DNA of 64,000 nt from an uncultured Phycicoccus sp. (GTDB lineage: Bacteria; Actinomycetota; Actinomycetes; Actinomycetales; Dermatophilaceae), in the NCBI RefSeq assembly GCF_947495705.1, contig NZ_CANLZR010000001.1, forward strand, positions 372,001-436,000. Reading direction: 5' to 3'. This document shows positions 1 to 64,000 of this stretch, in pieces. The position numbers and the translations under genes are program-made. The notes beneath the pieces were generated by a model. It did not search any database. It was not told where the DNA came from and saw nothing but the letters and a program-made list of their open reading frames with translations. The stretch's first letter is position 1. Each line of letters starts with the position of its first letter.

Positions 1-1
1 C

Positions 2-415
2 GTCATGGTCGTCATGGACGCCGACCGGTTCGGGGTGTCCCAGCTCCACCAGCTGCGCGGCCGGATCGGGCGCGGCGGCCACCCGGGGCTGTGCCTCCTC
101 GTGACCGGGACCGATGCCGAGCCGGCCCTCACCCGGCTCGCCGCCGTCGCCGGGACCACCGACGGCTTCGAGCTCGCCCGCCTCGACCTGTCGCAGCGCC
201 GCGAGGGCGACATCCTCGGGGCGGCCCAGCACGGCCGGCGCACCCAGCTCGAGTTCCTCCACATCCTCGAGCACGAGGACGTCATCGCCGCCGCCCGCGA
301 GGACGCGTTCGCCCTCGTCGAGGCCGACCCCGAGCTCACCGACCACCCCCTGCTCGCCGCCGCCGTCCGGGCCCGGGTCGACGCCGAGCAGGCCGCCTAC
401 CTGGAGCGCGGATGA
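2..415 (+). CDS. recG: ATP-dependent DNA helicase RecG, C-terminal part (5' end outside window)
   Basis: RecG remodels stalled replication forks and Holliday junctions using ATP. Only the last ~138 codons are present; the reading frame is already open at the window edge, so the gene starts upstream. Visible are the end of the second helicase domain with the arginine-finger motif QLRGRIGRG and the RecG-specific wedge-interacting segment ELARLDLSQRREGDILG followed by a short helical tail, as in other RecG proteins. Its TGA overlaps the ATG of rsmD (ATGA), so the two are translationally coupled, the usual recG-rsmD-coaD order of Actinobacteria. Nothing in the visible part is abnormal. Confidence 0.95.
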   Translation, partial: VMVVMDADRFGVSQLHQLRGRIGRGGHPGLCLLVTGTDAEPALTRLAAVAGTTDGFELARLDLSQRREGDILGAAQHGRRTQLEFLHILEHEDVIAAAREDAFALVEADPELTDHPLLAAAVRARVDAEQAAYLERG

Positions 416-975
416 CCCGCATCATCGCCGGCACGGCCGGGGGCCGGACCCTGCGCACCCCGCCCGGCTCGGGCACCCGGCCGACGAGCGACCGGGTACG
501 CGAGGCGCTGTTCTCGGCGCTCGACGCCCGCGACGCCGTCCGCGGTGCGCGGGTGCTCGACCTCTATGCGGGATCGGGGGCGCTCGGGCTCGAGGCGATG
601 AGCCGGGGCGCCCGCTCGGCGGTGCTCGTCGAGTCCGACCGGCGGGCCGCCGCGACCGTCGGCGCCAACGTCCGCGCCCTCGGCTTCGAGGAGGCCCGCG
701 TCCTGGCCACGACCGTCACGGCCGCGCTCGCACCCGACGCCGCCGAGGACGACGCCGCCGACCTCGTCCTCGTCGACCCGCCGTACGACCTGGGGGAGGA
801 CGCCCTCGCCGCCGTGCTCGGGCGGCTCGTCGAGGGCTGGGCCGCCCCCGGCGCGATGGTCGTCGTCGAGCGCTCCTCGCGCTCCCCGGAGCCCGCCTGG
901 CCGGTCGGCCTCGAGCGGGTCGGCAAGCCCCGGCGGTACGGCGAGACGACGGTCTGGCTCGCCGGCCGGACCTGA
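412..975 (+). CDS. rsmD: 16S rRNA (guanine966-N2)-methyltransferase RsmD
   Basis: Cytoplasmic SAM-dependent methyltransferase that modifies G966 of 16S rRNA during 30S assembly. The 187-residue protein begins MTRIIAGTAGGR, the conserved RsmD N-terminus. It carries SAM motif I VLDLYAGSGALGLEA (about residues 46-60) and the catalytic N/DPPY-type motif LVDPPYD (about residues 121-127). Length matches the family (180-200 aa). The ATG start overlaps the recG stop by four bases; no separate ribosome-binding site is needed. The downstream gap before the hemerythrin gene holds a leaderless promoter. Confidence 0.95.
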   Translation: MTRIIAGTAGGRTLRTPPGSGTRPTSDRVREALFSALDARDAVRGARVLDLYAGSGALGLEAMSRGARSAVLVESDRRAAATVGANVRALGFEEARVLATTVTAALAPDAAEDDAADLVLVDPPYDLGEDALAAVLGRLVEGWAAPGAMVVVERSSRSPEPAWPVGLERVGKPRRYGETTVWLAGRT

Positions 976-1028
976 CCGGCCGGGATCGAAACCGCGGCGC
1001 GACCCCGCAGCGGGGCCGGGCGCTCTGC

Positions 1029-1034
1029 CAGGAT
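1029..1034 (+). promoter_or_regulatory. -10 box (CAGGAT) of leaderless hemerythrin gene
   Basis: CAGGAT ends 6 nt before the ATG at 1041, the spacing at which transcription would begin at or next to the start codon. No Shine-Dalgarno sequence precedes the ATG. The same arrangement recurs at many genes of this window. Confidence 0.5.
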
Positions 1035-1040
1035 GACGGG

Positions 1041-1670
1041 ATGTCCGACTACGAGATCCCCCGCCCCGTCAGTGGCGACGTCCTCGAGGTCATCCTCGAC
1101 GACCACCGCCTGTTCGAGCACCTGCTGCGCGAGTGCCGGCGCACCGACGCCGACCGTGCGGCCGCCCGCGAGGCCCTCGCCGAGGTCCTCGTCGCGCACG
1201 CGACCGCCGAGGAGGAGAAGGTCTACCCGACGCTGCGCCGGAAGGCCGAGGACATCACCGCGCACGAGGCCGAGCACGGTGAGGAGGAGCACGCCGAGAT
1301 CACCGAGGCCCTCCTGGCGTTCCTGCGCTGCGCGGGCACCGACACCCAGAAGTACGACGACGCGCTCGAGGAGCTCGCGACGGTCGTCAACCACCACTCG
1401 AACGAGGAGGAGCAGACCATCCTCAACCCGGCGCGGGAGGAGGTCGCGCTCGACGCCCGCGAGGACCTCGGGGTCGCCTGGCTCACCCGGCGCAACCAGC
1501 TGCTCGAGGAGGGCTGCGCGTCCGAGGAGCAGGTCGCCGCCCTGCTCGAGGAGGCCGTCGCCGAGGGCACCCTCGCGCCGGAGGAGGCCCGCGAGGAGGC
1601 CGAACGGGTCAAGGCCGAGGCCAAGGAGAAGGCCGAGGAGATCGAGGACGCCGCCAAGCAGGGGGGCTGA
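1041..1670 (+). CDS. hemerythrin HHE cation-binding domain protein
   Basis: Predicted di-iron (or other metal) HHE hemerythrin-like protein of 209 residues; a role in O2, NO or redox sensing or iron handling is family knowledge, not shown here. Metal-ligand histidines and acidic residues sit in the four-helix pattern: DDHRLFEHL (about residues 21-29), VAHATAEEEKVYP (about 52-64), HEAEHGEEEH (about 75-84) and VNHHSNEEE (about 117-125). The last ~55 residues are highly charged and predicted coiled coil (EEAREEAERVKAEAKEKAEE), unlike minimal HHE proteins. It sits as a single gene between rsmD and coaD. Exact function unknown. Confidence 0.85.
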   Translation: MSDYEIPRPVSGDVLEVILDDHRLFEHLLRECRRTDADRAAAREALAEVLVAHATAEEEKVYPTLRRKAEDITAHEAEHGEEEHAEITEALLAFLRCAGTDTQKYDDALEELATVVNHHSNEEEQTILNPAREEVALDAREDLGVAWLTRRNQLLEEGCASEEQVAALLEEAVAEGTLAPEEAREEAERVKAEAKEKAEEIEDAAKQGG

Positions 1671-1688
1671 GCGGCGGTGAGGCACTTG

Positions 1689-1694
1689 TAGGGT
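1689..1694 (+). promoter_or_regulatory. -10 box (TAGGGT) of coaD
   Basis: TAGGGT followed by 7 nt and a GTG at 1702. This supports 1702 rather than the in-frame GTG at 1693, which lies inside the -10 box, as the leaderless start. Confidence 0.55.
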
Positions 1695-1701
1695 GCTCGG
1701 C

Positions 1702-2208
1702 GTGAGTGAGCGCGTGCGCCGGGCCGTGTGCCCCGGCTCCTACGACCCGGTGACCCACGGGCACCTCGACGTCGTCGCCCGGGCGGCGGCGCTGTACGAC
1801 GAGGTCGTCGTCGCGGTCCTCCACAACCCCGCCAAGCAGGGCACCTTCACCGTCGAGGAGCGCCTCGCGTTCGTCGAGTCGGCGGTCGCCGACGCCGGGA
1901 TGAGCGACCAGGTACGGGTCCTGTCCTTCGCGGACACGCTCCTGGTCGACGTGTGCCGCGACGTCGGGGCCGACGTCGTCGTCAAGGGCTTCCGCAGCGG
2001 CACCGACGTCGCCTACGAGCTGCCGATGGCGCTGATGAACCGGCACCTCAGCGGGGTCGAGACCGTCTTCCTCCCCGGCGAGCCCTCGCTCGAGCACGTC
2101 TCGAGCTCGCTCGTCAAGGAGGTCGTCCGCTACGGCGGCGACGTCAGCGGGCTCGTCCCGGACGAGGTACGCGACGCCCTCGTCACCCGGCTGCGTGGCG
2201 ACCACTGA
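1702..2208 (+). CDS. coaD: phosphopantetheine adenylyltransferase (PPAT)
   Basis: Penultimate step of coenzyme A synthesis: 4'-phosphopantetheine + ATP to dephospho-CoA. The 168-residue cytoplasmic protein has the nucleotidyltransferase motif CPGSYDPVTHGHLDVV with the TxGH signature, the phosphopantetheine-binding lysine region VVKGFR, and the C-terminal VSSSLVKEV motif, all canonical. Length fits (about 160). Start chosen at GTG 1702 because a TAGGGT -10 box lies just upstream; GTG 1693 is the alternative. Its 3' end overlaps the next gene by 14 bases. Confidence 0.95.
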   Translation: MSERVRRAVCPGSYDPVTHGHLDVVARAAALYDEVVVAVLHNPAKQGTFTVEERLAFVESAVADAGMSDQVRVLSFADTLLVDVCRDVGADVVVKGFRSGTDVAYELPMALMNRHLSGVETVFLPGEPSLEHVSSSLVKEVVRYGGDVSGLVPDEVRDALVTRLRGDH

Positions 2209-4348
2209 CACGGCGCCGGTCGAGGTGCGCCGGCCGCGTCAGCGGCGCGGCTTCCGGCCGGACATCGAGGGGCTGCGGGCCATCGCGATCCTCAGCGTGC
2301 TCGCCTACCACGCCGGCCTGCCGATCCCGGCGGGCTTCGTCGGCGTCGACATCTTCTTCGTCATCTCCGGGTACCTCATCACCACGCTGCTGCTCGTCGA
2401 GCTGGGGCGGACCGGGAAGATCTCGTGGGTGCGGTTCCTCGGGCGCCGGGCCCGCCGCCTGCTCCCCGCCGCGGTGCTCGTGCTCGCCGTCGTCTCCGCC
2501 GTCTCCTACGTCGTCGTCCCGGGGGAGCGGCGTCAGTCCATCGGCCACGACGTCATCGCGGCCGCGGCCTACGTCGTCAACTGGGTCTTCGCCGGGCGCG
2601 AGGTCGACTACCTCGCCTCGGACGCCCGCCCCTCGCCGGTCCAGCACTTCTGGTCGCTGTCGGTCGAGGAGCAGTTCTACGTCCTCTGGCCGGTGCTGCT
2701 CATCGTGCTCGCCTGGGGCGCCCGTCGCTTCGGGCGGCGCCCGGACCGCCGCACGGTCGCGGTGGCGCTCGGGGTGCTCGTCCTCGCCTCCTTCGCCTGG
2801 TCGGTCTACTACTCGTACGCCATGCCCCGCCCGTCCTTCTTCACGACGACGACGCGGGTGTGGGAGCTCGGGGTCGGGGCGCTGCTCGCCGTCTGGCTGA
2901 CGGGGCGGCCCCACCCCGCGAAGCCCGCACCGTGGGTGGCACCGCTCGGCTGGGCCGGCCTCGCCGCCCTCCTCGCCGTCCCGTTCCTCCTCCCCGCCCG
3001 CATCGAGTGGCCCAGCGCCTGGGCGCTCCTGCCGACCCTGCCGACCGCGCTCGTCCTCTGGGTCGGGTGGCAGGGTGCCCGGTTCGGCCCGGTGCGCCTG
3101 CTGGGGACCCGGCCGATGGTGTGGCTGGGCGGGATGTCGTACTCGATCTACCTGTGGCACTGGCCGGCGATCGTCCTCGGGGAGTGGACCGTCGAGTGGC
3201 TCACCGGGGAGCGGATGCCCGGGTGGGCGAAGGTCGCGGTCGCGGCGGCGTCGCTGTGGCCCGCGTGGGTCTCGTGGCGGTACATCGAGCAGCCGATCCA
3301 CCACGGCAGCTTCCTGCGGACCCGCCCGCGGGCCCTCGTCGCGTTCGGGGCGGCGCTCTCGCTCGTCGGGGTGCTCGTCGCGCTGCCGCTGCTGTCGCTC
3401 CGCACGCCGTTCGTGACCGCCCCCGAGGAGGGCGTCCGGCCGCCCCTGGCGACCCTCGGCGCGGCGACCGTCGTGCCCGGCCGGGCCGTCGCCGACACCG
3501 CGGACCCCGGCTGGGTGACGCCCGACCCGCTGCTCGCCGGCAAGGACCGACCCGACGCCGACATCGACCGCTGCCAGGTGGACCACAGCGTCGTCGAGCC
3601 CGTCCGGTGCACGTTCGGGGTGCCGGAGGGCGAGATCACCGTCGCCCTCGTCGGGGACTCCAAGGCGATGCAGTGGCTGCCGGCCCTCCAGGAGCAGGCG
3701 GCGGAGCAGGGGTGGCGCATCGTCACGTACGGGAAGTCGGCCTGCGCGTACGCCGCGGCCCCCGCCACCGAGGGCGGGCGGCCCTACCCGCAGTGCGACG
3801 CCTGGAACGAGGCGGTGCGGTCCGAGCTCACCGCCGACCCGCCGGACGTCGTCGTCACCTCGGGGGTGGCCCGCGGCGCCTGGGACGGGTCCGCGCCCGA
3901 CGCCGACCTCCTGCGCCAGGGCTACGTCGACGCGTGGTCGGGCCTCGTCACGGCCGACGTCCCGGTCGTCGTCGTCGGGGACAGCCCCGTCTCACCCGAC
4001 GACCTCGACATCTGCGCCGCCTGGCACCCGACCGAGCTCGACACCTGCACCTTCCCGGCGGAGCCCGCCGTGGCCGCCAGCGGCCTCCAGGGGCAGGAGG
4101 CCGCGGTGGACGCGGCCGGGGAGGGCGTCACGCTCCTCGACCTCACCCCGTGGATCTGCCCGGGCGGGCAGTGTCCCGTCGTCGTCGGGCATGTCGCCGT
4201 GCACCGGGCCGGTGACCACGTGACGGCGACGTACGCCCGGACCCTGGCGCCCCAGGTCGCGGCGGCCGTGACGGCGGCGCTGCCCGCGGCCGAGGACCCG
4301 GACGAGGACGCCGACGAGGACGCCGATGCGGGCACCGATGCGGGCTGA
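2195..4348 (+). CDS. membrane acyltransferase (OafA/YrhL family) with C-terminal SGNH domain
   Basis: Predicted membrane O-acyltransferase of 717 residues that would acylate a cell-envelope glycan or other surface polymer. The N-terminal half is an acyltransferase-3 domain with about ten membrane helices, the catalytic-type histidine in AYHAGLPIPAGFVGVDIFFV, and the signature HFWSLSVEEQFYVLWP. From about residue 460 an extracytoplasmic SGNH-hydrolase-like domain follows, with the GDS block VALVGDSKAM and a C-terminal histidine region GDHVTATYA. The extreme C-terminus is acidic (DEDADEDADAGTDAG). The GTG start lies inside coaD, suggesting co-translation. Acceptor substrate cannot be told. A second protein of this architecture is at 7346-9271. 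Confidence 0.85.
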   Translation: MATTDTAPVEVRRPRQRRGFRPDIEGLRAIAILSVLAYHAGLPIPAGFVGVDIFFVISGYLITTLLLVELGRTGKISWVRFLGRRARRLLPAAVLVLAVVSAVSYVVVPGERRQSIGHDVIAAAAYVVNWVFAGREVDYLASDARPSPVQHFWSLSVEEQFYVLWPVLLIVLAWGARRFGRRPDRRTVAVALGVLVLASFAWSVYYSYAMPRPSFFTTTTRVWELGVGALLAVWLTGRPHPAKPAPWVAPLGWAGLAALLAVPFLLPARIEWPSAWALLPTLPTALVLWVGWQGARFGPVRLLGTRPMVWLGGMSYSIYLWHWPAIVLGEWTVEWLTGERMPGWAKVAVAAASLWPAWVSWRYIEQPIHHGSFLRTRPRALVAFGAALSLVGVLVALPLLSLRTPFVTAPEEGVRPPLATLGAATVVPGRAVADTADPGWVTPDPLLAGKDRPDADIDRCQVDHSVVEPVRCTFGVPEGEITVALVGDSKAMQWLPALQEQAAEQGWRIVTYGKSACAYAAAPATEGGRPYPQCDAWNEAVRSELTADPPDVVVTSGVARGAWDGSAPDADLLRQGYVDAWSGLVTADVPVVVVGDSPVSPDDLDICAAWHPTELDTCTFPAEPAVAASGLQGQEAAVDAAGEGVTLLDLTPWICPGGQCPVVVGHVAVHRAGDHVTATYARTLAPQVAAAVTAALPAAEDPDEDADEDADAGTDAG

Positions 4349-4382
4349 GCGCACCGGTCCGACCGGCTCCGGACGGTCCGGT

Positions 4383-4411
4383 TTGGGCAGGTGGGCCGGT
4401 GCCGGTAACCT
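4383..4411 (+). promoter_or_regulatory. promoter of the DUF177-rpmF-rnc-mutM operon
   Basis: TTGGGC (4383-4388), 17-bp spacer, TAACCT (4406-4411): a housekeeping-sigma type promoter with optimal spacing. The start would be near 4418, giving a ~50-nt leader before the DUF177 start. The same TTGGGC -35 occurs before ftsY. Confidence 0.6.
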
Positions 4412-4471
4412 TGACCCTCGGTCTGCGTCCGTGCGGCGTGACCCGAACCATCCCGACCACACGTGAAAGCC

Positions 4472-5047
4472 ATGACCCGACTCGACCCGCGCTCGCCCTT
4501 GGTGCTCGACACCAAGCTCGTGGGCCGTCGACCCGGGACGATGCATGAGCTGGAGCGTGAGGCCGCGGCGCCGAGCGACCTCGGTACCGACGTCATCCGC
4601 GTCGAGGAGGGCAGCCCCCTCCTGCTCGACCTGCGGATGGAGTCGGTCGTCGAGGGCGTCCTCGTCACCGGTTCGGTGCGCGGCACGGCGAGCGGCGCCT
4701 GCGTGCGGTGCCTGGACCCCGTCACCGATAAGGTCGACGGGAGGTTCCAGGAGCTGTTCGTTCACGCCGATCGACACGTCCACCACCAGGAGGTGGGGGA
4801 CGAGGACGCCGACGAGGAGCAGCGGATCGAGGACGGCTACATCGACCTCGAACCGGTGATCCGGGACACGGTGGTGCCTGCACTGCCGTTCCAGCCGGTG
4901 TGCCGGCCGGACTGCCCCGGGCTGTGCTCCGTGTGCGGACAGCCGCTCGCGGAGGACCCGGAGCACCAGCACGACCAGATCGACCCCCGATGGGCGGCGC
5001 TCTCGGCCTTGGCCGACCCGCCCACGACGACAGAGAAGAGGACCTGA
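4472..5047 (+). CDS. DUF177 (YceD) family protein
   Basis: Conserved protein of 191 residues that precedes rpmF in most bacteria; plant and bacterial relatives are linked to 23S rRNA accumulation, but the biochemical role is unsettled. Visible are the N-terminal SPLVLDT/GRRPGT segment, the ACVRCLDP block and a C-terminal cysteine cluster ([13 protein letters not shown]) that could bind zinc. The centre is strongly acidic ([12 protein letters not shown]). The ATG at 4472 is preferred because [13 protein letters not shown] matches the usual N-terminus; an in-frame GTG at 4463 is possible. It is separated from rpmF by one base. Confidence 0.85.
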
Positions 5048-5048
5048 C

Positions 5049-5243
5049 GTGGCCGTTCCGAAGCGGAAGATGTCGCGCTCCAACACCCGCTCGCGCCGCG
5101 CCAACTGGAAGGCGACGGTGGTTGCCACCACGACGTGCCCGCAGTGCAAGGCGCCGACGCAGCCGCACGTCGCGTGCCCGTCGTGCGGCGCGTACAAGGG
5201 CCGCCACTACGGGGTCGCAGAGCGCACCGAGCACCAGGGCTGA
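5049..5243 (+). CDS. rpmF: 50S ribosomal protein bL32
   Basis: Small basic ribosomal protein of the large subunit. The 64-residue sequence begins [17 protein letters not shown], typical of L32, and carries two CxxC pairs (CPQC and CPSC, nine residues apart), so it is the zinc-binding (C+) form rather than the zinc-independent paralogue induced under zinc starvation. It starts with GTG directly after DUF177, within the DUF177-rpmF-rnc operon. Confidence 0.97.
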
Positions 5244-5255
5244 CCCGGCACTCCG

Positions 5256-6044
5256 ATGGGCAAGGGGTCGGCCGCGGCCGGTGAACTCGCCCCGCTGCGC
5301 CCCGTCGCCGAGCTGGCGGACCACCTCACGGCGGTCACCGGCGTCCCGGTCGACGAGGCGTTGCTGCGGCGTGCCCTGACGCACCGCTCGTACGCGTACG
5401 AGATGGGCGGCCTGCCCCACAACGAGCGCCTCGAGTTCCTCGGCGACTCCGTCCTCGGGCTCGTGGTCACGACGACGCTGTACGAGGCGAACCCCGACGA
5501 CAGCGAGGGGCAGCTCGCGAAGCTGCGGGCCGCCGTCGTCAACATGCGCGCCCTCGCCGACGTCGGGCGCACCCTGGGGCTCGGGGACCACATCTTCCTC
5601 GGCCGCGGCGAGGAGACCACCGGGGGGCGCGACAAGGACTCCATCCTCGCCGACACCGTCGAGGCCGTCATCGGCGCCGTCTACTCGTGCGCCGGCATCG
5701 AGGCCGCCGGCGAGCTCGTCCACCACCTCGTCGACCCGCTGCTCGCCCAGTCCGCGACGCTCGGGGCCGGCCTGGACTGGAAGACGAGCCTCCAGGAGAT
5801 CTGCTCCAAGCACGGTCTGGGCTCGCCCGAGTACAGCGTGACCGAGGACGGACCCGAGCACGCGAAGTCCTTCGACGCGGAGGTCGCCATCGGCGGCACG
5901 CTCCTCGGGCGGGGGGCCGGCCGCACCAAGAAGGTCGCCGAGCAGGAGGCCGCCGCGCATGCGTGGACGGCCATCCGCGACGCCCACGAGGCGCCGGTGC
6001 CGACGGCCGGCCGACCGCTGGTCGACCCCGCGCACGGTGCCTGA
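5256..6044 (+). CDS. rnc: ribonuclease III
   Basis: Double-strand-specific endoribonuclease that processes rRNA precursors and mRNAs. The 262-residue protein has the RNase III signature [16 protein letters not shown] (about residues 51-66), the second catalytic acidic cluster [13 protein letters not shown] (about 131-143), and a C-terminal double-stranded RNA-binding domain (about 170-245) ending [13 protein letters not shown]. Length is slightly longer than E. coli Rnc because of N- and C-terminal extensions. It follows rpmF after 12 bases, and its last bases overlap the mutM GTG by 8 bases. Confidence 0.96.
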
Positions 6045-6900
6045 GCTCCCCGAGGTCGAGGTCGTCCGGCGCGGGCTGGCGCAGCACGTCGAAGGCCGCA
6101 CCCTGGCGGCCGTCGAGCTGCGGGGACATCGCGTGGCCCGCCGCCACCCGGCCGGGCCCACCGATCTCGCGGACCGGCTCGAGGGCCGGCGGGTCGCCGC
6201 CGTCCGCCGTCGCGGCAAGTACCTGTGGTGGGACCTCGAGGACGACCTCGGGCTGCTGCTCCACCTCGGGATGAGCGGCCAGCTGCTCGTCGAGCAGCCC
6301 GACGCCCCGGACGAGAAGCACCTGCACGCGCGGTTCCGGTTCGCCGACGACGGCCCCGAGCTGCGGTTCGTGGACCAGCGCACCTTCGGCGGGCTGGCGC
6401 TCAGCGACCTCGGGGCCGGCGGGGTGCCGGCGACGATCGCGCACATCGCCCCCGACCCGCTGGAGCCCGCGTTCCAGCGGGACGCGGTCGTGCGCCGCGC
6501 CAAGGCCAAGGACAGCGCGGTCAAGCGGGTGCTGCTCGACCAGACGGTCGTCTCGGGCATCGGCAACATCTACGCCGACGAGGCGCTCTGGCGGGCCCAG
6601 GTGCACGGGGAACGACCCGCCAGCGCGCTCACCAAGCCCCGTCTCGGGCTCCTGCTCGACCACGCCGCCGAGGTCATGCGCGAGGCGCTCGGGCAGGGCG
6701 GCACGAGCTTCGACGCGCTGTACGTCAACGTCAACGGCGCGTCGGGGTACTTCGACCGGTCGCTGGCGGCCTACGGTCAGGTCGGCCGGCCGTGCCCGCG
6801 GTGCGGCACCCTCATCCGCCGGGAGCAGTTCATGAACCGTTCCTCCTTCTCGTGCCCGCGCTGCCAGCCCCGGCCACGCCGGGCCCGAGGTCTGCGATGA
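6037..6900 (+). CDS. mutM: formamidopyrimidine-DNA glycosylase
   Basis: Base-excision repair enzyme that removes 8-oxoguanine and formamidopyrimidines and nicks the strand. The 287-residue protein has the essential N-terminal Pro2-Glu3 ([14 protein letters not shown]), the conserved Lys in GKYLWWDL, and a C-terminal zinc finger [10 protein letters not shown]...FSCPRCQ (about residues 250-277) with Arg in NRSSFSC. The GTG start is fixed because the mature enzyme needs Pro at position 2. It overlaps rnc upstream and its TGA overlaps the ATG of the CBS-domain gene, so rnc, mutM and CBS form one translationally coupled unit. Confidence 0.95.
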
Positions 6901-7328
6901 CCGCGGTGGCCGGGGACGGGCGACCCGTCGTGGCCGACGCGATGCTGCACGCCCCGACCGTCAGCGCGCCCGGGGCGACCGTCGGCGAGCTGCGGCGGCT
7001 GTTCACCGACGACCACGTGCACGCCGCCCTGCTCGTCGACGCGACCCGGCTCGTGGCGGTGCTCGACCGCGGCGACCTCGCCGGTGCGGCGGAGGGGGAC
7101 GCGGCAGCGGGGCTGGCTCCGCTCGAGGGCCGTACGGTGGGCCCCGGTGAGGACCTCGAGCAGGTGCGCCTGCGGATGGTCGCGCAGGGCATCCGGCGGC
7201 TCGCGGTCGTCGACGACGGCGGAGCGCTGCTCGGGCTGCTCTGCCTGAAGCGGTCGGGCAGCGGGTTCTGCTCCGACGACGACGTGGCGGCCCGCGCGGC
7301 CGAACGGCGCGGCCCCGGCGTCTGCTGA
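6897..7328 (+). CDS. CBS-domain pair protein
   Basis: A 143-residue protein made almost only of two CBS motifs (about residues 8-58 and 68-125), the Bateman module that binds adenine nucleotides in other proteins. Visible landmarks are [35 protein letters not shown] and [20 protein letters not shown]. There is no membrane segment or partner domain, so it would act as a free ligand-sensing subunit; target unknown. It is ATGA-coupled to mutM and ends 17 bases before the convergent acyltransferase gene. Confidence 0.8.
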
Positions 7329-7345
7329 GCCGGGCGGGAGCCTGG

Positions 7346-9271
7346 TCAGGGGAGCGGGATGGGCGGCAGCGTGACCGCCTTGCCCGTGCGGCGTTCGGAG
7401 AGCTCCGCGAGCGCCGACCGCACGGTGCTGCTGTACAGGTGCGCGCCGCGGATGCTGGGGTGGATGTCGTCGGACTGGAGCATCCCGCTGGTATCGGCCA
7501 GGGCCGCGTCCCAGTCGGCGACGACGACGTTCGGGTGGTCGCGCACGACGTCGCGCAGCGTCTCGTTGTCGCTGCGGGCGCGGGCGTAGCGGCCGTGGAC
7601 CGTGACGACGACGACCATCCGCTGCGGGCCGATGGCCTCGAGCGTTGTGCGGAGGGCCACCTCGTCGGTGCCGTGGTTGGTGCCGAAGGCGAGCACGACG
7701 GCGCGGCGGAGGTTGTCCCCGCGGGCGGCGACGAGGGCGGGGGCCTCGCTCCAGCGCCGGTTCGAGCGGGCGTCGAGGCGGATCTTCGGGAAGTAGTACG
7801 CCATCGCGTCGCTGGCCCCGACGAGCATCGAGTCGCCGAACGCGTCGATCTGGGAGCCCTTGGGCATCGTCCACACCGCCGGCTTCGCCGTGGCGGTGGC
7901 GGTGGGGGTCGCTGCGGGAGACGGGGCCGCGGTGGGCGTGGGGTCGACGGCGGCGGCCCGGGCCAGGGCTGCCTCGCGGGCGGCGAGGGACGCGGCCGTG
8001 GAGGTGCGCTCGGGGGCGGTCAGCAGCACGACCGGAACCGCGACGGCGACGAGGGCGACCGTGGACCACACGACGCGGGCCCGCCGGGTGCCCCCGGAGC
8101 GCAGCCGCCGGGTGGCCGCGGCGAAGGCCCCGCGGGCGCCGCGCCGGCGGACCGGGGACTCGACGAAGCGGTACGACAGGTCGGCCGCGGCGAGGGTGAC
8201 GACGACGGCCCACAGCCGGGTCAGGACGTAGTCGCCGCCGCCGGGCGCCACCGGCAGGTCCTGGCCGACGACGAGCACCACCGGCCAGTGCCAGAGGTAG
8301 ATGCCGTAGCTGCGGGCGCCGAGCCACCGGGCGAGCGGGACCTCCAGCAGGGCCCGGAGCCGCCCCGGCCGCTCGACGACGACGAGCACGAGCGCCGCCG
8401 TGGCGAGGGAGGCCAGCAGGATGCCGCCCCGGAAGGTGAGGGCTGAGCGTTCGTCGGCCAGCGCGAACAGGGCGCCGAGGGCGGCGAGGGCGAGGACGGC
8501 GACGGTGCGGCGGTGCCTCGACCAGGCGACGGTGCGGGTGAGGGCGCGCCCGGGGGAGGCGAGCGCGAGCGCCAGGGCGGCGCCGATCATCAGCCCCATG
8601 GCGTGGGTGTCGGTGCCGTAGTACACCCGGGTCGGGTGCTCGGGGTCGAGGCGGACAGCCATGAGGAGGGCGCTGACCGCGGCCAGGCCGAGGACGGCGG
8701 CGACCCGGTGCGCGGGCCGCCGGACGAACCGGAGCAGGACCAGCAGGGCGAGCGGCCACACCAGGTAGAACTGCTCCTCGACGGCGAGCGACCACAGGTT
8801 GGCGAGCAGCGTGGGGGAGGTGCTCGCGAAGTAGTCGGTCCCGGCGCCGATCTCGAGCCAGTTCGAGGTGAAGGTCGCGGCGCCGAGCACCTGGCGCCCC
8901 ACGCCGACGAGGAGGTCGCTCTCGGTGAGGCGGGCGAGGAGGACGGCCGCGGGGACCATGACGAGCAGGGCGGGCAGGAGGCGTCGGGCCCGCCGGGTCC
9001 AGAAGGCGCGCAGGTCGACCGCGCCGGTCTCGGCCCGCTCGCGCACGAGCAGCGTCGTGATGAGGAAGCCGGAGACGACGAGGAAGACGTCGACGCCGAG
9101 GAACCCGCCGGGCAGCCAGGTGGGGTCGAGGTGGAAGACGACGACGGCCACGATGGCCAGGGCGCGCAGGCCGTCGAGACCGGCGAGCCGCCGGGCCCCG
9201 CGCCGAGGGTCGGCGGCGGGACGTCGCGCCGTCGCGACGCCGCCCCCCTCGTGGTGGCCGTGCGGCTCCAT
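7346..9271 (-). CDS. membrane acyltransferase (OafA/YrhL family) with SGNH domain, second copy
   Basis: Second acyltransferase-3/SGNH protein of the window, 641 residues, predicted to O-acylate an envelope polysaccharide. The acyltransferase-3 domain (about residues 28-390) holds the catalytic-type histidine in VVVFHLDPTWLPGGFLGVDV and the signature NLWSLAVEEQFYLVWP. After a membrane helix near residue 400 and a Pro/Thr/Ala linker, the SGNH domain has the serine block DAFGDSMLVGASDA (about residues 480-493) and the Asp-x-x-His block DDIHPSIRGAHLY near the C-terminus, so its triad looks complete. It is monocistronic, with a leaderless TACCGT promoter. Confidence 0.85.
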   Translation of the reverse strand: MEPHGHHEGGGVATARRPAADPRRGARRLAGLDGLRALAIVAVVVFHLDPTWLPGGFLGVDVFLVVSGFLITTLLVRERAETGAVDLRAFWTRRARRLLPALLVMVPAAVLLARLTESDLLVGVGRQVLGAATFTSNWLEIGAGTDYFASTSPTLLANLWSLAVEEQFYLVWPLALLVLLRFVRRPAHRVAAVLGLAAVSALLMAVRLDPEHPTRVYYGTDTHAMGLMIGAALALALASPGRALTRTVAWSRHRRTVAVLALAALGALFALADERSALTFRGGILLASLATAALVLVVVERPGRLRALLEVPLARWLGARSYGIYLWHWPVVLVVGQDLPVAPGGGDYVLTRLWAVVVTLAAADLSYRFVESPVRRRGARGAFAAATRRLRSGGTRRARVVWSTVALVAVAVPVVLLTAPERTSTAASLAAREAALARAAAVDPTPTAAPSPAATPTATATAKPAVWTMPKGSQIDAFGDSMLVGASDAMAYYFPKIRLDARSNRRWSEAPALVAARGDNLRRAVVLAFGTNHGTDEVALRTTLEAIGPQRMVVVVTVHGRYARARSDNETLRDVVRDHPNVVVADWDAALADTSGMLQSDDIHPSIRGAHLYSSTVRSALAELSERRTGKAVTLPPIPLP

Positions 9272-9277
9272 GCGGCA

Positions 9278-9283
9278 ACGGTA
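9278..9283 (-). promoter_or_regulatory. -10 box (TACCGT) of the 7346-9271 acyltransferase
   Basis: On the minus strand TACCGT lies 6 nt before the ATG at 9271; leaderless arrangement. Confidence 0.45.
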
Positions 9284-9330
9284 GTGACGGGTGGTGACAG
9301 TGGGGCGGAGGCGCGCGGTGCAGACCTCCC

Positions 9331-9336
9331 TACGAT
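9331..9336 (+). promoter_or_regulatory. -10 box (TACGAT) of acylphosphatase gene
   Basis: TACGAT is followed by 7 nt and the ATG at 9344. The in-frame ATG at 9335 lies inside this box, which argues for 9344 as the start. Confidence 0.55.
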
Positions 9337-9343
9337 GGAGCGG

Positions 9344-9691
9344 ATGAGCACCGACGACGCCAGGGGCCGGCCGGGCCCCGCCGACCCGGCACCGGTGCGC
9401 TGCACCGTGTTCGTCCGCGGGCTGGTCCAGGGGGTGGGGTTCCGGTGGTGGACCCGGGCGCGGGCCCTGGAGCTCGGGCTGGCCGGGTGGGCCCGCAACA
9501 CCGCCGACGGCCGCGTCGAGGTCGTGGCGGAGGGGCCGCGGGCCGCCGTCGAGCGGCTCGTGGGGCTGCTGCGCGAGGACCCGCCGGAGGCGTCGTCGTG
9601 GTCGGCGGCCGGCCGCCCGGGGCGCGTCACGTCGGTGTCCGCCCCCCTGTGGGCCGAGGCCAAGGGTGAGTCCGGCTTCCGCGAGCGCTGA
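9344..9691 (+). CDS. acyP: acylphosphatase
   Basis: Small cytoplasmic enzyme hydrolysing acyl phosphates such as acetyl phosphate or 1,3-bisphosphoglycerate. The 115-residue protein contains the acylphosphatase core VRGLVQGVGFRWWTRARA with the catalytic-type Arg and the catalytic Asn in GWARNTADGRVEVVAEG. It has about 20 extra N-terminal residues (STDDARGRPGPADPAPV). In many Actinobacteria acyP lies directly before smc; here 6.2 kb of other genes separates them. Start set by the leaderless promoter. Confidence 0.92.
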   Translation: MSTDDARGRPGPADPAPVRCTVFVRGLVQGVGFRWWTRARALELGLAGWARNTADGRVEVVAEGPRAAVERLVGLLREDPPEASSWSAAGRPGRVTSVSAPLWAEAKGESGFRER

Positions 9692-9706
9692 CCACCCCCG
9701 GCTTCT

Positions 9707-9784
9707 CCCGACCTTTCAGGCCGGCGTCCGCCGACACGCCGCTGTCGGGCCCCCGGACGCGGACCGCAGCCTGAAAAGTCGGGG
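9707..9784. repeat. long imperfect inverted repeat (compound hairpin)
   Basis: Outer arms 9707-9721 and 9769-9783 pair over 15 bp with one mismatch. Inside, 9724-9730 pairs with 9754-9760 (7 bp) and 9731-9736 with 9743-9748 (6 bp), so almost the whole 78-nt element can fold into one long hairpin. It fills the gap between acyP and the chorismate mutase promoter. Its right arm shares CCTGANNNNTCGGGGTC with the palindrome at 31875-31905. It could be a transcription terminator of acyP or a dispersed REP-like repeat; no T-run follows. Confidence 0.6.
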
Positions 9785-9825
9785 TCGGTCGGTGGGACGG
9801 TGCGCGCCGGCCGGCCCGGCGTTCC

Positions 9826-9831
9826 TACGAT
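9826..9831 (+). promoter_or_regulatory. -10 box (TACGAT) of chorismate mutase gene
   Basis: TACGAT followed by 6 nt and GTG 9838; leaderless arrangement with no Shine-Dalgarno sequence. Confidence 0.55.
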
Positions 9832-9837
9832 GGTGGG

Positions 9838-10128
9838 GTGAGCGACATCCCTCCGGACCTCGCGCGGCTGCGCTCGAGCATCGACAACATCGACGCCGCG
9901 CTCGTCCACCTGCTCGCGGAGCGGTTCAAGTGCACCCAGGCCGTCGGCGAGCTCAAGGCCGAGATGGGGATGCCACCGGCGGACCCCGGCCGCGAGGAGG
10001 CCCAGGTCGCACGGCTCAAGGCACTCGCGGACGACGCGGGCCTGGACCCCCGGTTCGCCGAGGCGTTCCTCAACTTCATCATCGCCGAGGTCATCCACCA
10101 CCACGAGCGCATCGCGAACCCCGACTGA
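9838..10128 (+). CDS. chorismate mutase, AroQ class
   Basis: Converts chorismate to prephenate, the entry to phenylalanine and tyrosine. The 96-residue all-helical protein shows the AroQ pattern: LARLRSSIDNIDAALVHLLA with the first catalytic Arg, then RFKCTQAVGELKAE with the active-site Lys/Arg region, and REEAQVARLKALA before the last helix FLNFIIAEVIHHH. No signal peptide is present, so it is the cytoplasmic form rather than the secreted mycobacterial type. It is a single gene, convergent with the ACP gene 18 bases downstream. Confidence 0.9.
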   Translation: MSDIPPDLARLRSSIDNIDAALVHLLAERFKCTQAVGELKAEMGMPPADPGREEAQVARLKALADDAGLDPRFAEAFLNFIIAEVIHHHERIANPD

Positions 10129-10146
10129 GTGTCGGCCGCGCCCCGG

Positions 10147-10395
10147 TCAGGCGGGGGCGCGCGCGGTGAGGAAGCGCGTCGCGCGCTCGACGGTGCGCAG
10201 CGACTCCGCCTCGTGGTCCTCGATGCGGAAGCCCACGATGCCGCTCAGCTGCTCGACGACCTCGACGAAGTCGAGCGAGTCCAGCTCGAAGGCGTCGCGG
10301 AGGTCAGCGTCGTCCGGCAGCGGGCCGAGGTCGGCCCCGGGCACCACGTGGCCGATCGCCTCCTGGAGGACGGCACGGGCCTGGTCGGGTGTCAT
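10147..10395 (-). CDS. acyl carrier protein of the ligase/2-oxoacid dehydrogenase operon
   Basis: An 82-residue acidic acyl carrier protein. The phosphopantetheine attachment site is FELDSLDFVEVVEQL with Ser40, inside the usual four-helix pattern (VLQEAIGHVV at the N-terminus, RIEDHEAESLRTV and VERATRFL at the C-terminus). It is the last gene of a five-gene minus-strand operon, starting 4 bases after the E2 stop; its Shine-Dalgarno AAGGAG lies at the end of the E2 gene. No ketosynthase, AcpS or thioesterase is adjacent, so it is not the usual fatty-acid ACP locus. The context suggests it carries an acyl group made or activated by the operon (inference). Confidence 0.9.
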   Translation of the reverse strand: MTPDQARAVLQEAIGHVVPGADLGPLPDDADLRDAFELDSLDFVEVVEQLSGIVGFRIEDHEAESLRTVERATRFLTARAPA

Positions 10396-10399
10396 GGCG

Positions 10400-11632
10400 T
10401 CACCGCTCCTTCTGCTCCATCGTCGATGCGGGGTCCTGGAGGGCGCGGTCGAGGGCCTTGAGGAAGCGCGAGCCGATCGCCCCGTCGGTCGCGCGGTGGT
10501 CGGCGGCCAGCGTCACCGTCACGAGGGGGCGGACCCCGAGCATCCCGTCGACCGCCCACGGCCGCTCCGAGACGGCCCCGAACCCGACGAGCGCCACCTG
10601 TGGCGGGTAGATGACCCCGGCGACGGACTCCACGCCCTGGTCCCCGAGGTTCGACACGGTCAGGCTCGGCGGGTCGAGATCGGACCCCCGCAGCCGGCCG
10701 CCGCGGGCCCGCCGGGTCAGGTCGCGGACCCGGGTCATCATCGCGACGGCGTCGAGCTCCTCGGCCCCGGCGATGGCGGGCACGAGCAGCCCGCCGCTGC
10801 GCAGCGACAGGATGAGCCCGAGGTCGACGTGCTCGGCCGGCCGGAAGGCGTCCTCGACCCAGTGGCCGTTGAGCTCGGGGACCTCCCGGGCCGCGAGCGC
10901 GGTGGCGCGCAGCAGGCACGCCGCGGGCACGAGACGCTCGGCGAGGGACAGCTCGAGGTTGCGCTCGCGCACCCATTCGAGGGTGCGGTGCAGGTCGACG
11001 GTGAGGGCCAGGTGGTAGTGCGGGATCTCGGTGTTCGACCGGGTCATCAGCGCCGCGATGCTGCGGCGCATGTCGAGGGCCCGGGCGGGGGCGTCGTGCC
11101 CGGCGACCGGCGGGGATGCCGCACCGGTCGCCGGCGTCGATGCTGCGGCCGCCCGCACGTCCTCGGCGCGGATGACCCCGTGCAGTCCGGTCCCGTGCAC
11201 CGTGGCGAGGTCGACGCCGAGCTCGTCGGCCAGCCGGCGGGCCAGCGGCGAGATCCGCCCCGGACCCCCGCGGTGGGGGAGCCGGGTCGCCGTGGGCGGG
11301 GCGGCCGGCGCGGGGGCCGCAGCAGCATCAGGCTCGGCGGCGTCGCCGGCGTGGGTGTCCGGGGCGGCGGGGGGGCCGGCGACCGCGGTGCCACCGTCGG
11401 CGTCCGTCAGGTGCGCGAGCACGGTCCCGACGGGCACCTTGGTCCCCGGGTCGACGTCGAGGGAGGCCACGACGCCGTCGTCGAAGCACTCGACCTCGAC
11501 GGCGGACTTCGTCGTGTCGACGACCGCGACGATGTCGCCGCGGTGGACGACGTCGCCAGGTGCCACGAGCCACTCCAGCACGGTCCCCTCGGTCATGTCG
11601 GCACCGAGCGACGGCATCCGGAACTCAGGCAT
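10400..11632 (-). CDS. 2-oxoacid dehydrogenase E2 (dihydrolipoamide acyltransferase)
   Basis: E2 core protein, 410 residues, that carries the acyl group on lipoate and passes it to an acceptor. Domain order: one lipoyl domain (residues 1-78) with the lipoylated lysine in DTTKSAVEV (Lys42), an Ala/Pro linker, a peripheral-subunit-binding domain ([17 protein letters not shown] ... GVIRAEDV), and the catalytic acyltransferase domain with the active-site motif ADHRATDGA near residue 375. Everything needed for catalysis is present. Its ATG overlaps the E1beta stop by 8 bases. The genuine acceptor could be CoA, as usual, or the ACP encoded next; the sequence alone does not tell. Confidence 0.92.
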
Positions 11633-12644
11633 AGTCGCCCACCGCCCGCCGGGCCGCGGCGACGACGTCGGCCACCTGGGGCAGCGCCGCGTCCTCGAGG
11701 TGCTTCGGGTACGGCACCGGCACCTCCACCCCGCACACCCGCTCGACGGGCGCGTCGAGCTCGTACAGGGCGCCCTCGGCGATCCGCGCGCTGACCTCGG
11801 CCGCGATCCCGACGCTGCGCCAGCCCTCGTCGACGACGACGGCCCGGTGGGTCCGCGCGACCGACCCGAGGACCGCCTCGTCGTCGAGGGGGCGCAGCAC
11901 GCGCAGGTCGAGCACCTCGGCCTCGATGCCCCGCCCGGCGAGGTCGTCGGCCGCGGCCAGGGCCCGCCAGACCGTCCCGCCGTACCCGATGAGCGTGACG
12001 TCCGTGCCGGCCCGGCGGACGGCGGCATGCGCGATGTCGACCGGTTCCGGCTCCTCGGGCAGCTCGCCGGCGAGGTTGTAGAGCGTGCCGTGTTCGAAGA
12101 TCACGACCGGGTCGGGATCCTGGAGCGCCGGCCACAGCATCCCCCGGGCGTCCTCGAGGGTCGCGGGCGCGAGCACGGTGATGCCCGGGATGTGCGCGTA
12201 GTAGGCCTCGAGGCTGCGCGAGTGCTGCGCCGCGAGCTGGCGCCCGCCCCCCGTCGTCATGCGGATGACGAGCGGCACCGACACCTGCCCGCCGGACATG
12301 TGCCGCAGGGTCGCCGCGTTGTTGAGGATCTGGTCCAGCGCGAGGAGGCTGAAGTTGACCGTCATGATCTCGACGATCGGACGCAGGCCACCGAGGGCCG
12401 CGCCGATGCCGGCGCCGGTGAACCCCGACTCCGACAGGGGCGTGTCGCGCACCCGCTCCTCGCCGAACTCCTCCAGCAGGCCGAGGCTGACGGCGTAGCT
12501 GCCGCCGTAGCGGCCGACGTCCTCGCCCATGAGGAAGACCCGGTCGTCCCGCTGCATCGCGTCGCGGTGGGCCTCGCGCAGCGCCTCGCGGTACGTCGTC
12601 GCGCGCGTCGCGGGCCGGGTGGGGTCGTGCAGCGTCGTCGTCAC
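11625..12644 (-). CDS. 2-oxoacid dehydrogenase E1 component, beta subunit
   Basis: Beta subunit of the heterotetrameric thiamin-diphosphate decarboxylase, 339 residues. Characteristic blocks are [26 protein letters not shown] (the Glu that activates ThDP lies in GEDVG), [15 protein letters not shown], and the C-terminal transketolase domain [13 protein letters not shown] ... VVVDEGW. It starts with GTG overlapping the E1alpha stop (GTGA) and overlaps E2 downstream, so subunit stoichiometry is likely set by translational coupling. Substrate is not predictable; by overall pattern it resembles pyruvate/acetoin dehydrogenase E1 rather than the single-chain AceE type. Confidence 0.92.
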
Positions 12645-13714
12645 GGTGCTCCTCCTTCGTCGGGCCCGGACGCCCGGACCGGGCCGCCCTGGCCGGCGTC
12701 CGCGGGGTGGGTCCGCAGGAACCGGGTGAGGTCGGCGACCGGCTCGGTCGGGCCCGCCTCCGCTGCGGCGACAGCGGCCTCCACCTCGGCGGCGACGTCG
12801 GTCTCGAGGCGGTCGACGTCCGCGGTCGTGAGCCGGCCGCCGTCGAGCAGCCGGGTCGTGAGGAGGGCGATCGGGTCTCGCTGCCGGTAGTGCTCGATCT
12901 CCGCCTTGTCGCGGTACCGGTCGGGGTCGTACATCGAGTGCGCCCGGTACCGGTAGGTCTGCAGCTCGAGGAACACCGGGCCCTCGCCGCGGCGGATCGA
13001 GGCCACCGCCTCGTCGACGGCGGCCCGCACCTCCTCGACGTCCATCCCGTCGACCGTGCGGGCCACCATGCCGTAGCTCGCGGCCCGGGCCGCCAGGTCG
13101 GTGTTGGCGTGCTCGCGCTTGAGGGAGGTGCCCATCGCGTACAGGTTGTTCTCGCAGCAGAAGAGGACCGGCAGGTGCCACAGCGCGGCGAGGTTGGCGC
13201 TCTCGTGCAGCTCGCCCTCGGCGAAGGCGCCGTCGCCGAAGATGGCGGCGGTGACGACCGGCCGGTCCCGCATCGCGTCGGCGAGGGCGAGGCCGACGGC
13301 GAGCGGCAGGCCACCCGCGACGATGGCGTTGCCTCCGTAGAAGCGGCGCGAGGCGTCGAAGAGGTGCATCGACCCGCCGCGGCCCCGGCTGCAGCCGGTG
13401 GCGCGCCCGTACAGCTCGGCCATGACCTCGGCCGCCGGCAGGCCGCGGGCGAGGGCGTGACCGTGCTCGCGGTAGGTGGACACGACGGCGTCCTGCGGGC
13501 CGAGCGCCCCGAGGACGCCGACCGCCGTGGCCTCCTCGCCGATGCACAGGTGGAGGAAGCCGCGGATCCGGGTCGCGCTGTACAGCTCGACGCACTTCTC
13601 CTCGAACCGCCGGATGAGGAGCATCTGGCGCAGCATCGCCACCGGGTCGGGCCGCGCCGGGTCGCCGGGGGTCGTGGGCGTGGTCGTGGCGGCGTCCGCC
13701 GCGGTCCCGGTCAT
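12641..13714 (-). CDS. 2-oxoacid dehydrogenase E1 component, alpha subunit
   Basis: Alpha subunit of the ThDP-dependent E1, 357 residues. It has the ThDP/Mg motif from [15 protein letters not shown] to CENN (about residues 185-213), [15 protein letters not shown] at the N-terminus, the IGEEATAVG and EHGHALARG blocks, and the [18 protein letters not shown] loop near the active site. The N-terminal ~25 residues are low-complexity Thr/Ala/Pro. Its start overlaps the ligase stop (ATGA) and its stop overlaps the E1beta start, making ligase-E1alpha-E1beta one coupled message. Confidence 0.92.
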
Positions 13715-15519
13715 GGTGTCTCCTCCACCGTCGAGGTGTCGCCCTCGGGCAGGCCGAGCTCGCGCGCCTTGAGCAGCCTCCGCATGACCTTGCCGCTGCG
13801 GGTGTGGGGCAGGTGGGGGTCGAAGGCGATCTCCCGCGGCGCCACCGACCCGAGCCGGTGCCGCCCGAAGACGATGAGCTCGCGACGCAGCGCCTCCGAC
13901 GGCTCCACCCCGGGGGCGAGCGTGACGAACGCCTTGACGATCTCGCCCGCGAGGGGGTCCGGCTTGCCGATGACCCCCACCTCGGAGACCGACGGGTGCT
14001 CCATGAGCGTGCTCTCGACCTCGAACGGGCCGATGAGGTGGCCGGCGGACTTGATGACGTCGTCCGCCCGGCCGACGAACCAGACGTAGCCATCGGCGTC
14101 GACCCGGGCCAGGTCACCGCTGAGGTACCAGCCCCCGCTGAACGCCGCCGCGTAGCGCTCGGGCTGGTCGAGGTAGGCCCGGAACATCGAGGGCCACCCC
14201 GGTCTCAGGGCGAGCTCGCCCACCTCGTCGGGGCCGCAGCGCTGCACCTCACCGTCGCGCACCAGCGCCCGCCCGTCGTCGCCGCGCGCGAGCACGGCGA
14301 CCTCGACGCCCGGCACCGGTCGGCCCATCGACCCCGGGCGCACCGGCATGCCGGGGACGTTGCTGATCATGATCGCGCCGGTCTCCGTCTGCCACCACGT
14401 GTCGTGGATGGGCCGCCCGAAGGCCTCGGTACCCCACATCACCGCTTCGGGGTTGAGCGGCTCCCCGACGCTCACGACGTGCCGCAGCCGGGACAGGTCG
14501 TGGGCGCGGGCCAGGTCGGCGCCGCTGCGCATGAGCATCCGCAGGGCGGTGGGCGCGGTGTAGAAGACGGTGACCTGCTCGTCCTGGAGGACCGAGTACC
14601 AGCGCCGGGCGTCGAAGTCGGCGGCGTCGGTCACGACCGTCACCCCGCAGGTCAGCGGCCCGATGATGCCGTAGGACGTGCCGGTCACCCAGCCGGGGTC
14701 GGCCGTGCACCAGTAGACGTCGTCCTCGTGCAGGTCCAGCACCATCCGCGCCGTCGCGTGGTGGGCCACGACCGCCTCGTGCACGTGGACGGCGCCCTTG
14801 GGCCGACCGGTCGTGCCGCTCGTGAAGTGCAGCAGCGCGGGGTCCTCGGGGCCGGTCTCGGCCACCGGCGGGCGAGGCAGCCCCTCGGCCCGGGTCTGCG
14901 CGTCGCGCCACGAGACGGTCCCGGGCGGCGCGTCGTCCTCGAGCACGACGACGGCCGACAGGTGGGGCAGGTCGTCGCGGGCCTCGGCGACCTTGCGCTC
15001 GTAGGACGCCCGGTCGGTGACGAGCAGCCGCACGTGCCCGAGGTCGAGCCGCTGGCGGACCGGGCCCGGCCCGAACGCGGGGAACAGCGGGCAGTAGACG
15101 CTGCCGTTCCACAGGGTGCCGAGCGCGGCGACGAACAGCTCCGGGGACCGGGGGAGCAGCGTGCAGACCCGGTCGCCGGGCCCCACCCCGAGCCCGGTGA
15201 GAACGGCGGCGAACCCGGCGGCGGCGTCGGCCAGCTCGGCGTACGTCAGCTCGGTGCGGGGCGCGGTGCGGTCGAGGAACCGCACGGCCACGGCGCTGCC
15301 CCGGCCGGCGTCCACCTGCCGCTGCACGGCCTGGTACGCGATGTTGAGGCGCTCGCCCGGCTCCGCGGCGAGCCAGCCACGGGCCTCGTCCCAGGTGAAG
15401 GTGCGCGTCCGCTCGGCGTGGTCGCCGATGAGCGGTGGCCGGGCGGGTGGGTGGTTGAGGACGGGGTAGTCGCCCGAGGGCGTCGTCCGGCCGGTCGAGC
15501 TCGTGGTCGTCGTGTTCAC
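13711..15519 (-). CDS. acetyl-CoA-synthetase-like acyl-CoA/acyl-ACP ligase
   Basis: AMP-forming acyl-activating enzyme of 602 residues, first gene of the operon. Visible motifs: [19 protein letters not shown] (adenylate loop, about residues 232-250), [11 protein letters not shown] (about 373-383), [20 protein letters not shown] (about 448-467), and the C-terminal [13 protein letters not shown] whose Lys is the catalytic and potentially acetylated residue. Overall it resembles the AcsA group of acetate-CoA ligases. The GTG start has a GGAGG 6 bases upstream. Possible roles: making acetyl-CoA from acetate, or loading an acyl group onto the operon's ACP; neither is shown by sequence. Confidence 0.85.
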
Positions 15520-15891
15520 CGGGCACCTCCGCCACCGACCGGCACGCCCGCGCGGGGTGCCGTGTCCACACTGCCGTGGTCGGCCGAGGCCGGATGGCCC
15601 GGACCGCGGCGCCCGCGGCTACCTCCAGTACAGCACCGCGCGACGGCGCCGGATCGGGACTGTTGCCCATGTCGCACGGGGCCGTCGGGGGCGTGCCGGC
15701 GCGCGGCCGACGGCGAGGCGGCCCCCGTCGTCCGGCACCCCTGGTGTCGCTGCCGTCCCACGAGCCACAGTGGCCTCAGGCGTGACCGCACCCGGCGGCA
15801 CATCCCCGGGCGCCCGCCCCCGCCCCGGTAGCATCGCCCGCGACCCGGGCCCCGGACCCGACCGCCGCATCGAGAGACGACGACCCGCCGC
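15520..15891. other. 372-bp divergent intergenic region (ligase operon / smc)
   Basis: This is the longest gene-free stretch. It must hold promoters for both the minus-strand ligase operon and smc. Seen: a GGAGG ribosome-binding site for the ligase next to 15520, a DnaA-box-like GTGTCCACA at 15562-15570, an 8-bp inverted repeat (15681-15688 with 15707-15714), and a TAGCAT -10-like box at 15829-15834 about 58 nt before smc. No convincing small gene is seen. Confidence 0.5.
15829..15834 (+). promoter_or_regulatory. putative -10 box (TAGCAT) of smc
   Basis: TANNNT-type hexamer in the smc leader; no recognisable -35 was found at 16-18 bp upstream, so support is modest. Confidence 0.3.
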
Positions 15892-18800
15892 ATGTACCTC
15901 AAGACGCTGACCCTCAAGGGGTTCAAGTCCTTCGCCTCGGCGACGACGATGCGCCTCGAGCCCGGCATCACGTGCGTCGTCGGCCCGAACGGCTCCGGCA
16001 AGTCCAACGTCGTCGACGCCCTCGCCTGGGTCATGGGCGAGCAGGGCGCCAAGAGCCTGCGCGGCGGGAAGATGGAGGACGTCATCTTCGCCGGCACCGC
16101 CGGGCGCCCCCCGCTGGGCCGCGCCGAGGTCAGCCTGACGATCGACAACACCGACGGCGCCCTGCCGATCGAGTACACCGAGGTGACGATCACCCGGACG
16201 ATGTTCCGCGGCGGCGGCTCCGAGTACGCCATCAACGGCACGTCATGCCGCCTCCTCGACGTCCAGGAGCTGCTCTCCGACACCGGCCTCGGCCGCGAGA
16301 TGCACGTCATCGTCGGCCAGGGTCAGCTCGACACCGTCCTGCGCGCGACCCCCGAGGAGCGCCGCGGCTTCATCGAGGAGGCCGCGGGCGTCCTGAAGCA
16401 CCGGCGCCGCAAGGAGCGGACGCTGCGCAAGCTGGAGCAGATGGAGGGCAACCTCACCCGCGTCCAGGACCTCACCGGCGAGATCCGCCGCCAGCTCGGC
16501 CCGCTCGGGCGCCAGGCCGAGACCGCGCGCCGGGCGGCCGTCGTCCAGGCCGACGCGCGCGACGCCCGCCTCCGCCTGCTCGCCGACGACCTCGTCCAGC
16601 TGACCGCCGTCGTCGAGCAGGAGGTCGCCGACGAGACCGCGCTCCTCGAGCGGCGCACCGCGGTCGAGGAGGCCCTCGGCGCGGTGCGGGGGCGCCTGGC
16701 CGAGGTCGAGCGCCGTGCCGCTGAGGCCGCGCCCGAGCTCACCCGGGCCCAGGAGCGCGTCGTGCGGTTGCAGAGCCTGCGGGACCGTCTCGAGTCCACC
16801 GCGTCGGTCGCCGCCGAGCGCGTCCGGCTGCTCTCTCAGGACGAGGAGCACGAGACGACGTCCGGGCGCGACCCCGACGAGCTGCGCGCCCAGGCGGCGC
16901 AGGCCCGCGAGGCCGAGGCGCTGCTCCAGGCCGAGGTCGCCGAGATCACCGAGGCGCTCCAGGAGGCCGTCGCCGCCCGCGAGGAGGCCGAGGCCGCGTT
17001 CGCCGCCGAGCAGCAGCGCCTCTCCCGGCACGCCCGGGCCGCCGCCGACCGCCGCGAGGGTCTCGCCAAGCTCGCCGGGCAGGTCGGGGCCCGCCGCAGC
17101 CGCATCGAGGCGGGAGAGGCCGAGATCGGCCGCCTCCAGACCCTCGTCACCGAGGCCCGCCAGCGCGCCACCGAGGCCGAGCGCGAGTTCGCCCGCCTCG
17201 AGGGCGGCATCGCCCACGAGGAGGAGGGCGAGGAGGGGCTCGACACCCGGTACGAGGGCGCCGCCGAGCGGCTCGCGGCCGTCGAGGCCGAGATCCAGGA
17301 CCTGCTCGCCGCCGAGCGCGAGGCCGAGCGCGACCGGTCCTCGGCCCAGGCGCGACTGGAGGCCCTCGAGATGAGCCTGCGCCGGCGGGACGGGGCCGCG
17401 ACGTTGCTGGAGGCCGCCGACGACGGCCACGGCATCATCGGCACCGTCGCGTCGCTGCTCCACGTGTCCGGCGGGCACGAGGCCGCCGTCGCCGCCGCCC
17501 TCGGCTGGGCGTCGGAGGCCCTCGCCGTGGGGTCCGCCGAGTCGGCCGCCGCCGCGTTCGCCTCCCTGCGCGACAACGACGCCGGGCGGGCCGCGCTGCT
17601 CGTCGGGCAGACCGCGGCGCCCAGCGACCCTGCCGGCTGGCCGGACCTCGAGGGTGAGGCGGTGTGGGCCCGCGACGTCGTCCAGGCCCCCGCCGAGGTC
17701 GCCCCCGCGGTCGAGCAGCTGCTCGAGCGCGTCGCGCTCGTCCCCACCGCGGCCCACGCCATCGCGCTCGCCTCACGCCATCGGGGCGTCACGGCCGTCA
17801 CCGACGGCGGCGACGTCTTCGGCCCCGGCTGGGCCCGGGGCGGCAGCAGCGCGGGCGAGAGCCTGCTCGAGGTGCAGGCCGCGGTCGAGGAGACCCGCGA
17901 GGTGCTCGCGGACGCCACGAGCCGGGTCGAGCGGTCCCGGTTCGCTCTCGCCGCGGCGCGTGAGCGGGAGCGCGAGGTCGCCGGCGACGTCGACGCCGCC
18001 CTCGAGGCCCTGCACGAGTCCGACGCCCGGATGGCCGCCGTCGCCGAGCGGCTCGGCACCCTCGGGGCCTCGGTGCGGACGGCCTCCGCCGAGGCCGAGC
18101 GTGCCGAGCGGGCCATCGCCAACGCCCGCGAGACCGTCGAGGCCGCCCGGGTCGAGCTCGACGCCCTCAGCACCCGCCTCGCCGAGGCCGAGCAGGAGCC
18201 GCTCGAGGACGACGCGGACCCCTCCACCGACGAGCGCGACCGGCTCGAGCTCGAGGCGAGCCGTGCCCGGACCGCCGAGACCGAGGTCCGCCTCGCCCTG
18301 CGCACCAAGGAGGAGCGGGCCCGGGCGCTCAAGGGCCGTGCCGACTCGCTCGAGGGGGCCGCGCGCAACGAGATCGCCGCCCGCGAGAAGCTGCGCGAAC
18401 GCCGCGAGAAGCGCCGCCGCGAGGCCGAGGTCGCCGCCGCCGTCCACGAGGCCGCCGGGTACGCGGGGCACCGGGTCGCCCGGGCGTTCTCCCGGGCCGC
18501 GGCCGTGCGCGACGCCGCGGAGGCCGAGCGTGCCGAGCGCGACCGCGCCGCCAGCGGGCTGCGTGCCGAGCTGGTGCAGGCCCAGGACGAGATGCGCGAC
18601 CTCACCGACGCGGCGCACCGTGACGAGATGGCCCGGGCCCGGCAGCTCGCGCGCATCGAGCAGCTCCAGGCCAAGGCCGTCGAGGAGCTCGGCGTCGACC
18701 CCGAGGTGCTCGTCGAGGAGTTCGGGCCGCACCAGCCCGTCCCGCACGTCCCCGGCCCCGACGACGACCCGGGCCACCTCCCCGAGCCCGCCGCCTACGT

Positions 18801-19464
18801 CCGTGACGAGCAGGAGAAGCGGCTGCGCAAGGCCGAGCGGGCGCTCGCGCAGCTCGGCCGGGTCAACCCGCTCGCGCTCGAGGAGTACGCCGCGCTCGAG
18901 GAGCGGCACACCTTCCTCACCACCCAGCTCGAGGACCTCAAGCGCTCCAAGCGCGACCTGCTCGACATCGTCAAGGAGGTCGACGAGCGCGTCGAGCAGG
19001 TGTTCACCGAGGCGTACCACGACACCAAGGAGCAGTTCGAGCGCGTCTTCGAGCGGCTGTTCCCCGGCGGGGAGGGCCGGCTCGTCCTCACCGACCCCGA
19101 CGACATGCTCGCGACGGGCATCGAGGTCGAGGCGCGGCCGCCCGGCAAGAAGGTCAAGCGGCTCTCGCTGCTCTCCGGCGGGGAGCGCTCGCTCGTCGCC
19201 GTCGCGCTGCTCGTCGCGATCTTCAAGGCCCGGCCGAGCCCGTTCTACATCATGGACGAGGTCGAGGCCGCGCTCGACGACACCAACCTCGGCCGGCTCA
19301 TCACGCTCTTCGAGGAGCTGCGCGACTCGAGCCAGCTCATCGTCATCACGCACCAGAAGCGGACGATGGAGGTCGCCGACGCGCTGTACGGCGTCTCGAT
19401 GCGCGGCGACGGCGTGACGACGGTCGTCAGCCAGCGCATCCGCGACGTGGCCGCCACCGCCTGA
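15892..19464 (+). CDS. smc: chromosome segregation protein SMC
   Basis: Core ATPase of the SMC-ScpAB condensin that compacts and segregates the chromosome. The 1190-residue protein has the N-terminal Walker A GPNGSGKSN (residues 31-39), a long coiled coil to about residue 480, a hinge (about 500-670), a second coiled coil, and the C-terminal ABC half with signature LSGGERSLVAVALL (about residue 1093) and Walker B FYIMDEVEAALDD (about 1118). Length is normal. The ATG start gives the canonical MYLKTLTLKGFKSFA. scpA/scpB are not in the window. It ends 6 bases from the convergent epimerase gene. Confidence 0.97.
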   Translation: MYLKTLTLKGFKSFASATTMRLEPGITCVVGPNGSGKSNVVDALAWVMGEQGAKSLRGGKMEDVIFAGTAGRPPLGRAEVSLTIDNTDGALPIEYTEVTITRTMFRGGGSEYAINGTSCRLLDVQELLSDTGLGREMHVIVGQGQLDTVLRATPEERRGFIEEAAGVLKHRRRKERTLRKLEQMEGNLTRVQDLTGEIRRQLGPLGRQAETARRAAVVQADARDARLRLLADDLVQLTAVVEQEVADETALLERRTAVEEALGAVRGRLAEVERRAAEAAPELTRAQERVVRLQSLRDRLESTASVAAERVRLLSQDEEHETTSGRDPDELRAQAAQAREAEALLQAEVAEITEALQEAVAAREEAEAAFAAEQQRLSRHARAAADRREGLAKLAGQVGARRSRIEAGEAEIGRLQTLVTEARQRATEAEREFARLEGGIAHEEEGEEGLDTRYEGAAERLAAVEAEIQDLLAAEREAERDRSSAQARLEALEMSLRRRDGAATLLEAADDGHGIIGTVASLLHVSGGHEAAVAAALGWASEALAVGSAESAAAAFASLRDNDAGRAALLVGQTAAPSDPAGWPDLEGEAVWARDVVQAPAEVAPAVEQLLERVALVPTAAHAIALASRHRGVTAVTDGGDVFGPGWARGGSSAGESLLEVQAAVEETREVLADATSRVERSRFALAAAREREREVAGDVDAALEALHESDARMAAVAERLGTLGASVRTASAEAERAERAIANARETVEAARVELDALSTRLAEAEQEPLEDDADPSTDERDRLELEASRARTAETEVRLALRTKEERARALKGRADSLEGAARNEIAAREKLRERREKRRREAEVAAAVHEAAGYAGHRVARAFSRAAAVRDAAEAERAERDRAASGLRAELVQAQDEMRDLTDAAHRDEMARARQLARIEQLQAKAVEELGVDPEVLVEEFGPHQPVPHVPGPDDDPGHLPEPAAYVRDEQEKRLRKAERALAQLGRVNPLALEEYAALEERHTFLTTQLEDLKRSKRDLLDIVKEVDERVEQVFTEAYHDTKEQFERVFERLFPGGEGRLVLTDPDDMLATGIEVEARPPGKKVKRLSLLSGGERSLVAVALLVAIFKARPSPFYIMDEVEAALDDTNLGRLITLFEELRDSSQLIVITHQKRTMEVADALYGVSMRGDGVTTVVSQRIRDVAATA

Positions 19465-19470
19465 GACACC

Positions 19471-20469
19471 TCACCGGGTGGCGTGCCACGCCGCGAGGAC
19501 CTCGCGCTCCTCGTCGTCCGTGAGGCCGGCCGCGCGGGGCTGGCCCTCGGGCCGGTGCTCCTCCCAGGCGAGGGTGTCGCGCAGCGTGTCGAGCAGCGGC
19601 CGGGTCGTCAGCCCCAGGGCCCGGGCGGCGGCGCCCCGGCGCGCCGCGAACCCGGCGTAGTCCGGGAACGGCAGCCACAGGGGGAGCGAACGCGGGCCCA
19701 TCCACGCCGCCACCTCCTGCTCGGTGAGCCAGTCGGGCGCAGCGGCGACCTGTCGGGCGGACGACCCGGAGGCCTCCCCTGCGGCGGCGAGCACCTCGCC
19801 GAGCGTCGTCCGGGGCCCGACGGCGTCGACGACGCCGGGCGTGCCCGTCTCCGCGCAGCGCACGAGCCACGCGGCGAGGTCCCGCACGTCGATGAGCTGG
19901 GCCGGTGCCTCGAGGTCGTCCGGCACGAGCACTTCCTGGGGGACGGCCGGGTGGGCCAGCCGCCACGGCCAGTACCCGGTGCGACCCGACCAGTCGCCCG
20001 GGCCACCGATGAGCCCCGCCCGTGCGACCAGGGAGCGGTCGGGTCCGAACCCGCCGAGGACGCGTCGCTCGCAGGCGACCTTCTGCGCGCCGTAGTCGTC
20101 GGGGGAGTCGCCACCCTCCTCGAGCGGCGCGAGCAGGGGAGTTGACTCGTCGGCGTCGGGGACCGAGTGGTCGGCGTAGACGTTGCCCGTCGAGACGAAC
20201 ACGGCGTGCCGCACCCGACCGGAGAGCGCCTCGACGGCCCGGCGGACCTGGCCGGGGTCGCGGGCGACGTCGACGACCGCGTCCCACTCCTCGTGCTCGA
20301 CCCCGCCGAGCCCCGCGACGGAGCGGTCGTGCCGGACGAGAGTGGCACCCGGAGGGACCTCGCCGGAGGACCCGCGGGCCACGCAGGTGACGACGTGGCC
20401 GCTGCCGAGCGCCGCGCGCGCCACCTCCCGGCCCAGGAAGGCGGTCCCACCGAGGACGAGGAGTCTCAT
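19471..20469 (-). CDS. NAD-dependent epimerase/dehydratase family protein
   Basis: Extended short-chain dehydrogenase of 332 residues. The N-terminal dinucleotide-binding motif is VLGGTAFLG (residues 4-12) and the catalytic YxxxK is in DDYGAQKVACE (about residues 128-138). The rest matches nucleoside-sugar-epimerase-like oxidoreductases, but substrate cannot be inferred. The ATG is chosen because the Rossmann fold begins directly after it. It sits between smc and the signal peptidase, and its upstream region contains the perfect 46-bp palindrome. Confidence 0.8.
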   Translation of the reverse strand: MRLLVLGGTAFLGREVARAALGSGHVVTCVARGSSGEVPPGATLVRHDRSVAGLGGVEHEEWDAVVDVARDPGQVRRAVEALSGRVRHAVFVSTGNVYADHSVPDADESTPLLAPLEEGGDSPDDYGAQKVACERRVLGGFGPDRSLVARAGLIGGPGDWSGRTGYWPWRLAHPAVPQEVLVPDDLEAPAQLIDVRDLAAWLVRCAETGTPGVVDAVGPRTTLGEVLAAAGEASGSSARQVAAAPDWLTEQEVAAWMGPRSLPLWLPFPDYAGFAARRGAAARALGLTTRPLLDTLRDTLAWEEHRPEGQPRAAGLTDDEEREVLAAWHATR

Positions 20470-20502
20470 CCGCCCAGCCGACCACGCGCGCCTGCGCACC
20501 GC

Positions 20503-20548
20503 AACGTGTGTGAACACGCCGGGGATCCCCGGCGTGTTCACACACGTT
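20503..20548. repeat. perfect 46-bp palindrome
   Basis: Two exact 23-bp arms with the centre between 20525 and 20526 and no loop; the middle is CCGGGGATCCCCGG and the arms contain GTGTGTGAACACG. It lies between the signal peptidase stop and the epimerase start, both on the minus strand. As RNA it would form a 20+ bp hairpin without a T-run. It could be a factor-independent or processing hairpin, a binding site for a dimeric protein, or a dispersed repeat. Confidence 0.9.
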
Positions 20549-20561
20549 CGGGGGAGGGGCG

Positions 20562-21269
20562 TCAGTTCGCGAGGCCGCCGGCCTCGGAGGGCGGCCAGAA
20601 GCGCAGCACCACCGGCCCGACGACGCGGTCGGTCGACACGAGGCGGGCGCACTCCTGCCCCTGCGTGGCGCCGCGGCATCCGATGACCGAGTCCGCGGAC
20701 TGCGACCGGTGGTCGCCGAGGACGAGCAAGGTGCCGGCGGGCACCCGGATCTCGGGGAAGCACCGCGTCGAGCGCGGCGTGCTCGAGCAGTCGAGCGTCC
20801 CGGGCTGGAACGGCAGGTCCTCGTAGACGTAGGGCTCGTCGAGCGGCCGGTCGTCGACGGTCACCCGGCCGTCGGTGCTGCAGCACGCGACCCGCTCGTC
20901 GGGGAGCCCGATGATGCGCTTGACCGTGTACGAGGTGTTGCTCGGGCCGATCCCGGTGAGGTCGCCGACGCTGCGCATCCCCCGCTCGAGCAGGTTGTCG
21001 GCCGGCTGGAGCCGGCGCTCCTGCCAGGAGGCGCCGTGCCCGAAGACGACGACATCGCCCCGGTCCCAGGTGTCGTCGAGGCGGTTGACGAGGATGCGGT
21101 CGCCGACCTGCAGGGTGTCCTCCATCGACTGGGAGGGCACCCCGAACGGCTTGACGAGGAACGCCTGGACCAGAGCCACCGCGACGACGGCGACGAGGAC
21201 CTCCGTGAACCACGGCAGACGGCGTCGACGACGGGTGGGCTGGTCCGACACGGCACCGGCATCGGTCAC
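20562..21269 (-). CDS. lepB: signal peptidase I (S26A), first copy
   Basis: Membrane-bound serine/lysine protease that removes signal peptides at the outer face of the membrane; 235 residues. One N-terminal membrane helix (WFTEVLVAVVAVALVQAFLV) is followed by box B with the catalytic serine VPSQSMEDTLQVGD and box D with the catalytic lysine YTVKRIIGLPDE, then the GDHRSQSADS box. A central insertion contains several cysteines (CCSTDG, LDCSS, RCFPE, GCRG, QECA). GTG 21269 is chosen because TAGGGT lies 7 nt upstream; a longer start at 21344 would have an Arg-rich, non-homologous N-terminus. Confidence 0.9.
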   Translation of the reverse strand: MTDAGAVSDQPTRRRRRLPWFTEVLVAVVAVALVQAFLVKPFGVPSQSMEDTLQVGDRILVNRLDDTWDRGDVVVFGHGASWQERRLQPADNLLERGMRSVGDLTGIGPSNTSYTVKRIIGLPDERVACCSTDGRVTVDDRPLDEPYVYEDLPFQPGTLDCSSTPRSTRCFPEIRVPAGTLLVLGDHRSQSADSVIGCRGATQGQECARLVSTDRVVGPVVLRFWPPSEAGGLAN

Positions 21270-21276
21270 GCGCGTC

Positions 21277-21282
21277 ACCCTA
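21277..21282 (-). promoter_or_regulatory. -10 box (TAGGGT) of the signal peptidase gene at 20562
   Basis: On the minus strand TAGGGT is followed by 7 nt and GTG 21269; leaderless arrangement. Confidence 0.5.
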
Positions 21283-21428
21283 ATGCCGCACCCCGCCCGT
21301 CGCGATGCGACGCCCACCGCCGGCGGGGCGGGGCGGACCGGCACCTCCCGGGGCGTCGGGCCCCGCCGGTGCGGGGCCCGGGCGCTGTGGTCGAATGAGG
21401 GCTCCGCCGACGACGAAGGAGCCGCCCG

Positions 21429-23381
21429 GTGAGATCCGGCATCGACACCTCAGCCCTGGACCCCAGCGTCCGCCCGCAGGACGACCTGTTCGCCGCCGTC
21501 AACGGCGGGTGGCTGGCGCGCACCGAGATCCCCGACGACCGGGGCCGGTACGGCACCTTCGACGCCCTGCGCGAGACCGCCGAGGAGCACGTCCGCACGA
21601 TCATCGAGGAGGTGGCGGCCGGCTCGCCCGCACCGGGCACCGTCGCGGCCAAGGTCGGCGACCTGTACTCGAGCTTCATGGACGAGGAGGCCGTCGAGCG
21701 GCTCGGCGCGGCTCCCGTGCTGGCAGACCTCGAGCGGGTCGCCGCGGTGCGCGACGCCGCCGGGGTCGCCCGGCTGCTCGGCGAGCTGGCCCGTGAGGGC
21801 GTCGACGGGTTCGTCGTGCCGTTCGTCAACAACGACGACCGCGACCCCGACCGCTACGTCGTCTACCTCCAGCAGTCCGGTCTCGGGCTGCCCGACGAGT
21901 CCTACTACCGCGAACCCCAGCACGAGGCCAAGCGCGCGGCCTACACGGGCCACGTCGCCCGGATGCTCGAGCTCGTCGGCTGGCCCGGGGCCGACGCGGC
22001 CGCCGAGCGGGTCATGGCCCTCGAGACGCGCATCGCCGCGGGGCACTGGGACAAGGTGACCAACCGGGACCCGGTGAAGACCTACACCCTCCTCGACCGC
22101 CCCGGGCTCGAGCAGCTGGCTCCCGGCGTCGACTGGGCGGCCTTCCTCGAGGGGATGCAGGCCCCCGCCCGCACCCTCGACCAGGTGGTCGTGCGCCAGC
22201 CCGACCACCTGCGGTCCATCTCGGCCGCGCTCGCCGAGGTGCCGGCCCCGACGTGGCGCGACTGGCTGGCCTGGCACCTCGTCCACGCCCACGCCCCGTA
22301 CCTCTCCGCGGCCTTCGTCGCCGAGAACTTCGACTTCTACGGCCGCACGCTCTCGGGCGTCCCGAAGAACCGCGAGCGGTGGAAGCGCGGCGTCGGCCTC
22401 GTCGAGGGCGCGCTCGGGGAGGCCGTCGGGCAGCTCTACGTCGAGCGGCACTTCCCGCCGCGAGCGAAGGAGCGGATGGTCGAGCTCGTCGACAACCTCG
22501 TCGAGGCGTTCCGGCAGAGCCTGTCCGCGGTCCCGTGGATGGGCGCGGCGACCCGGGCCGAGGCCCTGACCAAGCTCGGCGCGTTCACCCCGAAGATCGG
22601 TTACCCCGACACCTGGCGCGACTACTCCTCCCTCACCGTCGACGCCGGGGACCTCCTCGGCAACGTCAAGCGCGCGACGGCCTTCGAGGTTGACCGTGAC
22701 CTCGCGAAGCTCGGCGGCCCGGTCGACCGCGGCGAGTGGTTCATGACGCCGCAGACGGTCAACGCCTACTACAACCCCGGCCTCAACGAGATCGTCTTCC
22801 CCGCCGCCATCCTCCAGCCGCCGTTCTTCGACGTCGACGCCGACGACGCGGTCAACTACGGCGGCATCGGCGCCGTCATCGGCCACGAGATCGGGCACGG
22901 CTTCGACGACCAGGGGTCGCAGTTCGACGGCCGGGGCGAGCTGCGCAACTGGTGGACCGACAGCGACCGGGCCGCCTTCCAGCAGCTGGCCGACGCCCTC
23001 GTCGCGCAGTTCGGCGAGCTCGAGACCCGGGACGCACCCGGGCACAAGGTCAACGGCGCCCTGACGGTCGGCGAGAACATCGGCGACCTCGGTGGGCTCA
23101 CGATCGGGTACTCCGCCTACCGCATCTCGCTCGGCGACGACCCCGCTCCCGAGCTCGACGGCTACACCGGCCCGCAGCGGTTCTTCCTCGGCTGGGCCCA
23201 GGTGTGGCGCGGCATGTCCCGGCGCGAGGAGGCCGAGCGGCTGCTCGCCATCGACCCGCACAGCCCCATGGACCTGCGGGCCAACGCCGCGCGCAACCTC
23301 ACCGAGTTCCACGAGGCGTTCGACGTCCGGGAGGGCGACGGCATGTGGCTCAGCCCCCAGGAACGCGTCCGCATCTTCTGA
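21429..23381 (+). CDS. M13 family zinc metallopeptidase (neprilysin/PepO-like)
   Basis: A 650-residue oligopeptidase of the M13 family. Zinc site: GHEIGHGFDDQGSQFD with HExxH at residues 486-490 and the third ligand in GENIGDLGGL (Glu549). NAYYNPGLNEIVFPA is the conserved substrate-binding block. No signal peptide or membrane helix is visible, so the enzyme is probably cytoplasmic, as bacterial PepO often is. The GTG start has AAGGAG 7 bases upstream (21416-21421). A GC-rich hairpin follows the gene. Confidence 0.93.
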   Translation: MRSGIDTSALDPSVRPQDDLFAAVNGGWLARTEIPDDRGRYGTFDALRETAEEHVRTIIEEVAAGSPAPGTVAAKVGDLYSSFMDEEAVERLGAAPVLADLERVAAVRDAAGVARLLGELAREGVDGFVVPFVNNDDRDPDRYVVYLQQSGLGLPDESYYREPQHEAKRAAYTGHVARMLELVGWPGADAAAERVMALETRIAAGHWDKVTNRDPVKTYTLLDRPGLEQLAPGVDWAAFLEGMQAPARTLDQVVVRQPDHLRSISAALAEVPAPTWRDWLAWHLVHAHAPYLSAAFVAENFDFYGRTLSGVPKNRERWKRGVGLVEGALGEAVGQLYVERHFPPRAKERMVELVDNLVEAFRQSLSAVPWMGAATRAEALTKLGAFTPKIGYPDTWRDYSSLTVDAGDLLGNVKRATAFEVDRDLAKLGGPVDRGEWFMTPQTVNAYYNPGLNEIVFPAAILQPPFFDVDADDAVNYGGIGAVIGHEIGHGFDDQGSQFDGRGELRNWWTDSDRAAFQQLADALVAQFGELETRDAPGHKVNGALTVGENIGDLGGLTIGYSAYRISLGDDPAPELDGYTGPQRFFLGWAQVWRGMSRREEAERLLAIDPHSPMDLRANAARNLTEFHEAFDVREGDGMWLSPQERVRIF

Positions 23382-23394
23382 GGCGTCCCCGACG

Positions 23395-23429
23395 CGCGCC
23401 GGCGCCCCGCCCGCGGGGCCGGCGGCGCG
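23395..23429 (+). terminator. GC-rich hairpin after the M13 peptidase gene
   Basis: Inner stem 23404-23409/23414-23419 (6 bp, 4-nt loop) and outer stem 23395-23400/23424-23429 (6 bp), followed by CGGGTTTGGG. It lies 14 bases after the stop and just before the ftsY -35 box. Confidence 0.4.
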
Positions 23430-23435
23430 GCGGGT

Positions 23436-23464
23436 TTGGGCGCTGCCGCGCACCTTGACAGGAT
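23436..23464 (+). promoter_or_regulatory. ftsY promoter
   Basis: TTGGGC (23436-23441), 17-bp spacer, CAGGAT (23459-23464), then 6 nt and GTG 23471. The -35 is identical to that of the DUF177-rpmF promoter; the start spacing suggests a leaderless mRNA. Confidence 0.6.
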
Positions 23465-23470
23465 GACCCG

Positions 23471-24661
23471 GTGATCGATTCCTTGTGGGTCTACGTGGGC
23501 ATCGCCCTCCTGCTTCTCGTCGTCGTGGGCGGGGTGGTCCTGGGGCTGCTCCGCGGCCGCAGCGCCCCGCCCGAGGAGGAGGTCGAGGCGCCGCTGGTGC
23601 CGGGGAGCCCCGGCCCGAGCGACGCCGACCTCGCCCCCGACGGTGCGATCGGCACCATTGAGCACCCGGGCGAGGTCGTCGAGGAGGAGCCCGAGGCGGT
23701 CCCCGCCCCCGCGCCCGCCCCGGCTGTCGAGACCCCGCAGGCCCCGGCCGGGCGGCTGCGCCGGCTCCGGGCCCGGCTCGCGCGGTCCAACTCGGCGCTC
23801 GGCAAGGGCCTGCTCGCGCTGCTCGCGGGCGGCGCGCTCGACGAGGCCGCCTGGGAGGAGGTCGAGGACACCCTCCTCGCCGCCGACCTCGGGGTCGCGG
23901 CGAGCACCGAGCTGGTCGCGGCGCTGCGGACCCGGGTCGCCGTCGAGGGCGCGACCGACGAGGCCTCCGTGCGCCGGATGCTCCGCGAGGAGCTGCTCGC
24001 CCTCGTCGACCCGTCGATGGACCGGACGCTGGCCGACGACCGGGTCGAGGGCCGGCCGGCCTGCATCCTCGTCGTCGGGGTCAACGGCACCGGCAAGACG
24101 ACGACCGTCGGCAAGCTCGCGCGGGTCCTCGTCGCCCAGGACAAGGACGTCGTCCTCGGCGCGGCCGACACCTTCCGGGCCGCGGCCGCCGACCAGCTCG
24201 AGACCTGGGGCGGGCGCGTCGGGGTGCCGACGATCCGCTCCGAGCGCGACGGCGCCGACCCCGCAGCCGTCGCGTTCGACGCGGTCAAGGCGGCGGCCGA
24301 GATGGAGGCAGACGTCGTCGTCATCGACACGGCAGGCCGCCTGCAGAACAAGGTCGGGCTCATGGACGAGCTCGGCAAGGTCAAGCGGGTCATCGAGAAG
24401 CAGAGCCCGGTCGACGAGGTGCTGCTCGTCCTCGACGCGACGACCGGTCAGAACGGCATGCGGCAGGCCGAGGTGTTCGCCGAGGTCGTCGGGATCACCG
24501 GCATCGTGCTGACCAAGCTCGACGGCACGGCCAAGGGCGGCATCGTCGTCGCGGTCCAGCGGGGGCTCGGCGTGCCGGTCAAGCTCGTCGGCCTGGGGGA
24601 GGGGCCGGACGACCTCGCGCCGTTCGACCCCGAGGCCTTCGTCGACGCCATCCTCGACTGA
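23471..24661 (+). CDS. ftsY: signal recognition particle receptor FtsY
   Basis: SRP receptor GTPase that docks Ffh-ribosome complexes at the membrane. The 396-residue protein has an N-terminal membrane helix (LWVYVGIALLLLVVVGGVVL), an acidic Pro/Glu-rich linker (about residues 35-95), then the N domain and G domain with G1 GVNGTGKTTTVGK (about residue 202), DTFRAAAADQL, DTAGRLQNK and TKLDGTAKGG. The N-terminal membrane anchor is typical of Actinobacteria. GTG start supported by the promoter spacing. Confidence 0.96.
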   Translation: MIDSLWVYVGIALLLLVVVGGVVLGLLRGRSAPPEEEVEAPLVPGSPGPSDADLAPDGAIGTIEHPGEVVEEEPEAVPAPAPAPAVETPQAPAGRLRRLRARLARSNSALGKGLLALLAGGALDEAAWEEVEDTLLAADLGVAASTELVAALRTRVAVEGATDEASVRRMLREELLALVDPSMDRTLADDRVEGRPACILVVGVNGTGKTTTVGKLARVLVAQDKDVVLGAADTFRAAAADQLETWGGRVGVPTIRSERDGADPAAVAFDAVKAAAEMEADVVVIDTAGRLQNKVGLMDELGKVKRVIEKQSPVDEVLLVLDATTGQNGMRQAEVFAEVVGITGIVLTKLDGTAKGGIVVAVQRGLGVPVKLVGLGEGPDDLAPFDPEAFVDAILD

Positions 24662-24685
24662 CCCGCCGCGGCGGCGCGCCGGCCT

Positions 24686-25063
24686 CTAGGTCGAGCAGGC
24701 GGGGGTGCCCCCCGGCAGCCGGTGCCGGTTGCGGGCGACCCAGCGGTAGACGAGCCCGGCCACCTGCCGGACCCCTGGGACGAGCAGCACCGCCCCGGCG
24801 GGGCGCGCCCAGGCCCGGCACGCGAGGAGGCACCGGGCGACGGCGTCCTGGGCGGTGGCCACCGAGCCGTCGGCGGCCACCCAGCGCAGCGCCTCGGAGC
24901 ACTGCCCCGGGGTGAGCCCGTAGGCGTCGAGGTCCAGCCGCTGCCAGGGCTCCACCGCGAAGTCCGACGGCGCGCCGCGCAGCCGGTCGGTGACGAGCCG
25001 GGCCGCCGAGGTGCAGACGCCACAGTCCCCGTCGAAGACGAGGACGGGCCGGGGAGCGGGCAT
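24686..25063 (-). CDS. DCC family thiol-disulfide oxidoreductase-like protein (DUF393)
   Basis: A 125-residue protein with the family's defining N-terminal motif VFDGDCGVCTSAARLV; Cys14 and Cys17 form the DxxCxxC pair. LRWVAADGS, VARCL and a C-terminal YRWVARNRHRL(P)GG segment complete the DUF393 pattern. The family is named as putative thiol-disulfide oxidoreductases, but enzyme activity is not established. It is a single gene convergent with ftsY, with a leaderless CACGAT promoter. Confidence 0.85.
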   Translation of the reverse strand: MPAPRPVLVFDGDCGVCTSAARLVTDRLRGAPSDFAVEPWQRLDLDAYGLTPGQCSEALRWVAADGSVATAQDAVARCLLACRAWARPAGAVLLVPGVRQVAGLVYRWVARNRHRLPGGTPACST

Positions 25064-25069
25064 GCGCCC

Positions 25070-25075
25070 ATCGTG
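25070..25075 (-). promoter_or_regulatory. -10 box (CACGAT) of the DCC protein gene
   Basis: Minus-strand CACGAT, 6 nt before the ATG at 25063; leaderless arrangement. Confidence 0.45.
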
Positions 25076-25117
25076 TCACGGACGCCTGGTCTCACGCTTT
25101 GGGACAGCCGGTGCCAT

Positions 25118-26946
<1,829 letters not shown>

Positions 26947-26948
26947 GC

Positions 26949-29345
26949 ATGACGACCTCCCCGAGCGACATCGGCTCCCGGAGGCTCGACCTGGCCGGCA
27001 CCCGCGACTTCCACGTCGCGGGTGCCGGCCGGTCCCGCCGGGCGGCCCTGTCCGCGTTCAACCGTCAGTGGCTCGCCGAGGTGTGGCGGTCCGCGACGGG
27101 CGGGGCGCCGCTCGAGGGGGTCGCGCTCGCGGCCGTCGGGAGCCTCGGCCGGGCCGACGCCGGGCCGCTCTCCGACTACGACCTGGTCCTGCTCCACTCC
27201 GAGCGTTCTCTGCCCGCGCGGGAGCTCACCGCCCTCGCGGACCGCATCTGGTACCCGATCTGGGACGCCGGGGTACGGCTCGACCACAGCGTCCGCACCG
27301 TCACCCAGTGCCGCCAGGTGGCGGCCGCCGACCTCACCGCCGCCGTCGGGCTGCTCGACCTGGCCCCCCTCGCCGGCGACGAGCAGGTCGTCGCCGCCGC
27401 CCGCTCGACGGTGGCCCACGACTGGCGGGGCAACGCCCGCAAGCGCCTGCCCCAGCTCGTCGAGGCGCTCGCCGGGCGCCACTCCCGCCAGGGCGACCTC
27501 GCGCAGTCCATCGAGCCCGAGCTCAAGGAGGCGCACGGCGGCCTGCGTGACATGACGGTGCTGTCCGCGCTCGCCGAGGCGTGGCTCGCCGACCGCCCGC
27601 ACGGCGGCGTCGACGCCGCCTACGAGCTGCTGCTCGACGTCCGCGACGCGGTGCACGTCGTGACCGGCCGCGGCCGGGACCGGCTCGGCCGCGAGGACCA
27701 CGACGCGGTGGCCGCGCTGCTCGGCTACCCGGACGCGGACGACCTCCTCACGGCCGTCTCGGGCGCGGGGCGGCTCATCGGGTACGCCCTCTCGGGCACC
27801 GTCCGCCGCGCCGGCCAGGCCCAGCGCGCCCGCGCGCTGCGGGTCGGGCCGCGCCGCCCGCAGATGACCCCCCTCGGGCACGGCCTCTTCGTCAGCGACG
27901 GCGAGGTCGTCCTCGGGTCGTCGCGGCTCGCCGAGACCGATGCCGGGATGGCGCTGCGGGCCGGCATCGTCGCGGCCCGGGCCGGGATGCCCATCGCCCC
28001 CGCGACCTTGGAGAACCTCGCGGCGAGCGTCCCGGACCTGCCGACGCCGTGGCCGGCCCCGGCCCGCGACCTGCTCGGTGACCTGCTGGCCGCCGGTCCC
28101 GGCCTGGTCACCGTCTGGGAGGGGCTGGACCAGGTGGGGATCATCGAGCGCTGGCTGCCCGAGTGGGCAGCCGTGCGCTCGCGCCCCCAGCGCAGCGCCG
28201 TGCACCGGCACACCGTCGACCGGCACCTCGTCGAGACCGTCGTGCGAGCCGCCGGGCTCGTGCGGCGCACCTCGCGCCCCGACCTGCTGCTCGTCGCGGC
28301 CCTGCTGCACGACATCGGCAAGGTCCGTGACGCCCACGACCACTCGGTGACGGGCGCCGAGAGCACCAGGGCCATCACGACGCGGTGGGGCTTCCCACCG
28401 CAGGACGTCGAGGTCCTCGTGACCCTCGTGCGCGAGCACCTGACGGTCATCGAGCTCGCCACCCGCCGCGACCACCAGGACCCCGCGACCGTCGACGCGG
28501 CGATCGGCGCCGTCGGCGGCGACCGGGAGGTCTTCGAGATCCTCCTCGCGCTCACCGAGGCGGACGCGTCCGCCGCCGGACCGCTGGCGTGGACCGACTG
28601 GCGCTCGACGCTGCTGGAGCAGCTGGCGGCCGCCGTCCGCACCCGCCTCGACGCCCCCCGACCCGTGCCCGGCGAGCCGCCGGTGCCGGTCGCGGCGAGC
28701 ACCGCCCACCTCGAGCCCGGTCTCGCCGAGGCGGTCCGCTCCGGGGAGCCGCGGGTCCGCGTCGTCTCCGGGGGCGGCTCGCACCGGCTCGACATCGTCG
28801 ACCTCGACCGGGTCGGGCTCTTCGCCGACACCGCCGGCCTGCTCGCGGCCGAGGGGCACACGGTGCGGACCGCGATCCTGCGCACCGTCGACGGGATCGC
28901 GGCCGACGAGTGGCACGTGGAGTCCCCCAGCGGCGCCGTCCCCGACCCCGACCGCATCGTCCGCGGGCTCCGCCGGCTGGCCCGGGGCGACCGCGGTCCC
29001 CTGCAGACCCTCGACCGTCGCCGCGCCCACCTCGCCCGGCCCTCGGGCGAGTCCGGGGTGGGCTCGCCGGGCCAGGCCCGGGCGCTGGTCGTGCCCGGGG
29101 CGAGCACGGACGCGACGGTGCTCGAGGTCCGGGCCCAGGACCGGCCGGGGCTGCTCCACGAGCTCGGGACCGCGTTCGCCCGGGCTGGGATGTCGGTCCG
29201 GTCCGCCCACATCGCGACGTACGCCGGCCAGACCCTCGACACCTTCTACCTCACCGGGGCCGACGGCCGCCCGCTGCCGCCGCCCCGCGTCGCGCAGGCC
29301 GTCAGCCTCGTCATCGACACGTGTGACGGCGTGGCGCCGTCCTGA
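26949..29345 (+). CDS. glnD: PII nucleotidyltransferase/removing enzyme GlnD
   Basis: Bifunctional enzyme that modifies and demodifies PII according to glutamine. The 798-residue protein contains the nucleotidyltransferase motif GSLGRADAGPLSDYDLVLL (about residues 62-80), a PII-uridylyltransferase helical domain, the HD phosphohydrolase domain with LLHDIGKVRDAHDHS (about 453-467), and two C-terminal ACT domains (about 605-665 and 720-790, the latter with VRAQDRPGLLHELG). In Actinobacteria GlnD is known to act as an adenylyltransferase. It is the third gene of the amt operon, the standard arrangement. Confidence 0.95.
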   Translation: MTTSPSDIGSRRLDLAGTRDFHVAGAGRSRRAALSAFNRQWLAEVWRSATGGAPLEGVALAAVGSLGRADAGPLSDYDLVLLHSERSLPARELTALADRIWYPIWDAGVRLDHSVRTVTQCRQVAAADLTAAVGLLDLAPLAGDEQVVAAARSTVAHDWRGNARKRLPQLVEALAGRHSRQGDLAQSIEPELKEAHGGLRDMTVLSALAEAWLADRPHGGVDAAYELLLDVRDAVHVVTGRGRDRLGREDHDAVAALLGYPDADDLLTAVSGAGRLIGYALSGTVRRAGQAQRARALRVGPRRPQMTPLGHGLFVSDGEVVLGSSRLAETDAGMALRAGIVAARAGMPIAPATLENLAASVPDLPTPWPAPARDLLGDLLAAGPGLVTVWEGLDQVGIIERWLPEWAAVRSRPQRSAVHRHTVDRHLVETVVRAAGLVRRTSRPDLLLVAALLHDIGKVRDAHDHSVTGAESTRAITTRWGFPPQDVEVLVTLVREHLTVIELATRRDHQDPATVDAAIGAVGGDREVFEILLALTEADASAAGPLAWTDWRSTLLEQLAAAVRTRLDAPRPVPGEPPVPVAASTAHLEPGLAEAVRSGEPRVRVVSGGGSHRLDIVDLDRVGLFADTAGLLAAEGHTVRTAILRTVDGIAADEWHVESPSGAVPDPDRIVRGLRRLARGDRGPLQTLDRRRAHLARPSGESGVGSPGQARALVVPGASTDATVLEVRAQDRPGLLHELGTAFARAGMSVRSAHIATYAGQTLDTFYLTGADGRPLPPPRVAQAVSLVIDTCDGVAPS

Positions 29346-29443
29346 CCCGCAGAGGGGGACGCGCCCGGTGGTCCGGCCCGCAGGGGGGCCGACCATCGGG
29401 TGCGTCGGCGTGGGGAGCGCGCGAGGGGCGCCCCGCGAGCCGT

Positions 29444-29449
29444 TAGCCT
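29444..29449 (+). promoter_or_regulatory. -10 box (TAGCCT) of ffh
   Basis: TAGCCT followed by 6 nt and GTG 29456; leaderless arrangement. Confidence 0.5.
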
Positions 29450-29455
29450 TGACCG

Positions 29456-31057
29456 GTGTTCACGAGCCTGTCCGACCGCCTGACCGAGACCTTCCGCAAC
29501 CTGCGGACCAAGGGCCGCCTCAGCGAGTCCGACGTCAACAGGACGGTGCGCGACATCCGTCTCGCGCTCCTCGACGCCGACGTCGCCCTTCCCGTCGTCA
29601 AGGCGTTCACCCACAACGTCCGCGAGCGGGCGCTGGGGGCCGAGGTCAGCGAGGCGCTCAACCCGGCCCAGCAGGTCGTCAAGATCGTCAACGAGGAGCT
29701 CGTCGGGATCCTCGGTGGCGAGACCCGCAGCATCCGCTTCGCGAAGCAGCCGCCGACGGTCATCATGCTCGCGGGCCTCCAGGGCTCGGGCAAGACGACG
29801 CTCGCGGGCAAGCTGGGCTTCTGGCTCAAGCAGCAGGGGCACACCCCGCTGCTCGTCGCGGCCGACCTCCAGCGCCCGAACGCCGTCACCCAGCTCGAGG
29901 TCGTGGCGGAGCGCGCCGGCGTCGCGGTCTACGCGCCCGAGCGCGGCAACATCTCGGGTCACGACGTCGTCGGCGGCGACATCGAGGGCACCCGCTCGCA
30001 CGGCGACCCGGTGGCGGTCTCGCGCGCCGGCATCGCCGAGGCCCGCGCCAAGCAGTACGACGTCGTCATCGTCGACACCGCGGGCCGGCTGGCGGTCGAC
30101 GAGGCGCTCATGCAGCAGGCCGCCGACATCCGCGAGGCGATCCAGCCCGACGAGGTCCTCTTCGTCATCGACGCGATGATCGGGCAGGCCGCCGTCGAGA
30201 CGGCCGAGGCGTTCCTCGACGGCGTCGACCTCACCGGCGTCGTGCTCTCCAAGCTCGACGGTGACGCCCGCGGTGGTGCGGCCCTGTCGGTCGCGTCGGT
30301 CACGGGCCGCCCGATCATGTTCGCCTCCACCGGGGAGGGCGTGAAGGACTTCGAGGTCTTCCACCCCGACCGGATGGCGTCGCGGATCCTCGACATGGGT
30401 GACGTGCTCACCCTCATCGAGCAGGCCGAGAAGGCCTTCGACCGCACCCAGGCGGCCGAGATGGAGCGCAAGTTCCTCGCCGCCGAGGACTTCACCTTCG
30501 ACGACTTCCTCCAGCAGATGGCCGCCATCAAGAAGATGGGGTCGCTGAAGTCGATCCTCGGGATGATGCCGGGCATGGGCCAGATGAAGGCCCAGCTCGA
30601 CAACTTCGACGAGCGCGAGTTCGACCGGGTCGAGGCGATGGTCCGATCGATGACCCCCTTCGAGCGCAACCACCCCAAGCAGATCAACGGCTCGCGGCGG
30701 GCACGCATCGCCAAGGGCTCCGGCGTCACGACGTCCGAGGTCAACCAGCTCCTCGAGCGGTTCGGCGAGGCGCAGAAGATGATGAAGCAGCTCGCCAAGG
30801 GTGGCGGGATGCCGGGGATGCCCGGGATGCCGGGGATGGGGTCCGGCCCCGGCAAGCGCGGCAAGCAGCAGCCGCAGCGCAAGAAGTCGAAGTCGGGCAA
30901 CCCCGCCAAGCGTGCGGCCGAGGAGCGGGCCGCCTCCCAGAAGGCCGCCGAGCGTCCCGCCGGCTCGAGCTTCGGCGCCGGGGCCCCCGGCCTCGACCCC
31001 GCCTCGCTCGACCCGTCCCAGCTCCCTGCCGGCTTCGAGAAGTTCCTGGGCAAGTGA
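29456..31057 (+). CDS. ffh: signal recognition particle protein Ffh (SRP54)
   Basis: GTPase of the SRP that binds signal peptides and 4.5S/scRNA; partner of the FtsY encoded 6 kb upstream. The 533-residue protein has the N domain (1-85), the G domain with GLQGSGKTTLAGK (about residue 105), ADLQRPNAVTQL, DTAGRLAVDEALM and SKLDGDARGG, and a Met-rich M domain (about 300-440; LGMMPGMGQM). After the M domain there is an unusually long tail with a repeated MPGMPGMPGMG element, a basic segment (GKRGKQQPQRKK) and an Ala/Ser/Pro end. GTG start fits the TAGCCT box. The TGA overlaps the next gene (GTGA). Confidence 0.96.
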   Translation: MFTSLSDRLTETFRNLRTKGRLSESDVNRTVRDIRLALLDADVALPVVKAFTHNVRERALGAEVSEALNPAQQVVKIVNEELVGILGGETRSIRFAKQPPTVIMLAGLQGSGKTTLAGKLGFWLKQQGHTPLLVAADLQRPNAVTQLEVVAERAGVAVYAPERGNISGHDVVGGDIEGTRSHGDPVAVSRAGIAEARAKQYDVVIVDTAGRLAVDEALMQQAADIREAIQPDEVLFVIDAMIGQAAVETAEAFLDGVDLTGVVLSKLDGDARGGAALSVASVTGRPIMFASTGEGVKDFEVFHPDRMASRILDMGDVLTLIEQAEKAFDRTQAAEMERKFLAAEDFTFDDFLQQMAAIKKMGSLKSILGMMPGMGQMKAQLDNFDEREFDRVEAMVRSMTPFERNHPKQINGSRRARIAKGSGVTTSEVNQLLERFGEAQKMMKQLAKGGGMPGMPGMPGMGSGPGKRGKQQPQRKKSKSGNPAKRAAEERAASQKAAERPAGSSFGAGAPGLDPASLDPSQLPAGFEKFLGK

Positions 31058-31878
31058 GCGACCCGGCCGCGGACGGGCTGAACACCCTCGCCGTCGGAAC
31101 CGGCGGGCCGCGGGTCGCGTTCCTGCACGGGCTCTTCGGGCAGGGCCGTAACTGGACCCAGATCGCCAAGACGCTCGCGGGGCCCGACGGTGACAACGCC
31201 CGCTGCCTGCTCGTCGACCTGCCCGACCACGGGCGCTCGCCGTGGTCGCAGGAGTTCTCCTTCGAGGGCTACGCGGACGCGGTGGCGGCCACGCTGGCGG
31301 CCACGGCACCGGGGGAGCGGTGGGTCCTCGTGGGCCACAGCCTCGGCGGGAAGGTGGCGATGGTCCTCGCCCTCACCCACCCCGACCTGCTCGAGAGCCT
31401 CGTCGTCGTCGACATCGCCCCGAAGGACTACGGCGACCTCGACCGGTTCCGCGGCTACATCGACGAGATGCGCTCGCTGCCGCTGGGTGAGGTGACCAGC
31501 CGCACCGACGCCGAGGAGCGCTTCGACGAACCCGACCCGGGCGTCAAGGCCTTCCTGCTGCAGAACCTGCGCCGGGCCGGGTCCGGCTGGGCGTGGCAGG
31601 CCAACCTCGAGCTCATCCACGCCGACGCCGAGCGGGGCAGCGAGTCGCGCATCGCCGGCTTCCCCGACCTCGGCGGGGCGACCTGGGACGGGTCGGTCGT
31701 CTGGCTGGCGGGCGGCGACTCGGGGTACGTGCGCGACGCCGACGTCGCCGACATGCGCGCCCTGTTCCCCCGGACCCGGCTCGTCACCGTCAACGGGGCC
31801 CGGCACTGGGTGCACACCGACGCCCCCGAGGTCGTCATCGAGACCCTCCGCCGGGTCCTGCGCACCCCCGCGCCCTGA
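31054..31878 (+). CDS. alpha/beta hydrolase
   Basis: A 274-residue alpha/beta-hydrolase of unknown substrate. The oxyanion-hole motif is FLHGLFGQGRNW (about residues 23-34), the nucleophile elbow is VGHSLGGKV (Ser about residue 95), and the catalytic His is in GARHWVHTD near the C-terminus. No signal peptide is present. The GTG start overlaps the ffh stop by four bases, so it is co-translated with ffh, an arrangement seen in related Actinobacteria. Its stop codon lies inside the palindrome at 31875-31905. Esterase, BioH-like or MenH-like activity cannot be distinguished. Confidence 0.85.
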   Translation: MSDPAADGLNTLAVGTGGPRVAFLHGLFGQGRNWTQIAKTLAGPDGDNARCLLVDLPDHGRSPWSQEFSFEGYADAVAATLAATAPGERWVLVGHSLGGKVAMVLALTHPDLLESLVVVDIAPKDYGDLDRFRGYIDEMRSLPLGEVTSRTDAEERFDEPDPGVKAFLLQNLRRAGSGWAWQANLELIHADAERGSESRIAGFPDLGGATWDGSVVWLAGGDSGYVRDADVADMRALFPRTRLVTVNGARHWVHTDAPEVVIETLRRVLRTPAP

Positions 31879-31905
31879 CATTTCGGGGTCACCCCGGAAG
31901 GTCAG
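31875..31905. repeat. 31-bp near-palindrome (terminator-like) after the hydrolase gene
   Basis: Arms of 15 nt around a single central base, with one mismatch and one G-T pair; it includes the hydrolase stop codon. Sequence type CTGACATTTCGGGGT/ACCCCGGAAGGTCAG. The left arm shares CCTGANNNNTCGGGGTC with the hairpin at 9707-9784. No T-run follows, so it may be a repeat that doubles as a terminator. Confidence 0.65.
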
Positions 31906-31961
31906 CGCCGTACCGGTTCGGAGGCCGTGTCTCGCTGACGAACCGGGGTGTCGGGCGTCGG

Positions 31962-31967
31962 TAGGGT
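31962..31967 (+). promoter_or_regulatory. -10 box (TAGGGT) of the amidohydrolase gene
   Basis: TAGGGT followed by 6 nt and ATG 31974; leaderless arrangement. Confidence 0.55.
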
Positions 31968-31973
31968 CGGCGC

Positions 31974-33056
31974 ATGGCACAGGTGCTGCACCTCACCGGA
32001 CCCGTCCTCGTCGGCCGGGAGGAGGAGCGGCCGGAGGCCTGGGTCATCGGCGGCCGACTGACGTTCGAGCGGCCGGCCGGCGACCACGACGTGCAGACCG
32101 TCGACGGCTGGGTGCTGCCCGGCCTCGTCGACGCGCACTGCCACGTCGGCCTCGTCGCCACCGGCGCCGCGGACTTCGAGACCGCCGAGGCCCAGGCGGT
32201 CACGGACCGGGAGGCCGGCACCCTGCTCATCCGGGACGCCGGCTCGCCCTCGGACACCCGCTGGGTCGACGACCGCGCCGACCTGCCGAAGATCATCCGG
32301 GCCGGACGGCACATCGCCCGGCCGCGGCGCTACATCCGGAACTACGCGTGGGAGGTCGAGCCGGAGAACCTCGTCGAGCGGGTCCGGCTCGAGGCCCGAG
32401 CCGGCGACGGCTGGGTCAAGCTCGTCGGCGACTGGATCGACCGCGACGCCGGCGACCTCATGCCGTGCTGGCCGGTCGACGTCCTCACCGAGGCGGTCGC
32501 GGCGGCCCACGAGGAGGGGGCCCGGGTGACGGCCCACTGCTTCGGGGAGCAGTCGCTGCGCGACTTCGCGGCAGCAGGCACCGACTGCATCGAGCACGCG
32601 ACCGGCCTGGTCCCCGAGACCGTCGAGGCCTTCGCCGCCCAGGGCATCGCCATCGTCCCCACCCTGGTCAACATCGACACCTTCCCCCAGATCGCGGAGC
32701 CGGCCCGCGAGAAGTTCCCCGACTACCACCGGCACATGCTCGACCTGCACGCCCGGCGGTACGAGACCGTCGCCGCCGCGCACGAGGCCGGCGTCCCGGT
32801 CTACGTCGGCACCGACGCGGGCGGGTCGCTGCCGCACGGCCTCGCCGCCGAGGAGGTCGAGCGACTCACCCGCTGCGGCTTCAGCGCCGTCGAGGCGATC
32901 GACGCGGCGACGTGGGGTGCCCGCGCGTGGCTCGGCCGACCCGGCCTCGAGGAGGGAGCCGACGCCGACCTCGTCGTCTACGCCGCCGACCCCCGCCTCG
33001 ACGTCGGCGTGCTCGCCTACCCCTCGGAGATCGTGCTGCGCGGCGTCGTCGTCTGA
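31974..33056 (+). CDS. metal-dependent amidohydrolase (imidazolonepropionase-like)
   Basis: Amidohydrolase-superfamily enzyme of 360 residues. Metal-site elements appear in order: GLVDAHCHVG (HxH, about residues 50-59), a candidate carboxylated Lys in GWVKLVGDW (about 145), His in VTAHCFGE (about 185), His in CIEHATGL (about 206), and Asp in VGTDAGGS (about 283). The small N- and C-terminal strands (VIGGRLTF; DLVVYAADP) form the usual beta-sandwich. No signal peptide. Substrate unknown; imidazolonepropionase or prolidase-like amidases are the nearest patterns. Its last 40 bases overlap the convergent TSUP gene. Confidence 0.85.
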   Translation: MAQVLHLTGPVLVGREEERPEAWVIGGRLTFERPAGDHDVQTVDGWVLPGLVDAHCHVGLVATGAADFETAEAQAVTDREAGTLLIRDAGSPSDTRWVDDRADLPKIIRAGRHIARPRRYIRNYAWEVEPENLVERVRLEARAGDGWVKLVGDWIDRDAGDLMPCWPVDVLTEAVAAAHEEGARVTAHCFGEQSLRDFAAAGTDCIEHATGLVPETVEAFAAQGIAIVPTLVNIDTFPQIAEPAREKFPDYHRHMLDLHARRYETVAAAHEAGVPVYVGTDAGGSLPHGLAAEEVERLTRCGFSAVEAIDAATWGARAWLGRPGLEEGADADLVVYAADPRLDVGVLAYPSEIVLRGVVV

Positions 33057-33967
33057 GGCTGCGCGCCTGTCCCGCCGATCGCGGCGAGCTCGACCTCCAG
33101 GGCCCGCTCGGCGCGGTGGGCCCGCACCGACCACCCGACCGCGGCGGCCCAGACCAGGCCCAGGGCGGCGTAGACGACCCACCGGGTGCCCTCGGACGCG
33201 TCGAGCCAGTCGCTCCTGAGGATGGTCCGCGTGTTCGTCAGCACGATGACGCCCCCCACGGCCGAGCCGAGCACCCGCGGCGGGATGTACCGCACGAGCC
33301 AGGCGGCGATCGGCGCCGCCACGAGCCCCCCGGCCAGCAGCGCCGCGACCCACACGGCGTCGATGCCCGCGGAGCCCAGCGCGGCGAGGAAGCCGACGCT
33401 CGCTGCGACCGAGACGAGGAACTCGCTGGTGTCGATGGAGCCGATGACCTTGCGGGGTTCGAGCCGCCCGCTGGCGAGGACGGCCGGCGTGCCGATCGGG
33501 CCCCAGCCGCCGCCACCGGTCGCGTCGACGAAGCCGGCCACGAGGCCGAGCGGGGTGAGGAACCGGTTGCGGAGCCGCTGCCCGAGCCGGTCGCGGCGGA
33601 GGCCCGTGAGGGTGAAACGGACCAGGACGTAGGCGCCGAGGACGAGCAGGATGACCGACATCACGGGCGCGGCGACCGAGGTGTCGAGGCCCGCGAGGAA
33701 GGTCGCGCCCACGAAGGCACCGACGGCGCCGGGGATGCCGATCCGCAGGACGACGCCCCAGTCGACGTTCCCGAACCTCCAGTGGGACGCCCCGGACGCG
33801 AGGGTCGTGCCGATCTCGGCGAGGTGGACCGTCGCCGACGCGGCGGCGGGGTTCGTCCCGATCGCGAGGAGCAGGCTCGTCGAGGTCACGCCGTAGGCCA
33901 TGCCCAGGGAGCCGTCGACGAGCTGCGCCCCGAAGCCGACCAGGGCGAGGAGGACGAGCTTGCGCAT
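33017..33967 (-). CDS. TSUP family membrane transporter (TauE/SafE)
   Basis: Membrane protein of 316 residues with about eight helices, in the sulfite exporter TauE/SafE (TSUP) family, which moves sulfite, sulfonates or related organo-sulfur anions. The two family half-repeats are visible: LVDGSLGMAYGVTSTSLLLA near the N-terminus and VAGFVDATGGGGWGPIGTPA at about residues 142-161. The C-terminus is a cytoplasmic tail overlapping the amidohydrolase 3' end by 40 bp. Upstream lies a 19-bp inverted repeat (33998-34016) that could be an operator. Substrate not determinable. Confidence 0.88.
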   Translation of the reverse strand: MRKLVLLALVGFGAQLVDGSLGMAYGVTSTSLLLAIGTNPAAASATVHLAEIGTTLASGASHWRFGNVDWGVVLRIGIPGAVGAFVGATFLAGLDTSVAAPVMSVILLVLGAYVLVRFTLTGLRRDRLGQRLRNRFLTPLGLVAGFVDATGGGGWGPIGTPAVLASGRLEPRKVIGSIDTSEFLVSVAASVGFLAALGSAGIDAVWVAALLAGGLVAAPIAAWLVRYIPPRVLGSAVGGVIVLTNTRTILRSDWLDASEGTRWVVYAALGLVWAAAVGWSVRAHRAERALEVELAAIGGTGAQPQTTTPRSTISEG

Positions 33968-33997
33968 GAGGACCCCTGACGACCGTGGACGGTGATA

Positions 33998-34016
33998 TCC
34001 GACTGATTAGGTAGGA
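33998..34016. promoter_or_regulatory. candidate operator upstream of the TSUP gene
   Basis: Inverted repeat TCCGAC-n7-GTAGGA (one mismatch between arms) in an AT-richer patch, 31-49 nt before the TSUP start. On the minus strand the surrounding TACCTAATCAGTCGGATATC could include the -10. A cysteine-less Rrf2-type regulator lies 2.5 kb away, and family members of that kind control sulfur genes; the link is inference. Confidence 0.4.
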
Positions 34017-34114
34017 GTTTCGGGGACCGTCATGTCAGAGGTCAACCGGGGCGCACCGCCGTCCCGCATGATGGAAGCCGGGAGGGCCGACAGGAGCCGC
34101 CCGCCCGGGCCTCC

Positions 34115-34555
34115 TCACCCCGGCTCGTCGGCGAGCTCGTCGAGCGTGGGGGTCCACTGGCGCCGGATCATCCGGTGCAGCGGCGTGTGGTGGACGACGA
34201 AGATGAGCCCCCGCTGTCGGCGGATGCCGGTCGAGGTCCACTCGGCGTGCACCAGGCTGCCGCCGCCGGGTCGCGGGGTGGCCCGGACGACCCCCTCGCC
34301 GCCCCCGCCGTAGCTGGCCTCGGTCACCGTCCAGCTCACCAGCGCCGGGTCGGACCAGTCGTAGCGGGAGACGACCCAGACCGGGGAGCGCGGGCTGCTC
34401 TCCTTGGCCTCGGCCCAGTCGGTGCCCAGCCCCCGGAGCTCGTAGGTCGCGGGGTCGAGGGTCCGACGCCAGATGTGGAGCCGTCGGTCGGTGAAGTCGG
34501 TGAAGGCCCGCCGCACCTGGTCGGGTGTCGCGCGGGTCTCGAGGTCGAAGCGCAC
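34115..34555 (-). CDS. SRPBCC (START-like) domain protein
   Basis: A 146-residue SRPBCC-fold protein, a helix-grip scaffold that binds hydrophobic ligands. It shows the typical N-terminal MRFDLETRATPDQVRRAF, central GVVRATPRPGGGSLVHAEW, and a C-terminal helix RGLIFVVHHTPLHRMI. No enzymatic residues can be assigned. GTG start has GAGGAGG upstream. It is the third gene of a minus-strand set (thiol protein, DinB-like enzyme, SRPBCC), 36 bases after the second. Confidence 0.75.
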   Translation of the reverse strand: MRFDLETRATPDQVRRAFTDFTDRRLHIWRRTLDPATYELRGLGTDWAEAKESSPRSPVWVVSRYDWSDPALVSWTVTEASYGGGGEGVVRATPRPGGGSLVHAEWTSTGIRRQRGLIFVVHHTPLHRMIRRQWTPTLDELADEPG

Positions 34556-34591
34556 CGGTGCCTCCTCGGGGTCAGGGTTCGGCGGGCAGGG

Positions 34592-35302
34592 TCATCGCCG
34601 GGACCTGCGCGGGCTCGGGTGCCCGCCATCGAGTCGTGCTCGCAGGGCCTCGGCCCCCTCGCCCGAGAGGCGGTCGAGTGCGGCCGGTCGCCCGGTGAGC
34701 AGGAGGAGGATCGCGCCCATCGGACCGGAGGCCTCCGAGCCCTCGCCGCGACGCCAGTCGGCGTCGGTGGCCACGAGGGCGATGCCGTCGAGGGGGAGGC
34801 GCCGGTTCACGGAGGCGAGCCAGGTCCGCCGCGTGTCCCACCGGCGGGTGCCGGCCTGGGCGCCGGCGTCCGGTCGCATCGCGAGGTCGATGCCGAGCGG
34901 CACCGCCATGTCCTGGCTGTGGACGAGCACGTCCGTCAGCTTCTCGAGCGGGGTGACGAAGGCGTTGTGCCGGCGCGACCCGACACCCGCGCGGATCCGG
35001 CGGATGATCTCGTCGGTGGTCAGCTCGGCGGCCTGGATGACGGCGGACTCCCGGATCGTCGCGTTGAGGGTGAGGTTGCGCCACATCCTGGGGTGCCGGG
35101 CGACGAAGCCGAGCAGGTCCCCGAAGGACTGCTCCTGCAGGGTCAGGTGCGCCGCGACGTGGCGCACCGTCCAGCCATCGCACAGTGAGGGCCGGTCCCA
35201 CTGGTCGGTGGACAGCGACTCGAGCATCGCGGCGGTGCGGGCGAGCTGCTCGTCGATGCCCTCCCACACGGCGTCCGCCTCCGGCGGTGTCCTCGTTGCC
35301 AT
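34592..35302 (-). CDS. DinB-like/maleylpyruvate-isomerase family protein (TIGR03083 type)
   Basis: A 236-residue protein of the DinB four-helix superfamily whose characterised actinobacterial members are mycothiol-dependent isomerases or transferases. The metal-ligand pattern is visible: CDGWTVRHVAAHLTLQEQS (about residues 41-59) and VHSQDMAVPLG (about 125-135). The C-terminal half contains WRRGEGSEASGPMGAILLLL, also family-typical. The ATG at 35302 is chosen because AAGGAGG precedes it by 5 bases. It follows the DsbA-like gene after 14 bases, so both are probably one transcript under the divergent MarR operator. Confidence 0.8.
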   Translation of the reverse strand: MATRTPPEADAVWEGIDEQLARTAAMLESLSTDQWDRPSLCDGWTVRHVAAHLTLQEQSFGDLLGFVARHPRMWRNLTLNATIRESAVIQAAELTTDEIIRRIRAGVGSRRHNAFVTPLEKLTDVLVHSQDMAVPLGIDLAMRPDAGAQAGTRRWDTRRTWLASVNRRLPLDGIALVATDADWRRGEGSEASGPMGAILLLLTGRPAALDRLSGEGAEALRARLDGGHPSPRRSRR

Positions 35303-35316
35303 GGAGTCCTCCTTCT

Positions 35317-35946
35317 TCACGCGAGAACCGGGGGTCGGGTCCGGGTCCGCTTGAGCTCGTAGAACTGCGGGTACCCGCCGAGGAGCCGGGTGCCGTCGAA
35401 GACCCTGAGGGCGTCGTCACCGCGTGGGATCGCGTTGAGGACCGGCCCCGAGAACGCCACGCCGTCCAGGCTCGTGATGGGCGTCCCCACATCGCTACCG
35501 ACGAGCGCCACCCCGGCTTCGTGGCTGGCGCGCATCGCGCTGTCATGCTCCTCGGTGTCCATCGCGTCGACAAAGCCCGCCGGAAGCCCGGCGCGGGGGA
35601 GGGAGTCCCGCAGCGCGTCCCGGTACTCGGCCGCGGTCGGCCGTCGCCACACGTCGAAGACGCAATCGCCGAAGGCGGTGTAGAAGCCGTCGAGCGCCTC
35701 CTCGCCGAACCGGGTCGCCACCGCGGTCGCGACGCGGGCGGGGCCCCTGGACTCGACGACCGACCGCCGGTAGCCGGGGGCGAGGTCGGTGCGGTGCTCG
35801 TTGAGCAGAAACAGGCTCATCACGTGGTGGCGCACGACGAGCGGCCGCCGCGCGGCCGTCTCGTGCAGCCAGCGGGACGCGGTCCACGAGTAGGGGCAGA
35901 CCGGGTCGAACCAGAAGTCCACCGTCACCGTCTCCCGCGGATCCAT
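35317..35946 (-). CDS. DsbA-like thioredoxin-fold protein (mycothiol-dependent nitroreductase Rv2466c-like)
   Basis: Cytoplasmic thioredoxin-fold protein of 209 residues. The active-site region DPVCPYSWTASRWLHE (about residues 14-29) is followed by VMSLFLLNE, a pattern typical of the Rv2466c group that uses mycothiol or reduces electrophiles. Here the second active-site cysteine is absent (CPYS), so a one-cysteine, glutathionylation-like mechanism would be expected. ATG 35946 is preferred (GGGAG 5 bases upstream); GTG 35952 is an alternative. It is first of a three-gene set and divergent from a MarR gene; a perfect TATAAT on the minus strand (35984-35989) lies inside the MarR palindrome. Confidence 0.82.
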   Translation of the reverse strand: MDPRETVTVDFWFDPVCPYSWTASRWLHETAARRPLVVRHHVMSLFLLNEHRTDLAPGYRRSVVESRGPARVATAVATRFGEEALDGFYTAFGDCVFDVWRRPTAAEYRDALRDSLPRAGLPAGFVDAMDTEEHDSAMRASHEAGVALVGSDVGTPITSLDGVAFSGPVLNAIPRGDDALRVFDGTRLLGGYPQFYELKRTRTRPPVLA

Positions 35947-35977
35947 CGCCACTCCCGCTCTAGGATGGTCCTGTTCA

Positions 35978-35994
35978 CGAACTATTATAGTTCG
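35978..35994. promoter_or_regulatory. MarR-type operator overlapping divergent -10 boxes
   Basis: Perfect 17-bp palindrome CGAACTATTATAGTTCG. On the minus strand it contains TATAAT (35984-35989) for the thiol-protein operon and on the plus strand TATTAT (35983-35988) for the marR gene, so one bound dimer would block both promoters. A partial half-site GGACTATG follows at 36001. Confidence 0.75.
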
Positions 35995-36020
35995 AGTCTG
36001 GGACTATGTGAAGGGTGACG

Positions 36021-36455
36021 ATGGCACGAGAGCTCCCGACCAGCCTGCTGATGTTCATCGCCTCCCGCACCGCCTCGAACAGGGTGTTCGAGGCCGTCCG
36101 CGCGGCCGGCTTCCACGACGTCACCGTCGCGCAGGCCCGTCTGCTCATGGGCATCGACCCCGACGGCACCCGGCTCAGCGTCCTCGCCGCGCGGGCGCAG
36201 GTGGCGAAGCAGACGGCCACCGCCCTCGTGGACAGGCTCGAGCGGACGGGCTACGTCGAACGGGTTGCCGACCCCCTCGACGGGCGCGCCCGCCTCGTCC
36301 GGATGACGCCCCGGGCGCTGGCGATCCTGCCGCACGCCCGGGACGAGGAGGAGCGGATCGAGCAGGAGTGGCGAGACCACCTGGGCGCCGACCGGATGAC
36401 GCTGCTGCGCGGTGCGCTCGAGGATCTGCGCGAGATCACCGACCCCTACGCCTGA
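36021..36455 (+). CDS. MarR family transcriptional regulator
   Basis: Dimeric winged-helix repressor, 144 residues. The wHTH is visible: VTVAQARLLMGIDPDGTRLS, then the recognition helix region VAKQTATALVDRLERTGYVE, and the wing DPLDGRARLVRMT (about residues 86-98). Terminal helices form the dimer interface. It lies divergently from the DsbA-like gene with a perfect palindrome between them, so it probably represses itself and that operon in response to a small aromatic or thiol-reactive compound (inference). ATG 36021 is preferred over GTG 36015. Confidence 0.9.
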   Translation: MARELPTSLLMFIASRTASNRVFEAVRAAGFHDVTVAQARLLMGIDPDGTRLSVLAARAQVAKQTATALVDRLERTGYVERVADPLDGRARLVRMTPRALAILPHARDEEERIEQEWRDHLGADRMTLLRGALEDLREITDPYA

Positions 36456-36493
36456 CCGGGACCGGCGCTCGGCCGGGGCGGGCGTCCGTGTGC

Positions 36494-36499
36494 CACGAT
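36494..36499 (+). promoter_or_regulatory. -10 box (CACGAT) of the Rrf2 regulator gene
   Basis: CACGAT followed by 6 nt and GTG 36506; leaderless arrangement. Confidence 0.45.
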
Positions 36500-36505
36500 G
36501 CGGGC

Positions 36506-36970
36506 GTGGACATCTCGGCGCGGACCGACTACGCGGTCCGGGCCATGCTCATCCTGGCGGCGGCGCAGAGCGACGGCAGCGGCCCGGTCAGCGTCGAGAC
36601 CCTGGCCCAGCGGCAGGACCTCCCGCGCAAGTTCCTCGAGGCGATCGCCGCCGACCTGCGCACCGCAGGCCTCGTGACGAGCACCCGAGGGGCCAGAGGC
36701 GGCTACGCCCTCGCGCGTCCCGCGTCCGGGACCAGCCTCGGCGACGTCTTCCGTGCGGTCGACGGCCCGCTGGCCGAGGTCCGGGGGCTTCGCCCGCACG
36801 AGACCGCGTACGACGGCGTCGCCGAGCACCTGCCGACGGTGTGGGTCGCCGTCCGGGCGGCCCTGCGCGAGGTCCTGGACCGCACGACCCTCGCCGACGT
36901 CCTGCGCGGCGACCTCCCGGAGCACGTCCGGCGCCTCGCCGACGAGCCGGACGCCTGGCTCAACCGCTGA
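36506..36970 (+). CDS. Rrf2 family transcriptional regulator without cysteines
   Basis: Winged-helix regulator of 154 residues. It begins [18 protein letters not shown] and carries the recognition region [20 protein letters not shown] and the wing [18 protein letters not shown], all typical of Rrf2 proteins. The protein has no cysteine, so it cannot bind an Fe-S cluster like IscR or NsrR and is more like the cluster-free CymR type that controls sulfur metabolism (established for CymR; inference here). Last gene before the rpsP promoter. Confidence 0.9.
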
Positions 36971-36998
36971 CCCACCGCCGGGGCGGGGTTCCGGCGGA

Positions 36999-37028
36999 TT
37001 CGGCCGCACTGCGCAGGTCTGGCAGAAT
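36999..37028 (+). promoter_or_regulatory. rpsP promoter
   Basis: TTCGGC (36999-37004), 18-bp spacer, CAGAAT (37023-37028). The GGCAGA/CAGACT surroundings and the TTCG -35 resemble the rplS promoter. Leader of about 120 nt to the GTG at 37158. Confidence 0.5.
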
Positions 37029-37041
37029 GGCGGGCTGTACC

Positions 37042-37078
37042 CGTCCGGTCGAGCCCAGCGCTTGGCACGGACCGGACG
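37042..37078 (+). other. hairpin in the rpsP leader
   Basis: Perfect 9-bp stem, 37042-37050 with 37070-37078 (CGTCCGGTC/GACCGGACG), closing a 19-nt loop that contains GCC/GGC pairing. It begins about 7 nt after the likely transcription start and could be a regulatory leader element. Confidence 0.45.
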
Positions 37079-37157
37079 CCTACACCGAGCAGTCGGCACC
37101 CCGCGCGAACCCGTGCGCGGTCTCGCCGTGCTCATCAGCTGCAAGGAGACCACACCA

Positions 37158-37730
37158 GTGGCCGTCAAGATCCGTCTCAAGCGCATGGGCAAGATCCATG
37201 CACCGTTCTACCGCGTCGTCGTCATGGACTCCCGCACCAAGCGGGACGGCCGGGCGATCGAGGAGATCGGCAAGTACCACCCGACCGAGGACCCCTCGGT
37301 CATCCAGATCGACAGCGAGCGCGCGCAGTACTGGCTCGGCAACGGCGCGCAGCCGACCGAGGCCGTCGCCGCCCTCCTGAAGATCACCGGTGACTGGCAG
37401 ACCTTCAAGGGCGAGCCCGGCACCGAGGGCACCCTGCGGGTCGCCGAGCCGAAGACGCCCAAGAAGGACCTCTACGAGGCCGCGCTCGCCGCCGCCGGCA
37501 AGACCTCCACGGACGGCTCCGGCGCCACGACGCCGAAGAAGAAGGCCGCCAAGAAGACCGAGGAGCCCAAGGCCGAGGAGACCCCGGCCGAGGAGCCGAA
37601 GGTCGAGGAGGCCAAGGTCGAGGAGCCGAAGGTCGAGGAGGCCAAGGCCGAGGAGACCGTCGAGGCTGCTGCCGAGACCGAGTCCGGCGAGGCCGCTGCC
37701 GGCACCGACGCCGACGCAGACAAGGCCTGA
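37158..37730 (+). CDS. rpsP: 30S ribosomal protein bS16 with long acidic tail
   Basis: Small-subunit ribosomal protein. Residues 1-85 are canonical S16 ([46 protein letters not shown]). The protein is 190 residues, over twice the E. coli length: after residue ~112 comes a basic [10 protein letters not shown] segment and then a tandem Glu/Lys/Pro-Val repeat ([19 protein letters not shown]) and an Ala/Glu/Asp end (TDADADKA). Actinobacterial S16 is often extended, but the repeat is notable. AAGGAG lies 9 bases before the GTG. It is co-transcribed with khpA. Confidence 0.96.
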
Positions 37731-37732
37731 CC

Positions 37733-37975
37733 GTGCTCGAGGAGGCTCTCGAGCACCTCGTCACCGGCATCGTCGACCACAAGGACGAGGTCCAGGTCCG
37801 GACGCGGGACCGTGGCCGCGGCGAGATCCTCGAGGTGCGCGTGCACCCCGAGGACCTCGGCCGGGTCATCGGCCGCTCCGGCCGGACGGCCAGTGCCCTG
37901 CGCACCGTCATGGGTGCGCTGTCGGGGGGCCGCCAGGTCCGCATCGACATCGTCGACACCGACCGGGTCCGCTGA
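37733..37975 (+). CDS. khpA: KH-domain RNA-binding protein KhpA
   Basis: Small RNA-binding protein of 80 residues with one type-II KH domain; the GxxG loop is in VIGRSGRT (residues 47-50). KhpA/KhpB heterodimers affect cell elongation and RNA metabolism in Gram-positive bacteria (family knowledge). The GTG starts 2 bases after rpsP, the conserved rpsP-khpA-rimM-trmD order. A strong hairpin follows the gene. Confidence 0.93.
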   Translation: MLEEALEHLVTGIVDHKDEVQVRTRDRGRGEILEVRVHPEDLGRVIGRSGRTASALRTVMGALSGGRQVRIDIVDTDRVR

Positions 37976-37987
37976 CCCGAGTCCACC

Positions 37988-38031
37988 ACGGCGGGGCGTC
38001 CCGGGAGCAGACTCCCCGGGCGCCCCGCCGT
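37988..38031 (+). terminator. strong hairpin between khpA and rimM
   Basis: 20-bp stem (37988-38007 with 38012-38031) with a CAGA loop, one mismatch and one G-T pair. It lies 12 bases after the khpA stop and is followed by CGTCGTCCTTGAGG. It could attenuate or process the rpsP-rimM message; rimM then has its own GAGGAGG ribosome-binding site. Confidence 0.6.
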
Positions 38032-38053
38032 CGTCGTCCTTGAGGAGGACCCA

Positions 38054-38593
38054 GTGAGCGAACCCGTCGTCATCGCCCGGATCGGCAAGCCGCACGGGCT
38101 GCGCGGCGAGGTCACCGTGCAGCTGCACACCGACCAGCCGGAGCGTCGCTTCGCCGACGGCGCCGTGCTCACCACCCAGGCCGACCCCGGCTCCGGGGTG
38201 CCCCGCACGCTCACCCTGCGCTCCACCCGGGTGCACCAGGGCGTCTGGCTCCTCGCGTTCGAGGAGGTCCCCGACCGCACCGGCGCCGAGGGCCTGCGCG
38301 GCACCCGCCTCGTCATGGACCCCGACGACGCGGCCGTCGTGGCCGAGGACGACGAGGACGCCTACGCCGAGGCCGACCTCGTCGGCCTCACCGTCGTCGA
38401 CCCCTCGGGCGCCACGCTGGGAGAGGTGGCCGGGCTCCAGCTGGGCGCCGCCCAGGACCGCCTCGTCGTCCGCCTCACCGACGGCCGCGAAGGGCTCGTG
38501 CCGTTCGTCGCGGCCCTCGTGCCCGAGGTCGACGTCGCCGGCGGCCGGGTGGTCCTCGACGCCCCGCCCGGGTTGTTCGACCTCGAGGCCTGA
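38054..38593 (+). CDS. rimM: ribosome maturation factor RimM
   Basis: 30S assembly factor that binds S19. The 179-residue protein has the N-terminal RimM beta-barrel ([22 protein letters not shown]), and a C-terminal PRC-barrel ([18 protein letters not shown] ... [17 protein letters not shown]). Length is normal. GTG start preceded by GAGGAGG. It ends 5 bases before trmD, the usual pair. Confidence 0.95.
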
Positions 38594-38598
38594 GCGTC

Positions 38599-39819
38599 GT
38601 GCGCCTCGACGTCGTCTCGATCTTCCCCGAGTACCTCGCGCCGCTGGACCTCTCGCTCATCGGCAAGGCGCGGCGCGACGGCGTCCTCGACCTGCACGTG
38701 CACGACCTGCGCGACTTCACCCACGACCGCCACCGCACCGTCGACGACAGCCCGTTCGGGGGCGGCGCCGGGATGGTCATGAAGCCCGAGCCGTGGGCCG
38801 AGGCGCTCGCCCACGTCACGCGCGCCGGGGCCACCGACGCCGCCCCGGTCCCGCACCTGATCGTGCCCGGCCCGGGAGGTGTCCCGTTCACCCAGGCGAT
38901 GGCGCACCGGCTGGCCGCCGAGCCCTGGCTCGCGTTCGCGTGCGGACGCTACGAGGGCCTCGACGAGCGGGTGTACGAGCACGCGGCCGAGCGGATGCCG
39001 GTCACCGTCGTCTCGCTCGGCGACTACGTGCTCAACGGCGGGGAGGTGGCCGTCCTCGCGATGGTCGAGGCGGTCGGGCGCCTGCTGCCCGGGGTGGTCG
39101 GCAACGCCGAGTCGCTCGTCGAGGAGTCGCACGAGGGCGGGCTGCTCGAGTACCCCGTCTACACCCGCCCCGCGTCGTGGGACGACGGCGGCACCGTGCG
39201 CGACGTCCCCCCGGTCCTCCTCTCGGGGGACCACGGCGCCATCGAGCGCTGGCGGCACGAGCAGCGGGTGGCGCGGACGGCGGCCCGCCGCCCCGACCTC
39301 GCGGCCGCGGCCGCGGCCGTCGCGGGGCTCGACGACCTCGACGTCCGGGTCGCGGCACCGGCCGACGCGGCCGAGCTCGTCGTCCTCCAGCGCGCCTGCT
39401 GGGTGCCCGAGCTCATGGTCTCCGGAGGCTGGGCCATCCCGCCCCTGGAGGAGTCCCTCGACGACACGGTGGCCGGGCTCGCCGGATGGACCACCTGGGT
39501 GGCCCGGGTGCGCGCCGACGGCGGGGCGCCGGGGCGTCTCGTCGCGTCCGTGCGGGGGCGGGTGCGGCCGGGGGACCCGACGGTCTGGGAGACCGGGCGG
39601 CTGATGGTCGCCCCGGACCTCCAGGGGCGCGGGATCGGCCGGGCCCTCCTGGAGCTGGCGGAGGCAGGGGCGCCGCCCTCGGTCTCGACGTACTGGCTCA
39701 ACACGAGCAGCGCGGTGCCGGCGAACATCCGCCGCTACCGCCGCTCCGGCTACCGCCCGGTCCCCGGGGAGGGCGCCTGGCCCGGCACGGTCGACCTCAC
39801 CAAACGCCGCCGCCCCTGA
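38599..39819 (+). CDS. trmD: tRNA (guanine37-N1)-methyltransferase TrmD fused to a GNAT acetyltransferase
   Basis: Residues 1 to about 240 are complete Trm[16 protein letters not shown], the [17 protein letters not shown] loop, [13 protein letters not shown] and [13 protein letters not shown] of the trefoil knot, and YTRPASWDD. This enzyme makes m1G37 in tRNAs and prevents frameshifting. Residues ~250-406 add a GNAT domain ([42 protein letters not shown] with the acetyl-CoA motif QGRGIGRA). The join is in frame without a stop. The GNAT substrate is unknown; a second tRNA or ribosome-linked acetylation is only a guess. GTG start 5 bases after rimM. Confidence 0.93.
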
Positions 39820-39838
39820 CCGTCCCGGCCTCGGACGG
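39820..39838. terminator. small hairpin between trmD and the convergent transporter gene
   Basis: CCGTCC (39820-39825) pairs with GGACGG (39833-39838) around a 7-nt loop, immediately after the trmD stop; could serve both convergent genes. Weak support. Confidence 0.3.
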
Positions 39839-39873
39839 GGGAGCAACGGCGCGGTCCGGCGGCCGGCGCCGGC

Positions 39874-40632
39874 TCAGGGCCGCAGCGACTCCCGCAGGTC
39901 CGCGGGCAGCAGCAGCCCGCGCCCGATGAGGTCCTCCGCCACGACCGCCGTCACCGTCTGCGCCGCCATGATGCCGACGAGGACGAGGACCTGCGCCGCC
40001 GCGGCCTGCGCCGGGGTCCCGCCGCCGAGCAGCACCCCGATGAACGCACCGGGCAGCGTGACGAGCCCCGCCGTCCGCACCTGGTCGAGCCCCGGTACGA
40101 GCGCCTCGGGCACCCGCCGGTGGATGACCTCCCCGACCGCCTGGGCGCGGGTGAGGCCGAGCGACAGCGCCGCCTCGTACTGCCCCTGCTCCTCACGCAA
40201 CGCGGCGAACGCCCGCCGGCACACCAGGGTGTGCCCGTTCATCGTGTTGCCGGTGATGATGCCGACGACGGGGATGAGCGCGATCCCGGTCGGCGGGATG
40301 GTGCGCGTCGCGAGGACGACGACCACCACGGGCAGGAGCCCCGCCAGCATCGCGACCGTCGCCCACTGCCACGCCCCGCGCGCCTCGACCCGCCCCGTGG
40401 TCGTCACGACCGCGACAGCGAACATCACGCACAGCAGCAGCACCGACAGCAGGACCGAGCGGACCACGACGGTGATGACGACTGCTGCGACCCCCAGCTG
40501 CCCGATCGCGCGGGCCATCGCCAGGACCGGCGAGGCCGGCCGGGCGATCCGTCCCGCGACGTAGCCGGCGACCGTCACCCCGAGAAGCAGGACGACGGCC
40601 AGGGCGACGGGGAGTCCGGGGTCGATCGTCAC
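39874..40632 (-). CDS. UPF0014/FetB family ABC transporter permease-like protein
   Basis: Integral membrane protein of 252 residues with about seven helices. The UPF0014 signature region GNTMNGHTLVCRRAFAALRE (about residues 122-141) and EAALSLGLTRAQAV / RTAGLVTLPGAFIGVLLGGG are present, as in FetB, the membrane partner of the ATPase FetA in iron export of E. coli. No ATPase gene is adjacent, so the partner is elsewhere or absent. GTG 40632 is selected by the TATCCT box 6 nt upstream; longer starts would add an Arg-rich non-homologous tail. Confidence 0.85.
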   Translation of the reverse strand: MTIDPGLPVALAVVLLLGVTVAGYVAGRIARPASPVLAMARAIGQLGVAAVVITVVVRSVLLSVLLLCVMFAVAVVTTTGRVEARGAWQWATVAMLAGLLPVVVVVLATRTIPPTGIALIPVVGIITGNTMNGHTLVCRRAFAALREEQGQYEAALSLGLTRAQAVGEVIHRRVPEALVPGLDQVRTAGLVTLPGAFIGVLLGGGTPAQAAAAQVLVLVGIMAAQTVTAVVAEDLIGRGLLLPADLRESLRP

Positions 40633-40638
40633 CGGTGC

Positions 40639-40644
40639 AGGATA
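40639..40644 (-). promoter_or_regulatory. -10 box (TATCCT) of the FetB-like gene
   Basis: Minus-strand TATCCT, 6 nt before GTG 40632; leaderless arrangement, back to back with the rplS promoter. Confidence 0.5.
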
Positions 40645-40667
40645 GGTGGGCCCGGCCCGGTGCGGAT

Positions 40668-40697
40668 TTCGTGGCGGCGCGTCACCTCTGGCAGACT
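40668..40697 (+). promoter_or_regulatory. rplS promoter and leader
   Basis: TTCGTG (40668-40673), 18-bp spacer, CAGACT (40692-40697). The leader of about 155 nt up to ATG 40859 contains short GC-rich inverted repeats but no clear known element. GATTTCGT also forms the -35 region of rpsB. Confidence 0.45.
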
Positions 40698-40858
40698 GGG
40701 TCGCTGCGTCCCGTCGACGAACGGCCCCCGCCGCAGGGGGAGTGCCCCGGACCCCGGTCCGACCCGGCATGAGGCCCGGCAGGACGCCCCGAACGAACCA
40801 GAGCAGCACCGAGATCCGCGGATGACCTGTGGCAGCCCGCGAGAAAGCGACATCCGTC

Positions 40859-41218
40859 ATGCAGCGTTTCGACGACATCGACCTCGCGTCGATGAAGAGC
40901 GACATCCCCGACTTCCGCGCCGGCGACACGGTCAACGTGCACGTCAAGGTCGTCGAGGGCACGCGTTCGCGTATCCAGGTCTACAAGGGCGTCGTCATCC
41001 GTCGCCACGGCGGTGGCGTCGGCGAGACCTTCACCGTCCGCAAGGTCTCCTTCGGTGTCGGCGTCGAGCGGACCTTCCCGCTGCACACCCCGGTCGTCGA
41101 CAAGATCGAGGTCGTCACCCGTGGTGACGTCCGCCGCGCGAAGCTGTACTACCTGCGCGACCTGCGCGGCAAGGCCGCCAAGATCCGCGAGAAGCGCGAC
41201 ACCCCCGCGAAGGTCTGA
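40859..41218 (+). CDS. rplS: 50S ribosomal protein bL19
   Basis: Large-subunit protein at the 30S-50S interface. 119 residues; begins [20 protein letters not shown] and contains [22 protein letters not shown] and [29 protein letters not shown] (shown in parts), all canonical. ATG 40859 is chosen because it gives the family N-terminus; an upstream GTG at 40829 would add ten non-homologous residues. Located between trmD and the signal peptidases as usual. Confidence 0.95.
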
Positions 41219-41261
41219 CGACCCACCGCGGGCCCCGGGGGGTCCTCGCAGGTCGGGGGAC

Positions 41262-41267
41262 TACCCT
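41262..41267 (+). promoter_or_regulatory. -10 box (TACCCT) of the S26-like gene/lepB/rnhB operon
   Basis: TACCCT followed by 7 nt and GTG 41275; leaderless arrangement. Confidence 0.5.
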
Positions 41268-41274
41268 CGGCGGA

Positions 41275-41646
41275 GTGACGGCCCCCTCACGCACCGACCC
41301 GGCCCCCGCCCTCGCGGCGAGTGCCGGGTCGCGGCGTCCCCGGGTGCTCGCGACCATCGCCGTCGGGCTCGTCGTCGCCGCGGTCGTCCGCGGTGTCGTC
41401 CTCGAGTCCTACGTCGTCCCCTCGGCCGCCTTCGAGCCGACCTTCGAGCCAGGAGACCGTGTGCTCGTCCTGAAGACCGACCGCAGCACCGAGGCCGGTG
41501 ACGTCGCCCTCGTCGAGGACGACCGGGGGGCCCTGCTCCTCGTCCCGGCCGACGAGGCGGCGGGTGATGTCGTCGGCACGGTCCTCTGGCGCTACTGGCC
41601 CCTGACCCGGGTCGGCCCGGTGACGGCGCCCAGGCCTCCGGCGTGA
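41275..41646 (+). CDS. signal-peptidase-I-like protein lacking the catalytic serine and lysine
   Basis: A 123-residue membrane protein that looks like the first half of signal peptidase I: one membrane helix (ATIAVGLVVAAVVRGVVLES) followed by a box-B-like VPSAAFEPTFEPGDRVLVLK. In active enzymes this segment reads PSxSMxPT; here the catalytic Ser position is Ala and Met is Phe. Box D with the catalytic Lys and the GDHR box are missing; the protein ends shortly after a WRYWPLTR segment. It overlaps lepB (GTGA), so the two are co-translated. It may be a regulatory or structural partner of LepB, or a decaying paralogue; the intact frame and coupling favour function. Confidence 0.75.
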   Translation: MTAPSRTDPAPALAASAGSRRPRVLATIAVGLVVAAVVRGVVLESYVVPSAAFEPTFEPGDRVLVLKTDRSTEAGDVALVEDDRGALLLVPADEAAGDVVGTVLWRYWPLTRVGPVTAPRPPA

Positions 41647-42404
41647 GCGCCCCCGAGCAGGCGCGCGAGGGCGTCGACGAGCCGTCGCCGAAGGACCGCG
41701 CGACCTCGATGGGCCGCTGGGTGGGTGCCGCGGTCAAGGAGGTCGCACTCGTCCTCGTCATGGCGATGGTGCTGTCGTTCGTCGTCAAGACGTGGTTCCT
41801 CCAGGCGTTCTTCATCCCGTCGGGCTCGATGGAGAACACCCTCCTCGTCGGCGACCGGGTCGTCGTCTCGAAGCTGACGCCCACCCCGATCGACCTCCAG
41901 CACGGCGACGTCGTCGTCTTCGAGGACCCCGGCGACTGGCTGGGTTCCGGCCCGCCGTCGGACGAGCGCACCGGGGTCGCCGGCGCGGTGCACGACGTGC
42001 TCGTCTTCGTCGGGCTGCTGCCGAGCGAGTCCGAGGACCACCTGATCAAGCGCGTCGTCGGCCTCCCGGGCGACCGCGTCGAGTGCTGCGACGCCCAGGG
42101 GCGCCTCACCGTCAACGGCGTCCCCGTCGACGAGCCGTACGTCCACACCGGCGACGTCCCCAGCTCGATGACCTTCGACATCACCGTGCCCGCCGACCGC
42201 GTCTGGGTCATGGGCGACCACCGCTCCGACAGTGAGGACTCCCGGTTCCACGACCCCGCCGGCGACGGCACCGACGGCTCGGTGCCCGTCGACCGGGTCA
42301 CGGGGCGGGCCGTCGCCGTCGTCTGGCCGTTCACGCGGTTCGCGTGGCTCTCCGACTACCAGGCCGCGTTCGCGGGCGTCCCGTCGGCCCCCGCGCAGCC
42401 GTGA
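41643..42404 (+). CDS. lepB: signal peptidase I (S26A), second copy
   Basis: Active-looking signal peptidase of 253 residues. One N-terminal membrane helix ([20 protein letters not shown]), box [21 protein letters not shown] with the catalytic Ser, box [16 protein letters not shown] with the catalytic Lys, and [16 protein letters not shown] Gly/Ser/Pro insertion (about residues 98-135) separates B and D. It is translationally coupled to the serine-less homologue upstream and to rnhB downstream, the conserved rplS-lepB-rnhB order. Together with the copy at 20562 the genome has at least two functional type I signal peptidases. Confidence 0.95.
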
Positions 42405-43135
42405 GCCCGGCACCGCGCTCGCGCCGCCCGAACCTGCGGGTCGAGCGGGCCCTGCAGCGCGACGGGCACCGGGTCCTGGCCGGGATGGACGAGGTGGGCC
42501 GCGGCGCCCTCGCCGGTCCCGTGACCGTGGGGGTCGTCGTCATCGACGAGACGTGCCGCACCGCACCGCAGGGCGTCCGTGACTCCAAGCTGCTGCAGCC
42601 GCACGCGCGGGAGGCGATGGTGCCCCGCATCCAGCGGTGGGCGCTGTGCCATGCCGTGGGCCACGCGAGCGCCGAGGAGATCGACGCCGTCGGGATCATC
42701 GCGGCCCTCCGCCTCGCCGGCACCCGGGCGCTCGCTGCCTGCGCGGTCCGCCCGGACCTCGTCATCCTCGACGGCAACCACGACTGGCTCACCGCGCCGG
42801 AGGACGTCGGCCTCCTCGCGTTCGCCCACGAGGACGCCGTCGTGACCCCGCCGGTCACGACGATGATCAAGGCCGACCTCACGTGTTCGTCGGTGGCCGC
42901 CGCGAGTGTCCTCGCGAAGGTGACCCGCGACGAGATCATGGTCGGACTCGGGGCCGAGGACGGCGAGCACGCCGCCTACGGCTGGGTGGGCAACAAGGGG
43001 TACGCCGCGCCGGACCACCTGGAGGCCCTGCGCCTCCACGGCCCCTCGCCGTGGCACCGCCGGTCGTGGCGACTGCCCGGCGCGATGCACGAGAATGACC
43101 ACGTGACCGATCTGATGCCGGCAGGAGAGCGATGA
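42401..43135 (+). CDS. rnhB: ribonuclease HII
   Basis: Removes ribonucleotides from DNA and RNA of RNA-DNA hybrids. The 244-residue protein has the signature [15 protein letters not shown] with the catalytic DE pair, [24 protein letters not shown] with the third acid, and [22 protein letters not shown]. Length is normal with a short C-terminal extension. GTG start overlaps the lepB stop, and the gene overlaps the DUF2469 ATG by four bases. Confidence 0.95.
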
Positions 43136-43446
43136 GCTCGGAGGACCTCGAGAAGTACGAGAGCGAGGCGGAGCTCGCGCTGTACCGCGAGTACCGCGAC
43201 GTCGTCGGCCTGTTCAGCCACGTCGTCGAGACCGAGCGCCGCTTCTACCTGTGCAACAGCGTCGACGTGGCGGTGCGCTCGGACGGGGGAGAGGTGTTCT
43301 TCGACGTCACGATGCACGACGCGTGGGTGTGGGACATCTACCGGCCCGCGCGGTTCGCGAAGACGGTGCGTGTCGTGACGTTCAAGGACGTCAACGTCGA
43401 GGAGCTGGCGAAGAGCGAGCTCGAGCTGCCCAAGGGCGAGTTCTAG
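43132..43446 (+). CDS. DUF2469 family protein
   Basis: A 104-residue acidic protein conserved only in Actinobacteria immediately after rnhB. It is almost invariant: [58 protein letters not shown] and VKDVNVEEL-like end. Function unknown; no catalytic motif can be named. Strict synteny with rnhB suggests a housekeeping role. Confidence 0.93.
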
Positions 43447-43474
43447 GCCGCATCGCCCGGGGCGGCGGGTGGCC

Positions 43475-43516
43475 CCGTCGTCCACAGGCCCCGCGTGCGG
43501 GCTCCGTCGTCCACAG
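43475..43516 (+). repeat. direct repeat of CCGTCGTCCACAG in the DUF2469-yraN gap
   Basis: Two exact 13-bp copies (43475-43487 and 43504-43516), 29 bp apart. Each contains CGTCCACA, one base off the actinobacterial DnaA box core TTGTCCACA. Confidence 0.55.
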
Positions 43517-43566
43517 ATCCGTCGGAGGCCGTGGCGGGTCGAGGCACTCCTCGCTTGGCTCGGGGC

Positions 43567-43974
43567 ATGGCGACACCACGAGCACGAACAGACGAGGCGG
43601 CGGTCTCGGCCCCCGCCCCCGCGCGGGTGCGTCTCGGCAGGTACGGCGAGGACCTCGCGGCGCGGTACCTGCGCGAGCGGGGGCTGGAGGTGCTCGACCG
43701 CAACTGGCGGTGCGAGCACGGGGAGGTCGACATCGTCGCCGCCGACGGTCCGTGCCTCGTCGTGTGCGAGGTCAAGACGAGGCGCGGCACCGGTTTCGGT
43801 GACCCCGTCGAGGCCGTCACGCTCGCCAAGGCCCTCCGGCTGCGCCGGCTCGCGGCCGCCTACGTCCACGCGCGCGGGCTCCACCCGGGTGCCCTGCGGG
43901 TCGACGTCGTCGGGGTGCTCTGCCGCCCGGGCCGTCCGGCCGAGATCCGGCACGTCGTCGGGGTGGGGTCGTGA
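43567..43974 (+). CDS. yraN: YraN/UPF0102 family nuclease-fold protein
   Basis: A 135-residue protein of the endonuclease-like UPF0102 family, often next to yifB and dprA. It has GRYGEDLAARYLRERGLEVL, NWRCEHGEVDIVAADG with the Glu-x-Asp metal pair, and VCEVKTRRG, the pattern of a PD-(D/E)xK nuclease core. Activity is not established. ATG 43567 is preferred; an upstream GTG at 43495 would add 24 low-complexity residues. Its stop overlaps the yifB GTG. Confidence 0.88.
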   Translation: MATPRARTDEAAVSAPAPARVRLGRYGEDLAARYLRERGLEVLDRNWRCEHGEVDIVAADGPCLVVCEVKTRRGTGFGDPVEAVTLAKALRLRRLAAAYVHARGLHPGALRVDVVGVLCRPGRPAEIRHVVGVGS

Positions 43975-45515
43975 CGCTCGGGCTCGGGCGCACCCGGTCG
44001 GTCTCGCTCACGGGGCTCGACGGGACCCTCGTCGACGTCGAGGCGCACATCGCGCAGGGGCTGCCGTGCTTCATCGTCGGGGGCCTGCCCGACACTGCGT
44101 GCGCGCAGGCCGGCGACCGCATCCGCGCGGCCGCCGCGAACATCGGCGTCCCCGTGCCGCCGCATCGCGTCACCGTCAACCTGTCCCCGGCCTCGATCCC
44201 CAAGCGCGGCTCGGCGTTCGACCTCGCGATCGCCGTGGCCGTCCTCACCGCGGCCGGTGTGGTGGCACGTGGGGTCGCCGAGGAGGTCGTGCACCTCGGC
44301 GAGCTCTCCCTCGACGGGCGGCTGCGCGGGGTCCGGGGGGTGCTGCCCTCGGTCCTGGACGCCGCCCGCCGGGGAGTGCGGCATGTCGTCGTGCCCGACG
44401 AGAACGTCGCCGAGGCGCAGCTCGTCGACGGCGTCACGGTGCACGGCGCCGCGACGCTCGCCGACGTCCTCGCCTGGTACGCCGAGGCCGCGCACGGAGC
44501 CACCATCCCCGTCGCCGAGCGCCGGCCCCCCGACGCGCGGCCGCCTGCCTCCGGCGTCGACCTCGCCGACGTCGTGGGCCAGCCCGAGGCCCGGGCGGCC
44601 CTCGAGCTCGCGGCCAGCGGTGGCCACCACCTGCTGATGTCCGGGCCTCCCGGGGTCGGCAAGACGATGCTGGCCGAGCGCCTGGTCACGGTGCTGCCGC
44701 CGTTGACCCGTTCCGAGGCTCTCGAGGTCCACGCCGTCCGCTCCCTCGTCGCGCCGGTCGGCGACGTCACCGACCTCGACCGCACCCCGCCCTTCGTGGC
44801 GCCGCACCACAGCACGTCGACGGCCGCGCTGGCCGGTGGGGGGACCGGCATGGCGATGCCGGGCGCCGTCTCCCGGGCCCACCACGGTGTGCTGTTCCTC
44901 GACGAGGCACCCGAGTTCAAGCCCGGGGTGCTCCAGACCCTTCGCCAGCCGTTGGAGTCCGGTGAGGTCGTCATCGCCCGCGCCCGGCAGGTCGTGCGGT
45001 ACCCGGCCCGCTTCCTGCTCGTCCTGGCAGCCAACCCCTGCCCCTGCGGGATGTCGTACGGCAAAGCCATCGAGTGCGTGTGCTCCGCCCGCGAGATCCG
45101 CACCTATGCCGCCCGGCTGTCCGGCCCGCTCCTGGACCGTGTCGACCTCCAGGTCCATGTGCCGCCCGTCCGGCCCGCCGCCTTCGGCGACGCCACCGGG
45201 GAGTCCAGCCACGACGTCGCCGCGCGGGTGCGGGCCGCGCGCGCCGTCCAGGCCGAGCGGTGGGCCGCCGGAGGGTGGCGGGTCAACGGGCTCGTGCCCG
45301 GCCACGTCCTGCGTCGTCCGCCGTACCGGTTGCCGCCCGGCAGCACCGCCGTCATCGACCACGCCCTCGACACCGGACGCATCACGCTGCGCGGGTACGA
45401 CCGCGTCCTGCGGGTCGCGTGGTCCTCGGCCGACCTCGGGGGCCGCGCGGTGCCCTCCCGCGACGACGTCGCGCTCGGCCTGACGCTACGGCGCGGCGAG
45501 GCGGTGGCGGCGTGA
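43971..45515 (+). CDS. yifB: YifB/ComM family Mg-chelatase-like AAA ATPase
   Basis: A 514-residue AAA+ protein. In naturally competent bacteria ComM helps branch migration during integration of transforming DNA. Domain order: N-terminal LonC-like ChlI domain (VNLSPASIPKRGSAFDLAIA), AAA+ core with Walker A MSGPPGVGKTMLAERL (about residues 223-238) and Walker B VLFLDEAPEF, then the Cys-containing block NPCPCGMSYG and the C-terminal helical lid. GTG start overlaps yraN and it overlaps dprA, making one coupled competence-type cluster. Confidence 0.94.
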   Translation: MTLGLGRTRSVSLTGLDGTLVDVEAHIAQGLPCFIVGGLPDTACAQAGDRIRAAAANIGVPVPPHRVTVNLSPASIPKRGSAFDLAIAVAVLTAAGVVARGVAEEVVHLGELSLDGRLRGVRGVLPSVLDAARRGVRHVVVPDENVAEAQLVDGVTVHGAATLADVLAWYAEAAHGATIPVAERRPPDARPPASGVDLADVVGQPEARAALELAASGGHHLLMSGPPGVGKTMLAERLVTVLPPLTRSEALEVHAVRSLVAPVGDVTDLDRTPPFVAPHHSTSTAALAGGGTGMAMPGAVSRAHHGVLFLDEAPEFKPGVLQTLRQPLESGEVVIARARQVVRYPARFLLVLAANPCPCGMSYGKAIECVCSAREIRTYAARLSGPLLDRVDLQVHVPPVRPAAFGDATGESSHDVAARVRAARAVQAERWAAGGWRVNGLVPGHVLRRPPYRLPPGSTAVIDHALDTGRITLRGYDRVLRVAWSSADLGGRAVPSRDDVALGLTLRRGEAVAA

Positions 45516-46660
45516 CCGGCACGCCTGCCCCGTCGCCGCTCGAGGCCGAGGAGCGCTGGGCCCGTGCCGCGATCTCCGAGCTCGTGGAGCCCGCGAACGG
45601 GACGATCCGGCAGCTGCTGGCCGACCAGGGCGGCGTCGCCACCCTGCAGGCGATCCGGCACCGCGCCGCCGGCTCCGACCGCGACCTCTACGTGCGCGTC
45701 CCCGAGCTCGACGTCGACAGGATCGCCGGCGATGTCCAGAAGGCCCGCGCCCGGGTCGTCCTGCCGGGGGATGCCGAGTGGCCCCTCGGTCTCGACGCGC
45801 TCGAGCATCCGCCGTACTGCCTGTACGTCCGGGGGGACCGGCGGCTCGACGACCTCGCGGAGCGCTCGGTCGCCGTCGTCGGTGCCCGGGCCTGCAGCGC
45901 CTATGGCCAACGGGTCGCGGCCGAGCTAGGGGAGGGGTTGGCGTCCCGCGGCTGGGTCGTCATCAGCGGGGCGGCGTTCGGGGTCGATGCCGCCGCCCAC
46001 CGCGGGGCGCTCGCCGCCGGTGGCGACACGGTCGCGGTGCTCGCGTGCGGCGTCGACCGGTCCTATCCGCAGGCCCATGAGCGGCTGCTCGGCCAGGTCC
46101 TCGAGCAGGGTCTCGTCGTCAGCGAGGTTCCGCCGCGCGCGGTGCCGTTCCCGGGGCGGTTCCTCGCGCGCAACCGCATCATCGCCGCCCTCGCCCGGGC
46201 CACCGTCGTCGTCGAGGCGAGCCTGCGCTCCGGGTCGCTCTCCACGGCCGGCGAGGCTCGCCGCGTCCACCGTCCGGTCGGCGCCGTCCCCGGGCCAGTG
46301 ACGAGCGCGACGTCGGCCGGCACCCATCAGCTGGTCCGCGAGGACGGCGCCGTCCTCGTCACGGATGTCGCCGACGTCCTCGACCTCGCGGCGCCGATCG
46401 GCGAGGCCACCGCCCCGAGGCGCACGGGCCGGACCCGAGCCACCGACTCGCTCACCGAGGCCGAACGGCGGGTCTGGGCCGCGGCTCCGCTGCGCCGCTG
46501 GGCCGACCTCGACCGGCTCGCGGTGGGTGCCGGGGTCGACCAGGCAGCCGTCACGCGGGCGGTCGTCGTCCTCGAGATGCTGGGGCTTCTCGAGGGCGAC
46601 GGCCACCGGTGGCGCAAGGCCCGGGGCTCGGTCCAGGGCAGCGCGCCCGGCGGCCTATGA
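45512..46660 (+). CDS. dprA: DNA-processing protein DprA
   Basis: Binds incoming single-stranded DNA and loads RecA during transformation; widely kept even where competence is unproven. The 382-residue protein has an N-terminal helical domain, the Rossmann-type core with VVGARACSAYG, VISGAAFGVDAAAHRGAL and NRIIAALARATVVVEA, and a C-terminal winged-helix domain (EAERRVWAAAPLRRWADLDR onward). Length is typical for Actinobacteria. GTG start overlaps yifB. Confidence 0.94.
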   Translation: MTGTPAPSPLEAEERWARAAISELVEPANGTIRQLLADQGGVATLQAIRHRAAGSDRDLYVRVPELDVDRIAGDVQKARARVVLPGDAEWPLGLDALEHPPYCLYVRGDRRLDDLAERSVAVVGARACSAYGQRVAAELGEGLASRGWVVISGAAFGVDAAAHRGALAAGGDTVAVLACGVDRSYPQAHERLLGQVLEQGLVVSEVPPRAVPFPGRFLARNRIIAALARATVVVEASLRSGSLSTAGEARRVHRPVGAVPGPVTSATSAGTHQLVREDGAVLVTDVADVLDLAAPIGEATAPRRTGRTRATDSLTEAERRVWAAAPLRRWADLDRLAVGAGVDQAAVTRAVVVLEMLGLLEGDGHRWRKARGSVQGSAPGGL

Positions 46661-46676
46661 CACAGCGGTGTTTGTG

Positions 46677-46692
46677 GCGCAATCCGTTGCGC
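46677..46692. other. small perfect hairpin before xerC
   Basis: GCGCAA-TCCG-TTGCGC, 6-bp stem with a TCCG tetraloop, in the 56-bp dprA-xerC gap, flanked by two copies of a GACAC(n)GGTGT motif (46659-46671 and 46709-46718). Meaning unknown. Confidence 0.4.
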
Positions 46693-46716
46693 GTGAGGCC
46701 CATGTGGTGACACGGT

Positions 46717-47634
46717 GTGCGAGTGACTGTCGCCCGTTCGGAGGCGCTCACCGCGTTCGAGCGCCATCTGCGTTCGGAACGGGGGCGCGCCGACAACACC
46801 GTCCGCGCCTACGTGCGCGATGTCGGTGCGTTCCTCGACGCCGCCGGCGCGACCGACGACGCGTCGCTGCGCACGGTCACCCTGGCCGATCTGCGCGCCT
46901 GGCTGGGCACGGTGGCCCGGGGGGGTGCCGCGCGCGCGACCCTGGCCCGCACGTCGGCCTCGCTCCGCGCCTTCTTCCGGTGGTGTGAGCGTACCGGGCG
47001 GCTGGAGCGCGACCCCTCCCTCAGGCTGTCAGCACCCAAACGGCATCGCACGTTGCCCCCAGTGCTCGCCCAACGCTCGGCCGCGGCCCTCCTGGACGTG
47101 GCGACCGTCGCGGCGGACGACGACGACCCGGTGCACCTGCGGGACCGCGCCGCGCTCGAGCTGCTGTACGGCACCGGCATCAGGGTCGGCGAGCTCGTCG
47201 GCCTCGACATCGACGACGTCGACCTCGAGGCCAGGGTCGTCCGCGTCGTGGGCAAGGGGGACAAGGAACGCCGGGTCCCGTTCGGGGTCCCCGCCGGTGA
47301 GGCCGTGCGTGACTGGCTCCGCGAGGGTCGCCCCCGGCTCGCGACGGACTCGAGCGGCGCGGCGCTCCTGCTCGGTCGTCGCGGTCGCCGCGCAGACCAG
47401 CGCCAGGTGCGCGACGTCGTCCACCGGTTGCTCAGCCACGTGCCCGACGCCCCGGACCTCGGCCCGCACGGGCTGCGACACAGCGCGGCCACCCACCTGC
47501 TCGAGGGCGGCGCCGACCTCCGCCTCGTCCAGGAGCTGCTGGGCCACGCGTCGCTCGCGACCACCCAGATCTACACCCACGTGTCCGTCGACCGACTCAA
47601 GCGGTCCTTCGCTCAGGCGCACCCCCGTGCCTGA
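46717..47634 (+). CDS. xerC: tyrosine recombinase XerC
   Basis: Site-specific recombinase that resolves chromosome dimers at dif. The 305-residue protein has an N-terminal SAM-like core-binding domain (ALTAFERHLRSERGRADNTV; SLRAFFRWCERTGR) and the catalytic domain with Arg in YGTGIRVGELVGL, Lys in VVGKGDKERRVPF, HGLRHSAATHLLEGG (HxxR), GHASLATTQ and the nucleophile Tyr in IYTHVSV. All active-site residues are present. Location after dprA is typical of Actinobacteria, so it is a housekeeping Xer, not a phage integrase. Confidence 0.93.
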   Translation: MRVTVARSEALTAFERHLRSERGRADNTVRAYVRDVGAFLDAAGATDDASLRTVTLADLRAWLGTVARGGAARATLARTSASLRAFFRWCERTGRLERDPSLRLSAPKRHRTLPPVLAQRSAAALLDVATVAADDDDPVHLRDRAALELLYGTGIRVGELVGLDIDDVDLEARVVRVVGKGDKERRVPFGVPAGEAVRDWLREGRPRLATDSSGAALLLGRRGRRADQRQVRDVVHRLLSHVPDAPDLGPHGLRHSAATHLLEGGADLRLVQELLGHASLATTQIYTHVSVDRLKRSFAQAHPRA

Positions 47635-50470
47635 GAACGAGGACGAGACGACGCTGTCGCCCCACGGGACCGGCGGCGCGGAGCCCTACGAGCCGGCGAA
47701 CGAGGCGGAGCCGGACGACGACTGGCAGGGCAACGGCTCGGCGTCCGAGGCGGGCAGCGATTCCGAGGAGCCGACCATGCCGGGGCCCGCAACCGGACCC
47801 CGGCCTCCCGTTCGCCCGCTCGGCAGTGAAGAGAGGTTCGCCGACATCCCGGAGTGGGTCTCGGAGTTCCGGCGGATGTACGTCGAGCCCAAGTCCGGGG
47901 GCGGGGGCCGCGAACGCACTCCAGCCCCTCGGGAGCAGGAGCCGCCCGCCGAGGAGACCCAGGCGCGGGAGCGGGGTCGGGCGGGCCGTTTGCTGCGGGG
48001 CTGGCGTGGGGGACGTTCCGCCACGCCGACGAGTCCGCCGGTGGAGCCCGAGCCGGGCAGTGCGGCGTCCCAGGCCACCCACGGGGCGCCGGTCAGCGAC
48101 GACATGTGGGGCCGGAGCGAGCCGGACCGCGAGTGGGCCAGCCCGGTCGCGCCGGTCGAGCCCACCACCGCCACGCCCGAGCAGACACCCTCGCCCGAGG
48201 ACTCGGGGCCCGCAGCCCACGAGGAACCGGCTGCGGACGGTCACGAGTACGAGCACGGGGACGTCGAGGAGCTGGCGCCCGTCGCGGACGAGGCGTGGGC
48301 CCCGTCCGAGGACGCGGACGACGTTCCTGTCGAGGCGGTGGTAGCGGACGCGGACGAGGCGTCTCTGGCGCAGGACCACGAAGATCACGACGACCACGAC
48401 GACCACGACGACCACGACGACCACGACGACCATGAGGGCGTCGGGGAGGCCGTGCCGGTCGATGACGATGTCGCGCCCGTCGCCGAGGAGGTGCCGTCCG
48501 AGGACGCGGAGGAGGACGTCCCCGTCGAGGCGATGGGCGCGGACCAGGACGAGGCCTCTCTTTCGCAGGACCACGAGGGCGTCGGGGAGGCCGTGCCGGT
48601 CGATGACGATGTCGCGCCCGTCGCCGAGGAGGTGCCGTCCGAGGACGCGGAGGAGGACGTCCCCGTCGAGGCGATGGGCGCGGACGAGTCCGAGGCCTCG
48701 CCGGCGCAGGACCACGAGGGCGTCGGGGAGGCCGCTTCGGTCGATGAGGAGGTCGCGCCCGTTGCGGAGGAGTCGTGGGTCCCGTCCGAGGACGCGGAGG
48801 AGGACGTCCCCGTCGAGGCGATGGCCGCGGACGAGTCCGAGGCCTCGCCGGCGCAGGACCACGAGGGCGTCGGGGAGGCCGCTCCGGTCGATGAGGAGGT
48901 CGCTCTCGTCGCGGAGGAGTCGTGGGTCCCGTCCGAGGACGCGGAGGAGGACGTCCCCGTCGAGGCGATGGCCGCGGACGAGTCCGAGGCCTCGCCGGCG
49001 CAGGACCACGAGGGCGTCGAGGAGGCCGCTTCGGTCGATGAGGATGTCGTGCCGGTCGCGGAGGAGGTGTGGGTCCCGTCCGAGGACGACGATGCGGTGC
49101 CCGTTGAGCTCGCGGATGAGAACGTGGCGTCCGCTCCGGATGAGCACGAGAGCGCCGAGGAGACCGTGCCCGTCGAGGAGGCTGCTCCGGTCGATGAGGA
49201 TGTCGTGCCGGTCGCGGAGGAGGTGTGGGTCCCGTCCGAGGACGCGGAGGCGGTGCCGGCTGCGGAGATCCACGAGGACGGCGGGGAGCCCGCTCCCGCG
49301 GACCAGGCCTGGGCGCCGGCCGACACCGACGACGTGAGCCCCGACGAGGTCGAGGCGCAGGACCAGGACGACCACGACACCGAGGACGCGGGTCCCGGCG
49401 AGGACGAGGAGGCGCGTGCCGCCGCCGACGAGGAACGCGCCGACGTGGGGGAGGGTGACGAGGACCTCGAGGAGCGCGCCTCGGTGGACGAGGACGTGGT
49501 GCCCGCCGCGGACGACGCCTGGGCTCCGGCCGAGGACGACGGCGATGCTCCGGACGGCCACGAGCACGTTGCCGGCCGCGGGGACGAGACGCCGCCCTCG
49601 GAGGAGGAGCACGACGAGTCCGCGGATGCCGGCCACGACGTGCTGCCGGAGCTCGCACCGGGTGACGACCACGACACCCCACCCGAGACGGGCGAGGTGG
49701 ACGGCGCCGCCCGCGACGCCGAGCCCGAGTCCGCTGCGGAGTCCGACCAGGGCGACCCGGTCACCACTGCACAGGACGAAGCGTCCGAACCCGACATCGA
49801 GGCGGCGCCCGAGCCGGTGGCACCGGCACCGACCCGGCCCACCACGGGGGGCGACGTGCCGGTCGACCCCCCGGCAGTCATCAGGCCGGGCGCGGACGCG
49901 GCGACGGAGCGGCGGCTCGCGGACGTGCCGGTCGCGAAGGCAACCCCTCGGGTGGCGTCGAACCCCTACGGCATCCCCGGCGCGGACGCCCCGGTCACGC
50001 CCCCGGTGGCCCGGCCTGCTCCGCCGGTGCGTGGTGCGGCTCCGGCCGCGGCGGGTGCCCCCGAGTCACCTGCCCCGCGGGCGGAGTACATGGAGGCGAT
50101 CATCCCGCCCCTGGACGAGGCGTCCTGGCGCGAGGAGGGGGCGGTCGCCCCGCCTCGGCGGCGCCCGCGTCCCCAGCCCCTCACCCCGGAGGAGAAGGCG
50201 GCGGAGGACCTGGCCGGCCCCCCCGCCGAGGACGAGGCGCCGCGTTCGCGAGCCGAAGCCCGCGAGGCCACGCGTCAGGAAGAGCACGGCACGCGCCGCA
50301 TCCGCCGTCGCCTGCTCCTCTTCATCGTGGCCGTCCTCGTGGTGGTCGTCGTCGTGGCCGTGACCGCCTCCTGGATGAAGGCCAACGGTGTCCCGCTCGT
50401 GGCGCCGACCGCACTGGACGGCTGGGTGACCGCGATGGCGGGCCCGCCGCTGGGCCCGCCCGCTCTCTGA
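47627..50470 (+). CDS. large acidic repeat protein with C-terminal membrane anchor
   Basis: A 947-residue protein I do not recognise. It starts with GTG overlapping xerC by 8 bases. Residues 1-95 contain ERFADIPEWVSEFRRMYVEP; then a long disordered, Asp/Glu/Val/Ala-rich region including (DHD)n and about five near-identical 47-49-residue repeats of type VPVEAMAADESEASPAQDHE (about residues 228-540); then Pro-rich stretches; a conserved-looking YMEAIIPPLDEASWREEG; a basic RRIRRRL segment; and one membrane helix (LLLFIVAVLVVVVVVAVTAS, about residues 895-914) with about 32 residues outside. Topology: acidic N-terminal mass in the cytoplasm, tail anchored. It may act as a scaffold or charge brush at the membrane; function unknown. 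Confidence 0.8.
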   Translation: MPENEDETTLSPHGTGGAEPYEPANEAEPDDDWQGNGSASEAGSDSEEPTMPGPATGPRPPVRPLGSEERFADIPEWVSEFRRMYVEPKSGGGGRERTPAPREQEPPAEETQARERGRAGRLLRGWRGGRSATPTSPPVEPEPGSAASQATHGAPVSDDMWGRSEPDREWASPVAPVEPTTATPEQTPSPEDSGPAAHEEPAADGHEYEHGDVEELAPVADEAWAPSEDADDVPVEAVVADADEASLAQDHEDHDDHDDHDDHDDHDDHEGVGEAVPVDDDVAPVAEEVPSEDAEEDVPVEAMGADQDEASLSQDHEGVGEAVPVDDDVAPVAEEVPSEDAEEDVPVEAMGADESEASPAQDHEGVGEAASVDEEVAPVAEESWVPSEDAEEDVPVEAMAADESEASPAQDHEGVGEAAPVDEEVALVAEESWVPSEDAEEDVPVEAMAADESEASPAQDHEGVEEAASVDEDVVPVAEEVWVPSEDDDAVPVELADENVASAPDEHESAEETVPVEEAAPVDEDVVPVAEEVWVPSEDAEAVPAAEIHEDGGEPAPADQAWAPADTDDVSPDEVEAQDQDDHDTEDAGPGEDEEARAAADEERADVGEGDEDLEERASVDEDVVPAADDAWAPAEDDGDAPDGHEHVAGRGDETPPSEEEHDESADAGHDVLPELAPGDDHDTPPETGEVDGAARDAEPESAAESDQGDPVTTAQDEASEPDIEAAPEPVAPAPTRPTTGGDVPVDPPAVIRPGADAATERRLADVPVAKATPRVASNPYGIPGADAPVTPPVARPAPPVRGAAPAAAGAPESPAPRAEYMEAIIPPLDEASWREEGAVAPPRRRPRPQPLTPEEKAAEDLAGPPAEDEAPRSRAEAREATRQEEHGTRRIRRRLLLFIVAVLVVVVVVAVTASWMKANGVPLVAPTALDGWVTAMAGPPLGPPAL
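48308..49290 (+). repeat. tandem 141-147-bp repeats inside the acidic protein gene
   Basis: The block GAGGACGCGGAGGAGGACGT or close variants recurs at 48500, 48641, 48788, 48935, with diverged copies at 48308, 49082 and 49238. Spacings are 141, 147 and 147 bp for the best copies, then 147 and 156. All lengths are multiples of three, so copy-number changes would keep the frame. Confidence 0.9.
48374..48436 (+). repeat. 9-bp microsatellite (GACCACGAC)n
   Basis: Five to six near-perfect GACCACGAC units encode an Asp-His-Asp run inside the acidic protein. Units are codon-sized multiples, so slippage changes length without frameshift. The His-rich run could bind metal. Confidence 0.85.
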
Positions 50471-51056
50471 CCGCCGCCGCGGCTGCGGCCGCGCGCCCAT
50501 TCAGCGGGAACAGCCGGACCCGCCCCCCAGCCAGGAAGGGGAGCGGGTCGACGTAGCCCTGGCGGATGGCCCCGAGGTGCAGGCACTCGACCGGGCAGTG
50601 CCCCGCGGGCGTCGGTTCGAGGTGGCCGATCAGCTCGCCGGCGGCCACCCGGTCACGGACGGCGACAGCGGGCTCCACGGGCTCGTAGGTACTGCGCACC
50701 CCGCCCGGGTGGGTGACGGTGACGGTGCCTCGACCGGCGAGTCGTGCCGCATGGGTGACCACGCCGCCGGCCACGGCGTGCACCGGTGCGCGCGGGCGAG
50801 CCGAGAGGTCCAGCCCGCGGTGCCCGCGCCCCCACGCGGAGGCCGGCGCGAGGAACGGGCGCAGGACCTGCGGCCGCGGAGCCAGCGGCCAGACCCACCG
50901 TGGCACGGACGCCGAGGGCGGCGCCACAGAGGCGGGCGGGGCCGGCACCGGGGGACCGGCCGCGCCCCCCGCGCCCGGGAGGCCGAGCGCGGTCACCGCA
51001 CCGGCGGTCAGGGTGACGGCCGCGGCCAGGGTCAGGGCGAGGGAGGTCTGTGTCAT
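50322..51056 (-). CDS. secreted M23 family peptidase (LytM-like)
   Basis: Predicted exported murein peptidase of 244 residues. A signal peptide (TQTSLALTLAAAVTLTAGAV) is followed by a Pro-rich linker and an M23 domain: WPLAPRPQVLRPF, the metal motif HRGLDLSARP (HxxxD, about residues 80-84), VVTHAARLAGRGTVTVTHPG, and HCPVECLHLGA near residue 160, where the usual HxH reads CLH as in some actinobacterial relatives. The last ~50 residues are Arg/Ser/Pro-rich and are encoded antisense to the 3' end of the acidic protein gene (149-bp convergent overlap). ATG 51056 gives the best signal peptide. Confidence 0.82.
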   Translation of the reverse strand: MTQTSLALTLAAAVTLTAGAVTALGLPGAGGAAGPPVPAPPASVAPPSASVPRWVWPLAPRPQVLRPFLAPASAWGRGHRGLDLSARPRAPVHAVAGGVVTHAARLAGRGTVTVTHPGGVRSTYEPVEPAVAVRDRVAAGELIGHLEPTPAGHCPVECLHLGAIRQGYVDPLPFLAGGRVRLFPLNGRAAAAAAAVRERAGPAAGPPSRSPSRPVRSAPRAGHRWPSSRRRSRPRRRPPRGRPR

Positions 51057-51136
51057 GCCCGCAGGCTCGCGGGACCGCGTGGGACGCACCAGGGGCGGCG
51101 GAGCATCTGGGGACGACCCGACGGACCCGCCGCACC

Positions 51137-51145
51137 TGTGGACAA
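51137..51145 (-). promoter_or_regulatory. consensus DnaA box (TTGTCCACA)
   Basis: Exact match on the minus strand to the actinobacterial DnaA box, in the 111-bp gap between the aminotransferase and M23 genes. A single box; function, if any, unknown. Confidence 0.4.
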
Positions 51146-51167
51146 GCGCCCAGGGGACGCCGAACGG

Positions 51168-52334
51168 TCAGCCGTCGCGCAGCGCCCGCAGGCGCCGGCA
51201 CCCCTCGTCGATGACCTCGAGCCGCTTGCAGAACGCGAACCGGACGAGAGTGCGGGCCGCGTCCTCGTCGTCGTGGAAGGCCGAGACCGGCACCCCGGCG
51301 ACGCCCGCGCGAGCCGGGAGGTCGAGGCAGAACTGCCGTGCGTCGGTGGCCCCGAGCGAGGCGACGTCGGCGACGACGAAGTACGTCCCCCGGCTGGGTG
51401 CGACCTCGAGCCCGGCCTCGAGCAGCCCGGCGACGAGCCGGTCCCGGGCGGTGGCGTAGGTGCGGGCCAGGTCGCTGAAGACGCGGTCGGGCAGTCCGAG
51501 ACCGACGGCCACTGCCGGCTGGAACGGCCCGGACGCCCCGAAGGTCGTGAACTGCTTGACGGCCTCCAGCGCGCGGATCGCCACCGCCGGCCCGGACACC
51601 CAGCCGACCTTCCAGCCCGTCGCCGCGAACGTCTTGCCTCCCGACGAGATGGTCAGGGTGCGCTCGCGCATGCCTGGCAGGGTCGCCATGGGGATGTGCT
51701 CGGCCCCGTCGAAGGTCAGATGCTCGTAGACCTCGTCGGTGACGACCCAGGCGTCGTACTCGACGGCGAGCTCCGCGATGAGCTCGAGTTCCGCGCGGGT
51801 GAACACCTTGCCCGTGGGGTTGTGCGGCGTGTTGAGCAGCACGACCCGCGTCCGGTCCGAGAACGCGGCCCGCAGCGAGGCCTCGTCGACGGCGAAGTCG
51901 GGGAAGCGGAGCACCGACGTCCGCCGCACCCCACCGGCGAGCGCGACGGTGGCGGCGTAGCTGTCGTAGTACGGCTCGAACGTCACGACCTCCTCGCCCG
52001 GGCGGACGAGCGCGGTCATCGCGAGGAAGATCGCCTCGGTCGCTCCGACGGTGACCAGGACCTCGGCGGCGGGGTCGAGGCGCAGCCCGTAGAACCGGTC
52101 CTGGTGCTCGGCGACGGCCCGGCGCAGCTCGGGCAGGCCCGCGCCCGGGGGGTACTGGTTGCGCCCGGACCGGATCGCCTCCACGGCGGCGTCCAGCACC
52201 TCCTGCGGCCCGTCGGAGTCGGGGAAGCCCTGGCCGAGGTTCACCGCGTGGTGCTCGAGGGCCAGCGCGCTCATCGTCGTGAAGATCGTCGTGCCGAAGG
52301 GAGCGAGCGCGGGGTGGCCGGGCGTTGAGGGCAT
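51168..52334 (-). CDS. class I/II PLP-dependent aminotransferase
   Basis: Aminotransferase of 388 residues. The PLP-binding lysine lies in TISSGGKTFAATGWKVGW (about residues 230-247), with NTPHNPTGK (Asn/Pro block), VVTDEVYEHLTFDG and the C-terminal carboxylate-binding Arg in VRFAFCK. The pattern resembles the kynurenine/methionine aminotransferase YbdL group and the mycobacterial DapC-type N-succinyl-LL-2,6-diaminopimelate aminotransferase; which applies is unresolved. The ATG has a TAACCT box 7 nt upstream, inside the end of the MFS gene. Confidence 0.88.
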   Translation of the reverse strand: MPSTPGHPALAPFGTTIFTTMSALALEHHAVNLGQGFPDSDGPQEVLDAAVEAIRSGRNQYPPGAGLPELRRAVAEHQDRFYGLRLDPAAEVLVTVGATEAIFLAMTALVRPGEEVVTFEPYYDSYAATVALAGGVRRTSVLRFPDFAVDEASLRAAFSDRTRVVLLNTPHNPTGKVFTRAELELIAELAVEYDAWVVTDEVYEHLTFDGAEHIPMATLPGMRERTLTISSGGKTFAATGWKVGWVSGPAVAIRALEAVKQFTTFGASGPFQPAVAVGLGLPDRVFSDLARTYATARDRLVAGLLEAGLEVAPSRGTYFVVADVASLGATDARQFCLDLPARAGVAGVPVSAFHDDEDAARTLVRFAFCKRLEVIDEGCRRLRALRDG

Positions 52335-52341
52335 GCCTGGC

Positions 52342-52347
52342 AGGTTA
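52342..52347 (-). promoter_or_regulatory. -10 box (TAACCT) of the aminotransferase gene
   Basis: Minus-strand TAACCT, 7 nt before ATG 52334; it overlaps the stop codon of the upstream MFS gene. Confidence 0.5.
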
Positions 52348-53577
52348 TGCGGAGCCGGCGTCGGCGTGCGCGATGCTGTCGAGCCGTCGCCAGACGAGCG
52401 CCAGGGTCAGCCCGGCCCCGACGGCCGCGAACCAGAAGGGGGCGGCCGGCCCGAACCGGTCGGCGATGAGCCCGCCGAGCCCCTGCCCGATGAGCAGCCC
52501 GCCGACCAGGCCCACCCAGTACACGCTGCCGACGCGGCCCTGGTAGGCGATCGGGGTTGCGCGCTGGCGGACCGCGGACGACAGCGACGCCCAGACGAAG
52601 GCGTACGCGCCGAAGACGACCATGATGGCGAGGGCGACCACCCACACCGTCGTCACCGCGAGTGCGAGGTGGGTGAGGACCTCCAGGAGCAGGCAGCCCT
52701 TCATGAGCCGCCCGAGCGGCACCCGCTGCTCGAGGCGACCGTAGGAGAGGACCGCGACGATGCCACCGGCCGCCGTGGCCGTCGTGAGGAGCCCGAAGCC
52801 GATGGCGTCGACCCCGAGCCGCTCCTGGGCCCAGTAGACGAGGACGCCCCAGGGTGCGCCCCAGGTGATGTTGAAGGCGAGGATGACCAGGGTCAGAGTC
52901 CGCACGGCGGCGTGGTGGCGGATCCAGCGCAGCCCGTCGACGATGTCCCGGCCGACGTGCTGGCTCGGGCGGGCGCGGTGCTCGGCCGGCAGCCTGACCC
53001 GGGTGAACAGCCCGGCGGCCAGGAGCAGCGCGCCGGCCTGCAGCCCGAAGGGGACGGCCGCCCCGAGCGCGAACAGGCCGGCCCCGACGGCCGGGCCGAG
53101 CAGCTGGTTGCCCACGAGGAACCCGGACATCTGGCGGGCGTTGGCGATCCCGAGGTCGGCCGGGGGCACGATCATCGGCAGGACGGCACGCCAGCTCGTG
53201 TCGGCGAAGAGCTCGGCGATGCCGACGACGAACAGGACTCCGAGCAACAGCCCGATCGACACGCCGCCGGTGAGGATCGTCGTGACGAGCACGCCGAGGA
53301 CGAGCACGCGCGCCAGGTTCGCGACGAGGACGACGGCGCGGCGGTCCACGCGGTCGACGACGGCGCCGGCGTACAGGCCGAGGGCGAGCGCGGGCAGGCG
53401 CTGGACCATCGCCGCCGCCGCGATGAGCACCGGCTCCCGGGTCAGCGAGGCGACGAGCAGCGGGCCCGCGGCGAGCGCCACGCCGTCGCCGATCTGGCCG
53501 GCCCAGGAGGACCCCAGGTTCCAGCGGAACGCGGTGCCCATCCGCGGTGGCGCGATGACGTCGGCGATCCTCCCCAC
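52345..53577 (-). CDS. MFS transporter (drug/siderophore exporter type)
   Basis: Twelve-helix major facilitator protein of 410 residues, with the MFS_3/EntS-like pattern: FRWNLGSSWAGQIGDGVALA in helix 1, the loop LYAGAVVDRVDRRAVVL between helices 2 and 3, and VLSYGRLEQRVPLGRLMKG between helices 8 and 9. Relatives export siderophores or drugs; substrate unknown. GTG start with TAGCCT 9 nt upstream. The downstream aminotransferase begins 10 bases later but has its own -10 box. Confidence 0.9.
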   Translation of the reverse strand: MGRIADVIAPPRMGTAFRWNLGSSWAGQIGDGVALAAGPLLVASLTREPVLIAAAAMVQRLPALALGLYAGAVVDRVDRRAVVLVANLARVLVLGVLVTTILTGGVSIGLLLGVLFVVGIAELFADTSWRAVLPMIVPPADLGIANARQMSGFLVGNQLLGPAVGAGLFALGAAVPFGLQAGALLLAAGLFTRVRLPAEHRARPSQHVGRDIVDGLRWIRHHAAVRTLTLVILAFNITWGAPWGVLVYWAQERLGVDAIGFGLLTTATAAGGIVAVLSYGRLEQRVPLGRLMKGCLLLEVLTHLALAVTTVWVVALAIMVVFGAYAFVWASLSSAVRQRATPIAYQGRVGSVYWVGLVGGLLIGQGLGGLIADRFGPAAPFWFAAVGAGLTLALVWRRLDSIAHADAGSA

Positions 53578-53586
53578 GAGGCCGAG

Positions 53587-53592
53587 AGGCTA
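53587..53592 (-). promoter_or_regulatory. -10 box (TAGCCT) of the MFS gene
   Basis: Minus-strand TAGCCT, 9 nt before GTG 53577; slightly longer spacing than the other leaderless starts. Confidence 0.4.
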
Positions 53593-53656
53593 CTCCGCGC
53601 CCGTCGGTCCGCGGCAGGGGCTCGGTCGGGCCATTCTGCGTCGGCGTCGCCCGCAC

Positions 53657-53662
53657 TAGCCT
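53657..53662 (+). promoter_or_regulatory. -10 box (TAGCCT) of the small secreted protein gene
   Basis: TAGCCT followed by 6 nt and ATG 53669; leaderless arrangement. Confidence 0.55.
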
Positions 53663-53668
53663 CGGGGG

Positions 53669-53974
53669 ATGCTCCGCCGCGCAGCCCCGGCCCCCGCAGC
53701 CCTCGCCCTCGTCGTCCTCGCCGCGGTAGCGACAGCGCCGTCGGCGGCCGCCGGCGCCTACACGGCTCCGCCCGCGGTGGACCACGCCAGCTGCATGGGG
53801 CTCGGCTCGTCCTTCTACGGCGTCTTCGCGCCGCAGCAGCGGGCCTTCGTCGCCGAGTACGTCATCCAGCGGGCCGCCGAGCTCGGCGAGGCTCCGGGGG
53901 AGTACATCGTCACCTTCGCGACGGAGAAGGAGGGTGGCGCGTTCGGCGCCCTCTGCGGCACCCAGATCGAGTAG
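53669..53974 (+). CDS. small secreted protein of unknown function
   Basis: A 101-residue protein with a clear signal peptide (APAALALVVLAAVATAPSAA; cleavage near residue 28). The mature ~73 residues start with YTAPPAVDHASCMGLGSSFY and end with FGALCGTQIE; the two cysteines could form a disulfide. The segment QRAFVAEYVIQRAAELGEAP is helical. Similar small secreted proteins occur in Actinobacteria, but I know no function. It lies between the MFS gene and the rpsB promoter. Confidence 0.75.
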   Translation: MLRRAAPAPAALALVVLAAVATAPSAAAGAYTAPPAVDHASCMGLGSSFYGVFAPQQRAFVAEYVIQRAAELGEAPGEYIVTFATEKEGGAFGALCGTQIE

Positions 53975-53991
53975 GGCGCCGTCGCCGCGAT

Positions 53992-54021
53992 TTCGTCTCC
54001 GAGCCTCGCCCCACGTACCAT
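53992..54021 (+). promoter_or_regulatory. rpsB promoter
   Basis: TTCGTC (53992-53997), 18-bp spacer, TACCAT (54016-54021). The -35 and spacing match those of rplS and rpsP. Transcription would start near 54027, giving a leader of about 215 nt. Confidence 0.5.
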
Positions 54022-54026
54022 GACCG

Positions 54027-54242
54027 ATGGCTCTCGTGTGCGTGCACGCGGGCGCCGACATTTCGCGCGTCTTCCTCCTGCGAGGAGCTTCTCCGAGCAG
54101 GGACGCACCACGGCAGTGGCGGATGCGGTCCCCAGCGACCACGTCCGTCCGGGGTGCGTCAGGACGCCAGGCAGGTGCGGCCACCCCTCGGGGCTCGGTC
54201 CGCACCGACGTAACTGACAACCTCACAGCAAGGAGAACGACG
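54027..54242 (+). other. structured rpsB leader
   Basis: Two hairpins are visible: 54077-54101 (CCTGC-GA-GGAG / CTCC-GA-GCAGG, with a symmetric GA/GA internal loop) and 54175-54205 (GTGCGG/CCGCAC enclosing CCCC/GGGG). The true rpsB start has AAGGAG at 54230-54235. A leader of this size before rpsB suggests autogenous control by S2, known in other phyla; here it is inference. Confidence 0.5.
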
Positions 54243-55229
54243 ATGGCCGTCGTCACCATGCGCCAGCTCCTCGAGAGCGGCGTCCACTTCGGGCACCAGA
54301 CCCGCCGGTGGAACCCGAAGATGAAGCGCTTCATCATGACCGAGCGCAACGGCATCTACATCATCGACCTGCAGCAGTCGGTGACCTACATCAACAACGC
54401 CTACGAGTTCGTCAAGGAGACCGTCGCCCACGGCGGCACCATCCTCTTCGTCGGCACGAAGAAGCAGGCGCAGGAGCCCATCGCCGAGCAGGCGACCCGG
54501 GTCGGGATGCCCTACGTCAACCACCGCTGGCTCGGTGGGATGCTCACGAACTTCCAGACGATCTCCAAGCGGCTCACCCGCCTCAAGGAGCTCGAGGAGA
54601 TCGACTTCGCGGACGTGGCCGGTTCCGGCCGCACCAAGAAGGAGCTCCTCATGATGAAGCGTGAGAAGGACAAGCTCGAGAAGACCCTCGGCGGTATCCG
54701 CTCGATGGGCAAGGTCCCCTCGGCCGTGTGGATCGTCGACACCAAGAAGGAGCACCTCGCCGTCGACGAGGCCCGCAAGCTCAACCTGCCGGTCATCGCG
54801 ATCCTCGACACGAACTGCGACCCCGACGAGGTCGACTACAAGATCCCGGGCAACGACGACGCGATCCGTTCGGTCACCCTCCTGACCCGGGTCATCGCCG
54901 ACGCCGTCGCCGACGGCCTCATCGCCCGCTCGGGCGGCCAGGCCGCCACGGGCGCGGAGACCCAGGGCGAGGAGCCGCTGCCGGAGTGGGAGCGCGAGCT
55001 CCTCGGCGGCGACGCGGAGCAGGCCGCCGAGCAGGTCGCCCCGGAGGCCGGCGAGACCGCCGCCGCCACGGCGCCCGAGGCCGCTGAGGCCACCGAGGCC
55101 GCTGCGGTCGAGACCACCGAGGCACCCGAGGCCGAGGCCGCCGAGACCACCGAGGCCCCTGCGGCCGAGGCCGTCGACGCCCCGGCCGACGCCGAGCAGG
55201 CCGAGCCCGCCGGCGCGGACAAGGCCTGA
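54243..55229 (+). CDS. rpsB: 30S ribosomal protein uS2 with long Ala/Glu tail
   Basis: Small-subunit protein needed for S1/mRNA binding. Residues 1-235 are canonical ([72 protein letters not shown] in parts). From about residue 245 a low-complexity Ala/Glu/Thr/Pro tail runs to residue 328, ending PAGADKA. Tails are common in actinobacterial S2 but this one is long. AAGGAG lies 7 bases before the ATG. The frame is also open upstream to an ATG at 54027, judged to be leader. First gene of rpsB-tsf. Confidence 0.96.
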
Positions 55230-55273
55230 CACCCTCCCCGTCCGACACCTACGGAAACGAGCGATAGGAACCC

Positions 55274-56104
55274 ATGGCGAACTACACCGCCGCTGACATC
55301 AAGGCGCTCCGCGAGAAGACCGCGGCCGGCATGATGGACGTCAAGAAGGCTCTGGACGAGGCCGACGGCGACATGGCCAAGGCCGAGGAGATCCTCCGGG
55401 TCAAGGGCCAGAAGGGCGTGACCAAGCGTGAGGGCCGCACGGCCTCCAACGGCCTGGTCACCGCCAGCGCGGCCGACGGCGAGGGCAGCCTCGTCGAGGT
55501 CCTGTGCGAGACCGACTTCGTCGCCAAGGGCGAGCGCTTCATCGCGCTCGCCGACGAGGTGCTCGCGCAGGCCGTGGCCACGAAGGCCGCCGACGCGGAC
55601 GCGCTGCTCGACTCGACCCTGGCCGACGGCCGCACCGTCAAGGCCCTGCTCGACGACGCCAACGCCACCATCGGCGAGAAGATCGAGGTCAAGCGGGTCG
55701 CCCGCCTCGAGGGCGAGCACGTCGTGTCCTACCTGCACAAGACGAGCCCCGACCTGCCCGCGCAGATCGGTGTCCTCGTCGCGACCAAGGGCGGCGACGC
55801 CGCGACGGCCCGTGACATCGCGATGCACGTCGCGGCGTTCAGCCCCGGCGTGCTCACCCGCGACGAGATCGACGCCGAGACCGTCGAGAACGAGCGGCGC
55901 GTCGCCGAGGCCACGGCCAAGGAGGAGGGCAAGCCCGAGGCGGCGCTGCCCAAGATCATCGAGGGCCGGGTGAACGGGTTCTTCAAGGAGCAGGTGCTCC
56001 TGGAGCAGCCGTTCGCCAAGGAGCCGAAGAAGACCGTCGGCAAGGTCCTCGAGGAGGCCGGCGCGCAGGCCACGGGCTTCGCGCGCTTCCGCGTCGGGTC
56101 CTGA
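55274..56104 (+). CDS. tsf: translation elongation factor Ts
   Basis: Guanine-nucleotide exchange factor of EF-Tu, 276 residues. The N-terminal UBA-like module YTAADIKALREKTAAGMMDV, the TDFVAK region (CETDFVAKGERF, about residues 77-88) that contacts EF-Tu, and two core subdomains are present; the C-terminus has FFKEQVLLEQPFAKEP. Length is typical for Actinobacteria. An AGGAA ribosome-binding site precedes the ATG. Followed by a strong terminator. Confidence 0.96.
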   Translation: MANYTAADIKALREKTAAGMMDVKKALDEADGDMAKAEEILRVKGQKGVTKREGRTASNGLVTASAADGEGSLVEVLCETDFVAKGERFIALADEVLAQAVATKAADADALLDSTLADGRTVKALLDDANATIGEKIEVKRVARLEGEHVVSYLHKTSPDLPAQIGVLVATKGGDAATARDIAMHVAAFSPGVLTRDEIDAETVENERRVAEATAKEEGKPEAALPKIIEGRVNGFFKEQVLLEQPFAKEPKKTVGKVLEEAGAQATGFARFRVGS

Positions 56105-56126
56105 CCCACCGCGCTCGACGAGCGCT

Positions 56127-56170
56127 CACGACGACGCCGCCCCCGGTCCTCCGGGGGCGGCGTCGTCGTG
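56127..56170 (+). terminator. rpsB-tsf terminator hairpin
   Basis: Perfect 20-bp stem (56127-56146 with 56151-56170) around a TCCT loop, 22 bases after the tsf stop. No T-run follows, as is common for actinobacterial terminators. Confidence 0.75.
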
Positions 56171-56263
56171 CGGGCCGTGGGTCGCCCGGCCCGACCCCGG
56201 GACCGACGTCGCGCTCGGCCACGCCCGGGTCCGCCGGCACGTCGCGACGGCCGGGTTCTCCGG

Positions 56264-56293
56264 TTGGGTCCGGTTGCCCGGGTGTGACAGGAT
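56264..56293 (+). promoter_or_regulatory. pyrH promoter
   Basis: TTGGGT (56264-56269), 18-bp spacer, CAGGAT (56288-56293); leader of about 30 nt with GAGGAGG before GTG 56331. Confidence 0.5.
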
Positions 56294-56330
56294 TCGGTGA
56301 CCGCTGCGCACCACCGACGAGGAGGCCCCC

Positions 56331-57089
56331 GTGACCACGTCCGCCACCGCGCTGGCCGAGGCACCCGACCTCTCCGCCGACCGCCCCCGCCGGGTGCTCC
56401 TGAAGCTCTCAGGCGAGATGTTCGGCGGCGGCCAGGTCGGCGTCGACCCCGACATTGTGCGCGGCGTCGCCCGGCAGATCGCGGCGGCCGTCCGGGACGG
56501 CGTCGAGGTCGCGATCGTCGTCGGCGGCGGCAACTTCTTCCGCGGGGCCGAGCTCCAGCAGAAGGGGATGGAGCGCGCCCGGGCCGACTACATGGGGATG
56601 CTCGGCACCGTCATGAACTGCCTCGCCCTCCAGGACTTCCTCGAGAAGGAGGGCGTCGACACCCGGGTCCAGACCGCCATCACGATGGGTCAGGTCGCCG
56701 AGCCGTACATCCCGCGACGCGCCATCCGTCACCTCGAGAAGGGTCGGGTCGTCATCTTCGGCGCGGGCGCCGGCATGCCGTACTTCTCCACCGACACCGT
56801 CAGCGCCCAGCGCGCCCTCGAGTGCAAGTGCGACGCCGTGCTCATGAGCAAGAACGGTGTCGACGGGGTGTACGACGCCGACCCGCGCACCGACCCCCAG
56901 GCCCGCAAGCTCGACCGGGTGACCTTCGCCGAGGCGCTGCGCACCGGGCTCAAGGTCGTCGACGCCGCGGCCTTCAGCCTGTGCATGGAGAACGGCCTGC
57001 CGATGGTCGTCTTCGGCATGGAGGGCGACGGCAACGTCACCCGCGCGTTGCGGGGCGAGCCGATCGGGACCCTCGTCCACTCCGGCTAG
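56331..57089 (+). CDS. pyrH: uridylate kinase
   Basis: Hexameric UMP kinase of the amino-acid-kinase fold, making UDP. The 252-residue protein shows [46 protein letters not shown] and the C-terminal [14 protein letters not shown] block. About 20 extra N-terminal residues precede the core. It has its own promoter and ribosome-binding site after the tsf terminator and is followed by frr. Confidence 0.96.
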
Positions 57090-57180
57090 ACGGCACTGGC
57101 CGCACGCCCCCGGCCGTTTTGACACACTGGACCCCGCAGCGCCGCAGGCACGTGGCGCGGACCGAAGGAGATGCGCCGCG

Positions 57181-57738
57181 ATGATCGACGAGACCTTGTT
57201 CGAGGCCGAAGAGAAGATGGAGAAGGCCGTCGAGGTCGCCAAGGACAACTTCGCAGCCATCCGCACCGGCCGGGCCCACCCGGGCATGTTCCAGAAGATC
57301 ACCGTCGACTACTACGGCGCCCCCACCCCTCTGCAGCAGCTCGCGTCGTTCCAGACCCCCGAGGCGCGCACCATCATCATCAGCCCGTTCGACAAGTCCT
57401 CGATGCACGCCATCGAGAAGGCCATCCAGCAGGCGGACCTCGGCGTGAACCCGAGCAACGACGGCAACATCATCCGCTGCACGATGCCGCAGCTCACCGA
57501 GGAACGGCGCCGGGAGTACGTGAAGATGGCGCACGGCGAGGCCGAGGAGGCCCGCGTCTCGGTCCGCAACATCCGCCGGTCCGCGAAGACCGCGCTCGAG
57601 AAGCTGGTCAAGGACGGCGAGGTCGGGGAGGACGAGGGCTCCCGGGCCGAGAAGGAGCTCGAGTCCGTCACGAAGCGGCACGTCGACCAGATCGACGACC
57701 TGCTCAAGCACAAGGAAGCAGAGCTCCTCGACGTCTGA
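57181..57738 (+). CDS. frr: ribosome recycling factor
   Basis: Releases ribosomes from mRNA after termination together with EF-G. 185 residues, the usual length: [20 protein letters not shown], the conserved [20 protein letters not shown] (about residues 28-47), [15 protein letters not shown] and the C-terminal three-helix bundle [24 protein letters not shown] precedes the ATG. A CACACT -10-like box at 57123-57128 may give it its own promoter. cdsA starts 7 bases after its stop. Confidence 0.96.
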
Positions 57739-57745
57739 GGTCCTC

Positions 57746-58696
57746 ATGTCCGACCCCGCCACCGAGCACCCCGAGACCGCCGGGCCCGAGACCCCCGATG
57801 CGGGCGTCGTCGCGACCGCCCACGACGCCCCCGACGACGCTGCCGCCGACGCCGGCTCGCAGCCGGCCGGGCCCACCCCCCGGCGGGCCCCGTCGGCCGG
57901 ACGCGACCTGCGGGCCGCCATCGGGGTCGGGCTGCTCCTGGCCGCGGTCGTTCTCGCCTCGCTCCTCATCGACGCGCGCGCCTTCCTCGTCGTCGTCGTC
58001 GTGGCGATGTGCCTCGGCGCCTGGGAGGTCCGGCGCGCCGTCGCCACCAAGGGCATGCAGGTCCCGCTGGTGCCGCTGCTGCTCGGCACCGCGGGGATGA
58101 CCACCGCTGCCTACCTGCGCGGCGCCGACGCCCTCGTCATCACCTTCGGGCTCACCGTCGTGGGGATGCTCGTGTGGCGGGTGGCCGACGGGCTGGCCGG
58201 GGCGGCGCGGGACCTGTCGGCCGCCTCCCTCGCGGCCTTCTACCCGGCGTTCCTCGGGGGCTTCGCCGCGCTCATGCTCGCCGAGGGCGACGGGCGCCAG
58301 CGGATCGTCACCTTCGTCCTGGTCACCGTGGCGTCCGACGTCGGGGGGTACGCGGTCGGCGTCCGGTTCGGGCGGCACCCGATGGCACCCTCACTCAGCC
58401 CGAAGAAGTCCTGGGAGGGCTTCGCGGGGTCGGTGCTCACGTGTGCCGTCGTCGGCGCCCTCGCGGTGCCGCCGCTCCTCGCCGGGCCCTGGTGGGCCGG
58501 GGCTGTCCTCGGCGCCGTGGCCGCGGGCGCCGCGACCATCGGTGACCTCATCGAGTCGAGCATCAAGCGGGACCTGGGCATCAAGGACATGGGCACCCTC
58601 CTGCCCGGGCACGGCGGACTCATGGACCGCCTCGACTCCCTCGTCGTCGTCGCGCCCGTGGCCTGGGCGCTGCTGCTCTGGCTCGTGCCTGCCTGA
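57746..58696 (+). CDS. cdsA: phosphatidate cytidylyltransferase
   Basis: Membrane enzyme making CDP-diacylglycerol, precursor of all anionic phospholipids and of PI lipids in Actinobacteria. 316 residues: a ~50-residue cytoplasmic Ala/Pro/Asp-rich N-terminus, about eight membrane helices, and the family signature SSIKRDLGIKDMGTLLPGHG (about residues 271-290) followed by GLMDRLDS. Closely follows frr, as in most Actinobacteria. Confidence 0.95.
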   Translation: MSDPATEHPETAGPETPDAGVVATAHDAPDDAAADAGSQPAGPTPRRAPSAGRDLRAAIGVGLLLAAVVLASLLIDARAFLVVVVVAMCLGAWEVRRAVATKGMQVPLVPLLLGTAGMTTAAYLRGADALVITFGLTVVGMLVWRVADGLAGAARDLSAASLAAFYPAFLGGFAALMLAEGDGRQRIVTFVLVTVASDVGGYAVGVRFGRHPMAPSLSPKKSWEGFAGSVLTCAVVGALAVPPLLAGPWWAGAVLGAVAAGAATIGDLIESSIKRDLGIKDMGTLLPGHGGLMDRLDSLVVVAPVAWALLLWLVPA

Positions 58697-58701
58697 GGCG
58701 C

Positions 58702-59535
58702 TCAGCCTGCGTGTCGCTGCGGTGCCACGAGGGACGCGAGGAACGGGGAGGGGACGGTCCGGAGCCCCCGCGAGCGGCTCGGGTGGGTCAGCGTCGTGAC
58801 CTGCCCCGCGCGGGAGTGGTAGGTGTGCGGCGACACCGGCCCGACCCCCTCACCGAACAGCTGGGCCGCGTGCCACGGGACCAGCTCGAGCGCCGACCGC
58901 GTCTGGGACGCGGTGCTGCACGTCTGGAGCACGATGGCGTGCCGGTGCGGGATCGCGAAGACCACCCCGTTCGTCACGTCCGCGTCCTCGACCCACCGGG
59001 GGACCGCCTCGTCGAGGAGACGGGCGAACGAGGCGATGTACGGGGAGTCCCCGTGGACGAGGACGCAGGTCGACGGCCCGGCGCTCAGGTGCTCGACGTC
59101 GACGACCGTCTCGTCCAGGAGTCGCCGCAGGTTGGTCCTCCCCAGCTCCCGGAGCGCGGGGAGATGCCGGCCGAGTGCCGCCACGCGCTCGTCCGGGAGG
59201 GTCACGACGGCATCGGGCAGGTCCAGGCTCAGCACCTCGACGACGCCGTCCGCGAAGGGGTGGGCGTACGCGAAGCCCAGCCCTGTCTCGTGGAGCCGCT
59301 CCGCCCCGGCGAGACGGGTCGTCAACGCGTCGTCGAACTGGTCCGGGGTCAGCGCGTCGATGTCGGACTCGGCCGCGTCGGTGAGACGCGCCAGATGGTC
59401 CCTGATCCAGTCCTCGAACGGTGCCGTGTAGTCGTCCAGGTCCGGGACGGGTGTCGTCGCGCGGATCGGCCCTGGGGTCCCGGGCACTCCGCCCCCTGCC
59501 TCGGAGGGCATGCGAAATCTGTCGAACAGGCCCAT
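58702..59535 (-). CDS. hypothetical protein, tandem paralogue A
   Basis: Cytoplasmic protein of 277 residues without a signal or membrane segment. It begins MGLFDRFRMPSEAGG and contains LTPDQFDDALTTRLAG, VVTLPDERVAALGRHLPAL, the most conserved core VVFAIPHRHAIVLQTCS and SPHTYHSRAG. It is clearly homologous along its length to the gene at 59663-60493, including the leader; together they form a tandem duplication. Possible distant similarity to DUF1444-type proteins cannot be confirmed. ATG 59535 is preferred because of the shared MGLFDR start and AGGGAAAGG upstream. Confidence 0.7.
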   Translation of the reverse strand: MGLFDRFRMPSEAGGGVPGTPGPIRATTPVPDLDDYTAPFEDWIRDHLARLTDAAESDIDALTPDQFDDALTTRLAGAERLHETGLGFAYAHPFADGVVEVLSLDLPDAVVTLPDERVAALGRHLPALRELGRTNLRRLLDETVVDVEHLSAGPSTCVLVHGDSPYIASFARLLDEAVPRWVEDADVTNGVVFAIPHRHAIVLQTCSTASQTRSALELVPWHAAQLFGEGVGPVSPHTYHSRAGQVTTLTHPSRSRGLRTVPSPFLASLVAPQRHAG

Positions 59536-59587
59536 GGCCGTTCCCTTTCCCTGCATCCCCGTTCCCCTGCGAACGGAGTACCTGCCG

Positions 59588-59593
59588 ATCCTA
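59588..59593 (-). promoter_or_regulatory. -10 box (TAGGAT) of paralogue A
   Basis: Minus-strand TAGGAT about 53 nt before the ATG, so the mRNA would have a leader with GGAACGGGGATGCAGGGAAA-type sequence shared with paralogue B. Confidence 0.4.
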
Positions 59594-59662
59594 GGGTGAA
59601 GAGCAGGGCGGTGAAGGCGCTTCGGGCGCGGCGGTCCCCGCCGCTCCCAGTGCCCTGGTCGG

Positions 59663-60493
59663 TCAGCCGGCCTGGCGGCTGCTGCGGCCGAGCATCCCCT
59701 CGAGGAGCGGGGTGGTCGTCAGCTCCAGCGCGCCGTCCCCGACGTCGGTCGTGAGACAGCTGATCTCGCGGTGGTACCAGTGGAAGACGTGCGGCGACAC
59801 CGGGGCGCTGCTGGCCTCGAACAGCTCCCGGGCGTGCCCGGGGACGAGGTCGAGGGCGGCGCGGGTCTCGGCCGGTGTCGTGCACGTCTGGAGCACGATG
59901 GCGTGCCGGTGCGGCAGCGCGAAGACGACCCCGTTCCCGGTGTCGGCCTCGGGGAGCCACCGGTACATCGCCTCGGTGAGCAGCCGGGCGAAGGACGCCG
60001 TGTACGGGGACGCGCCGACGAGGGCGAGGCACGAGTACCGCGGCCCGCCCAGCCGGGTGACCTCCACCTCGCTGGTCTCGAGGAGCCTCGCCAGGTTGGT
60101 CCGGCCGCGGCTGACCAGGGCCGAGTGGTGGCGCCCCGTCGCGAGCAGACGCTCGTGCGGCAGCGTGACGACCGCGGCCGGCAGGTCGAGGGTGAGAACC
60201 TCGGCGATGTGCGGCGCGAACGGGGTGATGTAGTGGTACTCGGGGTCGTCGGGCAGGCTGTCCTGGGCGACGAGCCGGGTGGTGAGCGCCGACTGGAACT
60301 CCGCCGGGGTGAGGTCGCCGACATCGGTCCCGGCCGCGTAGTCCAGGCGCGCCATGTAGGTCTGGACCATGTCGTCGAAGCGCTGGGCATCGGGCTCCGG
60401 GTCGGACAGCTGCGAATGCTCGGTGGCAGCCGCTGACGAGGTGGTGTGGGCGGCGGCGCCTTCGGGCGCGCGCCAGCGGTCGAACAGGCCCAT
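59663..60493 (-). CDS. hypothetical protein, tandem paralogue B
   Basis: A 276-residue homologue of the downstream gene. Shared blocks are MGLFDRWRAP, LTPAEFQSALTTRLVAQ, AVVTLPHERLLATGRHHSAL, RTNLARLL, SPYTASFARLLTEA and VVFALPHRHAIVLQTCT; the C-terminal SPHVFHWYHREIS differs more. Conserved His-Arg-His near residue 200 might be catalytic or structural; no known motif fits. Its leader, including GCAGGGAAAGGAACGGCC before the ATG and a TACCCT -10 about 53 nt upstream, mirrors paralogue A, so the duplication included the promoter region. Confidence 0.7.
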   Translation of the reverse strand: MGLFDRWRAPEGAAAHTTSSAAATEHSQLSDPEPDAQRFDDMVQTYMARLDYAAGTDVGDLTPAEFQSALTTRLVAQDSLPDDPEYHYITPFAPHIAEVLTLDLPAAVVTLPHERLLATGRHHSALVSRGRTNLARLLETSEVEVTRLGGPRYSCLALVGASPYTASFARLLTEAMYRWLPEADTGNGVVFALPHRHAIVLQTCTTPAETRAALDLVPGHARELFEASSAPVSPHVFHWYHREISCLTTDVGDGALELTTTPLLEGMLGRSSRQAG

Positions 60494-60545
60494 GGCCGTT
60501 CCTTTCCCTGCGTCCCGTTCCCCCTGCAGAAACGGTCCTGCTTTC

Positions 60546-60551
60546 AGGGTA
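60546..60551 (-). promoter_or_regulatory. -10 box (TACCCT) of paralogue B
   Basis: Minus-strand TACCCT at the same distance from its ATG as TAGGAT in paralogue A. Confidence 0.4.
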
Positions 60552-60621
60552 GAGGCGCACCGACCCCTTGCGCCAGAGCCAGTTCCGTGCAGCCTCCCGG
60601 ACCTGCGACAATCGACGGGCG

Positions 60622-61830
60622 ATGTCCGACACCGACTCCCAGCCCCGCCGCCCCGTTCCCGGCCAGCTCACCCTCGTCTCGCCGAGACGCGGCAAGCCGC
60701 CGCGCCACCTCGCCGACCTGTCGGTCGAGCAGCGCCGGGAGGCCGTCACGGCCCTCGGCCACCCCGCGTTCCGCGCCAACCAGCTGTCGACGCACTACTT
60801 CGAACGACTCGTCGACTCACCCGACGAGATGACCGACCTGCCGAAGGCCGTGCGCGACGACCTCGTCCGCGACCTCCTGCCGCCGCTGCTCAGCCCGGTC
60901 CGGCACGTGACGGCCGATGCCGGGGCGACGGTCAAGCAGGTGTGGCGCCTCTTCGACGGCGCGCTCGTCGAGTCGGTGCTCATGCGCTACCCGAACCGGG
61001 TCACGGTGTGCATCTCCAGCCAGGCCGGCTGTGGCATGAACTGCCCGTTCTGCGCGACGGGCCAGGAGGGCCTGACCCGCAACATGTCCGCCGGCGAGAT
61101 CGTCGAGCAGGTCGTCGCGGCCGCCCGGATGCTGCGCCACGGCGGGCTGCCCGCGGTCACCGGCGCGGGCTCCGGGGCCGAGCTCGGCGACGAGGCCGAG
61201 GACTCCGACGAGCCCTCCCCGGGGGGTCCGGCCCGGGTCAGCAACGTCGTCTTCATGGGCATGGGTGAGGCGCTCGCCAACTACCAGGCCGCGATCGGGG
61301 CCATCCGCCGCCTCACCGAGCCGCCGCCGTCGGGCCTGGGCATCTCGGCCCGTGGCATCACGATGTCGACCGTCGGCCTCGTGCCCGGTATCGACCGGCT
61401 CACCGCCGAGGGCATCCCGGTCACGCTCGCCCTGTCGCTGCACGCCCCCGACGACGAGCTGCGCGACGAGCTCGTCCCCATCAACACGCGGTACAAGGTC
61501 GACGAGGCCATCGACGCCGCGTACCGCTACTACGAGGCCACCGGGCGCCGGGTGAGCATCGAGTACGCGCTGATCCGCGACATCAACGACCAGGCGTGGC
61601 GAGCCGACCTCCTCGGCGACAAGCTGGCTGCGCGCGGCCGCGGCTGGGTGCACGTCAACCCGATCCCGCTCAACCCCACGCCGGGGTCGAAGTGGACGGC
61701 GTCGCGTCGCGGCGTCGAGCAGCAGTTCGTCGAGCGGCTCCGGGCCCACGGCATCCCGACGACCGTGCGCGACACCCGAGGCTCCGAGATCGACGGGGCC
61801 TGCGGCCAGCTCGCCAGCTCGACCGCCTGA
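60622..61830 (+). CDS. rlmN: 23S rRNA/tRNA (adenine-C2)-methyltransferase RlmN
   Basis: Radical-SAM enzyme that methylates A2503 of 23S rRNA and A37 of some tRNAs. The 402-residue protein has the cluster motif [11 protein letters not shown] (CxxxCxxC), the downstream GMGEALANY block, and the mechanistic Cys in the C-terminal DGACGQL. Between them lies an acidic insertion ([19 protein letters not shown]) typical of some Actinobacteria. ATG 60622 is preferred; an upstream in-frame start at 60568 would add non-homologous residues. GACAAT lies 9 nt before the start. Confidence 0.95.
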
Positions 61831-61837
61831 CCGGGCA

Positions 61838-61843
61838 TAGGCT
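61838..61843 (+). promoter_or_regulatory. -10 box (TAGGCT) of the lipoprotein gene
   Basis: TAGGCT followed by 6 nt and GTG 61850; leaderless arrangement. Confidence 0.55.
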
Positions 61844-61849
61844 CGAACC

Positions 61850-63034
61850 GTGCGACGTCGCCTGCTGGTACCCGTCGCGGCGCTGACCCTGGTGGCCGCC
61901 GGCTGCGCGGGGTCCCCGGCCGCCGCCCCCAGCGATCCGCCCACGTCCTCGCCCCCGTCCGCCACGAGCGCCGGCGGCCACTCCGCGCACGCCCCGTCGA
62001 CCCCGGCGGTGTCCGTACCGCTCCGGGCGGGCGAGCGTTTCCGGACGCTGCGGCTGCCCACCGCCTACACCCCCGACGCGCCGACCCCGTCGGGCACCGA
62101 CGACTACCGCTGCTTCCTCCTCGACCCGCGGCTCACGACGGACCAGCTGGTCAGCGGCGTCGACATCCGCCCCGGCAACCCGGACCTCGTCCACCACGTC
62201 ATCGTCTCGGAGGTGCGGCCCGACGAGATCCGGACCGCCGAGCGGCTCGACGCCGCCGACCCGGGGCAGGGCTGGACGTGCTTCGGCGGCAGCGGGGTCC
62301 GGTCCGCCGGGGCCGGCCTCGACGACGCCGACTGGGTGGGGGCGTGGGCCCCGGGCGGCGGTGAGCGGGTCATGGCCGAGGACATCGGGATCCCGCTCGT
62401 CGCCGGCTCCCGGCTCGTCGTCCAGGTCCACTACAACCTGCTGGGCGGGAGCGGGTCCGACCGCAGCGCCGTGCGGCTCCGCCTGTCCGAGGCGGAGGGC
62501 AGCGACAAGGCAGCCCTCGACACGATGCTGCTCCCGGCGCCCGTCGAGCTGCCGTGCCGCAGCAACCGCACCGCGGGCCTGTGTGCCCGGGGGGTCTCCG
62601 TCGCCGACGTGTCCCGCAGGTTCGGGGAGCGTCCGGCCCGCGCCGACCTGCTCCATCTGCTGTGCGGCCCGATCGAGCCCGGCCCGGTCCAGAGCTGCAC
62701 CCGCAAGGTCCGCGAGGCCGGCACCATCCGCGCGGTCGCGGGCCACATGCACCTGCTCGGGCGGGCCATCACCGTCGACGTCGGCCGCGCCGGCGGCGAG
62801 CGTCAGCGCGTCCTGGACATTCCGGTCTGGGACTTCGACGACCAGGGCAGCCGCGCGCTCACGACGCCGGCGCGGATCGAGGCTGGGGACTCCATCACCG
62901 TCACCTGCCGCCACGACCAGTCGTTGCGCGACTCCCTCCCGGCCTTCGCGGGCCAGGAGGAGCGCTACGTCGTGTGGGGCGAGGGCACGACCGACGAGAT
63001 GTGTCTCGGCATCGTGTTCCTGACCCGGCCCTGA
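61850..63034 (+). CDS. lipoprotein with copper type II (PHM-like) monooxygenase fold
   Basis: A 394-residue lipoprotein: signal with lipobox LTLVAAGCAG (Cys19 lipidated), a Ser/Thr/Pro linker, then two beta-sandwich domains like copper type II ascorbate-dependent monooxygenases. Candidate copper ligands: the His pair in DLVHHVIVSEV (about residues 121-131), His in VVQVHYNLLG, HxH in GHMHLLGRAI (about 300-309) and Met/Cys in TTDEMCLGIV at the end. Eight or more cysteines could form disulfides. The substrate is unknown; bacterial members are largely uncharacterised. It follows rlmN with its own leaderless promoter. Confidence 0.75.
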   Translation: MRRRLLVPVAALTLVAAGCAGSPAAAPSDPPTSSPPSATSAGGHSAHAPSTPAVSVPLRAGERFRTLRLPTAYTPDAPTPSGTDDYRCFLLDPRLTTDQLVSGVDIRPGNPDLVHHVIVSEVRPDEIRTAERLDAADPGQGWTCFGGSGVRSAGAGLDDADWVGAWAPGGGERVMAEDIGIPLVAGSRLVVQVHYNLLGGSGSDRSAVRLRLSEAEGSDKAALDTMLLPAPVELPCRSNRTAGLCARGVSVADVSRRFGERPARADLLHLLCGPIEPGPVQSCTRKVREAGTIRAVAGHMHLLGRAITVDVGRAGGERQRVLDIPVWDFDDQGSRALTTPARIEAGDSITVTCRHDQSLRDSLPAFAGQEERYVVWGEGTTDEMCLGIVFLTRP

Positions 63035-63038
63035 CGGG

Positions 63039-64000
63039 CTAGGGGGAGAGGAGGTCGACGGCCTCGGCGAGGTCGTCGACGAGGTGGAGGTGCCGGGCCA
63101 TCGGCCGGCCGGCGGCCAGGGCCTGCAGCGCCGGCCAGACCGGCAGGGTCTCGGTCCAGTGCCGCCGCCCCACGAGGACCAGCTGCCGCAGGGGCCGGTC
63201 GGGGCCGCCGTAGTACAGGCCGGTCGCCGCCTGGAAGACCTCCTGGACGGTGCCGGCGGCGCCTTCGAGGACGACGACACCCGCCGTGGCCCGGGTGAGC
63301 AGCCCGTCCTCGCGGATCGCGTTCGAGAAGTACTTCGCGATGCCGTCGCAGAAGACGTTGGGGGGCTCGTGTCCGTAGAACCAGGTCGGGATGCCGATGC
63401 TGCGCACGCCGGCAGCGGCCCGAGCCGTGGCGAGCAGGTCGGCGCGGACGTCCAGGGCCGCCCCGGCCCAGGCCCGGACGTCGCCGAACCCGGGGGTGTC
63501 CCGCAGCCGCCCGAGCGCCATCGCGAGCACGTCGGTGGACGGGCACGAGGCGCCGAGGTTCGCGGCCTCCATCGCACCGGGGCCGCCCCCGGTCGCGACG
63601 ACGAGCCCGGCGCGCGCCAGCGCATGGCCGAGGGCGGCTGCCCGCGCGTACTCCTCCTCGTCCCGCCGCAGGGCGTGGCCGCCCATGACACCGACGACCG
63701 GGGCGCCGGCGAGGACGTCGGTGAGGGCGTCGCTCATCGAGTCGTCGTGGATGGCCCGGAGCAGCGTGACGAACGCGTCGTGCTTGACGGTCGCGTCGCG
63801 CGACCACCGGTAGGCCCGGGCGTCCGGGGTCGACTCGTAGCCGACCTCGCGCAGCCCGGCGTACAGCTCGTCCGGGGAGTAGAGCGTCGCCCGGTACGGG
63901 TCGACGGGGCTGTGCGGGTCGGTGGGGAAGACGATCGCGCCGTGGGTGCGCAGGTGGTCGGCCAGGTGGTCGGGGAGCCGGCCGCCGAGGACGACGAGCC
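63039..64000 (-). CDS. LOG/Rossmann-fold nucleotide-binding protein (5' end outside window)
   Basis: The minus-strand frame stays open to the window edge, so the start lies beyond 64000; at least 320 residues are visible. The C-terminal ~230 residues are a LOG-like Rossmann fold with [37 protein letters not shown] and [13 protein letters not shown]. The usual PGGxGTxxE motif of cytokinin-activating LOG enzymes is changed to EGAAGTVQE, so phosphoribohydrolase activity is uncertain. The N-terminal part ([20 protein letters not shown]) is an extra domain seen in larger actinobacterial LOG-family proteins. The ATG at 63737 is internal. Confidence 0.8.

Follow-up and report, generated by a model that had tools for sequence, protein, structure and literature searches.

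We propose, with a probability of roughly 0.4, that a five-gene cassette found in the window (the whole 64,000-nucleotide stretch analysed) puts acetyl onto its own holo-acyl carrier protein (ACP), by means of its dihydrolipoyl acyltransferase (E2) and/or its acetate--CoA ligase (AcsA), when cells are stressed or hypoxic. Textbooks give acetyl-CoA as the product of pyruvate dehydrogenase (PDH). Acetate (through AcsA) and pyruvate (through E1alpha/E1beta) would be the two acetyl sources of the cassette, and acetyl would be carried on the lipoyl arm of E2, which would pass it to the dedicated holo-ACP instead of or besides CoA; AcsA would feed in directly or via acetyl-CoA. E3, LipB and a PPTase would be borrowed from the host, and the cassette would serve chiefly when cells are short of oxygen, dormant or stressed. 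We infer acetyl as the load, the ACP as acceptor, hypoxic use and all steps past acetyl-ACP.

The ORF list and profile searches gave a minus-strand block in the order AcsA, E1alpha, E1beta, E2 and ACP (Table 1). The gene order, overlaps and gap given in the preliminary description agreed to the base with the ORF coordinates, and its claim of a single coupled operon that includes the ACP gene was supported.

Table 1. Positions in the window of the cassette genes, the insertion that carries them and the neighbouring gene.
Feature	Position	Strand	Remarks
Insertion relative to same-genus genome G534	10117..15756		blastn, window 9000-17000 against L132
Chorismate mutase	9838-10128	+	between acyP and cassette
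Free acyl carrier protein (ACP)	10147..10395	-	82 aa; ATG start; 4-base gap after E2
Dihydrolipoyl acyltransferase E2	10400..11632	-	410 aa; ATG start; 8-base overlap with E1 beta
Pyruvate dehydrogenase E1 beta	11625..12644	-	339 aa; GTG start; 4-base overlap with E1 alpha
Pyruvate dehydrogenase E1 alpha	12641..13714	-	357 aa; ATG start; 4-base overlap with AcsA
AcsA-type acetate--CoA ligase	13711..15519	-	602 aa; GTG start; first gene of cassette

AcsA scored above the cut-off of the acetate--CoA ligase family NF003313 (817 vs 729 bits), which places it in that family, and its best solved relative was an acetyl-CoA synthetase (9g79_B). It has two motifs, WWQTE (residue 375) and SGK (residue 575), which we take to be the acetate pocket and the catalytic lysine, respectively; WWQTE was kept in 67 of 68 AcsA rows longer than 400 aa among the cassette relatives. 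Both E1 subunits were of the PDH type, E1alpha exceeding the TIGR03182 PDH E1alpha cut-off (430 vs 394 bits) and E1beta that of NF006667 (401 vs 321 bits), with 1ni4_A, a PDH E1alpha, and 1ni4_B as their best solved relatives. E2 passed the cut-offs for the lipoyl (PF00364), E3-binding (PF02817, residues 126-160) and catalytic (PF00198) domains. An acetoin-type E2 was considered and rejected (NF011457, 79 bits against a cut-off of 307). Because the family scores are those of enzymes acting on acetate and pyruvate, acetyl rather than hydroxyacyl is the expected load. The preliminary description suggested that the complex may deliver an acyl or hydroxyacyl unit to the ACP; the scores narrow this to acetyl, and hydroxyacyl or sugar-phosphate donors found no support.

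The lipoyl lysine and HxxxDG-type site ascribed to E2 were both present, as K42 in a single lipoyl domain and as H379/D383 in DHRATDG. DHRxxDG occurred in the E2 of 80/80 relatives and a VxTxK lipoyl-type motif in 77/80; one plasmid E2 (L048) reads DHRVSGG, with the catalytic Asp missing, and those of L186 and L193 are read in two frames in drafts; we scored them as present without calling them intact. The catalytic Ser/Thr position is Thr in 77 of 81 rows and Ser in four, including the window; both residues occur among known E2s, so this position is not diagnostic. The catalytic residues being ordinary, there is no sign that CoA was given up. These ordinary residues count against the main reading, as do the L048 copy without the catalytic Asp, the ACPs without E2 described below and the lack of a user of acetyl-ACP common to the loci.

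As had been stated earlier, no E3 lies nearby: all TIGR01350 matches of the genome fall outside the window, and an E3 motif was found in 0 of 80 E2-anchored and 0 of 20 ACP-anchored loci. The operon holds no E3 of its own; many PDH operons likewise lack one. The host genome encodes two lipoamide dehydrogenases (E3) over the cut-off, outside the window, and also LipB, a PPTase, another ACP and a separate AceE-type PDH. With an E3-binding domain retained in E2 and these two lipoamide dehydrogenases encoded in the genome, the lack of E3 says nothing about the mechanism, and the idea that it means a non-PDH reaction was rejected. Ketosynthase and lipoate ligase had also been called absent; none was noticed among the ORFs at 5-22 kb, eight of which were scanned against Pfam.

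The ACP exceeded the PF00550 cut-off (27.2 vs 20.8 bits), and its phosphopantetheine serine is S40 in LDSLDF, which confirms the DSLDF motif reported before. After 84,980 genomes had been scanned for E2 and the best 80 matches kept, an ACP with the attachment serine was present in all 80 loci, Asp-Ser being invariant, and lay directly after E2 in 79. The E2-ACP gap, measured from model starts, had a median of 0 and was at most 60 nt in 77/80; the two wide gaps were filled by a second ACP (L068) and a glucokinase-like ORF (L102). With the ACP as anchor, 16 of 20 strong matches adjoined an E2, all five genes being present in 12 loci and E2 and ACP being cut by contig ends in four. One further ACP (L188) lay beside a decayed E2, and three (L182, L184, and L195) had no E2 within reach, so the ACP can live apart. 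In an order-level sample, the six closest E2 loci, one of them the window's own, carried the ACP; among the E2 loci fetched, the 24 more distant ones were all without it. Absence of the ACP gene from most relatives, which would have told against the proposal, was looked for and was not the case in either anchored set; the ACP is no local accident but part of the cassette.

Since the serine is invariant in 80/80, the phosphopantetheine arm probably matters. This bears on an explanation that we consider unlikely, one that makes the ACP a structural or regulatory component of, or an acetyl-CoA gauge for, a stress-related PDH/AcsA pair producing acetyl-CoA: it is favored by the resemblance of every enzyme part to ordinary CoA enzymes and by the missing common user of acetyl-ACP, but a mere scaffold would not need the serine. 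AcsA was present in 76/80 loci, 74 in line and two on the opposite strand (L057 and L062), and the remaining four loci stop before the AcsA position; in L058, L094, and L190 it is split over two frames in drafts and was counted as present, not as intact. This constancy would suit an AcsA that charges the ACP in place of E2, as an acyl-ACP synthetase, with the PDH part supplying acetyl-CoA only. We regard that as improbable, since the ACP tracks E2, stays with it in L057 and L062, and sits beside the E2 remnant in L188, and AcsA scores as an acetate--CoA ligase.

Directly downstream of the ACP, a LipB-like gene was found in 3/80 loci (L065, L078, and L079, all Desulfobulbaceae/Desulfuromonadaceae), that of L065 being a Pfam LplA-B_cat match. 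These three loci point to another role, in which the ACP would serve lipoylation as an octanoyl carrier for LipB arming the same-operon E2, and acetyl would go only to CoA. The ACP does adjoin E2, the lipoylated protein; however, none of the other 77 loci showed a LipB-like neighbour, LipB and another ACP are already encoded by the host, the 24 distant E2 loci lack the ACP though their E2s need lipoate too, and AcsA is left unexplained, making this rather unlikely.

In the blastn comparison, homology to L132 ended at 10116 and restarted at 15757, and the chorismate mutase-smc interval, between homologous stretches, was 5,640 bases in the window vs 45 in G534. The block had been placed between acyP and smc; the insertion and its smc side held, whereas on the left the chorismate mutase gene intervenes. 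The cassette was present as an insertion of ~5.6 kb in 1/12 genomes of the genus, and a close E2 was absent from 11/12. A foreign composition was rejected, the G+C content being 75.0% in the cassette and 75.0 and 75.6% in the flanks; for mobile-element ends, the insertion borders yielded a 9-base repeat only. Housekeeping genes lie on both sides of the window copy, and the neighbours read at 5-22 kb have housekeeping or unrelated functions.

Cassettes were found in Actinomycetota, Pseudomonadota, desulfo-bacteria, Bacteroidota, Chloroflexi, Acidobacteria, and others, and some copies lie on plasmids. Extra genes inside the cassette were assorted insertions (L076, L098, L102, L116, and L127), none of them widespread. 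In the E1beta tree, 92 cassette rows fell on one side of one branch with a support of 99; cassette E1beta is a single group of its own. An ordinary spare PDH/AcsA operon, with the ACP as a passenger taking no part in acetyl transfer, would agree with the AceE-type PDH already in the genome, which makes the block look dispensable, and with the 11 genomes of the genus without a close E2. It is nevertheless very unlikely, given that the order of the genes and the ACP serine are conserved between phyla and on plasmids and that E1beta forms a single group.

Universal stress proteins (USP) were encoded nearby in 32/80 loci and absent from 48/80, and from 26 of 55 loci of at least 17 kb; there were 76 USP ORF matches in 1.43 Mb of cassette loci vs ~335 domain matches in ~164 Mb of class genomes. 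The palindrome GGGNCNNNNGNCCC occurred 16 times in 16.5 kb upstream vs 96 times in 720 kb elsewhere (~7-fold enriched) and in 11/35 actinobacterial upstream regions, 24 being without it, the window copy included. Over all 75 upstream regions, the pattern, which was chosen after some sites had been seen upstream and is looser than the strict DosR 20-mer, was present in 12, vs a shuffle mean of 3.1 and a maximum of 8. It agrees with the published OsdR consensus (PMC5069765), which was consulted after the pattern's first use. The strict mycobacterial DosR 20-mer and an FNR box gave no general signal upstream of AcsA in the 75 regions against shuffles. The missing signal of the strict patterns, the many loci without USP or palindrome and the window copy among housekeeping genes also count against the main reading. 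The wide occurrence, often among stress genes, suggests that cells under stress or short of oxygen handle acetyl units in a way not described before. This wide occurrence, the stress genes and the dormancy-regulator-like sites of relatives go beyond the preliminary description.

A wider reading, possible though doubtful, is that the cassettes represent a PDH clade with a dedicated protein-bound phosphopantetheine as physiological acceptor, which in hypoxia or dormancy would turn acetate and pyruvate into an acetyl-ACP pool apart from acetyl-CoA, and that the cassette was passed between phyla. If the proposed acetyl transfer to the ACP holds, stressed or non-growing cells would have a separate acetyl pool. 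The cassette unites both acetyl routes with its own carrier protein across distant phyla and plasmids, and its five proteins form a defined set open to purification and assay.

No description of the cassette was found in the open-access literature by searches needing several exact terms per paper, nor any text on the C2-transfer analogy with the naphthyridinomycin/quinocarcin pathways. In those pathways, a PDH-like TPP-dependent E1, a lipoyl E2 and an ACP reportedly act together in two-carbon transfer. The likeness is one of component parts; the cassette differs by AcsA and by its stress-gene or housekeeping neighbours, and no NRPS-named gene appeared in 11 annotated plasmid regions, whose gene tables are incomplete (L170 has two 'AMP-binding' genes). 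In the parts consulted, the dormancy and low-oxygen papers PMC6127331, PMC3759415, and PMC9104464 made no mention of pyruvate dehydrogenase or an acyl carrier, and PMC5069765 none of an acyl carrier or acetyl-CoA. With the DevR/DosR-OsdR regulons and the low-oxygen locus lxa of B. cenocepacia, some cassette loci share the company of USP, Hsp20, nitroreductase or PPDK, and OsdR-like sites lie upstream of some cassettes. Compared with AcsA acetate--CoA ligases, the cassette enzyme has the family score and expected motifs but differs in being kept with PDH and ACP. Compared with the PDH complex with alpha/beta E1, the cassette has E1alpha, E1beta and E2 of the same families, with the same domains and catalytic residues, but it adds AcsA and a dedicated ACP, shows no E3 motif in its loci and forms its own E1beta group.

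Five genes of the window form a cassette transcribed in the order AcsA, E1alpha, E1beta, E2, and ACP; successive genes overlap by 4, 4, and 8 bases as far as E2, and 4 bases separate E2 from ACP, spacings that the preliminary description had given and the ORF coordinates bore out. By curated models, AcsA is an acetate--CoA ligase and both E1 proteins are of the pyruvate dehydrogenase (PDH) type; E2 is a lipoyl acyltransferase comprising single lipoyl, E3-binding (E3, lipoamide dehydrogenase), and catalytic domains, and the fifth gene encodes an ACP. By sequence, the closest solved structures were acetyl-CoA synthetase for AcsA, the alpha and beta E1 of mitochondrial PDH, and PDH E2 chains. Because the 3.54 Mb host genome contains further E1 and E2 genes, an AceE-type PDH E1, lipoamide dehydrogenases over the cut-off on two other contigs, LipB, one AcpS-family PPTase match, and another ACP-like match scoring above the cassette ACP, this cassette is unlikely to be the housekeeping PDH and can rely on its host for E3, lipoylation, and 4'-phosphopantetheine transfer.

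The cassette was described as inserted between acyP and smc. In G534, a genome of the same genus whose SMC N-terminus is 95% identical to that of the window, acyltransferase, acyP, chorismate mutase, and smc follow in that order without the cassette, and homology ends at 10116 and restarts at 15757 (5,640 bases in the window versus 45 in G534). The insertion thus held, whereas the left neighbour is chorismate mutase rather than acyP. A close E2 occurred in 1 of 12 genomes of the genus, the host (best in the other 11, 39% identity over part of the length), and cassette genes were found in none of 29 smc upstream flanks (up to 1.5 kb) from 29 family relatives. Base composition equals that of the host. 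The Humibacillus and Terrabacter cassettes (L051 and L072) grouped with the window copy in an E1beta tree (support 92), with identities of 72% for AcsA and 77-81% for E1beta. The acyltransferase-3 gene adjoins acyP here and in several family relatives.

Coordinates of the features discussed
Locus	Position	Feature
Window	10147-15519 (minus strand)	Five-gene cassette
Window	7346-9271	Acyltransferase-3 protein, weak SGNH/GDSL-like C-terminus
L057	11775-13490	AcsA, opposite strand, past ACP
L062	14688-16493	AcsA, opposite strand, past ACP
L065	11544-12251	LipB-like gene directly 3' of ACP
L078	3376-4035	LipB-like gene directly 3' of ACP
L079	5598-6356	LipB-like gene directly 3' of ACP
L068	11227-11870	Tandem ACP genes after E2 (Desulfobacterales)
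L130	12398-14470	A/V-type ATPase gene near cassette (Pfam)
L172	195-3597	fabI, enoyl-CoA hydratase/phosphate acetyltransferase, acetate kinase, before acsA (Sulfitobacter plasmid)
L184	1453-1707	Cassette-type ACP
L188	1438-2073	E2 remnant, frame disrupted, beside apparently intact ACP
L195	~7030-7250	Cassette-type ACP

A collection of 84,980 genomes was searched with a profile built from 13 E2s; at least 596 stretches matched the pattern, 571 encoding a relative, and the best 80 of these at least 571 relatives were kept, so the set is selected by E2 similarity and limited in size. The preliminary description had proposed acyl delivery to the ACP, against which its absence from most relatives would speak; the ACP was present in all 80 E2-selected loci, with an invariant Asp-Ser. 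E1alpha and E1beta were each present in 79 (the missing one ends there), and AcsA in 76, 74 in line and two (L057, L062) on the other strand and therefore off the cassette message; the remaining four loci end there. E1alpha and E1beta form a single ORF in L103, L104, and L117, and insertions interrupt the cassette in L076, L098, L102, L116, and L127. Record titles cover Actinomycetota, Alpha-, Beta-, and Gammaproteobacteria, desulfo-bacteria, Acidobacteria, Bacteroidota, Chloroflexi, Nitrospira, Rokubacteria, and Binataceae. E2 matches came from 357 plasmid records, and 13 of the best 30 were examined: 11 annotated regions showed the order acsA, pdhA, (pdhB), E2, ACP, four having a pdhA of about 2 kb without a separate E1beta gene, and two unannotated records contained all five genes by tblastn. 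The gene order, for which a search had been suggested earlier, recurs in several phyla and on plasmids.

When 396 genomes of the phylum were searched with an ACP profile, 21 matches reached at least 72.6 bits (next, 66.2), and the 20 besides the window's own were analysed, one (G001) being itself a profile row. The complete set of five genes was present in 12 (with E2 of L193 and AcsA of L190 each split between two frames), four (L181, L186, L191, L192) had E2 and ACP in a stretch cut by contig ends, a decayed E2 adjoined the ACP in L188, and E2 was absent in L182, L184, and L195. Given this tally (16 beside E2, one beside a decayed E2, three without), the E2-ACP link is strong, not absolute; some 17 of the 396 genomes, the window's included, carry such an ACP beside E2. 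The L188 remnant reflects a decaying cassette or a draft-assembly fault. The L184 and L195 ACPs, with no PDH genes in reach, each have a neighbouring ORF that resembles an acetyltransferase (GNAT by eye) and is similar in both loci, a pattern that might point to another ACP partner. Among 30 E2 loci from 149 genomes of the order, the ACP accompanied the six closest (one the window's own) and was absent from the other 24 at E 0.001. All 92 cassette rows of the 119-row E1beta tree lay on one side of a single branch (SH-aLRT 99), in a tree built by a quick method with some long non-cassette branches.

AcsA would convert acetate to acetyl-CoA (or acetyl-ACP), E1 would decarboxylate pyruvate and load acetyl onto lipoyl-E2, and E2 would pass it to a thiol. 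CoA is the acceptor of ordinary E2s; the neighbouring ACP, with its invariant phosphopantetheine site, would be a natural alternative. Because of this site and position, and because the E2-ACP link is the tightest within the cassette, we tentatively favour acetyl-ACP as the product (probability roughly 0.4), although AcsA might itself drive ACP loading. Acetyl-CoA may instead be the product and the ACP regulatory: E2 keeps ordinary catalytic residues, except for plasmid copy L048, which lacks the Asp. The ACP may alternatively support lipoylation, LipB adjoining it in three desulfo-bacterial loci; the three ACPs without E2 also speak against acetyl-ACP. If acetyl-ACP is formed, a single pool could be supplied by both AcsA and PDH, provided that acetyl moves reversibly between CoA, lipoyl, and ACP. 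The hydroxyacyl and sugar-phosphate donors suggested earlier found no support.

Universal stress protein (USP) genes gave 76 ORF hits in 32 of the 80 loci (29 of the 55 that span 17 kb or more), or 53 per Mb, compared with some 2 per Mb for 40 genomes from the class (~335 domain matches in ~164 Mb, rounded genome sizes), a rough ratio because the loci span several phyla and the counts were made differently. Other recurrent neighbours, counted as ORF clusters with only representatives named, were CBS-BON (12 loci), histidine kinase (11), Hsp20 (10), P-type ATPase (8), A/V-type ATPase (8), and PEP synthase/PPDK-type enzyme (6). The L130 ATPase represents eight actinobacterial loci (L057, L071, L073, L077, L085, L086, L095, L130), all others assigned by clustering alone. 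USP was listed in seven and Hsp20 in five of the 11 annotated plasmid regions, and the L172 genes suggest a possible acetate-fermentation link. The palindrome GGGNCNNNNGNCCC was counted upstream of AcsA in 35 actinobacterial sequences, drawn from 30 of 35 such loci in the 80-locus set, four plasmid loci, and the window. Eleven of them contained it, with 16 occurrences over 16.5 kb, compared with 96 over the remaining 720 kb (Poisson P 2e-9, with sites within a locus not independent and the pattern picked post hoc). It agrees with the Streptomyces coelicolor OsdR consensus AGGGCCGATCGGCCCT given in PMC5069765, whose authors regard orthology of OsdR with the mycobacterial dormancy system as most likely. 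Upstream searches with strict patterns for DosR and FNR showed nothing general. On the other side, most loci have no USP in reach, the palindrome is missing upstream of AcsA in two thirds of the actinobacterial sequences, and the window copy lacks it and is flanked by housekeeping genes.

The individual parts of the cassette are already known; a description of the fixed five-gene combination, its spread, and its context was not found in targeted searches of an open-access library. We provisionally kept it apart from the naphthyridinomycin type, whose pathway neighbours were not seen in the regions read, and placed it as a variant of PDH/AcsA systems.
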